The notes under the pieces: generated by a model
The model's database searches: none
What the model saw: only the letters and a program-made list of their open reading frames with translations
What the model was told of the DNA's origin: nothing
Made by a program: the position numbers and the translations under genes
Shown here: positions 1 to 32,462 of the stretch, one piece after another
How the letters are laid out: each line of letters begins with the position of its first letter
Numbering within the stretch: position 1 is the first letter of the stretch
Origin: Planctomycetota bacterium
Lineage (GTDB): Bacteria; Planctomycetota; Planctomycetia; Pirellulales; Pirellulaceae
DNA length: 32,462 nucleotides
Direction of reading: 5' to 3'
Assembly (NCBI GenBank): GCA_014381825.1
Contig: JACNKX010000124.1
Coordinates: 1 to 32,462 of the forward strand

Positions 1-256
1 AGCTGCCAACTTAATGTTGCCCAGATAAGTGTGCGTTCGGGATTCCCCGTTCGTCTACAACTGAGTATCGACCAGCAGGTTTGGTTACTTTAGGTAAAAT
101 AGCAAAACTACGGCCTCTCCCAGCTTGTCTTGAATTCTTGTTCGGCTTCCCGCGTGACTGCACGCTACAAATAACCAGTTTTGTTGAGTATTTCCCTTGC
201 GCGACGATTTCACGATTCCTACATCCGTTAGATGCGTCAGGAATTCTCACCACGAC

Positions 257-853
257 CTACCTCAGCATTTTCGAGTTTGAACTCGCCAGCTTTGTTACGA
301 ATTCAGTACCGATGTCTTGATAAGGTCCCAGCGGTCGGCGACGGAGAACGTGGGCCAGTGTTTGAATAGGCATCCCACCTCCACCTGGGAGTTCCAGGAC
401 GAGGAACTTGTTCGGAATTGCCCGGTCGTTGATCAAACAGATACCACCGGTCGAAAGATTGCGGCAGATCATTTGGAGCGGAGAACCGACGGGACGCAGG
501 TCGTCGTCGAACTCGATTGCCGTTATCGGTGCGATCACAGGATGTCGTGTTGCGCTTCGCTTTTCAACGTTGTTGTTGTCACGCGCGCCAAATCGTTTAG
601 CAAACTCGGCCATCTCCGGGTTGATTGGCTGAATCAACTCGGTATCAAAGATGAAGGGCTCGGGGTGAACACCACGTAGCTCATTGATGGAGTAATTAGG
701 TGCCAGACAAGCGCAGTACTCCGTGTCGCAGCCAGCGCACAGCCAGATGCGAGCGTCCTCTGGAATTAGCGCTTCGCAGAGCGGAAGCGGCGTTTCACAA
801 TTAGAACACCGCTCGATGCGTGTCCCCACGGATTGAAGCCCCACGCCGCTCAC
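257..853 (-). CDS. PilZ-domain protein with N-terminal zinc-ribbon-like segment
   Basis: This 198-residue protein has two parts. The N-terminus carries C16xxC19 and C39xxC42, an arrangement typical of a small zinc ribbon. The C-terminal half from about residue 97 is a PilZ domain: R99xxxR103 followed by N132xSxxG137, the two motifs that bind c-di-GMP in this family. It is the last gene of the flagellar block, 24 bp after csrA, so it is probably translated from the same message. By analogy with YcgR-type proteins it may adjust motility or surface attachment to c-di-GMP; that role is inference from the domain and position. I see no membrane segment or signal peptide, so it should be cytosolic. 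The zinc-binding part could mediate a protein or nucleic-acid contact, but nothing in the sequence says which. Confidence 0.85.
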   Translation of the reverse strand: MSGVGLQSVGTRIERCSNCETPLPLCEALIPEDARIWLCAGCDTEYCACLAPNYSINELRGVHPEPFIFDTELIQPINPEMAEFAKRFGARDNNNVEKRSATRHPVIAPITAIEFDDDLRPVGSPLQMICRNLSTGGICLINDRAIPNKFLVLELPGGGGMPIQTLAHVLRRRPLGPYQDIGTEFVTKLASSNSKMLR

Positions 854-877
854 TGTCGCCCCTTCACGATATATAGT

Positions 878-1117
878 CTACCCATCGGCGCGGTCTGCAG
901 TCGCCCCGCCTACACCGCGCGTGTCAGCTGGACGCAACTGGGCTGCCTTCTGGTTTTCGCGTTGAATAGCGTCGTAGACCTCTTGGCGATGCACCGGAAT
1001 GTGTTGCGGTGCGTCGATGCCAAGGCGGACTTTATCGCCACGGATATCGACGATGGTAATCACCACGTCGTCACCGATCATGATGCTCTCATCGCGATGT
1101 CTCGACAGGACTAGCAT
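878..1117 (-). CDS. csrA: Carbon storage regulator CsrA (translational repressor)
   Basis: The start is typical Csr[18 protein letters not shown], then [13 protein letters not shown] and a [10 protein letters not shown] segment, giving the five-strand plus helix layout of the RNA-binding dimer. It is 79 residues, slightly longer than the usual 60-75, with an unconserved tail after about residue 60. The start is supported by AAGGAG eight bases upstream of the ATG. CsrA binds GGA motifs in mRNA leaders and blocks translation. In Bacillus subtilis the flagellin message is the target and FliW is the antagonist. Here csrA lies downstream of fliW, as in the B. subtilis flgN-flgK-flgL-fliW-csrA order, but a 327-bp gap separates them, so a separate promoter is possible. 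I found no convincing one. Confidence 0.95.
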
Positions 1118-1295
1118 CGATGGCTCCTTCCTTGTGTGCGTATACAGCCATTGGTGCGGTTGCGGTGCAGTAGTTCTCTAAAGCTTCACCAGCGACCAAG
1201 GCGGAGACAACTCGGTGGTTTCAAATGGGCAGGAAATCAATTGGGAACGCGCCTCGGTGTTACAACCGGATCGGTCCGGCCGCTTCAACAGGGCT

Positions 1296-1320
1296 TTCTC
1301 CCAGGAGGGACAAGGGAGGA
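1296..1320 (+). promoter_or_regulatory. Hairpin presenting GGA motifs in the fliW-csrA gap
   Basis: Read on the plus strand, TTCTCCC (1296-1302) pairs with GGGAGGA (1314-1320) with one G-U pair. The 11-base loop contains AGGA and GGGA. GGA in a hairpin loop is what CsrA recognises. The surrounding plus-strand stretch 1200-1420 has about eleven GGA triplets where I would expect roughly four. It lies antisense to the direction of csrA and fliW and overlaps the ribosome-binding site of the short ORF at 1327. It could belong to a CsrA-titrating RNA or to the leader of that ORF. No promoter was recognised, so it stays a weak proposal. Confidence 0.25.
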
Positions 1321-1326
1321 GTGCTA

Positions 1327-1467
1327 ATGGAGAACAGTCCCCAGAAGAGACACACCTTCTTGTATGTGGAGTTTATCGGAACGCGTCACGCACAAGCTCA
1401 CTCTTCTGTGCGGAGTTACCGATTTACCGACGGCAACGGCTGTATCAGGCAGATTGTCGCAGCTTAA
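1327..1467 (+). CDS. Possible small protein of 46 residues, convergent with fliW
   Basis: An ATG at 1327 is preceded by GGGAGGAG at seven bases, a stronger ribosome-binding site than most genes in this window have. The frame runs to a TAA at 1467 and overlaps the 3' end of fliW by 23 bp on the other strand. The product begins MENSPQKRHTFLYVEF and contains no motif I recognise. It lies inside the 327-bp gap between csrA and fliW, which otherwise holds no gene. Without homologues the good ribosome-binding site is the only positive evidence. The GGA-rich leader may instead reflect CsrA binding. Confidence 0.25.
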   Translation: MENSPQKRHTFLYVEFIGTRHAQAHSSVRSYRFTDGNGCIRQIVAA

Positions 1468-1885
1468 TGATTGGAACCGTTAGATCCCATTGAAGCGGTT
1501 GATCATCGCTCGTGACGACCTGACATGCCACACGCCGGTCGAGATTAAAGAGAACGGGCGCCTTTAAGTTCAACGTCAATCCATGACCGTTCCGGGAAAC
1601 CAGCGTCAACACAAACGCTCGATCCAACTCATCAAGCTGCAATTGTTCTAATTCGACTCGCGGCACATGGACTTGATACTCTGGTACAAACCGTCGAGGG
1701 CTGACGACGGCCACGGCCACGTCAGAATGGGACGTACTTTGCAACCAACCTACCGCGTCATTCTCGGCATCCGCCAGCAAAACCCACCGTCGAAAATCTT
1801 CGAGCCCGATTAAGCCACGGGAGAATAGGAAGATGTCGTCCGATTCCACCAGGATCGTGCCAAATCGTGTAGTGTGCAGCAACAT
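1445..1885 (-). CDS. fliW: Flagellar assembly factor FliW
   Basis: The 146-residue product has the family's opening pattern: a short strand (TTRFGTILVESDDIFLFSRGLIGLEDFRRWVLL, with the F-x-x-G-L-x-G-L/F signature), then VAVAVVSPRRFVPEYQV and the ending LNLKAPVLFNLDRRVACQVV. FliW binds CsrA and flagellin in turn, so that flagellin translation is freed when flagellin is exported. I chose the ATG at 1885 because residues before it do not match the family and GGAAG lies just upstream; an ATG at 1936 in the same frame would add 17 residues. It follows flgL by 130 bp, a wider gap than elsewhere in the block, and precedes csrA. Confidence 0.93.
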   Translation of the reverse strand: MLLHTTRFGTILVESDDIFLFSRGLIGLEDFRRWVLLADAENDAVGWLQSTSHSDVAVAVVSPRRFVPEYQVHVPRVELEQLQLDELDRAFVLTLVSRNGHGLTLNLKAPVLFNLDRRVACQVVTSDDQPLQWDLTVPIIKLRQSA

Positions 1886-2015
1886 AGCGCTTCCGCCTCT
1901 GCGGGATTGGAGTACGAACGGTCTCTGGATAGACATCGGCGTTTTAAATCCCGCAAGGCCAGTAAAATCGGCACGACTGGATTGATACGATTCGATGGCA
2001 GTGCGGAGAGATGCT

Positions 2016-4682
2016 TTAGATGAAGTTCAGAACTGTCAACTGAAGTGTTTGCCCGATGAGCCGAAGCGTTGCCTCTAGATTCGCCTGACGAGCGGTGAGA
2101 TCTGAAATCGCTTTGACCAAGTCGGCATCGATTTCCTCCGATAGCGTTGCGCGCAGTTGAACATCCTCGTCTTGAACTCGCTCAGCCAGCACGTCGAGCG
2201 ATCGGGCACGCGAGCCAAGATCGGCCCGAGCGAACGTTAGGGTTCCGAAGTCATCATCTAGCATCTCGACAGCGCGACCAATTTCGACGATGTCAAAATC
2301 GACGAGTGCCGCACTCAGCCGCAACAGCGAGTTAAAAACTCCTTTCGTTTCGGTTGGATTTACATCCGCACCCTGCACTGCGTCGTAGGTTCCGCCGCTA
2401 AACGTAGCGACTGTACCGGTCGTAGTGATCACACCCGAGCCATTGTTCGCGGGATCTTGAATGGTCTCCAAGTCAGCGGTAAACGTACCTTGCGCGTTGA
2501 TCGCATCAATGATCGTATTGGCGGTGGTTTGCCCAGCGTCGATATCGACAAAGAGCCGACCGCCAGCAAACGTCGCGGTCGCAGACCCAGCGCTCAAGAT
2601 GTCGCGGTAAATCACCTGAACCGAGTTGAAACTCGGGCCGCCGACTGTCGCGGCGATGACAATCCCGGTGTTGCGGTCGTTGGGTTGTGGAAACGTGACG
2701 GTCGCTTCCGCGGGGGTCGACACCGACAGTGACGCCGTGTCTTGATTCCGCTCGATTAGACCGAGGTCCCATGCAGCGAAACTTTCGCCTCGCACAACGG
2801 TTAAGGATTGCGCCCCACTGTTGTTCTCGTCGGTGATCTGAATCCCGTTTCCAAACTGAGCCAGACGAGCCGTGATTGGCGAGGCACCACGATTGTCGGG
2901 ATGTGTGTTGATCAGGTCGATCACGTCACCAATCGTTTCGGCGGAGCTGACATCGATAGCAATATCGGGCGAACCGTTACGCCGAATCGTAAAGTCGATG
3001 CGCGGTCCGCCGCCACCAACGAAATTCGGCTCGGCTGCCAGCGAGTCGTTCCCGCCCGTAAGGTCGACGCCCTCACCAAAGTTGAGATCCGAAAGCAGCG
3101 TGTCGCGAGTTAATGTACGAATTCCAAGTTCGGTTGCCGTTGTCCCGCCATTTTCACCGATTGTGAAATCGGCTCCGCTCAACCTCGATCGAACTTCGAT
3201 GCCGCGTCCGTCCGGAGCAATTCGCGCGGAAACCGATGCCGCCGAGCCATTGAAAGCGTTGAGTAAGTCTTCGACGGTCTCGGCCGTCTCGAAGGTGATC
3301 GTGTGGGATTGACCGCCGTTGACGATCTGAACTCCAGAATCCCTATCTAGAAAGATCCCTGACCCTCCGTCGAAAGTCGCGGTGGCGGCCAGCTCAATCG
3401 GTCCCGCTCCTGAATTGGCGATATCGGTTTTTTCATCGAGCGAAGCACTAAACTGCCCCGTTGCGTTAAGTGCGCTCACGACCGTTTTAGCGGTAGTTAC
3501 ACCCGGGTTCGCGTTGATTTCGAGAACGCGATTTACTTCATCGAACGCAGCGATTGCGCCGTCGCCGGCAATGACGCCCGTCGAAGCGAATTGCACGAGA
3601 ACATCATTGATCTGCGAGCCGTTCTCAGTCGCCTCGATAAAGATGTTGTTGTCGAGTCCAGTTGACTCAAGTACGGCAGACGCACGCGAGCCAAGGATAT
3701 CGGTTAGCAGCGTGGTCAGTTCTAACTGCGGTGCCAGATCTTCGCCAAAAAGCTGCTTGACGCCGACACCGATCGGATTGAATATACCCAACTGATTCGC
3801 GGTTGTCCCGCCCGCTACTTCGCGGATCGTCAGATTCCCGGCTCCCGCATCATCGATATCAATTGTCAACGCGTTTTTCGTCAAACGAGCCGTCACTTGC
3901 CTACCGTCCGGTGGATTGCTCTCGATCAACCGGACAACGTCGCCGATCGTTTCGGCGGACGAAATGTTGATGGTTTTCGTCGAAGTACCGTCGGAGACTA
4001 AAAAGCTGCTCTTGGTAACGCCCACTCCACCACGGAGCGAGCTGAGTTTCGTATTGAGAGTTAAAGTCGGATCGAGGTCAACCGTTCCGCGCACCTCGGA
4101 TGAAATCGCACCGAATACTTCATCTCCCGTGACGTTGGCGTCAATGAGAAAATTTGCGTCGACTAAGCTACGCAAATCAATTTCGTTACCTTCATAGACA
4201 ACGTGCGTCCCTTGAAGCTCGAACGGTACCTGTGTCGTATTCGAGCCCGCGAATAAGTATCGACCTCGAAATTGCTGATTTCCGACGTCGACTAGCTGTT
4301 CGATCGCCCGATTCACTTCCTCGGTAATAACGCGTCGTTCACTCTCGCTATTCGTCGAGTCGACCGCAGACAATGCATTGGCGCGAATGCCGATGAGCAG
4401 CTCGGAGACACGTGTTAGTGCGTTGTCCGTCGCACCGATGTACGAGGACGTCGTACTGACATTCGTGACGGCTTGCTGCTTCTGTTCCAGAAGCCGTTGG
4501 ACGGTTATCGCGCGTCCGGCCGCCGTCGGATCGTCGCTGGGCGTTGTCAAACGAATGCCCGTGCTCAGTTGGTCCTGAAGACGAACGAGTTCCGTGCGAT
4601 CAAAGTTGAACTGCGACAGGAGACGAGCTCGCAAAAGCTGCTCGCTGACGCGGCTCGAAGCAACAGGATAGATCGCGGGCAT
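2016..4682 (-). CDS. flgL: Hook-filament junction protein FlgL, greatly enlarged
   Basis: Both ends are flagellin/FlgL-like: an N-terminal helical region at about residues 1-150, with LQDQLSTGIRLTTPSDDPTAAGRA and a RYLFAGSNT turn, and a C-terminal helix from about 780 to 888 that polymerises against it. Typical FlgL has roughly 300 residues; this one has 888. The additional 600 residues contain Flagellin_IN-like modules (A-E-T-I/V-x-D-V/L near residues 243, 467 and 581) and a second module type with TTAxTxxxAxNAxGxF near 396 and 719. These would form an enlarged surface domain on the filament base. The gene starts 16 bp after flgK. Length and modules are seen; surface exposure is inference from flagellin architecture. 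A flagellin is a less likely call because of the position after flgK. Confidence 0.9.
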   Translation of the reverse strand: MPAIYPVASSRVSEQLLRARLLSQFNFDRTELVRLQDQLSTGIRLTTPSDDPTAAGRAITVQRLLEQKQQAVTNVSTTSSYIGATDNALTRVSELLIGIRANALSAVDSTNSESERRVITEEVNRAIEQLVDVGNQQFRGRYLFAGSNTTQVPFELQGTHVVYEGNEIDLRSLVDANFLIDANVTGDEVFGAISSEVRGTVDLDPTLTLNTKLSSLRGGVGVTKSSFLVSDGTSTKTINISSAETIGDVVRLIESNPPDGRQVTARLTKNALTIDIDDAGAGNLTIREVAGGTTANQLGIFNPIGVGVKQLFGEDLAPQLELTTLLTDILGSRASAVLESTGLDNNIFIEATENGSQINDVLVQFASTGVIAGDGAIAAFDEVNRVLEINANPGVTTAKTVVSALNATGQFSASLDEKTDIANSGAGPIELAATATFDGGSGIFLDRDSGVQIVNGGQSHTITFETAETVEDLLNAFNGSAASVSARIAPDGRGIEVRSRLSGADFTIGENGGTTATELGIRTLTRDTLLSDLNFGEGVDLTGGNDSLAAEPNFVGGGGPRIDFTIRRNGSPDIAIDVSSAETIGDVIDLINTHPDNRGASPITARLAQFGNGIQITDENNSGAQSLTVVRGESFAAWDLGLIERNQDTASLSVSTPAEATVTFPQPNDRNTGIVIAATVGGPSFNSVQVIYRDILSAGSATATFAGGRLFVDIDAGQTTANTIIDAINAQGTFTADLETIQDPANNGSGVITTTGTVATFSGGTYDAVQGADVNPTETKGVFNSLLRLSAALVDFDIVEIGRAVEMLDDDFGTLTFARADLGSRARSLDVLAERVQDEDVQLRATLSEEIDADLVKAISDLTARQANLEATLRLIGQTLQLTVLNFI

Positions 4683-4698
4683 GGTCTACGTTAGTGGG

Positions 4699-6396
4699 TT
4701 AGAGGGTCAAGAGGACGCTAAGAAGTTCGCTGATCGTTGCTATTAAGCGCGCTGAGGCTTGATACGTTCGCTGATAGCCGATCATATTGATCGCTTCTTC
4801 GTCGATGCTCACGCCGGTCAAGCCGAGATATTGCCCCTCAAGTGTCTGTTGAAACACACGAAATCCCTCTCCGACTGCTTGAGTCACCGACGAAGCTTGC
4901 GTGACTTCGGCGACAAAATCTTCATACTGGTCAAAGAACGTCTGGTTGTTTCGTGATTCGAGAGGCGTGTCTCCAAATGATGCAAGCTGCAGTGCAATGT
5001 TGGTGTCTTCGCCGATTCCACCTCCACTGGCCGCAAATTTCGAAGGATCCGATCGTACTGTCTCACTGATCCCGATGTCACGACTGTTCGTTCCAGAGAA
5101 GAATGTGTTAATTCCTAACGCGGCCAACACGTGACTGGTATCACTTCCAAAGCCGAATTCGAGAATCGGCGATTCAGTTGAGATCGAGAGTACTCGCTGC
5201 GGACTCACATTAGATGCGAGCCCGTCGATCGCATCCAACGATTCGGCCAGATCCTCGAGCGTCGTATCCGTATTCAATCCGTTTAAACGCACGAATACGT
5301 CACTCGTTTCCGTCAGCCCTGTGCGCGTGTTGAATACTTTCACTTGGAACGATCCATTGACGGGAGTGAAAGGAAGTCCCGCTTGATCGAGCGCAACGGA
5401 TACGTCATCAACTGGAAACTCTTTCGTGATTTCCGTCAGTCCAGTCAGGCCCTGTCCGCTGGTGTAGATCTTGTTGAATTCAAAAGCTAAGGTCGCTGCC
5501 AACTCGTCCAGACTATCAATGAATCCACCAAGGATTTCGTCTCGCGCCGCATAGTTGCCGGCCAAACTGCCGGCCGCAGCCTCAAGTGGAGCATCGGTTG
5601 CGACAAGATTGATGGTCGCAATCGATAGTCCGCGATCGGAGCTAAACGAAGCTTCAACCTCTCGATACTCAGCTTCAAATACCAGAAAGTCACCGCCTGC
5701 GAAGAGGCTAACTGAACCATTTGCTTGCTCGGCGACGCGAACCTTCAGGATCTTAGACAGCTCGGATAACGCCAGCCCGCGCTGATCGCGTAATCCGCCC
5801 GCATCGCTACCTGAAGGCGAGCCACCTTCCGTTTGGACGATGTTGACGTTCAATTCAGCGACTTCGGCTAACAAGCGATTTATATCATTGGCAGCCGAAG
5901 CCACCTGCTTGTTGATATTAGAGCGAATATCACCCACGCGAGATTCTAAGCGACGAATATCGTCGGTGAGCGTTGCACCCTCGAGTACTGCCAAGTTGCG
6001 AACGGAGATATCCTCGGGTTGATTGAGGATGTCGTTGATCGCGTTGAAGAAATTTGACAGGGACGTACTTAAATCGGTTTCGCTCAACTCGCCGATCAGA
6101 GCCTCCAGCTGAATGTACGCTTGTTCCTGCGCTTCGCTGCTCGCCAAATCGCTAATCGCACCGCGCAATCGATCAGAGAGAAATTGATCTGCTTGCTGAA
6201 TGATCCCGTCGACTTGGACGCCAAGTCCGAGCGGGAGGTCTCCAATCAACTGAGTTGGCGCAGGCGTGAAGACAGGCCGTTGGCGGACGTAGCCAGGCGT
6301 GTTCGCATTGGCGATGTTGTTTCCCGTGACCTGGAGGCCAACCTGGGAAGCAAACAGCGCGTTGTTCGCGATCTGAAGAGATCCAAGAAGAGACAT
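4699..6396 (-). CDS. flgK: Flagellar hook-associated protein 1 FlgK
   Basis: The 565-residue protein begins with the rod/hook N-terminal motif (ALFASQVGLQVTGNNIANANTPGY, residues 13-36). It ends with the matching C-terminal motif (AINMIGYQRTYQASARLIATISELLSVLL). Both helices form the coiled-coil D0 core. The length is normal for FlgK. It forms the first ring of the hook-filament junction under FlgL. It lies between flgN and flgL; FlgN is the export chaperone of both products. The ribosome-binding site before the ATG is weak (GAG), so translation may depend on coupling within the message. There is no signal peptide, as expected for a substrate of the flagellar export gate. Confidence 0.95.
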   Translation of the reverse strand: MSLLGSLQIANNALFASQVGLQVTGNNIANANTPGYVRQRPVFTPAPTQLIGDLPLGLGVQVDGIIQQADQFLSDRLRGAISDLASSEAQEQAYIQLEALIGELSETDLSTSLSNFFNAINDILNQPEDISVRNLAVLEGATLTDDIRRLESRVGDIRSNINKQVASAANDINRLLAEVAELNVNIVQTEGGSPSGSDAGGLRDQRGLALSELSKILKVRVAEQANGSVSLFAGGDFLVFEAEYREVEASFSSDRGLSIATINLVATDAPLEAAAGSLAGNYAARDEILGGFIDSLDELAATLAFEFNKIYTSGQGLTGLTEITKEFPVDDVSVALDQAGLPFTPVNGSFQVKVFNTRTGLTETSDVFVRLNGLNTDTTLEDLAESLDAIDGLASNVSPQRVLSISTESPILEFGFGSDTSHVLAALGINTFFSGTNSRDIGISETVRSDPSKFAASGGGIGEDTNIALQLASFGDTPLESRNNQTFFDQYEDFVAEVTQASSVTQAVGEGFRVFQQTLEGQYLGLTGVSIDEEAINMIGYQRTYQASARLIATISELLSVLLTL

Positions 6397-6436
6397 ACTA
6401 ACACTCGGCGCGACTTCGTCAGTTCCGCAGCAGCGC

Positions 6437-6937
6437 CTAAACTTCCCTGTCTACTAGCGCCCCGCGCGAATCCGACGGCTCGTCTCTTGAATATGTCGGC
6501 TGCAAGTGCCCGCCAGTAGCAATAATCTCCAATAACTGTGACAGATGTAGGATGGTTCTTTGAGCTAGCACCCAGTTCGCGAGGCTTTGGTGCTGCAGTA
6601 ATCGCATTCTTGCCGAGGCGGCGGTCATCTGCTTGGTGACTTTTTTGCGATCGGCCTTCGCCAGCGTCGCGGCGATATTACCAAGGTTTTCTGCGGGTAC
6701 GCCCTGCTCATTGGCTATCGCTATCAAGTCTTCTCGCTGCTGGTGACACGATCGTAACCGGTCGCACAACGCCTCAGCGCGCGGATGAAGATCGATCATT
6801 TGTTGCATGTCATTGCTAGCCATGCTGTCGCGTTTTGCAGCGAGTACATCCAGCAACTCTGTCTGAACGCTGGACAACTCGTCCAACAATCCCGTGAGAT
6901 CTGCTTCCCAATCGTTTTGTTGCGTGTCAGCCACCAT
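6437..6937 (-). CDS. flgN: FlgN-family export chaperone for FlgK and FlgL
   Basis: The product is a small helical protein of 166 residues, with a long amphipathic helix (LTGLLDELSSVQTELLDVLAAKRDSMASND) followed by a second one and a variable tail. That matches FlgN-type chaperones in size, charge and helix pattern, although this family is poorly conserved in sequence. The position directly before flgK and flgL is the strongest argument. I prefer the ATG at 6937 because GGAAGGA stands ten bases upstream. An in-frame ATG at 6997, six bases after the flgJ stop codon, would add 20 residues but has no clear ribosome-binding site. Confidence 0.78.
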   Translation of the reverse strand: MVADTQQNDWEADLTGLLDELSSVQTELLDVLAAKRDSMASNDMQQMIDLHPRAEALCDRLRSCHQQREDLIAIANEQGVPAENLGNIAATLAKADRKKVTKQMTAASARMRLLQHQSLANWVLAQRTILHLSQLLEIIATGGHLQPTYSRDEPSDSRGALVDREV

Positions 6938-7003
6938 CGATCCAAAGTCCTTCCCTAAAGCAACGTGTTGCTCCCAGCCGGCCCGTGTTGCTCGCATTCC
7001 GCA

Positions 7004-7342
7004 TCACGCGCGTTTCAGCGAGTACAACTCAAATAGCGGATCGGTAAACTCGTCGGCCGCCGCTTCGGTCATGTGTTCGGAGAGAACTTGGTCGAGTTGG
7101 CCCTGAAACACTTCTTCAGTTCGTCCACCATGAAAGTAGGCTGGTTTATCGACTGTCTTCCGCATTGCGCTCAACATCTGTTGAAAGAAAGTCTGTCCGA
7201 CAAAACTGTCGAACGCTTCACGCAACTCACTTGGCTCCTCGGCGCTCTCCGGCGCGGCAGGTGGAACGAACTTGGGTGGGGCTGCGTGACCTGCGAGCCC
7301 GGAGAAAACGGTACTCGCTTGTGTACTAGTTGGGATATTCAT
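7004..7342 (-). CDS. flgJ: Rod-binding protein, FlgJ N-terminal domain only
   Basis: The 112-residue protein contains the rod-binding domain seen in the N-terminal half of enterobacterial FlgJ: LREAFDSFVGQTFFQQMLSAMRKTV, a glycine turn (YFHGGRTEEVFQGQLDQVLSEHM) and a C-terminal helix. The muramidase domain that FlgJ of Escherichia and Salmonella carries is absent. Many other phyla also have this short form and use a separate enzyme to open the cell wall. It probably acts as a rod-assembly scaffold in the periplasm. AAAGG precedes the ATG by eight bases. It begins 13 bp after flgI and directly precedes flgN. Confidence 0.85.
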   Translation of the reverse strand: MNIPTSTQASTVFSGLAGHAAPPKFVPPAAPESAEEPSELREAFDSFVGQTFFQQMLSAMRKTVDKPAYFHGGRTEEVFQGQLDQVLSEHMTEAAADEFTDPLFELYSLKRA

Positions 7343-7355
7343 CGTGATGCCTTTG

Positions 7356-8507
7356 TTACTGAACGATCAGTCGACCGTACAAGTCTCCGCTTCGTTCCAG
7401 CGATTTGATGATGTCCATAATGTCATCGGGACTGACTTTTAGAGAATTCAGTGCGGCAACCAGTGCCTTCAGACGCGTTGTGGAGGTTTCGGATTGGTCA
7501 ATTTCCACGATTGGGCCAACGGTCGGTTCGTCTCCGGTTTCGATGCTCAGATTGCGATGTGCTACCGCGACGCGTCCGACCATGACGTTGTCACCGATAA
7601 CAATAGTGCCGTTGCGTTCATCGATCACCACGCGAGCGGCATGCTTGGGTGGAACGATTTGTGTATCGAGAATACCCGCGATGAACTCGACTTGACTATC
7701 GCGGTAGATGTTTGGAACGCTTACTTCGACATTCACAGCGTCGATCGCTTTTGCGCGCGGCTTGTTATCGCTACTACCGCCGATGACGTTCTCGGAGACG
7801 CCATTCGATCGCGAACTACCGGATCCACCACGACTCGGCGAGTTCAATAGATCTTCGATTTCGTATGCCATTCCGAAGCTGGCGTGATTCCGGTCCAACA
7901 CGAGCGTAATTGAGTCGTCCTTCATATACGCGTTGTGAAAGTTCTCTTCCAAGCGACAACCATCATGAACTTTGGCGGATGTTGGTGGTCCAGTATTATC
8001 TAGGGTGAGCTGACCTTTCGCGTAGCCATAGATCCGTGGATTCCCAGGCCGGGGCCCGAGCAACGGAGTCATCAGCAGGTATCCGCCCTCGATGCTCTTC
8101 GCGCTAATCGCGTTTACAACACAGTTCAGCGTTTCGCCTTGCCGGGCACCTTCGGCCGGAATCGTTGCAGTGATAAACACCATCGCCACATTCTTCGCGT
8201 TCTTTAGCTCGTCGAGCGCAACTCCACCGGCCGCGTTTTGCCCCAGCGGGTTGCCCATCATCGCCATCATTCTCGACAGCGCTCGCGTTGTTGGGACTTC
8301 TCCGTCTCCGGTGCCTTTCAATCCGACAACGAGTCCCAGGCCGTGCAGCGTGTTTTCTTCTTGACCTTTGACTCGGCAGATATCTCGAATTCGGAGGTAC
8401 TGTCCGAAGCAGCTTTCGCCACAGGCGGACCAGCACAGTAGGACCGCAAGTCCCACACCGAGCGTTCGCAGTGGACGTGGCATCTGTGTAGAGGAGAACT
8501 TACGCAT
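7356..8507 (-). CDS. flgI: Flagellar P-ring protein FlgI
   Basis: A typical Sec signal peptide (about residues 1-35, ending near SCFGQ) is followed by the FlgI pattern IRDICRVKGQEENTLHGLGLVVGLKGTGDG. Later come ALVAALNSLKVSPDDIMDIIKSLERSGDLYGRLIV at the C-terminus and the conserved VVIDERNGTIVIGDNVMVG stretch. The mature protein forms the P-ring in the peptidoglycan around the rod. A P-ring and L-ring together imply a diderm envelope. I placed the start at the ATG at 8507, with GAAGG upstream; a GTG at 8522 in frame would add five residues. It lies 23 bp after flgH. Confidence 0.95.
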   Translation of the reverse strand: MRKFSSTQMPRPLRTLGVGLAVLLCWSACGESCFGQYLRIRDICRVKGQEENTLHGLGLVVGLKGTGDGEVPTTRALSRMMAMMGNPLGQNAAGGVALDELKNAKNVAMVFITATIPAEGARQGETLNCVVNAISAKSIEGGYLLMTPLLGPRPGNPRIYGYAKGQLTLDNTGPPTSAKVHDGCRLEENFHNAYMKDDSITLVLDRNHASFGMAYEIEDLLNSPSRGGSGSSRSNGVSENVIGGSSDNKPRAKAIDAVNVEVSVPNIYRDSQVEFIAGILDTQIVPPKHAARVVIDERNGTIVIGDNVMVGRVAVAHRNLSIETGDEPTVGPIVEIDQSETSTTRLKALVAALNSLKVSPDDIMDIIKSLERSGDLYGRLIVQ

Positions 8508-8530
8508 GGAATTGGCCTTCACGACGTGTC

Positions 8531-9232
8531 TTAGAACGGATGGAACTCATCAAGCCAGCGGACGAACCAACCTCGCTTGTAGCTGTCTCGGACGTGCCCG
8601 CGCTCCCGTTTATCAAGCTTCATGTTGACGATGTTTCTACTGAGGACAACGTTGTCAGGACCGACATCTTGGTGGCGGCAAATTCCGGCTAACGAGACCT
8701 CCCACATGTCGTCGTTGATCCGAATTTGTTTGTGTCCCTCTAGCACGAGATCGCCATTGGGGCGAATGTCCGCGACCGAGCAAGCAATATTTAACGTCAA
8801 AGATTCACGAGCCTGGACGTCGCCTTCAGCTCGGTAAAGTTGCTGAAGTTGTCCCGCAATTGTCTGGTCGCCGTCCGCCTGGGCATTCGGCTTGATTGCT
8901 TTCAGACCGATCAAGCTGATCCAATCTTGCAAGACGGCGTTGTAGGAAGCTGTCTTGCGTCGCTCGACGTCACCTTCCTGAGTCATGCTGGCGATTTCAT
9001 CCACGCGGATCGTGACCCGATCGTGGATCTGAATTCTTCGTGGCAAGGTTGGCGGAATATACGTCCAACTCCCGCCATCTAGCATGATCGGCGGCTGACG
9101 ATTCGTTGGAAGATCACGATCGAAGATGCTCGACGTTTGTGCTGCCACGGGTCCCGCAAACGCCAGGATGGCCAAGACCGCGGTAAGTTGAACGATAGGA
9201 TTTCCATCGTCTTGAAAACTGAAACGTGTCAT
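8531..9232 (-). CDS. flgH: Flagellar L-ring protein FlgH, without lipobox
   Basis: The 233-residue protein shows FlgH features: an export signal, then SIFDRDLPTNRQPPIML, a VTIRVDEIASMTQEGDVERRKTASYN segment and the C-terminal NGDLVLEGHKQIRINDDMWEVSLAGICRHQDV block. FlgH forms the L-ring in the outer membrane. In Proteobacteria it is a lipoprotein with a Cys at the cleavage site. Here the signal ends in FAGPVAAQTSS, an A-x-A type I site with no cysteine, so the mature protein should not be lipidated. Its ATG overlaps the flgA stop codon by one base (TAATG), showing tight coupling. Confidence 0.93.
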   Translation of the reverse strand: MTRFSFQDDGNPIVQLTAVLAILAFAGPVAAQTSSIFDRDLPTNRQPPIMLDGGSWTYIPPTLPRRIQIHDRVTIRVDEIASMTQEGDVERRKTASYNAVLQDWISLIGLKAIKPNAQADGDQTIAGQLQQLYRAEGDVQARESLTLNIACSVADIRPNGDLVLEGHKQIRINDDMWEVSLAGICRHQDVGPDNVVLSRNIVNMKLDKRERGHVRDSYKRGWFVRWLDEFHPF

Positions 9233-10065
9233 TATCTTTTCTCCGTTAACAAACTTGGAGATCGTGCCGCTGAGCGAGATGCGTCGGTGGCGATGACGCC
9301 GGTTGCATACACTTCGACTTGCCGCGAGCCAGTCACATGGGTCGAGTACTTCTCTCGATTCTCCAAAGATTGCACCACGATGATGTCACCCAATGAGCCG
9401 TCTTCCGTCGCCCTGGCCGTTGTCGTCACTTGAACGCCGGCTGCCCGAGCGCGAACTCGAATCACTTCGCCTCGTTTCACCAAGATCGGCTTGCGGAGTT
9501 GATTTAAACCGATCGGTTGCCCCGCTCGAATCGGCGTGAGGACTTCCATTCCCACGACCGCTCGTCTCTCCGTCGCGAGCTGAAATCGTCGCGTTTTTGG
9601 ATCGAGCGTTTGCAGTTCGACATCGGTATCACGAACGATGTCACCTCGATTCAAGGTGCGCCGCGCGACGACGACCATTTCAGCAGGTTGGTCTGTCTGC
9701 GTGAGCAATCCCGTGGGGACGACTTTGGACTTCTGTGGACGAGCATAAATTCGGGTCGTTCGCACGCCGGAAAAGGCGAGATCGTCGATGTCGATTCCGT
9801 GAAGCACAAGCAACTCGACCAGCTCACGGACATGCATCAGCTTCGAGCGATTTTGGGGCGGAGCAGGGAACAACTCGACCCGTTCGAGTTCTGCGCCGCG
9901 TTGCAAATCCTCCGACTTGACCTCGGCAACGTCGCCCAACAAGACCAGCGAGCCTTTGGCATGCGACTGTGGACGGAGTGTGACTTCAGCCGCATCCGCC
10001 GACCAACTGCCGGCCAGAATGGCGAAGAAGTAAATGGCGATCTTTGTTTGGAACGGTCTTGTCAT
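9232..10065 (-). CDS. flgA: P-ring assembly chaperone FlgA (SAF domain)
   Basis: This protein of about 277 residues has a signal peptide (ending near SADAAE). Its C-terminal half has an SAF-type fold: VVARRTLNRGDIVRDTDVEL, then VGMEVLTPIRAGQPIGLNQLRKPILVKRGEVIRVRAR, and the closing GSLGDIIVVQSLENREKYSTHV that is typical of FlgA. FlgA works in the periplasm and helps FlgI assemble into the P-ring. The ATG at 10065 gives a proper signal peptide. A TTG at 10083 in frame is possible, and neither has a good ribosome-binding site. It sits between flgG and flgH, and its stop codon overlaps the flgH start. Confidence 0.9.
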   Translation of the reverse strand: MTRPFQTKIAIYFFAILAGSWSADAAEVTLRPQSHAKGSLVLLGDVAEVKSEDLQRGAELERVELFPAPPQNRSKLMHVRELVELLVLHGIDIDDLAFSGVRTTRIYARPQKSKVVPTGLLTQTDQPAEMVVVARRTLNRGDIVRDTDVELQTLDPKTRRFQLATERRAVVGMEVLTPIRAGQPIGLNQLRKPILVKRGEVIRVRARAAGVQVTTTARATEDGSLGDIIVVQSLENREKYSTHVTGSRQVEVYATGVIATDASRSAARSPSLLTEKR

Positions 10066-10101
10066 CGATTCAATTCGTTTCAAGTTGGACTAGCCAGTGA
10101 G

Positions 10102-10908
10102 TTAGAAGCGGCGGAGATTCGAAATCAATTGCAATACTTGATCGCCCGCTTGCACGGCCTGCGAGTTCAGCTCGAACGAACGCTGTGTCGTGATCAAGTC
10201 GATCAGCTCTTGAACCGGTTCCACGTTGGAGGCCTCGAGGGATCCTTGTTGAAGAACGCCGAGCCCCGTACTCCCTGGATTGTCTGGCGTCGCGTCACCA
10301 GATGCATTAGTTGCTTGATACAGGTTCTCGCCGAGTTTCAGCAGCCCTTCGGGGTTAAGGAAGTTGTTGAGCTGAATCTGCCCCGCCGGGGTCGCCTGAT
10401 CCTGACCCGGCAATCGAACGAGAACATTTCCATCAGCCTGAATCGCAACGTCGAGAACGTTTGGCGGAATCGTGATCTGTGGTTGAACCACTCGACCGGC
10501 GGTCGCGGAGCCAAGTACGAGTTGTCCAGTGGAGTTGATCGAAAAATTTCCCGATCGTGTATAGAGGCTCGATCCAGATGCTGCGTCTTCAACTTCAAAG
10601 AATCCGCTGCCTTGGATTGCCACGTCGTAACGGTTCCCCGTCTGCTCGAAAGCACCTTGCTGAAAGTTAGTTTGAATGCTTGAAACGCGCGTACCAAGTC
10701 CGACTGATTTGCCGGTAGCAGCTTGACCCCCGCCAGCTGGATCGGCTCCGGGCATGGTTTCATGGCGGTAGAACAAGTCTTCGAAGTTCGCTCGTCCCTT
10801 CTTGAAGCCCGTTGTGTTAACGTTCGCTAGATTATTCGCGATTACGTCAAGCTTGGTTTCCATCGCCTGCATGCCGGTGGCGGCTGTGTAAAGTGTTTGA
10901 ACGCTCAT
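10102..10908 (-). CDS. flgG: Distal rod protein FlgG
   Basis: The 268-residue product starts MSVQTLYTAATGMQAMETKLDVIANNLANVNTTGFKKGRANFEDLFY, the hallmark of FlgG. It contains the central GNRYDVAIQGSGFFEV motif and ends EPVQELIDLITTQRSFELNSQAVQAGDQVLQ with the C-terminal rod helix. The length is close to the Escherichia protein (260). FlgG builds the distal rod that passes through the P- and L-rings encoded just downstream. AAAGGAA stands upstream of the ATG, and the gene begins 21 bp after flgF. Confidence 0.97.
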   Translation of the reverse strand: MSVQTLYTAATGMQAMETKLDVIANNLANVNTTGFKKGRANFEDLFYRHETMPGADPAGGGQAATGKSVGLGTRVSSIQTNFQQGAFEQTGNRYDVAIQGSGFFEVEDAASGSSLYTRSGNFSINSTGQLVLGSATAGRVVQPQITIPPNVLDVAIQADGNVLVRLPGQDQATPAGQIQLNNFLNPEGLLKLGENLYQATNASGDATPDNPGSTGLGVLQQGSLEASNVEPVQELIDLITTQRSFELNSQAVQAGDQVLQLISNLRRF

Positions 10909-10929
10909 CGTGAATTCCTTTGCAGTGGC

Positions 10930-11682
10930 TTATGACTGTCTCAAGAGACGGCTTACGAGCGAGCCGGCCATTTGATCTTGGCTTTGGATCATCCGAATGT
11001 TGGCTTCGTACGCACGCGATGTTTCGATCAACTCCATCATTTCGATCGCCGGTTTGACGCCAGACTGTTCGAGGTAGCCGCTCTTGACCTTTCGATTCGC
11101 TTCTGGAACGGGAGTCACATCCGCGAGCGGCGAGAACATGTTCTCGCCCGCTTTGACCAGATCGCCGAGCGACGTTGGTTTGACGAGTGCCAGCAACACC
11201 GCATCGCCGCCTTGTTCGATCCCGCCATCTTCGGAGAAGTTCCACGGCAATGTGGGATCGATCGCGACAGATCCCCCGTCGAGCGACATGACTGGGTAGC
11301 CTTGTTCGGATTGCAATTCGCCCGCCGTCGAGAAGTGGAAGTTGCCAGCACGCGTAAGAAGTGATTCTCCGTCCTTGTCGACGAGAAAGAATCCTTCCCC
11401 GTCGATCGCAAGATCGGTCTTGTTTCCTGTTTGCCGGACGCCCCCCGCGCTAAAGTCGGTAACGGTCTCGGAGAATTCCACGCCGCCCCCGATATCTTCG
11501 ATACCGCGCTGCCCGGCAGCAACCGTGCCTTGCTCGATAGCTTCCGCGTGTCTTGCCTGTAGAATCGCGATCTCGCGTTTGAAGCCTGGCGTGTCTGCGT
11601 TCGCTAAGTTATTGCTCAGAACCTGCAACCGCGTACTCTGCACGTCGGCACCGGCGGCTGATATGTACATCCCGTAAGACAT
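10930..11682 (-). CDS. flgF: Flagellar rod protein FlgF
   Basis: This is a FlgF/FlgG-class rod protein of 250 residues. It has the N-terminal LSNNLANADTPGFKREIAIL, the central GNKTDLAIDGEGFFLV and the C-terminal GVKPAIEMMELIETSRAYEANIRMIQSQDQ motifs. I place the start at the ATG at 11682, where the family N-terminus begins; the open frame continues to 11778 but those residues do not match. As the first gene before flgG it fits FlgF by order as well as length, although the FlgF/FlgG split is not absolute. It is the promoter-proximal gene of the flagellar block, with a sigma-54 promoter about 50 bp upstream. Confidence 0.92.
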   Translation of the reverse strand: MSYGMYISAAGADVQSTRLQVLSNNLANADTPGFKREIAILQARHAEAIEQGTVAAGQRGIEDIGGGVEFSETVTDFSAGGVRQTGNKTDLAIDGEGFFLVDKDGESLLTRAGNFHFSTAGELQSEQGYPVMSLDGGSVAIDPTLPWNFSEDGGIEQGGDAVLLALVKPTSLGDLVKAGENMFSPLADVTPVPEANRKVKSGYLEQSGVKPAIEMMELIETSRAYEANIRMIQSQDQMAGSLVSRLLRQS

Positions 11683-11732
11683 CGATGTTGCTCGGCAAGA
11701 AGTCCGCTCCCCTGCAGACGTTCGTTCCCATT

Positions 11733-11748
11733 TGCAACCGGTGTGCCA
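11733..11748 (-). promoter_or_regulatory. Sigma-54 (RpoN) promoter of the flagellar block
   Basis: On the minus strand the sequence reads TGGCAC, five bases, TTGCA, which matches the -24/-12 consensus at every conserved position, including GG and GC ten bases apart. Transcription would start near 11722, leaving about 40 bases before the flgF ATG at 11682. Genes from flgF to the PilZ gene lie on this strand, mostly with gaps under 45 bp, so this promoter may drive most or all of them. Sigma-54 control of rod and ring genes is well known in Vibrio and Pseudomonas. Use in this organism is inference from the sequence. Confidence 0.85.
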
Positions 11749-11835
11749 GTTCGCTCTTCTTTGCTTCGCTTGCGGCACGATCGAATGAAGAAGCTGTTAA
11801 AACAACGGCCGGCCGCGATCTAGCAGCTCCATCTT

Positions 11836-11908
11836 TCGACCAGCAAGAGTTGCCGATCCGGTTGTCGCGCTGCAAGAGTTGCTGGTCGACGAGCAAGAAC
11901 CGCCGATC
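11836..11908 (-). promoter_or_regulatory. Repeated dyads, likely enhancer for a sigma-54 activator
   Basis: GCAAGAGTTGC occurs at 11843-11853 and again at 11872-11882; each is itself a dyad, GCAA-N3-TTGC. A related copy, GCAAGAACCGC, follows at 11893-11903 with a second shared GCCGATC segment. The two full copies are embedded in an 11-bp perfect inverted repeat (TCGACCAGCAA, 11836-11846 against 11879-11889). The dyad centres lie about 126 and 155 bases upstream of the predicted start of the sigma-54 promoter, the usual place for activators of the NtrC/FleQ/FlrC class. Which activator binds is unknown. The remainder of the gap 11683-12115 shows no gene. Confidence 0.55.
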
Positions 11909-12115
11909 GCTAGCATGACGCAGGCGATGCGAACCGTGAATGAACGAGAATGACAGATACATCCGTTTCAAGCGTCATAACTGGTTTCGTGCAGCCGTGT
12001 AACCGCTACGATCTCCTCGACGTTGTGCTATGTCGACCCAGGTCGTCGATCAACGTTACAGCAACCCGAAAGGGAAAGGACGAGGAAGATAGGCTCAGCA
12101 GGAAAGGACGCAATT

Positions 12116-12373
12116 ATGTGGCGAGCATTCTTTGGGGCAATTGGTGCCGCGTTGTTGATTTTGGGCGGCGAATGCTTGGTGGTCGAAAAGGCAGTGTTCG
12201 CGAACTCACCAAAAAAAGCTGCGGCTCCGATGAGCCCATTCGATGACCCCCAGGTCCCACAACCTCCCGTGAATCGCGAGTTGCGTCCGCCAGAGTGGGC
12301 GCCGTGGAGTCTGCTCTCCGCCGGCGCAGTGATCGTACTCTACACATTCACGCTCCGGCGCGATCACGACTAG
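12116..12373 (+). CDS. Small membrane protein of unknown function
   Basis: The 85-residue product has a hydrophobic N-terminal segment (about residues 4-22, possibly a signal anchor), a proline-rich middle with PFDDPQVPQPPVNRELRPPEWAP, and a second membrane segment (about 61-80) ending in a basic tail. AAAGGA precedes the ATG by eight bases, and I prefer this start to the upstream in-frame ATG at 12023. It is transcribed away from flgF, sharing the 433-bp intergenic region with the sigma-54 promoter, so co-regulation with flagella is possible but unproven. It ends just before a terminator. I do not recognise the family. Confidence 0.7.
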   Translation: MWRAFFGAIGAALLILGGECLVVEKAVFANSPKKAAAPMSPFDDPQVPQPPVNRELRPPEWAPWSLLSAGAVIVLYTFTLRRDHD

Positions 12374-12380
12374 TGCGCAC

Positions 12381-12416
12381 AAAAAAACCGGCTCGCCCTG
12401 CGGGTCGAGCCGGTTT
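12381..12416 (-). terminator. Rho-independent terminator after the coiled-coil gene
   Basis: An 11-bp perfect stem (12385-12395 with 12406-12416; CCGGCTCG core) has a short GC-rich loop that can pair further. On the minus strand it is followed by seven T residues (12387-12381, partly within the stem), so it ends transcripts from the minus-strand gene at 12444-14105. The plus-strand gene ending at 12373 runs straight into the same stem, so it may serve both directions, but the plus side has only TTT. Confidence 0.85.
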
Positions 12417-12443
12417 GGTCAGCTTATCGCAACTTACAAGGTG

Positions 12444-12788
12444 TCAATCCTCGAATCGTTTGTAGTATTCGCGAACGTGATCTTGTTGCTCTTTCGGGAG
12501 ACGCTGGTCGGCGAGTGGATCGGAGTCATTTTTGACCGCGCTCAAGATCTCTTGCTTGATACTCTCCTGACTCTGGCCAGCCTTGTTCGGACCGATAGCA
12601 TCTCCAACCCGAACGGCTTCGCCCGCCTTGGGATTACCGCGGACTTTCGATTCATAAACGCCCGTATCGGTTTCTTGCTCGGGGCGATAACCTTCACCTT
12701 GACCTTCACCCAGACCATTACCGAAACCGAACTGATCGCTGAATCCATTTCCCATCTGACCAAACTGGTCAGAACTTTGGCAGCCCTG
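12444..12788 (-). CDS. In-frame continuation of the coiled-coil gene after TGA
   Basis: After the TGA at 12789-12791 the same frame stays open for 114 codons: QGCQSSDQFGQMGNGF, a glycine-rich run, then RPEQETDTGVYESKVRG, a basic patch and ESIKQEILSAVKNDSDPLADQRLPKEQQDHVREYYKRF. The composition looks like a maintained protein end, not drift. From memory, planctomycete homologues of the preceding protein continue through this region uninterrupted with Cys at the stop position. An ATG at 12755 is in frame but has no ribosome-binding site, so separate translation is unlikely. The segment is therefore either reached by decoding UGA or is a newly orphaned tail. Confidence 0.6.
   Translation of the reverse strand, partial: QGCQSSDQFGQMGNGFSDQFGFGNGLGEGQGEGYRPEQETDTGVYESKVRGNPKAGEAVRVGDAIGPNKAGQSQESIKQEILSAVKNDSDPLADQRLPKEQQDHVREYYKRFED
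12755..12773 (-). promoter_or_regulatory. SECIS-like hairpin downstream of in-frame TGA
   Basis: On the minus strand, TCTGACCA (12773-12766) pairs perfectly with TGGTCAGA (12762-12755), leaving a GTT loop. The loop G lies 23 bases after the TGA at 12791-12789. Published descriptions of bacterial SECIS elements ask for a stem-loop whose apical loop begins about 16-37 bases after UGA, with a G in the first two loop positions and a loop of at least three bases; this element meets all of these. There is no T-run, so it is not a terminator. Function depends on selA, selB, selC and selD elsewhere in the genome, which cannot be seen here. Confidence 0.4.
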
Positions 12789-14105
12789 TCAGCCAGCGCC
12801 TGCACATTCGTCGCAGTTCATAGCGCTCTTGGCATCGCCAATCTCGTCCATCATTTCGTCCAATGATGCAAGCTGTTGCATCTCTGACTGCATGTCCTGG
12901 AGTTGATCGGAAAACTCGGAAAGCTGCGTTTGAGCTGATTCCATGTCGCCGTTCTGCATGGCCTCTGATGCTTGACCTAGCTTATCGGCCATTTGCTCCA
13001 TCTGCTGCATCTGTCTGTCTTGCTGTTGCAGATCATCCAGCTTTCGCTGCAGCTTGCCCGCCGCTTCGGTGTCGCCTTCATCCATTTTTTGCTGGATTTG
13101 ACGTTCTAAATCCGCCTTCGCTTCTCGTTGCGAGTTCACCATCTCTTGCATCTTCTGCTGCATTTGTTGGAGCTGCTGCGCGAGTTGCTTCTTCTCTTGC
13201 TCGCTTAAGTCGCCCTTCTCCATTTTTTCTTGCAGTTGTTTTAGTTGCTCAATCGCCTTGTCGAAGTTTCCATCCTTCATGGCGTTGGCAATCTTTTCAG
13301 CGGGGCCTCGCTCAATGTTCTTCAGGCCCTCGAACTGCTTCTGCATCTTGTCGGGATCACCGAGAGCTTTGCGACGCTGTTCCAATTCCTTCGCCAAATT
13401 GTTGATCTTGACGAGAGCCTTCTTGCGGTCGACATTTCCGTCCTTGGACATCTCGTCGAGTCCCATGTGGAGTTTCTTAAAGATCTGGTCAGCATCCTTC
13501 AGGCCGCTCTCTTCAACTCGCTTGCGTTTCTCAGCAAGACGATTCTTTAACTGCTGAGCCGAACGTTTGATCTGTTCACGAATCGCAGCACTGTCGCTTG
13601 ACGCAGCCGTAGCTTTGTCTTGCGCATCAGGAACCAGCACCAATGCAAAAGCGACTAGCGCCGGGAGCACCGGCAACAGGACTCGCGGAGTGATCGCGAT
13701 ACCAAACTTCTCGCGAACTTGGAGAGATTCGACACGCCGCGAGGCATCGCTCAGCAACGCCTGGCCCGCCTCCGATTCCAGCTCGTCGCTTCGCAGAGAA
13801 AGAACGCTGGAGACCCGTTCCTTAAGTCCGAATCGGCGATCGAGTTCGATAGCAGCGTCGAGTGCCTGTCGGCGGACGACGATTGTCCAGCCGATCGTAA
13901 AGACGATCGCTGCAGCAACGGAGCCAATTAACCAACTGGCGAACCAAGTTTGGCTATCGACGCTGATGATCCAGAGTTTAGGAATCGCGAGTCCGATGAC
14001 GGCGATCACCATGGCGACCAGCAGTGCCCAGGGGAGTACCCCCAAAAATTGTTGCATTACGAGCCGTCGACGAGCCGTTGCCACTTGGCGTCGAATCTCT
14101 TCCAT
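12789..14105 (-). CDS. Membrane-anchored coiled-coil protein, ends at in-frame TGA
   Basis: The first part has three membrane segments (about residues 19-41, 55-76 and 141-158). A very long Gln/Lys/Glu/Met-rich coiled coil follows at about 175-420, with repeated DGN(F/M)D-type and QLQQMQQKMQEM stretches. It ends C431DEC434AGAG and then TGA at codon 439. In the same frame QGC follows, so with Cys or selenocysteine at 439 the end would read CxxC-x4-[C/U]xxC, a zinc or thiol cluster. It resembles large planctomycete coiled-coil membrane proteins of unknown role. AAGGA precedes the ATG, and a perfect TATAAT stands 54 bases upstream of the start codon. A neighbouring DCC-family thiol protein is divergently transcribed. 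Confidence 0.8.
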   Translation of the reverse strand: MEEIRRQVATARRRLVMQQFLGVLPWALLVAMVIAVIGLAIPKLWIISVDSQTWFASWLIGSVAAAIVFTIGWTIVVRRQALDAAIELDRRFGLKERVSSVLSLRSDELESEAGQALLSDASRRVESLQVREKFGIAITPRVLLPVLPALVAFALVLVPDAQDKATAASSDSAAIREQIKRSAQQLKNRLAEKRKRVEESGLKDADQIFKKLHMGLDEMSKDGNVDRKKALVKINNLAKELEQRRKALGDPDKMQKQFEGLKNIERGPAEKIANAMKDGNFDKAIEQLKQLQEKMEKGDLSEQEKKQLAQQLQQMQQKMQEMVNSQREAKADLERQIQQKMDEGDTEAAGKLQRKLDDLQQQDRQMQQMEQMADKLGQASEAMQNGDMESAQTQLSEFSDQLQDMQSEMQQLASLDEMMDEIGDAKSAMNCDECAGAG

Positions 14106-14158
14106 CGCTCAATCCTTCATTACATTTGCGAACGGAATGTGTACCTACTAATCCACGC

Positions 14159-14164
14159 ATTATA
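14159..14164 (-). promoter_or_regulatory. Possible -10 box of the coiled-coil gene
   Basis: The minus strand reads TATAAT, followed by a leader of about 50 bases to the ATG at 14105. No TTGACA-like box is found at the right distance, so the call rests on the -10 only. The rest of the 259-bp divergent region holds a TATAGT at 14309-14314 on the plus strand and a dyad (ACCGCA-CGTA-TGCGGT, about 14321-14336), both upstream of the gene at 14365. Either could serve that gene. Confidence 0.4.
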
Positions 14165-14364
14165 TCGAGTACTTCGTGATCGATCTCGTCTGATTTCCCG
14201 AAAACTTTAGTGTTTAGCAGGGTTTAGCATAACAATGCCGATCAGACTCACGGCGATCGCAGCGGGCGATTACGGCCGCTTCCGCCGAACGCAAACGAAC
14301 CGGGATGCTATAGTTAAGTCTACCGCACGTATGCGGTTAGAGTTTCGGAGATTGATGAATTCCC

Positions 14365-14814
14365 ATGAAGACAAACCACGTACCTGAGCTGCCCGAAGTC
14401 AGTTTGCCCAACTTGGCGGATCGCCCCGAGGCCGATGTCGTCATTTTCGATGGCAACTGTGTCTTTTGTCGCGGTCAGGTAGAGCGGCTTTCACGTTGGG
14501 ATCGCGCGGGTCGATTGGCCTTTGTTTCCTTGCACGACCCGGTCGTCGCCGAGCGTTATCCAGACCTAAGTCATACTCAGATGATGGAGCAAATGTATCT
14601 CGTCGATCGAGCTGGAAACCGGCATGGAGGCGCAGCCGCATTTCGCTATTTAAGTCGCAAGATGCCAGGGCTTTGGTTGTTGGCTCCGCTGTTGCACCTG
14701 CCGTTCACACTTCCCGTCTGGCAGTGGTGCTACCGGCAGGTCGCAAAGAGACGCTACAAGATTGCGGGAAAGCAATCGTGTGACAGCAGCAGCTGCGAAG
14801 TACATTTCAAGTAG
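14365..14814 (+). CDS. DCC-family thiol-disulfide oxidoreductase-like protein (DUF393)
   Basis: The 149-residue protein carries the family motif VIFDGNCVFC at residues 26-35, with C32xxC35, followed by W45D46 and the later GGAAAFRYLSRKMPGLWLLAPLLHLP block with a hydrophobic segment. It ends in a Cys-containing tail (CDSSSC). DCC proteins have a thioredoxin-like fold; the reaction of most members is not established. It probably sits in the cytosol or on the membrane face through the hydrophobic helix. The ATG has only a distant GGAG upstream. It is transcribed divergently from the coiled-coil gene and converges on the aminotransferase gene with a 31-bp gap. Confidence 0.88.
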   Translation: MKTNHVPELPEVSLPNLADRPEADVVIFDGNCVFCRGQVERLSRWDRAGRLAFVSLHDPVVAERYPDLSHTQMMEQMYLVDRAGNRHGGAAAFRYLSRKMPGLWLLAPLLHLPFTLPVWQWCYRQVAKRRYKIAGKQSCDSSSCEVHFK

Positions 14815-14845
14815 TCTCATAGCCGAGGCGGACAGGCGAACTCGT

Positions 14846-15745
14846 TCAAACGACCTGCGTTCCTTCGCTACTTGTACAGTCTCGGAACAACTCAGACAAA
14901 CGCTCGGTGACGGAGCCTAGCTCTCCACTGCCGATCTTACGACCGTCGACTTCGCTGACCGTTGCGAGTTCGCCCATCGTTCCGGTGCAAAACATCTCGT
15001 CGGCGCGGAAGACTTCGGTGAGCGAGATGTCGCGTACTTGGAGTGGAAGTCCATTCTCGCGACAGAGCCCGAGTACAACATCGCGAGTGATGCCTTCCGG
15101 GCAAGCGTTCGTTCGCGACGTCAACACAGTCCCGTTGAGGACCAGAAAGATATGCGTTGCGTTCGTTTCCGCGACGAATCCTTGCGAGTCGAGCATCAAC
15201 GCGTCGTCCGCACCGGCAGCGTTGGCATGGATTTTGGCGAGGATCGAGTTCAGTAAATTGTTGTGATGAATGTTAGGGTCCAACACATCTGGCGTTGGTC
15301 GCCGCATTCCGCTGGTGATAAGCCGAATCCCTGATTTGTCGTAGACGGGCGCTTTGAACTCGGCCAGCACGATTAGAGTCGGCCCCGCTTGATTGAGGCG
15401 TGGGTCCATTCCGCTGGTAACCTTGACGCCACGAGTGAGGGTCAAGCGAATGTGTACGCCATCCGTCATCTCGTTCGCGGCGAGCGTCTTCTTGATCTCT
15501 TCGATCATCTCTTCATGTGACGGAATCTCTGCGAACGCCAGCGCTAACGCCGAAGATCGCAATCGATCCAGATGCTCGATCAGCCGAAAGATTCGACCGT
15601 TGTACAGCCGCAAGCCCTCCCAGACTGCATCTCCGCCTTGCACGGCGGAATCGAACGGGCTGATTCCCGCCTGGTCGCGATGCGTAAGCTTGCCGTTGAT
15701 ATTAATCTGGAGGTCGCGATTGCGCTCGTCAAATTTTTGGAGCAT
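14846..15745 (-). CDS. Class IV PLP aminotransferase (branched-chain or D-amino acid type)
   Basis: The 299-residue protein follows the fold-type IV pattern: GDAVWEGLRLYNGRIFRLIEHLDRL (residues 38-62), a GADDALMLDSQGFVAETNATHIFLV block (178-202), CPEGITRDVVLGLC (215-228) and ADEMFCTGTMGELATVSEVDGR (248-269). This is the BCAT/D-alanine aminotransferase class that moves amino groups between 2-oxo acids using PLP. The Schiff-base lysine usually lies a few residues before an N-x-L segment. Here that stretch reads DPNIHHNNLLNSILAK (156-171), with His and Ile at the usual Lys positions. Lys171 is the nearest lysine. The enzyme may belong to a subgroup whose lysine I have misaligned, or may not be a normal aminotransferase. 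It starts six bases after the sulfotransferase-like gene. Confidence 0.85.
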   Translation of the reverse strand: MLQKFDERNRDLQININGKLTHRDQAGISPFDSAVQGGDAVWEGLRLYNGRIFRLIEHLDRLRSSALALAFAEIPSHEEMIEEIKKTLAANEMTDGVHIRLTLTRGVKVTSGMDPRLNQAGPTLIVLAEFKAPVYDKSGIRLITSGMRRPTPDVLDPNIHHNNLLNSILAKIHANAAGADDALMLDSQGFVAETNATHIFLVLNGTVLTSRTNACPEGITRDVVLGLCRENGLPLQVRDISLTEVFRADEMFCTGTMGELATVSEVDGRKIGSGELGSVTERLSELFRDCTSSEGTQVV

Positions 15746-15751
15746 CGAGAG

Positions 15752-16483
15752 TTACCCTGCGGTGATTCGATGTTGATAGAGCTGTCGGTAAAGTTCGTTG
15801 CATTCGGCGAGTACTTCCCGCAATGACTCAGGCACGGTGTCGGACTTGGGACGATAGGGAGCAAAGGTCGTGGTGTGTTCGACCTTTGCGTACCAGTGCT
15901 TTGCCCATACGCCGTCTGTGTCGCGGAGGCCCGGTGGCCATGCAAGCATCTCGTCGCGGAATTCTAGGCCGATCTTCGAGCAAAGTTGCCCTAGAATGCC
16001 GCGTGGATTCTCGAGGACATCTCGCGAATCAAGGACTGGTGGTGTGTTTCCGGTCTGATCGCGAACCATCTCGAAAATGCGGACTTGCTGAGGCAATCCC
16101 GTGTCTTCGACGCGCGGTTCGGGAATGAATTCGATTAACGATGTGATCATCTCGCGCGGTTCGCGAATCAGGAAGCAATTCGCGAGTGACGCGATCCAAT
16201 CGAGTTCAATGTTCGAAAGTAGATGATGCGCCATTTGCTTCTGGTAAAAAACCGACTTGCCATCGGGCAACGGGCCGGTTAGCCATGCGACAACCTTGCG
16301 CCAATCACTTTCATGTGTCGCGACGGTTTCTTCGGCACCTGGATGATCCAACCCGGTGGAATGTAGGTAGTGAGCGTACAGCGGCTCATCACACACGATC
16401 GCGTCTGGTCGGTTTCCCCAAGAACGCATCATCGCGGTCGAGATGTTTCGAGGACCAGACCACATGGCGATTCGTGTTGTCAT
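15752..16483 (-). CDS. Sulfotransferase-like protein, partner of the aminotransferase
   Basis: The 243-residue protein starts IAMWSGPRNISTAMMRSWGNRPD (residues 5-27), a P-loop-like 5'-phosphosulfate-binding motif of the sulfotransferase superfamily. Later it has FLIREPREMITSLIEF, the second (3'-phosphate) site pattern R-x-P-x-x-x-x-x-S. Related proteins are known as HAD-less companions or fusion partners of class IV aminotransferases. Here the aminotransferase gene begins six bases downstream, so the two are surely co-expressed. The substrate is unknown; a kinase-like use of the P-loop cannot be excluded. It is cytosolic, with no signal peptide. No clear ribosome-binding site precedes the ATG. 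Confidence 0.8.
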   Translation of the reverse strand: MTTRIAMWSGPRNISTAMMRSWGNRPDAIVCDEPLYAHYLHSTGLDHPGAEETVATHESDWRKVVAWLTGPLPDGKSVFYQKQMAHHLLSNIELDWIASLANCFLIREPREMITSLIEFIPEPRVEDTGLPQQVRIFEMVRDQTGNTPPVLDSRDVLENPRGILGQLCSKIGLEFRDEMLAWPPGLRDTDGVWAKHWYAKVEHTTTFAPYRPKSDTVPESLREVLAECNELYRQLYQHRITAG

Positions 16484-16646
16484 TGATGTGTTTTGTGGGG
16501 GCGCGTCAATCGAACGAACGATCTATCAGCCGCGCGTGCTACTTGGACACAGCCTTGTGTCGCTTGATCATCACGTGCGGCTCTGGGTAGTTTCCCAAAA
16601 GCAATCTACTACGTGAAGACGACCAACCATAGAGGCGCGTAACTCA

Positions 16647-17720
16647 CTATCGATAAGGACGCCAAGTTGGCAGCGGGAGTGAGCCGGAGGGCGCTGACTC
16701 GCTTGATTCATGAGAGGCGGAAGTGATTCGTCCCGCGATGGGCTCGCGGCGAGGTGGTGTCGGAATAGCCCGCGCTTCATCTGTTGCCGACGGCTGACGC
16801 GCAACGTTGATACTGCCTCGTTCTTCACCATCGTCGGTTTCGTCCGTTGAACGTCGAGTCCAACGCTGCGAAAACTGGCCAGGGCGCGTGACGAAGATGT
16901 CGCGCGTCGCTTCGAGCTTCCTGCCATCGGCCGTCGTATAACGCACGGCGACCATCAACTTGCTGCTTTCGGGCCGCTCGTCTCCCCACGGCAATCGCAA
17001 ATAAATGCCACGTTGCGTGGAGTTATTGTGGAGCGAACGATCGATTTGTTGTGCCGTCAATTCCCACCGGGCAATTCTTGCCTCGTCGCCAGCTTCGCGT
17101 TTTGCATAGTCAAGCACGACGACGGAGACTGGTCCGGCGAGAGGCACGAAGGCTTCGTTTCGATTGCGTGGTTCAACGACGACCAAGATACCGTCGTCAC
17201 CCGGCTGTTGATCGAAGTCGCTTCCACCCGTGTGAACTGGATCGATGTGTATGTGAGTAATCCGTGGATCATCGGGCTCGAGAAGTGTGGGGCCGATGCG
17301 AACGGGTTGCGTTTCGAAATCGCGACGATTGGACCGACCGCTGGCGCCGGGTTCAGGCAATTCGAGAGGGCGTTGATCCGGCACTCCGGGCGTTACGGAC
17401 GGAGGGCTGAGGTCGAGCATGTCATCATCTGCTTCAGGAAGTTCGATGCGGGGAGTTTCGTCGGTGTGACGCAGGTCAGAGTCTCCACCGTCGAAGCGCC
17501 TTAGCCGCTCCTTCGCCTCTTCAAGTTCCGCAACTTTCCGCTCGTAGTCGTACTCTAGCTCGTACAACTGGTCTTCGAGCGTGCGCCTCTCAATGTTCAT
17601 CATCTCGATGTGAGAAGCGATGTTCGGGTCGCTGCGGCAGCCAGCAGCGAGCGCGCAAAGGGCGCTGACAATCGCTAGTTGGTACAGCCGGATTGTGGAG
17701 TTGAGGGGAAAGCTGTTCAT
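16647..17720 (-). CDS. Lipoprotein of unknown function with coiled-coil start
   Basis: The signal peptide ends in LCALAAGC, a good lipobox, so the mature protein should be acylated on Cys28. A coiled coil follows (about 41-76, with LEDQLYELEYDYERKVAELEEAKERL), then an acidic, proline-rich linker (80-150). Next is a compact domain (about 160-305) with ILVVVEPRNRNEAFVPLAGPVSVVVLDYAKREAGD and RGIYLRLPWGDERPESSKLMVAVRYTTADGRKLEATRDIFV, which looks like an immunoglobulin-like beta sandwich. The tail is low-complexity. I do not recognise the family beyond similar planctomycete hypothetical lipoproteins. It stands alone between the sulfotransferase-like gene and clpP. Confidence 0.8.
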   Translation of the reverse strand: MNSFPLNSTIRLYQLAIVSALCALAAGCRSDPNIASHIEMMNIERRTLEDQLYELEYDYERKVAELEEAKERLRRFDGGDSDLRHTDETPRIELPEADDDMLDLSPPSVTPGVPDQRPLELPEPGASGRSNRRDFETQPVRIGPTLLEPDDPRITHIHIDPVHTGGSDFDQQPGDDGILVVVEPRNRNEAFVPLAGPVSVVVLDYAKREAGDEARIARWELTAQQIDRSLHNNSTQRGIYLRLPWGDERPESSKLMVAVRYTTADGRKLEATRDIFVTRPGQFSQRWTRRSTDETDDGEERGSINVARQPSATDEARAIPTPPRREPIAGRITSASHESSESAPSGSLPLPTWRPYR

Positions 17721-17884
17721 CTTCCCTGACGAAACGCAGATCGAAGTGACTTACTGCGCAGCTCGAACGTCGATGCAGAGCGATACCGCAGCAAAAGAAA
17801 TGTGCGGAGCAGGAAATACTCGCTTGCGAAGATTGCGTCAACATCAGCCTGAAAAGTCGGCGGACGCAGATTACCAAGTCACCG

Positions 17885-18478
17885 CTATTTTACCGGTTCC
17901 ATGTGCTCGATGACTTTGTCGATCAATCGATAATCGACGGCTTGCTCGGCCGACATGAAGCAGTCTCTGTCGGTGTCCTCCTCGATTTTCTCGAGGGTTT
18001 GCCCCGTGTGCTTCAGCAAGATATCGTTCATCTTCTGTTTGATTCGCTTGAACTCGCGAGCATGAATTTCGATCTCGGCAGCCGTTCCTTGCATTCCGGC
18101 GAGCGGCTGGTGAATCATGATTCTGGCGTTTGGTAAGGCAAAACGCTTGCCCGGAGCACCCGCAGTGAGAAGTACAGCGCCCATTGAGGCGGCTTGTCCA
18201 ATGCAATAGGTCGCGACGTCACACGTCACGAATTGCATCGTGTCGTAGATCGCTAGTCCCGCACTGACGCTGCCACCAGGCGAATTTACATATAGATGAA
18301 TATCACCCTTCGGATCGTCTGACTGCAGGAATAGCATTTGCGCGACGATCGCGTTGGCGACTTCGTCGTTGACGCCTGTGCCAAGGAAGATGATGCGGTC
18401 CTTGAGCAATCGGCTGTAGACGTCGTAGACGCGCTCTTCACGACCACTTTTTTCGATGACGTAAGGGATGGGGGCCAT
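17885..18478 (-). CDS. clpP: ATP-dependent Clp protease proteolytic subunit ClpP (copy 2 of the pair)
   Basis: The ClpP fold is complete: [21 protein letters not shown] forms the oxyanion region, and the triad is S98 (GQAASMGA), H123 ([11 protein letters not shown]) and D172 (DTDRDCF). The N-terminal [30 protein letters not shown] is canonical. I use the ATG at 18478, since the upstream in-frame codon is TTG with too short a spacing from GGGAG. The tetradecamer degrades substrates delivered by ClpX or ClpA/C. It begins 62 bp after the other clpP gene and carries the standard catalytic residues, so this copy should be active. Confidence 0.96.
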
Positions 18479-18540
18479 CTCGTGCAATACTCCCGTATGC
18501 GAAACTCCGTTTTACTTTCGTTACGTCAAACTATCCGTCG

Positions 18541-19170
18541 TCATTTGTCATCGTCGTCGTCATCGACTTCGACGGGCGGTTTTTCCAGAATGTCATCGAC
18601 CACACCGTACTCCTTCGCTTCTTCGGCGTTCAAAAAGAAGTCGCGATCAGTATCCTTCTCGATGCGTTCGATCGGTTGACCACAGTGCCCGGCGAGAATC
18701 TCATTCAGCGTTTGCCGATTGCGCAGAATCTCGTTCGCTTGAATCTCGATATCACTGATTTGACCTTGGACACCGCCCCATGGCTGATGCATCATGACGC
18801 GCGCATGTGGCAAGGCATATCGTTTTCCCTTGGTTCCCCCAGCAAGAAGCACGGCACCACCGCTGGCTGCCTGACCAACACAATAGGTCGCGACAGGACA
18901 GCTAAGGATTTGCATCGTGTCATAGATCGCCAGCGTAGCGACAACATCACCTCCTGGCGAATTGAGGTAGAAGTGAATGTCCTTCTTGCGATTTTCGCTC
19001 TGCAAGTACAACAGCTTCATAATTAATTCATTGGCGTTGCCCGTATGGATCTCGCCTTGCAGAAACACAATGCGATTCTCGAGCAACAGATCGCCCAGCG
19101 TTAGCTGTCGCTGTCGTTGGACGCTTTGATACGACTGCGAATCGTAAATTGGTGACGTAAAATGGCTCAT
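18541..19170 (-). CDS. clpP: Clp protease proteolytic subunit ClpP paralogue
   Basis: The 209-residue protein is a second ClpP with all triad residues: S103 (GQAASGGA), H128 (ARVMMHQPWGG) and D177 (DTDRDFF). It differs from its neighbour in the N-terminal axial region (YQSVQRQRQLTLGDLLLENRIVFLQGE) and ends in a strongly acidic EVDDDDDDK tail. The in-frame ATG at 19227 would add a hydrophobic stretch that is not ClpP-like; at 19170 AAGGAAGGG stands about 10 bases upstream. Two different ClpP subunits suggest mixed or alternative rings, as known in other bacteria with paired clpP genes. It sits between tig and the other clpP. Confidence 0.94.
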   Translation of the reverse strand: MSHFTSPIYDSQSYQSVQRQRQLTLGDLLLENRIVFLQGEIHTGNANELIMKLLYLQSENRKKDIHFYLNSPGGDVVATLAIYDTMQILSCPVATYCVGQAASGGAVLLAGGTKGKRYALPHARVMMHQPWGGVQGQISDIEIQANEILRNRQTLNEILAGHCGQPIERIEKDTDRDFFLNAEEAKEYGVVDDILEKPPVEVDDDDDDK

Positions 19171-19299
19171 CAAGTACCAGCCCTTCCTTAAACTTGGCAG
19201 AAGAATCAGCCTGAGCAAGATGGACATGCCCCGAAGGGTCAGTCATGATAACCGTCGCCGTTTGGGCAACGCCCAAGCAATGCGCGGTCGCACCATCCG

Positions 19300-20790
19300 C
19301 TAACTACGATCGTCGGGGGTCTTTAGCTCCTCGGCGTCGCCTCCATACTTGGCTTCCGGAATTTCATCTTCGTGTACAAACCCAGTGATCGAGTGATCGA
19401 TCGCGGACGTTTCGTCCTTCTCGGCCTCGAACGGTGTCTCAGTGAACTCGGCAGCGTCCGTGATCAACTCGATCACTTTCCGCTCGATGATCTGATTCCG
19501 AAGGGCATCCATTTGCCCCCGTTTTTCTAAGCGAGCACGGACACGACGCGGCGACTCTTGACTTTGCCGCGCGATCAGAAGGATCTCGGCATCGTAGTCA
19601 CTTGGCTCTGCATCGATCTCGTGTTCTTCAGCGATCCGCTCAAAAATAAAGTGTTCTTTTAATGCCCGCTCGGTCGACGCCAAGCTGTTTTGACGCAGCT
19701 GGTTCTGATGCTGACGAATTACATCGTCAGAGAACCCGCTGGAACGAAGCTCCAATACCGCCCGCTCCATTTCACGACGACCTTGCCGCCGCAGCATCTC
19801 GGGAGGCAACTCCCATTTGGCATCTTTGGTCAATATCGCAGTAATTTGCTTGCGAATCTTTTGTTGTTGGTGATATGTCAGCTGGCGTTCCAGTTCGCCT
19901 CGTACCGCATCTCGCAGCTCTTCTTCGTCTTCAAAACCACCAATGCGATCGAGGAACGCCGGCGTCATTTCCGGCAAATCAAGATGCTGTACTTCTCTGA
20001 TCTCGATGTCCGCAGAAACTTCTTTGCCTCGTAAGGCTTCGTTTTCTGCTTCTTCGCTTATCGTGATCTTAGCTTCGCGATGATCACCGACCGAAGCACC
20101 TGTGACGAGCTTATCGAAGCCTTCGATGTTTCCGTCGCTGAAGCTAAGCGTCGGCTTTATTTCAACCGTGTGTTGTTCGACCGTCGACAACTCTTCCTCA
20201 CCGTCTTTGAACGCGATGTTAAGAGTCACTTGATCGCCCGCTTCGGCGGCACCGTCCTTCGAGGTTATCTTCCCATAACGCGTCAACAACCCAGTCAGAT
20301 GCTCGGAGACTTCGTCGTCCGAATACTCATGCTCTTGGCGTTCGAGCTTCAAGCCCTTCCACTCGGGCATGTCAAACTCAGGCCGAACTTCGATGTCGAA
20401 CTCAAAGGTCATCGGTCCGTCATCGGGAAGTTCGATCGCCTCGAAATCGAAATCAGGCTCGCTGATGGCAGAGAAATCGCACTCCTCGCTGGCCTGCGTC
20501 ACGCTGTCCATGAGCAGCGAACCTTTGACTTGGCTCGCCATTTGTTCGCGGAAACGGCTTTCAACCAGCTTCCGCGGAGCTCGACCGGGTCGAAAACCCG
20601 CCACTTCGGCTTTCGGAGCAAGATCATCGAACGCCTCGCTGAAGTAGCGTTCAATATCGTTGCGAGCCACCGTGACGGTCACGTGGCGTTGGCAGGCACT
20701 CGGCGTATCGACTTTCACTTCGAGAGCCAGCTTCGGCTTCTCTTGTTCCGACGCTTCTTCCGGTGCCAGTTCAGTGTCAGGAGTCGCCAT
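19300..20790 (-). CDS. tig: Trigger factor, ribosome-associated chaperone
   Basis: The 496-residue protein has the trigger factor N-terminal domain with the ribosome-docking motif GFRPGRAPRKLVESRF (residues 65-80). A middle PPIase-like domain follows (about 185-265; AEAGDQVTLNIAFKDGEEEL). Then comes the long helical C-terminal domain with TPAFLDRIGGFEDEEELRDAVRGELERQL and the QHQNQLRQNSL arm. It binds nascent chains at the ribosome exit. The acidic C-terminal extension (after about 450) is longer than usual. I use the ATG at 20790; a TTG at 20826 in frame lies almost against the tRNA gene. Order tRNA-Gly, tig, clpP, clpP on one strand suggests one unit. Confidence 0.94.
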   Translation of the reverse strand: MATPDTELAPEEASEQEKPKLALEVKVDTPSACQRHVTVTVARNDIERYFSEAFDDLAPKAEVAGFRPGRAPRKLVESRFREQMASQVKGSLLMDSVTQASEECDFSAISEPDFDFEAIELPDDGPMTFEFDIEVRPEFDMPEWKGLKLERQEHEYSDDEVSEHLTGLLTRYGKITSKDGAAEAGDQVTLNIAFKDGEEELSTVEQHTVEIKPTLSFSDGNIEGFDKLVTGASVGDHREAKITISEEAENEALRGKEVSADIEIREVQHLDLPEMTPAFLDRIGGFEDEEELRDAVRGELERQLTYHQQQKIRKQITAILTKDAKWELPPEMLRRQGRREMERAVLELRSSGFSDDVIRQHQNQLRQNSLASTERALKEHFIFERIAEEHEIDAEPSDYDAEILLIARQSQESPRRVRARLEKRGQMDALRNQIIERKVIELITDAAEFTETPFEAEKDETSAIDHSITGFVHEDEIPEAKYGGDAEELKTPDDRS

Positions 20791-20836
20791 CGGGGTGATA
20801 AGTCTTTTCTGCGAAGCCACTTGCAATAATTAAAAG

Positions 20837-20909
20837 AGCGGGTGATGGGATTCGAACCCACGACAACAACGTTGGCAACGTTGTGCTCTGCCAACTGAGC
20901 TACACCCGC
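20837..20909 (-). tRNA. tRNA-Gly (anticodon GCC)
   Basis: The 73-base cloverleaf is complete. The acceptor stem is GCGGGTG/CACCCGC with T as discriminator, the D stem GCTC/GAGC, and the anticodon stem CAACG/CGTTG around TTGCCAA. The variable loop is TTGTC and the T arm GTGGG-TTCGAAT-CCCAT. The anticodon GCC at positions 34-36 reads GGC and GGU glycine codons. CCA is not encoded. It lies 46 bp upstream of the tig start and downstream of a sigma-70-type promoter, so it may be cut out of a common transcript. Confidence 0.97.
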
Positions 20910-20964
20910 ACTTTACGTCCGTTGCCAATGAAGACAACGGTCCCGTAATTTGTACGATCTTCGG

Positions 20965-20992
20965 ATTATATGACGCGTTTGCCTGCTTGCAA
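20965..20992 (-). promoter_or_regulatory. Sigma-70-type promoter of tRNA-Gly and tig
   Basis: On the minus strand TTGCAA (20992-20987), 16 bases, then TATAAT (20970-20965). The -10 box is perfect and the -35 matches TTGACA in four of six positions. Transcription should begin near 20958, about 49 bases before the tRNA. An inverted repeat CCGTTG/CAACGG lies in this leader (about 20917-20938). No other promoter was recognised before tig, so tRNA and protein genes probably share this one. Confidence 0.75.
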
Positions 20993-21054
20993 GGGCAGTT
21001 AAATGATCGGCAGGAAATCAGTTCGACCGGCTGCCAAACCACCTCCGCATCCAA

Positions 21055-21285
21055 CTAGCGGCCAGCAGCCTTGCGCTGATGCCACAATCGTGAAGTCCCT
21101 ATCAGTTTCATGACTGCGATCGATGCCAACAGCAAGCAGAATCCAACTCCAAGGTGCATCGGTTCGGTCGCATAATGAACGAGACTGAAATCGTTCCCCG
21201 GTTCCCCATGTCCGGGGTGCGCCTGGGCAACGCTCGCAGATACGAGACATCCAATGCTGGCAGCGATCAAAGAGTATTGTCTCAT
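21055..21285 (-). CDS. Small HupE/UreJ-like membrane protein, N-terminal part only
   Basis: The 76-residue protein has a signal peptide (about 1-22, ending in VAQA) followed by HPGHGEPGNDFSLVHYATEPMHLGVGFCLLLASIAVMKLI and a basic end. The HPGHG opening, the later His and the His-Leu before the membrane helix resemble the start of HupE/UreJ metal-transport proteins. Those have six or more helices and this one has a single helix. It may be a metal-binding small protein or an unrelated family with a convergent His motif. AGGGGA stands six bases before the ATG. It lies alone between the tRNA and the sulfatase gene. Confidence 0.6.
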   Translation of the reverse strand: MRQYSLIAASIGCLVSASVAQAHPGHGEPGNDFSLVHYATEPMHLGVGFCLLLASIAVMKLIGTSRLWHQRKAAGR

Positions 21286-21483
21286 TATTTGTCCCCTAAG
21301 CGTTCAAGCGAAAAATAACGGGGTAGCGGTGATCCGTCAGTTTAGGCTTGGCAGGTCAGCTGGCCAAGACAGGTTAGTGTCGCTTAGCTTAATACATCGG
21401 ACATGCTGTTTCCAAGCCTTGAAAGACTCCCCAGGGTTCTCCGGAGTATGATCGCCTCTCAACAGCTTCGGGAGAGTGCATCT

Positions 21484-21537
21484 ATGTCAGACAATCTGCT
21501 ACCACCAGAAAATCAGCGAGTACGTAGCCCTTCGTAA
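21484..21537 (+). CDS. Possible 17-residue leader peptide before the sulfatase gene
   Basis: An ATG at 21484 with GGGAGA eight bases upstream opens a frame of 17 codons (MSDNLLPPENQRVRSPS) ending in TAA, 21 bp before the sulfatase start. It could be an upstream regulatory ORF or chance. The remainder of the gap 21286-21558 shows no gene and no clear promoter. Confidence 0.15.
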   Translation: MSDNLLPPENQRVRSPS

Positions 21538-21558
21538 CACCAAATTGAGGCCTCATTG

Positions 21559-23133
21559 ATGACGAGGTATATGACGATCGCAGTCGCCACGATCACAATG
21601 ATTGGCGTTTTGAGTGTATCCTGCCTGCTCGCGGAGACTTCGCTGAAGCGCCCCAACGTCGTTCTGATTTTCGCCGACGATATGGGTTACGGCGACGTTA
21701 GGGCTTACGATCCGAAGTCGAAGATTGCGACACTGCATCTAGATCGGCTTGCTGCCGAAGGGATGATGTTTACCGACGCGCATTCCGCATCGGCTGTTTG
21801 TTCGCCATCCCGCTACTCGCTCCTGACGGGACGGTACAGTTGGCGAACCGCGTTAAAGCAGGGCGTACTCGGCGGCTTTTCGCCACCCTTGTTGGAACCG
21901 GACCGTATGACGTTGGGCGACTTGTTCAAGCAAAGCGGATATGCGACAGCCTGCGTCGGAAAGTGGCATCTCGGCATGAATTGGTCCGGCGGTATCCGCG
22001 GCAGCAAATCGTACAGCATGCGTAACGACTCGACGGGGATCGACTTTGCGAAGCCGATCAAACGAACAGCAACGTCAAACGGTTTCGATTACTACTTCGG
22101 CATCGCCGCGTCGCTGGATATGCCACCGTACGCGTTTGTCGAGAACGATCGCGTAACCGCCCAGCCGACTTCAACTCTGAGGATGGAGGACACCGGCGGA
22201 CGAGATGGCCCGGCTGTTCCTGGTTGGCGACACAAATATGTGATGCCGACGCTTGCGGACAAGGCGATCGAATGGATCGGCGCTAACAAAGAGGAACCGT
22301 TCTTCGTCTACATGCCTCTTAATGCGCCTCACACTCCGCACGCGCCGGGTGACGCATTCGTCGGCAAGAGCGGCATGGACGTGTATGGTGATTTCATGGT
22401 CGAAGTCGATCACACCATTGGTCGCGTCATGCGAGCGCTGGAGCAATACGAGCTGACCGACGAGACGTTACTGATCGTGACGAGCGACAACGGTCCCGAA
22501 ACGAACATGTTTCCGCGGCGACAAAAGTTCGGACACGACAGTTCTTCGCACTTCCTTGGAGCGAAACGAGATAACTGGGAGGGCGGCCAGCGCGTGCCTT
22601 TCATCGCCCGCTGGCCCGGCGTGATCGACGCGGCTTCGACGTGTGACTCGCCAATCTGCCTGGTCGATATGATGGCAACGTTCGCTGACTTGATCAGCGT
22701 CGAAGTGCCCGAGAGTCAGGGTGTCGATAGCGTCTCGATATTGCCACTGCTACAAAAGAAGAGCGATGCCTATCGAAGCGACCACGCCATTATTCATCAT
22801 TCGTCGAGCGGGCGCTTTGGAATTCGCCAAGGCGACTGGAAACTCCTGCTTCACTCAGGTTCTGGCGGAAACGGCTACGGAGGCGGGAAGAACAAGGGAC
22901 GCTATACGGGAACGATCGAGCAGAAGTCGTTCGCGACTGGCGAGCGACAACTGTACAACATGCGTGACGATTCTGATGAGACTAACAACCTCGCCGACGG
23001 ACACCCAGAGCTGGTCGAGCAACTCACGGCGCTCGCTGCCAAATGCGTCACCGACGGGCGCAGCACTCCCGGTCCACGTCAGGGCTATGTCTCAGACGGA
23101 TGGCAGCAGCTTGACTGGCTGCCTAATGAGTAA
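21559..23133 (+). CDS. Exported sulfatase (arylsulfatase family)
   Basis: An N-terminal hydrophobic signal (about 1-26) is followed by RPNVVLIFADDMGYGDV with the metal-binding Asp pair. VCSPSRYSLLTGRY then contains the C-x-P-x-R motif whose Cys81 is turned into formylglycine by a maturase. GKWHLG (134-139) carries the Lys and His of the active site, and LLIVTSDNGPE (about 314-324) carries the second metal ligands. It hydrolyses sulfate esters, probably on algal polysaccharides outside the cytoplasm; sulfatase abundance is a hallmark of Pirellulales. I use the ATG at 21559, with GAGG eight bases upstream, over the TTG just before it. The next gene starts 34 bp downstream on the same strand. 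Confidence 0.94.
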   Translation: MTRYMTIAVATITMIGVLSVSCLLAETSLKRPNVVLIFADDMGYGDVRAYDPKSKIATLHLDRLAAEGMMFTDAHSASAVCSPSRYSLLTGRYSWRTALKQGVLGGFSPPLLEPDRMTLGDLFKQSGYATACVGKWHLGMNWSGGIRGSKSYSMRNDSTGIDFAKPIKRTATSNGFDYYFGIAASLDMPPYAFVENDRVTAQPTSTLRMEDTGGRDGPAVPGWRHKYVMPTLADKAIEWIGANKEEPFFVYMPLNAPHTPHAPGDAFVGKSGMDVYGDFMVEVDHTIGRVMRALEQYELTDETLLIVTSDNGPETNMFPRRQKFGHDSSSHFLGAKRDNWEGGQRVPFIARWPGVIDAASTCDSPICLVDMMATFADLISVEVPESQGVDSVSILPLLQKKSDAYRSDHAIIHHSSSGRFGIRQGDWKLLLHSGSGGNGYGGGKNKGRYTGTIEQKSFATGERQLYNMRDDSDETNNLADGHPELVEQLTALAAKCVTDGRSTPGPRQGYVSDGWQQLDWLPNE

Positions 23134-23167
23134 TCTGGCAAACCGAACTTGTAGCGAGCATTAAGCC

Positions 23168-24049
23168 ATGCTGTCACAACCGCCACTTGTCGGAGTCATC
23201 GGACTCGGGTTGTTAGGAACGGCGGTCGTCGAGCGATTGCTCGAGCAGGGCTTCGCCGTCCTTGGCTACGATGTCGACGCGGATCGTCTTGAGAGCTTGC
23301 AACGCCTAGGCGGCACGCCAGCGACCGATCCGAAAGAACTGTGCGATACGTGCGAGACAATCGTATATAGCCTCCCGACGAGCGACGTCGTTGCATCGAT
23401 CACCAAACAAATATCGAGTTCGCTTCGAGCAGGTGCCACGATCCTCGATACGACCACCGGCGATCCACAACAAATGATTGCGATTGGCGAGTTTCTCGCA
23501 GATCACGAGACCAACTATCTCGAAGCCAACGTTGCAGGTTCAAGCAGCCAGTTGCGCGAAGGAACGGCCACGGTATTCCTCGGCGGCGACGCTGCCGTTA
23601 TCGACGCAGCACAACCAGTACTTTGCGCGATCGCCCCGACGCGCATGCACCTTGGTCCAATCGGCTCGGCGTCGAGATTCAAGCTCGTCCACAATTTGAT
23701 TCTAGGATTGCATCGCGCTGTACTCGCCGAGGGCTTACACTTTGCCGAGTCGCTTGGATTCTCGGCGACCGACACGTTAGAAATCTTGCGTCGAACGCCT
23801 GCCGCATCGACCGTGATGATAACGAAAGGCGACAAAATGGCGGCGCGCGATTACCGTGTCCAAGCCCACCTGTCTCAACACTTGAAGGACGTGCGGTTGA
23901 TTCTCAGTGAAGCCGAACGCGTCGGATCGCCAGTGCCGCTAAGCGAGTTGCATCGAGAGCTACTTGAGCACGCAGAATCGCTCGGATTTGGTGACGCCGA
24001 CAACAGCGCGATCTTTGAATTCTATCGCGCAGACAGCAGTGATGATTGA
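23168..24049 (+). CDS. NAD(P)-dependent beta-hydroxyacid dehydrogenase
   Basis: This 293-residue protein has an N-terminal Rossmann domain with GVIGLGLLGTAVVERLLEQGFAVLGYDVD (GxGxxG at 12-17), the substrate-loop pattern VAGSSSQLREGTATVFLGGD and the catalytic lysine in GSASRFKLVHNLILG. It belongs to the 3-hydroxyisobutyrate dehydrogenase / tartronate semialdehyde reductase superfamily; the substrate is not determined by sequence. Its place directly after the sulfatase suggests a role in catabolism of a sugar or sugar acid, by inference from co-location only. No strong ribosome-binding site precedes the ATG. Confidence 0.9.
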   Translation: MLSQPPLVGVIGLGLLGTAVVERLLEQGFAVLGYDVDADRLESLQRLGGTPATDPKELCDTCETIVYSLPTSDVVASITKQISSSLRAGATILDTTTGDPQQMIAIGEFLADHETNYLEANVAGSSSQLREGTATVFLGGDAAVIDAAQPVLCAIAPTRMHLGPIGSASRFKLVHNLILGLHRAVLAEGLHFAESLGFSATDTLEILRRTPAASTVMITKGDKMAARDYRVQAHLSQHLKDVRLILSEAERVGSPVPLSELHRELLEHAESLGFGDADNSAIFEFYRADSSDD

Positions 24050-24286
24050 ATCTGGAATCTGAACTCGCTGATACCGAATCCCACGAGAATTACGCGGCGC
24101 GAAGTCACGGGATTGCGACCTGCCGAAACCTGTTTGCCAAGTGAGGCGACGTTCTCAACATCGACGAAGCCACCACCGAACGACGATTGGACCAATGATC
24201 GGTCATCTGTTAGCAAGTAACATTCCCAACGACGTGACTCGCGGCTGCCGCAAGGGCAGCGTGCCGTTTCGGACATTCTCCGGCAG

Positions 24287-24875
24287 CTATTCGGGGAGTT
24301 CGTATCCCCACTCTGCGAAGCTTCGATTCCACTGAGTAGCGACGAGTTCCGTCTCTTCGCGGGTCAGCGGTGGGAAACCGTTCCTTTTGTAGGAAGAGAT
24401 TGAATCGATGTAGAGACGCAGGTTCTCCTCGGTGTCAGAAAACCGTGGCAGGTTAAGGCTCTCATACATACTTCGCAGTTCTTGGATCGGATCTGCGATA
24501 AGCTCTTCGTATCCAATTTCGTAGAAATTATCAGACGGAATTAGATCGCGCTCCTCAAAAAACACCGAGTACATTTCGCGATAGACACGGATCGTTCGTT
24601 CGACCCAGTCCACTCGATCAACTGTGCAGCCGGAACCAAGGAGATGCCGTTGCGAGCATTTTAAGCGTCGAACTAAAAACCTCAAAAGGATTGCGATGAA
24701 TGTGCACGAATTTTGCCTCAGGGAACATCTCCAGTAGCAATCTAACGTGGCCCGTGTGCGTTGGCGACTTAACGACCAGCGGCTTGTCGTACTTAAACGT
24801 CAACTTCTTGAACAACAATAACAACGCCTCCTTCCAACAATGAAGTTCGTCATCAGAAGCGTTCCGAAGCGTCAA
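24287..24875 (-). pseudogene. Decayed sulfotransferase gene, N-terminus lost and frameshifted
   Basis: Two overlapping minus-strand frames together make the C-terminal half of a Sulfotransfer_3-type protein. The first (24618-24875) gives DDELHCWKEALLLLFKKLTF, KPLVVKSPTHTGHVRLLLEMFP and AKFVHIHRNPFEVFSSTLKML. The second (24287-24685) continues VDWVERTIRVYREMYSVFFEERDLIP and ends RSFAEWGYELPE. A frameshift in 24618-24685 breaks the reading. The N-terminal half with the PAPS-binding P-loop is missing, and a stop (24909-24911) closes the frame upstream. The protein would be about 195 instead of about 370 residues. It is most likely dead. The adjoining stretch 24050-24286 shows no gene I can support. 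Confidence 0.75.
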
Positions 24876-24934
24876 ACGCCTCGTGGATCGACCGCCAGCA
24901 TTCGTGACTTACGACTTGTGCTTCTGTCAGTAGT

Positions 24935-24952
24935 CGTCTAGTTTAATAGACG
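24935..24952. repeat. Perfect 6-bp inverted repeat against the start codon at 24953
   Basis: CGTCTA-GTTTAA-TAGACG ends one base before the ATG at 24953. It could fold over the ribosome-binding region or be an operator. No Shine-Dalgarno sequence is visible in front of that gene, which fits regulated or weak initiation. Confidence 0.35.
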
Positions 24953-25735
24953 ATGGATGCAGTCGCTACTAACTATCAGTCGTTATTCATCGAAACAGAG
25001 GTGTCGTTAATCGGCTCTCGTCGATTCGGGGCTGTGGTGGGCGACAATTACGAATTGGTACATGCGGATATGCAACATGAGCCACAAACTTTCACGACCC
25101 TCGTCACTCCTGATGATTTGGAGGCAATAAGGGAAATCCTTCAACGATGCTACATCAGCCAGAGCAAGGCGTTTGAAAGCTCCGTTTCGGAGCGAGTCGG
25201 GTTCGCGGGTCGCTTGTCGAATAAGCAACTCCAGGCACTCTTGCTAGTTGGAGCGCTGATCAGCTCCTTACTGCTTGCGACAACGAGGACAAACGAAGTG
25301 TTCGGGTGGCTGTTCTGTGGTGGCTTAGCTATTTTCTTTTGGGGCTATCTTTTTGCAATGCTCGTGCTGGGGCAAGATCGGATCAAGGCTGCTACTCGTG
25401 AGTTTGTTACAAATCCACTGATACGGGGAACGGTCAACCTGGAACTACGTCGAGCGATCCAACGCGCCCCGTTTTCGGTGGTTTATCACTTCCATGAGAC
25501 CAACTACACCGCTACCGCGCGTGAATTGAAAGTTGAGCGGTCGATATCGTTTGATGAGATCAAGGTTGCCTACCGAGCAGAGTCAGTGTTCTGCTTGTTC
25601 AAAGGCAACAGATTACAGTTGAAGGCTGTGATTCATATTAGAAAGGCAGATCAACGCAGGATCGTCGAGGCTTTTTTGAAGCGCAACCACGTCGAAATGC
25701 GTGAACTAGATGCCTGTTCGGGGGAGTTCGCGTGA
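24953..25735 (+). CDS. Membrane protein of unknown function, YcxB-like layout
   Basis: The 260-residue protein has a polar N-terminal region, two adjacent membrane helices (about 93-110 and 117-139) and a C-terminal domain ending SISFDEIKVAYRAESVFCLFKGNRLQLKAVIHIRKADQRRIVEAFLKRN. Helix pair plus a beta-rich end with a 'where in the cell do I see myself' pattern (I-x-W/F-D-E/D-I, F-x-L-F-x-x-x-x-x-x-L) is how YcxB-domain proteins look. The match is at pattern level only, so the family call is tentative and no function can be given. Its end overlaps the next gene by four bases (GTGA), so the two are co-translated. Confidence 0.6.
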   Translation: MDAVATNYQSLFIETEVSLIGSRRFGAVVGDNYELVHADMQHEPQTFTTLVTPDDLEAIREILQRCYISQSKAFESSVSERVGFAGRLSNKQLQALLLVGALISSLLLATTRTNEVFGWLFCGGLAIFFWGYLFAMLVLGQDRIKAATREFVTNPLIRGTVNLELRRAIQRAPFSVVYHFHETNYTATARELKVERSISFDEIKVAYRAESVFCLFKGNRLQLKAVIHIRKADQRRIVEAFLKRNHVEMRELDACSGEFA

Positions 25736-26106
25736 AGACACGAACGAAGCGAGTCTTCGCGACTGCGACTATATTGGCGTTGATCTGCTGCTCATTCGCT
25801 GCTTGGACAGCGTTTAAGGTTGTTGCTTGGGCGCGCGATCTCCCAAGCCGCATCGTGATCGATGGAGACGGATTGGGCGAATCCTTGGCGGACGCTGTTG
25901 TCCAGTCGTACCACGAATCGCTAATCAACGGTGATCCAAAGACACAGATTCAAGTCCTTCGAGACTTCACCGAGTTGGTTGCTGAGGATGATGTTGCTCG
26001 AAAATGGGTTCGCACCGAATATTCAAGTGACCTGAAGCGCCTCGCTTCATCGCAAAATAGTAACGTGGCTGCTGTTGCCACCGAGTTATCCAAACAACTG
26101 GAATAA
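25732..26106 (+). CDS. Small single-helix membrane protein of unknown function
   Basis: The frame opens with GTG inside the end of the preceding gene (GTGA overlap). The 124-residue product has a membrane helix at about 9-28 and a polar, probably helical C-terminus with AVVQSYHESLINGDPKTQIQVLRDFTELVAEDD and SSDLKRLASSQNSNVAAVATELSKQLE. The tail resembles short HEAT-like repeats but no repeat is clear. I know no family. Coupled translation suggests it works with the preceding membrane protein. Confidence 0.6.
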   Translation: MKTRTKRVFATATILALICCSFAAWTAFKVVAWARDLPSRIVIDGDGLGESLADAVVQSYHESLINGDPKTQIQVLRDFTELVAEDDVARKWVRTEYSSDLKRLASSQNSNVAAVATELSKQLE

Positions 26107-26178
26107 GGCAGGAGATTGGTGTCTTATCCCGGGGTTTGCCAGGTTAATGAATGAAGTTATCCGCTTTAGGAGTGTTTC

Positions 26179-26721
26179 GTGAGTCTTCTGACTGATGCGT
26201 GGTTTTGGGCATTCGTTGCAATGTTTGGATTGCAGTGTGCTACCTTCGTCGTCAGCGGTCATCGACTAGGCCGAAATCTTGCATTCACGGCCCTCGCCCT
26301 TACAGCGGTAACCATCGGTCGCTTCTTGCTTGTCTTGCCGTTTTGCCCTCAGCCTCGATTTGATATCTCGATTTGGAATTGGATCATCGGTGGCATTGTT
26401 TTGCTGGCGGCCGGCGCGATAGGAATTCCGACACTGTCCATCAAATGGTGGCGCGCGCCTGACCCGCAGATGCGCTTACGTACTTCGTGGCCATACAGCA
26501 TTGTTCGACACCCGATGTATCTCAGCGAATTGTTGTGGCCGATTGGCTGGAGTATTTGGTGGGGTTCAATTTATGGACTCGCGCTTACACCAATTTGCTG
26601 GATCGGACTTCTGCTACATGTCCTTACCGAAGAAAAACAATTGGAAGAAAAACTTGGTTCACAGTACGACGACTACAAGAAGCAAGTTCCGGGGAGAATC
26701 TTTCCGAGGCTCCCCATATAG
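26179..26721 (+). CDS. ICMT/PEMT-type integral membrane methyltransferase
   Basis: The 180-residue protein has four or five membrane segments and the isoprenylcysteine-methyltransferase-type C-terminal block: SWPYSIVRHPMYLSELL (R110-H-P-M-Y114), a helix pair, then EEKQLEEKLGSQYDDYKKQVPGRIFP. These residues form the S-adenosylmethionine site in the family. The substrate is unknown and may be a lipid or small molecule. Translation begins at GTG with AGGAG seven bases upstream. Another protein of the same superfamily follows 36 bp downstream, and the two probably act in related steps. Confidence 0.82.
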   Translation: MSLLTDAWFWAFVAMFGLQCATFVVSGHRLGRNLAFTALALTAVTIGRFLLVLPFCPQPRFDISIWNWIIGGIVLLAAGAIGIPTLSIKWWRAPDPQMRLRTSWPYSIVRHPMYLSELLWPIGWSIWWGSIYGLALTPICWIGLLLHVLTEEKQLEEKLGSQYDDYKKQVPGRIFPRLPI

Positions 26722-26757
26722 CGCACAACGAATTGCCATCCGTAAGGAGCACGCGCA

Positions 26758-27441
26758 GTGTCACATTCTCCCAGTTCCTCGCTCGACATAACGACTCCCA
26801 AGACACCGCCCGGCATTTGGAGTGGTCAAGCAGTACACGTCGCGTGCCTAGCGTCTCTTCTCGCCTTGGTGTTCGCGGCTTGGAAATGTCTGGGTGAACC
26901 ATTTCCCTTCGTCTTTTGGATTGCGGCAGCTTGTCCAATCTTGCATCAGATCTTTGTATGGCTGGCATGGCGCTTTGAGTTCCGATCTTCGGCAACAAGC
27001 AAGGCGATAGGGTTCCGAGGATACTTGGCGTGCTTTTACCTTCTCTTCGGCAGTCGCTACATTTCCCTCTTTGCATTGGCTTGGATGGACGGCGGCAGTC
27101 TAAAGCTCGACGTTCTCCCGCAGACCATCGTCACCGCAGTCCTCGTCGCGCTCGGCACGTACGCCGCCTACAGTGTTAAACGATACTTCGGATTCGTAAG
27201 AGCGGCCGGCGTTGACCATTTCGATCCACGATATCGCGAAATGCCGCTTGTTAAGGAAGGCATCTTCCGATTCACAAACAACGGTATGTACTTCTACGCC
27301 TTCCTTTTGTTTTGGGCCATCGCCGTTGGCTTTAACTCTACGGCGGCACTCACCATCGCAGCATTCAGTCACGCGTATATCTGGGTTCATTTCTATGCGA
27401 CTGAAAGGCCTGATATGAACTTTATTTACGCCTCGGATTAG
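26758..27441 (+). CDS. PEMT-type membrane methyltransferase family protein
   Basis: The 227-residue protein has five or six membrane helices and a C-terminal region FGFVRAAGVDHFDPRYREMPLVKEGIFRFTNNGMYFY (about 145-180), ending AFSHAYIWVHFYATERPDMNFIY. The N-N-G-M-Y and TERPDM-x-x-IY segments correspond to the R-H-P-x-Y and E-x-P-D motifs of phosphatidylethanolamine N-methyltransferase-like proteins. Phospholipid methylation is a reasonable guess, not a proof. Translation begins at GTG with AAGGAG ten bases before it. The gene is the last of the plus-strand cluster; no terminator was recognised behind it. Confidence 0.72.
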   Translation: MSHSPSSSLDITTPKTPPGIWSGQAVHVACLASLLALVFAAWKCLGEPFPFVFWIAAACPILHQIFVWLAWRFEFRSSATSKAIGFRGYLACFYLLFGSRYISLFALAWMDGGSLKLDVLPQTIVTAVLVALGTYAAYSVKRYFGFVRAAGVDHFDPRYREMPLVKEGIFRFTNNGMYFYAFLLFWAIAVGFNSTAALTIAAFSHAYIWVHFYATERPDMNFIYASD

Positions 27442-27901
27442 AGGGCATGCCTTGATGTCGATTCACGCAGCGCTTCCGCGCCCCGAGAGCTGTATGTCCA
27501 TCTTCGTCAAGTAGTACCTACCGTCCGCGCGGTAAGAACACTGCATCTTTCTGAGATAGGTATTCACGAGTCTCTTCGAGTTGGAAACAAAGTACGTGGT
27601 TGAACTGTTTATCGCTTTCGAAAATCGCAGCAGCAGGTCCGGGCACCCGGTCGCGTAACGTCGCAAGCGGTGGAATTGACGAAAGCGACCCCAAGAAAGA
27701 GGCGGGTCGCAAGTCTCACGAATGTTAAGACTTGCGACCTAATGCGACTTCTGACGAAGTACACTGGAACCAACGCTCTTCGTAACGACTCTCTTTAGCC
27801 TCTAGCGCTGCAAAGGCTGGCTGCAAAGGGAATTCCGACTTTCGAGTTCGGTTCGATTTTTGTCTATCGAAACATCCTCTCCAGTGGCACGAGGGCTAAT
27901 G
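27442..27901. other. Non-coding stretch with possible gene remnant
   Basis: This 460-bp gap holds no intact gene that I can support. A minus-strand frame at 27518-27712 reads plausibly like a protein end (AAIFESDKQFNHVLCFQLEETREYLSQKDAVFLP) and continues in another frame to 27463 (YYLTKMDIQLSGRG). A frameshifted remnant is possible. The family is unknown to me. A perfect inverted repeat lies at 27705-27739 just upstream of that frame. Confidence 0.35.
27705..27739. repeat. 12-bp perfect inverted repeat
   Basis: GGTCGCAAGTCT (27705-27716) and AGACTTGCGACC (27728-27739) are separated by 11 bases. Further partial copies of the same octamer occur close by: GTCGCAAG near 27660 and TGCGACTT near 27743. 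No T-run follows on either strand, so this is not a standard terminator. It may be a protein-binding site, the end of a small mobile repeat, or a transcript-stabilising hairpin. Confidence 0.6.
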
Positions 27902-30900
27902 TTACTTCCCATGGCTTGCCGTCCGGTATTTGACATGGACTTCAACCTTCTCCAGCGAGAATGCGTGCTCCCGTCCACCCGGCTTGGCGCCGTCGAGCGT
28001 AATCAGGTTGCGTCCTGTTGCGGTTTGTTGCGGGGTGAGAGCAGAGACCCACCAGTTGCCGTCCTGCTTTTGAGGCCGCAGGTTGATTCCGTTGAACTTG
28101 ACTGCGATTTGTTCGGGGGCGGTATCGGCGGAGAGTTGCAGACGGAGTTCGAGTTGATCGATCTGGTTCGCTTGGGCGGCGAAGTCGTCGGCCAGCGACA
28201 CCTCGACCCACGTCGGGTCGGCTCCCAGTGTCTGAGGCAACGGCGACTGATGGTTCAGGTTCGTGTAGTCATCCCAGCGATTTCCCAGACGGTCGTAGAA
28301 CCCGCCTCCGTATCGACGAGCGACGACGAACCACTTGTCGAGCGGCGCCAGTTGCTTCGGATCGCCGAGTTCCAAGTAGGCCAGCGCGTGTACCGATTTG
28401 CCATCGAGCAACGGCCCGGAAGTGCCGATCACCTTGGCGGCATCAGGCAGCTCATTCCAGAAGTTGAACGTGGCGATGCCGTCGGCTCCTTGATGCCACC
28501 AATTGGCAGCGACGCCGCGCAGGAACTCGGGCGCGGGGACGGCATGGTAGCCATCGGGCGAGTGATGCTGGTCGATGCAGGGATACAACTTGACGTGATT
28601 GCCGGTCGTGATGCGTTTGAAGCCGGGGAGGTCGACCTGAATTGACCGCGTGCCGATGATGATCATGTCGATGAGGTTCTGTTGCACCCAGGATTCAATG
28701 TCGAAGCCATCGAAGTGACAACCTGGAACAGAATCGGCGACGCGTACCGACAACAGAAACGGCCGGCCCCGCTTTTCGGCCACGGCTTGCAACATCAGCC
28801 GCACTTGCCGCACGAAGTCGGTCAACGCTTCTCGCTGCTCCCACTGCTTACCAGCGGGCAGGTAGGGCGGATGTCGGCCGAAATCCAGATTGATCCCATC
28901 CAGGTCGTAACGCTCAGCGACTTCACGCAACACGGCGACCTTGTACTGGCGCACTTCGGGAACCGCAAAATTCCACAGCCCCGGCTTCCACCAGCCCCCT
29001 TCCAGCAGCCATTCGGGATTCCGTTCCTTCAGAGGATGGCGAGCCGGTGTCGTGACATCCGCTTCCCGATCGGCGCCATTCAGGCGATGCTCCCAGAAGA
29101 CTTCCAGTTTGCGGCGATGACTCTCCTCGACGATCCGCTGCGCGATGTCAACGCCCTCGGCTCGCCAACGCAGCAATGTCGGGTACTGCAACTCCGGAAT
29201 GATCTTGCTGGGATACGCGGCGATATTTCCTTCATCCAGGCACCAGCCGACGCAATCCACCTGACTGCCCGGCTGGTCGAACGCGCTGAATCTTGCGGCG
29301 AGCCATTCATCGGGCTTGAGGGCCGTCAACTTCGGCCCCATAGCGACCTGGTCGTAACCGACATCGTTGTTGACGTAGATCCTCCGCCGACGATTGACCG
29401 CAGCGACGTGGGCCGCTGACAGTTCGACCGAATCGGCCTTTTTCGAGATCGCCACGAATCGTGTGTCGGCAATCAGCTTCACGCCCGCATCACTAGGGAA
29501 TTGTCCCGAGACAAATTCCGTATGACGGACATCCTTGTCCGTCGCGGCAGCTTCGACGGACATGAATCCGAAAGCATACACCTTCGCGTTGCGGATTGTC
29601 GCTTGCAGTCGGAGCTTACTGCCAACGTACTTTTCCAGGCTGCCGCCGTTTTTCCACGACACCAACGTCTCGGTCACATTGCCTTCAATGGGCTCACTTT
29701 CCAAACGCATCACACCATCCTCGTCCACGATGGAAACCGTGATCGAACCACCCTGAGCGTCGGCCGTGAGGGTCAAGTCCTTGCTTGTGCAGGTAAGGGG
29801 GCGAGTCACTACGGTCGCTCTTTGATCGGGCACCTTTGGTTCGTAGCCTGCGAAACCATCGGGCCGCAGCGTCGCGAGTGCGAGAAAACCCTTGCGTTTG
29901 TCCTCGTGCCCATGGTCGGACGCGCCGTAATAGAGCCGGATTCCGTCTTGTTCAATGACAGGCGCAGTCGCATAGACACAACCCCAGTCATAGTCTCCGG
30001 GAAAGTCGGACGTGGGTATCAATGAAGTGCCGGGTTGAATGCGAGTCCACTTGACCGTGTCTGGGCTCCGCGCCAACTCGCAATGCACCCGGCCGGTCTT
30101 CGGGTTGTAGATGCTGACGAGTCCCAGATACACGCCCGCGTAGCGGAACACCGGCATTGAATACGTCTGAGCCAGTTCTTCACCTTGCATCACATCAACG
30201 GCTTCCGTCCAGTGAATGAAATCGGGGCTTTCGGTGCGCACCACCACTCGCCCACCACTCCATTTGCGAGTGATGCCGACATACTTGCCGATCTCTGGCG
30301 CCCAGAGTGCATTGTTATGCGTGTCGCCAGTTCCCACCAAAGGATTGCCGATCTCGGGACAGAGCTTCATTTCACTCCAATGCCAACCGTCGGGCGAGAA
30401 CGCCACGGCCATCACTCGCGGGTTCTTCATGGTTTTCGGTTCTCCGTGGTCACCCACAGAGCAGATCATTTTGAACCGTCGAGCCGGATCGCGTTCCGTG
30501 GTGTCCATAAACACGCCCGCGCCGTGCAGACGGCGCGCGACGAGGTTGTTTGCCTTGCTACCATTGAACTCGACGACACCCAACTCTGGCTTCTCCCAAT
30601 GCAGCCCGTCGCGCGAGGTCGCATAACAGAGGCCCATCTCTGCCCAATTCCAAACATAGACGTCCTCCAGGAACGAATTGTACCAACACCGATAAATGCC
30701 TTCCTGCGAATCAAAGACGACGGTGGGATACATGTTATCGACCCGCAATTCCCAGGGTTTGTCCTCCCCAAACAGCGGATTGGACGGATGCTTCTGGACC
30801 TTGCCCACGCGCAGGACGGCGTTCTCCACTCGGTCGACAACGCGATCGTCCAGCAAAAGAATTGTCTTTGATGCAGTGGTCTCGCCGATCAGTGTAATCC

Positions 30901-31018
30901 CCGTATCACTGGGAATCCGGTCGGCCTTGAGGGAGCCAAACCTCTGCTGGCCAAACGCTTCGGTCGGTCCCAAATGGACCAACAGCGCCAGGCATAAGAT
31001 AAATCGTCCGATGGTCAT
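27902..31018 (-). CDS. Exported beta-propeller plus TIM-barrel glycoside-hydrolase-like fusion
   Basis: A signal peptide (about 1-24) is followed by PSDTGITLIGETT (36-48), then a five-bladed propeller of GH32/43/130 style (about 70-400): HPSNPLFGEDKPWE, repeated blade strands with SRDGLHWEKP, SPDGWHWSEM and SPDFIHWTEA, and GCVYATAPVIEQDGIRLYYGAS. A beta-sandwich follows at about 400-490. At about 503-520 a second PSDAGVKLIADTR leads into a TIM-barrel domain (about 545-930) with EVFWEHRLNG (639-648) and LDGINLDFGRHPPYLP (706-721), and then a C-terminal sandwich. At 1038 residues it looks like two exported proteins joined end to end. AAGGA precedes the ATG at 31018. It starts 22 bp after its neighbour. 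The sugar substrate is not deducible. Confidence 0.85.
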   Translation of the reverse strand: MTIGRFILCLALLVHLGPTEAFGQQRFGSLKADRIPSDTGITLIGETTASKTILLLDDRVVDRVENAVLRVGKVQKHPSNPLFGEDKPWELRVDNMYPTVVFDSQEGIYRCWYNSFLEDVYVWNWAEMGLCYATSRDGLHWEKPELGVVEFNGSKANNLVARRLHGAGVFMDTTERDPARRFKMICSVGDHGEPKTMKNPRVMAVAFSPDGWHWSEMKLCPEIGNPLVGTGDTHNNALWAPEIGKYVGITRKWSGGRVVVRTESPDFIHWTEAVDVMQGEELAQTYSMPVFRYAGVYLGLVSIYNPKTGRVHCELARSPDTVKWTRIQPGTSLIPTSDFPGDYDWGCVYATAPVIEQDGIRLYYGASDHGHEDKRKGFLALATLRPDGFAGYEPKVPDQRATVVTRPLTCTSKDLTLTADAQGGSITVSIVDEDGVMRLESEPIEGNVTETLVSWKNGGSLEKYVGSKLRLQATIRNAKVYAFGFMSVEAAATDKDVRHTEFVSGQFPSDAGVKLIADTRFVAISKKADSVELSAAHVAAVNRRRRIYVNNDVGYDQVAMGPKLTALKPDEWLAARFSAFDQPGSQVDCVGWCLDEGNIAAYPSKIIPELQYPTLLRWRAEGVDIAQRIVEESHRRKLEVFWEHRLNGADREADVTTPARHPLKERNPEWLLEGGWWKPGLWNFAVPEVRQYKVAVLREVAERYDLDGINLDFGRHPPYLPAGKQWEQREALTDFVRQVRLMLQAVAEKRGRPFLLSVRVADSVPGCHFDGFDIESWVQQNLIDMIIIGTRSIQVDLPGFKRITTGNHVKLYPCIDQHHSPDGYHAVPAPEFLRGVAANWWHQGADGIATFNFWNELPDAAKVIGTSGPLLDGKSVHALAYLELGDPKQLAPLDKWFVVARRYGGGFYDRLGNRWDDYTNLNHQSPLPQTLGADPTWVEVSLADDFAAQANQIDQLELRLQLSADTAPEQIAVKFNGINLRPQKQDGNWWVSALTPQQTATGRNLITLDGAKPGGREHAFSLEKVEVHVKYRTASHGK

Positions 31019-31040
31019 GGTTGTGATTCCTTGTGCGTCT

Positions 31041-32462
31041 TCATGGCTGATTCCTAGAGGAGCGATCGTCGGGGATTGCGAGGGCATACACGATCGCCGG
31101 TCCTCGCAGTCTCAGAGCGATGCGGACCGTCTTGTCGCGCAGCGAAGAGAGGTCGGACTGAGTCTTCCACCGGACGGGTGCTCGGATCGCATCGGCGGTG
31201 AGCGGAATGGAGTCGGCAAAGCCGAAGCCAGGCAGCTCTCCTGCCTGTTCATCGAGCAAGGCAACCGTCACTTCGCCTACAACTTCGTTCGCACCGCCAC
31301 GCTGCTCGACGTTCAGTAAGAGCCGGTCACCGCGGACAGGCAACGATTTGGTCGTCAGTTGTCCAACGGCATTCTTGTCCGCCGACTGCACTCCGACGAA
31401 CGCGTCGCGGCGCAGTTTCGCCACGCCGATCGACCGTGAACCCTGCGGACATGGCGTCTGTTGATTTCGGGAGAATGCGTTGAAGAAAATCAGCATCTCA
31501 TCGCCAACCAGGAACGGCTCGTTATGCAGAGGGACGGCTCCCGTGGCATAGTAGCTGCCGGGAGGGCCAGGCGGGATGAACCCGCTGGTCTGGTCGACCG
31601 GGCTCCATTCTCCACGATCATGGCGGGAGGCAAGCATCACCGTGAACTGCCCCTTCGGCTTGTCCATCCCGCACGGAAAGCCCAGATCCTGATTGCCGTA
31701 GTTGAACGGAATCATGCACTCGACCGCCGGCGCGTTGACCAGTTCCGGCGTGATCCGTCTCGCAGGTTTCGCGGGAGACCAACGCCGCAGGTCGTCGCTG
31801 TAACTGAACGCCGGATACGACCACCCGCCAGCGCGAACGTAGGCCATCCAGCGATTGTTCCGACGATCAGGGACGACCAGCAGTCGATCGCCGCCTCCGC
31901 TCGGGAGAGTCTCGAGCCGTTCCAGAGGTTGTTCCCAGCGCAGTCCGTCGGGACTGTACGTGATGTATTCACCTCGCGCGGCGGCATAACGGTCCATCAT
32001 CTCCTTGGGTCGACCGAGTGAACCGCTGACGGCATGGTTGTCCCAGTAATGGACTGACTCCCAATGGGCGACCATCTTGTAGCGACGATCGGGGTTGGGT
32101 TCGCAGTCGTCACGGAGAATGGTGTAGCCGTCAAAGTTGGTCAACGCGCCGTCGGTCTGCTTCGCCGCGAGACTCCCCGTCAGGATGATGTTGTTGTCTT
32201 TGCTGCCGCGATAGTCGAACTGTTCCAGCTTAGGTTTCCGCCACGTGATCCCGTCGTCCGACTCGGCGTACTTGCCCAGCATCGACTCGACGTCCGGGTG
32301 ATCAGCGTCTGAACGGGGACGAAAAGTGAAATCGTCGCCGCGTCCCCAGACACCCGCGGCGGCCATCTCGTGGGGACCGGCGGCGTTGTGCCCCATCGTC
32401 ATCGTGCAGTACCACAGGCGGAACTTCCCGTCCGCTTCGCGAATCACGTTGCCCCAGGCGCA
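31041..32462 (-). CDS. Beta-propeller protein related to its neighbour, 5' end outside window
   Basis: The frame is open to the last base of the window (CAWGNVIREADGKFRLWYC), so the N-terminus and any signal peptide are missing. The visible 473 residues hold propeller strands (SDDGITWRKPKL, SPDGLRWEQPL and SDDLRRWSPAK) and GSYYATGAVPLHNEPFLVGDEMLIFFNAF. A C-terminal sandwich follows (FVGVQS to GPAIVYALAI), which mirrors the middle sandwich of the downstream protein. The two are evident paralogues in one operon, with a 22-bp gap. The likely role is outside the cytoplasm in polysaccharide recognition or hydrolysis; catalytic residues could not be assigned. Confidence 0.82.
   Translation of the reverse strand, partial: CAWGNVIREADGKFRLWYCTMTMGHNAAGPHEMAAAGVWGRGDDFTFRPRSDADHPDVESMLGKYAESDDGITWRKPKLEQFDYRGSKDNNIILTGSLAAKQTDGALTNFDGYTILRDDCEPNPDRRYKMVAHWESVHYWDNHAVSGSLGRPKEMMDRYAAARGEYITYSPDGLRWEQPLERLETLPSGGGDRLLVVPDRRNNRWMAYVRAGGWSYPAFSYSDDLRRWSPAKPARRITPELVNAPAVECMIPFNYGNQDLGFPCGMDKPKGQFTVMLASRHDRGEWSPVDQTSGFIPPGPPGSYYATGAVPLHNEPFLVGDEMLIFFNAFSRNQQTPCPQGSRSIGVAKLRRDAFVGVQSADKNAVGQLTTKSLPVRGDRLLLNVEQRGGANEVVGEVTVALLDEQAGELPGFGFADSIPLTADAIRAPVRWKTQSDLSSLRDKTVRIALRLRGPAIVYALAIPDDRSSRNQP

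What the first reader, a model, noticed from the sequence alone, without database searches (positions are those of the whole stretch)
12444..14105. In-frame TGA at a cysteine position with a SECIS-like hairpin: possible new selenoprotein
The coiled-coil membrane protein stops at TGA (12789-12791) right after CDECAGAG. The same frame continues 114 codons with intact-looking sequence starting QGC. With Cys or Sec at the stop, the end reads CxxC-x4-[C/U]xxC, and UxxC is a standard selenoprotein redox motif. A perfect 8-bp stem with a GTT loop begins 15 bases after the TGA, and its loop G lies at 23 bases, inside the published bacterial SECIS limits (about 16-37). My rough estimate for such a perfect stem by chance in this place is below 1 percent. 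From memory, planctomycete homologues have Cys here. The alternative is a single C-to-A or T-to-A change that truncated the protein. No selenoprotein of this type is known to me.
Basis: partly seen in the sequence, partly recalled or inferred. Interest (0 to 1): 0.75.

Follow-up and report, generated by a model that had tools for sequence, protein, structure and literature searches.

The report
New planctomycete membrane selenoprotein, DUF4175-like
A bacterial membrane protein appears to use the stop codon UGA to insert the rare amino acid selenocysteine at a spot where many of its relatives have cysteine, which would add a previously unlisted family to the known selenium-containing proteins.

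Summary
The 438-codon ORF at 12789-14105 (-) continues in frame through TGA 12789-12791 for 114 more codons. The TGA stands at the third Cys of a CxxCxGxG[C/U]xxC motif. Three other genomes (84, 84, 69% identity) keep the same TGA and downstream frame, although synonymous sites are close to saturated on both sides. Codons just after the TGA are among the most synonymously constrained of the gene; they encode an 8-bp stem with a GUU loop, 23 nt after the UGA, that meets the published bacterial SECIS rules. The host has tRNA-Sec, SelA, SelB and SelD, and SelD carries its own in-frame TGA. A distant homologue (41%, another family of the order) has TGA at exactly the same column; a third lineage has two TGAs in the motif. 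Of 92 homologues 44 have four Cys, 42 lack the full motif, 6 carry TGA; on the tree the Sec state needs three changes. The protein is a three-TM coiled-coil protein, distantly DUF4175-like. A 2026 table of 119 prokaryotic selenoprotein families does not list it. Sec insertion is near certain on comparative evidence; the site's role (redox or metal) is inferred. No experiment was possible.

The parts
12444..14105 (-). Whole gene read through the UGA: 553 residues (Sec at 439) plus terminal TGA stop
12789..14105 (-). Part before and including the recoded UGA: 438 codons with three predicted TM helices, coiled coil, CDECAGAG, then TGA
12789..12791 (-). In-frame TGA, codon 439, predicted selenocysteine
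   Evidence: same in window, G001, G002, G018; same column in G349
12780..12815 (-). Motif CDECAGAG-U-QGC (CxxCxGxG[C/U]xxC)
   Evidence: all 47 motif-bearing sequences listed fit CxxCxGxG[C/U]xxC
12755..12773 (-). SECIS-like hairpin, 8-bp stem, GUU loop (loop G at 12765)
   Evidence: rules from PMC13188914
12447..12788 (-). 114 codons after the UGA: Gly/Gln-rich linker and conserved C-terminal segment, under purifying selection
12444..12446 (-). Terminal TGA used as an ordinary stop
   Evidence: TGA also in G001 and G002, TAA in G018
13983..14039 (-). Predicted TM helix 1 (residues 23-41)
   Evidence: hydropathy
13875..13931 (-). Predicted TM helix 2 (residues 59-77)
   Evidence: hydropathy
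13626..13682 (-). Predicted TM helix 3 (residues 142-160)
   Evidence: hydropathy
14365..14814 (+). Divergent neighbour: DCC1-like thiol-disulfide oxidoreductase (PF04134); frequent neighbour, functional link unproven

Best explanation
The gene is a selenoprotein gene. UGA codon 439 is decoded as selenocysteine by the host's SelA/SelB/SelC/SelD system, directed by a bacterial SECIS hairpin just downstream, giving a 553-residue protein. The protein has three N-terminal TM helices, a long helical coiled coil, then a segment with CxxCxGxG-U-xxC and a conserved C-terminal piece. With a basic N-terminus inside and three TM helices, the coiled coil and the Sec site most likely face the periplasm (inference). 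The likeliest role of the site is redox: Sec and a neighbouring Cys form a reversible selenenylsulfide or attack an oxidised substrate, so that the membrane coiled coil acts as a thiol/selenol switch or reductase arm. Shown by computation: the conserved recoded frame, the hairpin, the machinery, recurrence at the same column. Inferred: topology and redox role. The confidence given is for the Sec reading; for the redox role I would give about 0.55.
For: TGA shared by the window, G001, G002 and G018. Across the six pairs pS is 0.63-0.79 before the TGA and 0.60-0.80 beyond 20 codons after it; pN there is 0.036-0.15. The 10-codon window +4..+13 is second lowest of 527 in synonymous difference (0.08, against means of 0.51 before and 0.49 after), and the 12 lowest 10-codon windows all lie within 24 codons after the TGA. 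One stem pair is A-U in two genomes and G-C in two. The hairpin meets the four rules quoted in PMC13188914. tRNA-Sec at 67 bits, SelB with SelA beside it on C59, SelD carrying its own TGA and a hairpin with loop GGUCG. G349: TGA at the same column, tRNA-Sec at 74.8 bits. G155: two TGAs, with tRNA-Sec, SelB, SelD and SelA. Three changes of Sec state on the tree, forced by starred branches.
Against: No experiment. Covariation alone is not significant: 75 of 500 shuffles reach three of the five measures and 406 of 500 the other two, and the outermost pair is broken in two of four (the slid controls are all lower). Two of 42 Cys homologues reach -7.5 kcal/mol or better by the same hairpin score (L195, L201). 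In G349 the contiguous-stem score is not unusual (1132 of 2000 shuffles); its hairpin is stable only with one bulge. For G155, 81 and 34 of 2000 shuffles. The motif is dispensable in the family: 42 of 92 homologues lack it. The Sec region is modelled with pLDDT under 50, so there is no structural support for a redox site. The DCC1-like neighbour is commoner beside loci without the full motif (31 of 38) than beside four-Cys ones (11 of 36), so it is poor evidence for a redox partner of this site. A SelA match above cut-off also appears in G020 (273.7 bits), which has no tRNA-Sec match, so SelA alone is not diagnostic.
Confidence: 0.94

Rival explanations
1. The UGA is a true stop: a single Cys-to-stop change truncated the protein and the rest is decaying.
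For: A standard-code ORF ends here. The motif is dispensable in the family.
Against: Same TGA and intact constrained frame in four genomes with nearly saturated synonymous sites; TGA at the same column in G349; full Sec machinery.
Confidence: 0.01
2. The UGA is passed by non-Sec means (ordinary readthrough, another amino acid), or the downstream part is made by re-initiation as a separate protein.
For: A 103-codon ATG ORF lies downstream in the same frame (12444-12755), and similar ones in L040 and L041.
Against: Neither explains TGA at the Cys column in separate lineages that all have tRNA-Sec, nor the SECIS-like constraint. The downstream ATG is at codon +12 in the window and G018 but +14 in G001 and G002. 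TGA also ends this gene in three of four genomes, so there is no general reassignment.
Confidence: 0.04
3. Sec is inserted, but the four-ligand motif binds a metal such as zinc, with Sec as one ligand; the role is structural or metal-sensing, not redox.
For: CxxCxGxG recalls the DnaJ zinc-binding repeat (recalled, not from a call). The motif has fixed spacing. The 2026 review lists a Sec-bearing FmdB-family protein with UxxU and says that in some families Sec may be a metal ligand.
Against: The same review expects most uncharacterised selenoproteins to be redox proteins. Some relatives keep the first CxxC alone, as L018, L025 and L055, which does not look like one indivisible four-ligand site.
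Confidence: 0.35
4. Sec is inserted and the UGA also serves as a selenium gauge: with little selenium the cell makes the 438-residue membrane coiled coil without its tail, with enough selenium the full protein.
For: The UGA comes after a complete TM plus coiled-coil part. UGA decoding competes with termination in known systems (recalled).
Against: The same could be said of any selenoprotein gene; no direct evidence here.
Confidence: 0.1

Closest known systems
Prokaryotic selenoproteins with UxxC motif (119 families or subfamilies in PMC13188914 Table 1)
   Same: UGA decoded with a downstream bacterial SECIS; Sec/Cys exchange at the same column; UxxC; host with SelA, SelB, SelC, SelD
   Different: None listed is described as a three-TM coiled-coil protein of the DUF4175 type with CxxCxGxGUxxC
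FmdB-family putative regulatory protein (TIGR02605), listed with UxxU
   Same: Sec within paired Cys motifs that could bind zinc
   Different: Recalled as a small soluble zinc-ribbon protein; listed with two Sec. No direct comparison was made; the window protein has no NCBIfam match to it
DUF4175 (PF13779)
   Same: Two of nine homologues scanned, L026 and L021, match its N-terminal part weakly (E 3.8e-5 and 0.0028)
   Different: Below the curated cut-off in both, and the window protein shows no match up to E 1
Selenoproteins described from planctomycetes P1 and P2 (PMC4807772)
   Same: Planctomycetes with a full Sec system
   Different: Passages seen name formate dehydrogenase alpha and formylmethanofuran dehydrogenase beta subunits; their Table S9 was not readable here, so overlap cannot be fully excluded

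Membership tests
Bacterial selenoprotein (UGA-Sec) | In-frame UGA with conserved coding sequence on both sides | tested here: met
   pN 0.036-0.15 beyond 20 codons after the TGA with pS 0.60-0.80, in all six pairs of four genomes
Bacterial selenoprotein (UGA-Sec) | UGA aligned with Cys in homologues | tested here: met
   third Cys of CxxCx4CxxC in 44 of 92 homologues
Bacterial selenoprotein (UGA-Sec) | UGA-containing homologues in other organisms | tested here: met
   G001, G002, G018 and G349 at the same column, G155 with two UGAs:
Bacterial selenoprotein (UGA-Sec) | bSECIS: loop 3-9 nt with G in first two positions, stem 4-16 bp, 16-37 nt from UGA, MFE at most -7.5 | tested here: met
   -10.2 (window), -10.4, -8.3, -12.3 kcal/mol, spacing 23 nt. 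G349 reaches the energy only with a bulged stem
Bacterial selenoprotein (UGA-Sec) | Host has tRNA-Sec, SelA, SelB, SelD | tested here: met
   G000:
Bacterial selenoprotein (UGA-Sec) | Selenium present in the protein | not testable with these tools
   needs 75Se labelling or mass spectrometry
DUF4175 (PF13779) | Pfam match above curated cut-off | tested here: not met
   best homologue L026 22.3 bits against 27.3; window protein none
Zinc-binding site of the DnaJ type | Four ligands binding zinc in a folded domain | tested here: inconclusive
   motif spacing fixed, but the region has pLDDT under 50 in a model from four sequences

The most novel reading that the evidence does not exclude
Selenocysteine was recruited independently at least three times at one site of the same planctomycete membrane coiled-coil family. 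In one of these lineages (G155) the motif holds two Sec residues served by a single SECIS hairpin lying 36 and 18 nt after the two UGAs. The site would then be a strongly selected periplasmic redox (or metal) switch in a protein class without a recognised thioredoxin-like domain.
Probability: 0.4. Interest if true: 0.72.

Novelty: new member of a known kind. Interest (0 to 1): 0.62.

Why it matters
It would add a family to the 119 prokaryotic selenoprotein families or subfamilies listed in a 2026 review, in a kind of protein that one would not have looked at: a three-TM coiled-coil protein with its Sec in what looks like a flexible linker. Sec/Cys exchange is a recognised pointer to functional cysteines (recalled), so it gives a handle on an uncharacterised planctomycete family. 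Standard-code ORF calling splits the gene in two, as seen in the window, L040 and L041. The recurrence of Sec at one column makes it a testable case of convergent Sec gain or repeated loss.

Tried and rejected
Structure: the only model, from a four-sequence alignment with TGA read as Cys, has mean pLDDT 51.7, and the Sec region (428-489) lies below 50; I took from it only helical content and ran no fold search. A sequence search of solved structures gave five matches with E 0.17-0.96. Rfam found nothing at the hairpin up to E 5. No plasmid record has the protein; the phage and E. coli collections were not searched.

Pattern search CxxCxGxG-TGA-xxC over 396 genomes of the order (38 with a match) and 397 of the class (41 with a match): apart from the window, the one homologue found was G349. 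Of 42 hit loci tested together only the window's own was homologous; of six fetched by place, two of them also among the 42, only G349 was. Several hits were never fetched, so further cases may be missed. The reversed-pattern control also gave hits (not totalled), so most hits look like chance. Both sets were drawn evenly from larger groups and share members.

Coverage: in the family sample some matching genomes hold only fragments that do not reach the motif.

DCC1-like neighbour as redox partner: found, always upstream and divergent, in 48 of 83 loci with 900 nt or more of upstream sequence; 14 of 97 loci were left out as too short. By motif state: 31 of 38 without the full motif, 11 of 36 four-Cys, 4 of 5 Sec (13 of 92 left out). 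So I do not rest the mechanism on it. By eye it has no signal peptide, so it is probably on the other side of the membrane.

Rows dropped: one of 93 homologues was left out of the tree. One search used a cruder ORF picker and counted the motif in 47 of 97 loci (5 with TGA, 42 with Cys); one search classed 92 rows as 44 Cys, 6 TGA-bearing (G155 does not fit the strict spacing) and 42 without.

Full report
On the minus strand the ORF starting at 14105 meets TGA at 12789-12791 after CDECAGAG and continues in the same frame for 114 codons to a second TGA at 12444-12446. The hairpin UCUGACCA-GUU-UGGUCAGA lies at 12755-12773, starting 15 nt after the TGA, with 23 nt between the TGA and its loop G.

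Homologues. Among 60 genomes (own, same genus, family, order) 49 match, own included, and G001, G002 and G018 each have one internal TGA besides the window. In the family sample 204 of 241 genomes match. With the genomes not listed there re-searched (60 of 80 match, G155 included), the only further TGA-bearing member seen is G155, with two TGAs (CEDCEGG-U-QGGDG-U-QGQ); some matches are fragments that do not reach the motif. In another family of the order G349 has TGA at exactly the window's column, CKQCGGFG-U-QAC. Of 25 matching genomes among 119 searched there it is the only one with an internal TGA; its nearest relative G525 (66%) has Cys.

Selection. In the four close genomes TGA is invariant. 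Synonymous difference pS is 0.63-0.79 before the TGA and 0.60-0.80 beyond 20 codons after it, while pN there is 0.036-0.15. A dead tail would not look like this. In the first 20 codons after the TGA pS falls to 0.15-0.38. Among 10-codon windows +4..+13 ranks second lowest of 527 at 0.08, against a mean of about 0.5 elsewhere, and the 12 lowest all start within 14 codons after the TGA. This is what an overlapping RNA element predicts. In the Cys homologues aligned the same stretch varies in length and sequence.

SECIS. The rules given in PMC13188914 (passages of section 5 seen) are: loop 3-9 nt, stem 4-16 bp, G in the first two loop positions, often followed by G or U, spacing 16-37 nt, MFE at most -7.5. 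The window, G001, G002 and G018 score -10.2, -10.4, -8.3 and -12.3 kcal/mol with 23 nt spacing. One pair is A-U in two and G-C in two genomes, and seven of eight pairs form in all four; by itself this covariation is not significant (75 of 500 shuffles on three measures, 406 of 500 on two). In G155 one hairpin with loop GGUC lies 18 nt after the second and 36 nt after the first TGA. In G349 the hairpin needs a bulge to be stable. Two of 42 Cys homologues also reach -7.5. As a positive control, SelD of the same genome carries an in-frame TGA followed by a hairpin with loop GGUCG.

Machinery. G000 has tRNA-Sec at C119:16524-16619 (67 bits), SelB at C59:15023-16918, SelA at C59:13586-14944 and SelD with TGA at C135:32266-33192. 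G001, G002, G018 and G155 also have tRNA-Sec, SelB, SelD and SelA above cut-off; the SelD matches of G002 and G155 are long forms without TGA. SelA alone is not diagnostic: G020, without a tRNA-Sec match, also passes its cut-off narrowly. G349 has tRNA-Sec; its SelB was not searched. In the family sample 116 of 241 genomes have tRNA-Sec and 113 of 241 SelB above cut-off.

Evolution. On a tree of 92 homologues built from about the first 400 residues, the six TGA-bearing sequences need three changes, and starred branches force three. The window, G001, G002 and G018 form one supported clade whose sisters (L043, L044) lack the motif. G349 sits among Cys forms. G155 sits in a clade that otherwise lacks the full motif. 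Three gains is the simplest reading; an older gain with losses is not excluded.

What the protein is. Three hydrophobic helices at 23-41, 59-77 and 142-160, a long helical stretch, then the motif and a conserved C-terminus. No Pfam or NCBIfam family matches the window protein above cut-off. Two of nine homologues scanned match the N-terminal part of DUF4175 weakly, so I call it DUF4175-like, not DUF4175.

Mechanism. Shown by computation: a recoded UGA at a Cys column, a SECIS-like constrained hairpin, a Sec-decoding host, recurrence. Inferred: a basic N-terminus inside and three TM helices put the coiled coil and Sec site in the periplasm; the site works as a redox-active CxxC plus UxxC pair. 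A metal site is the main rival (0.35). The upstream divergent DCC1-like thiol-disulfide oxidoreductase is a tempting partner but does not follow the motif.

Novelty. Table 1 of PMC13188914 (119 families or subfamilies; section 7 parts 1 and 2 of 3 read) lists nothing like it. In PMC12013277, PMC4807772, PMC1242214, PMC1794560 and PMC1088965 I saw only passages found by search terms, and none mentions it. Literature searches; only open-licence PMC papers are held, and supplementary tables could not be read. The decoding mechanism is the known one, so this is a new member of a known kind.

Noticed in passing
L060 (G155:C233), codons 454 and 460 of L060:4904-6619: Homologue with two in-frame TGAs six codons apart and one hairpin at SECIS-like spacing from both; a possible double-Sec variant with a shared SECIS.
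   Followed up: partly
window 14365-14814: DCC1-like thiol-disulfide oxidoreductase, divergent neighbour in 48 of 83 loci, but commoner beside homologues without the full Cys motif.
   Followed up: partly
G000:C135:32266-33192 and G000:C45:42491-43399: The genome has two SelD matches above cut-off: one with an in-frame TGA, one in a 741-codon open frame without it.
   Followed up: no
L195 (G525): The closest Cys relative of the TGA-bearing G349 gene has the strongest SECIS-like hairpin of the 42 Cys homologues scored (-15.8 kcal/mol): a possible remnant of a recent Sec-to-Cys change, or chance in GC-rich sequence.
   Followed up: no
G029, G062, G225, G011, G262; G349, G307: These relatives have a second, weaker tRNA-Sec-like match (47-59 bits; G011 has two).
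   Followed up: no
window 2016-11778, minus strand: Flagellar genes: flagellin-like, FlgK, FlgI, a FlgA-like P-ring chaperone and two FlgE/F/G rod or hook proteins.
   Followed up: no
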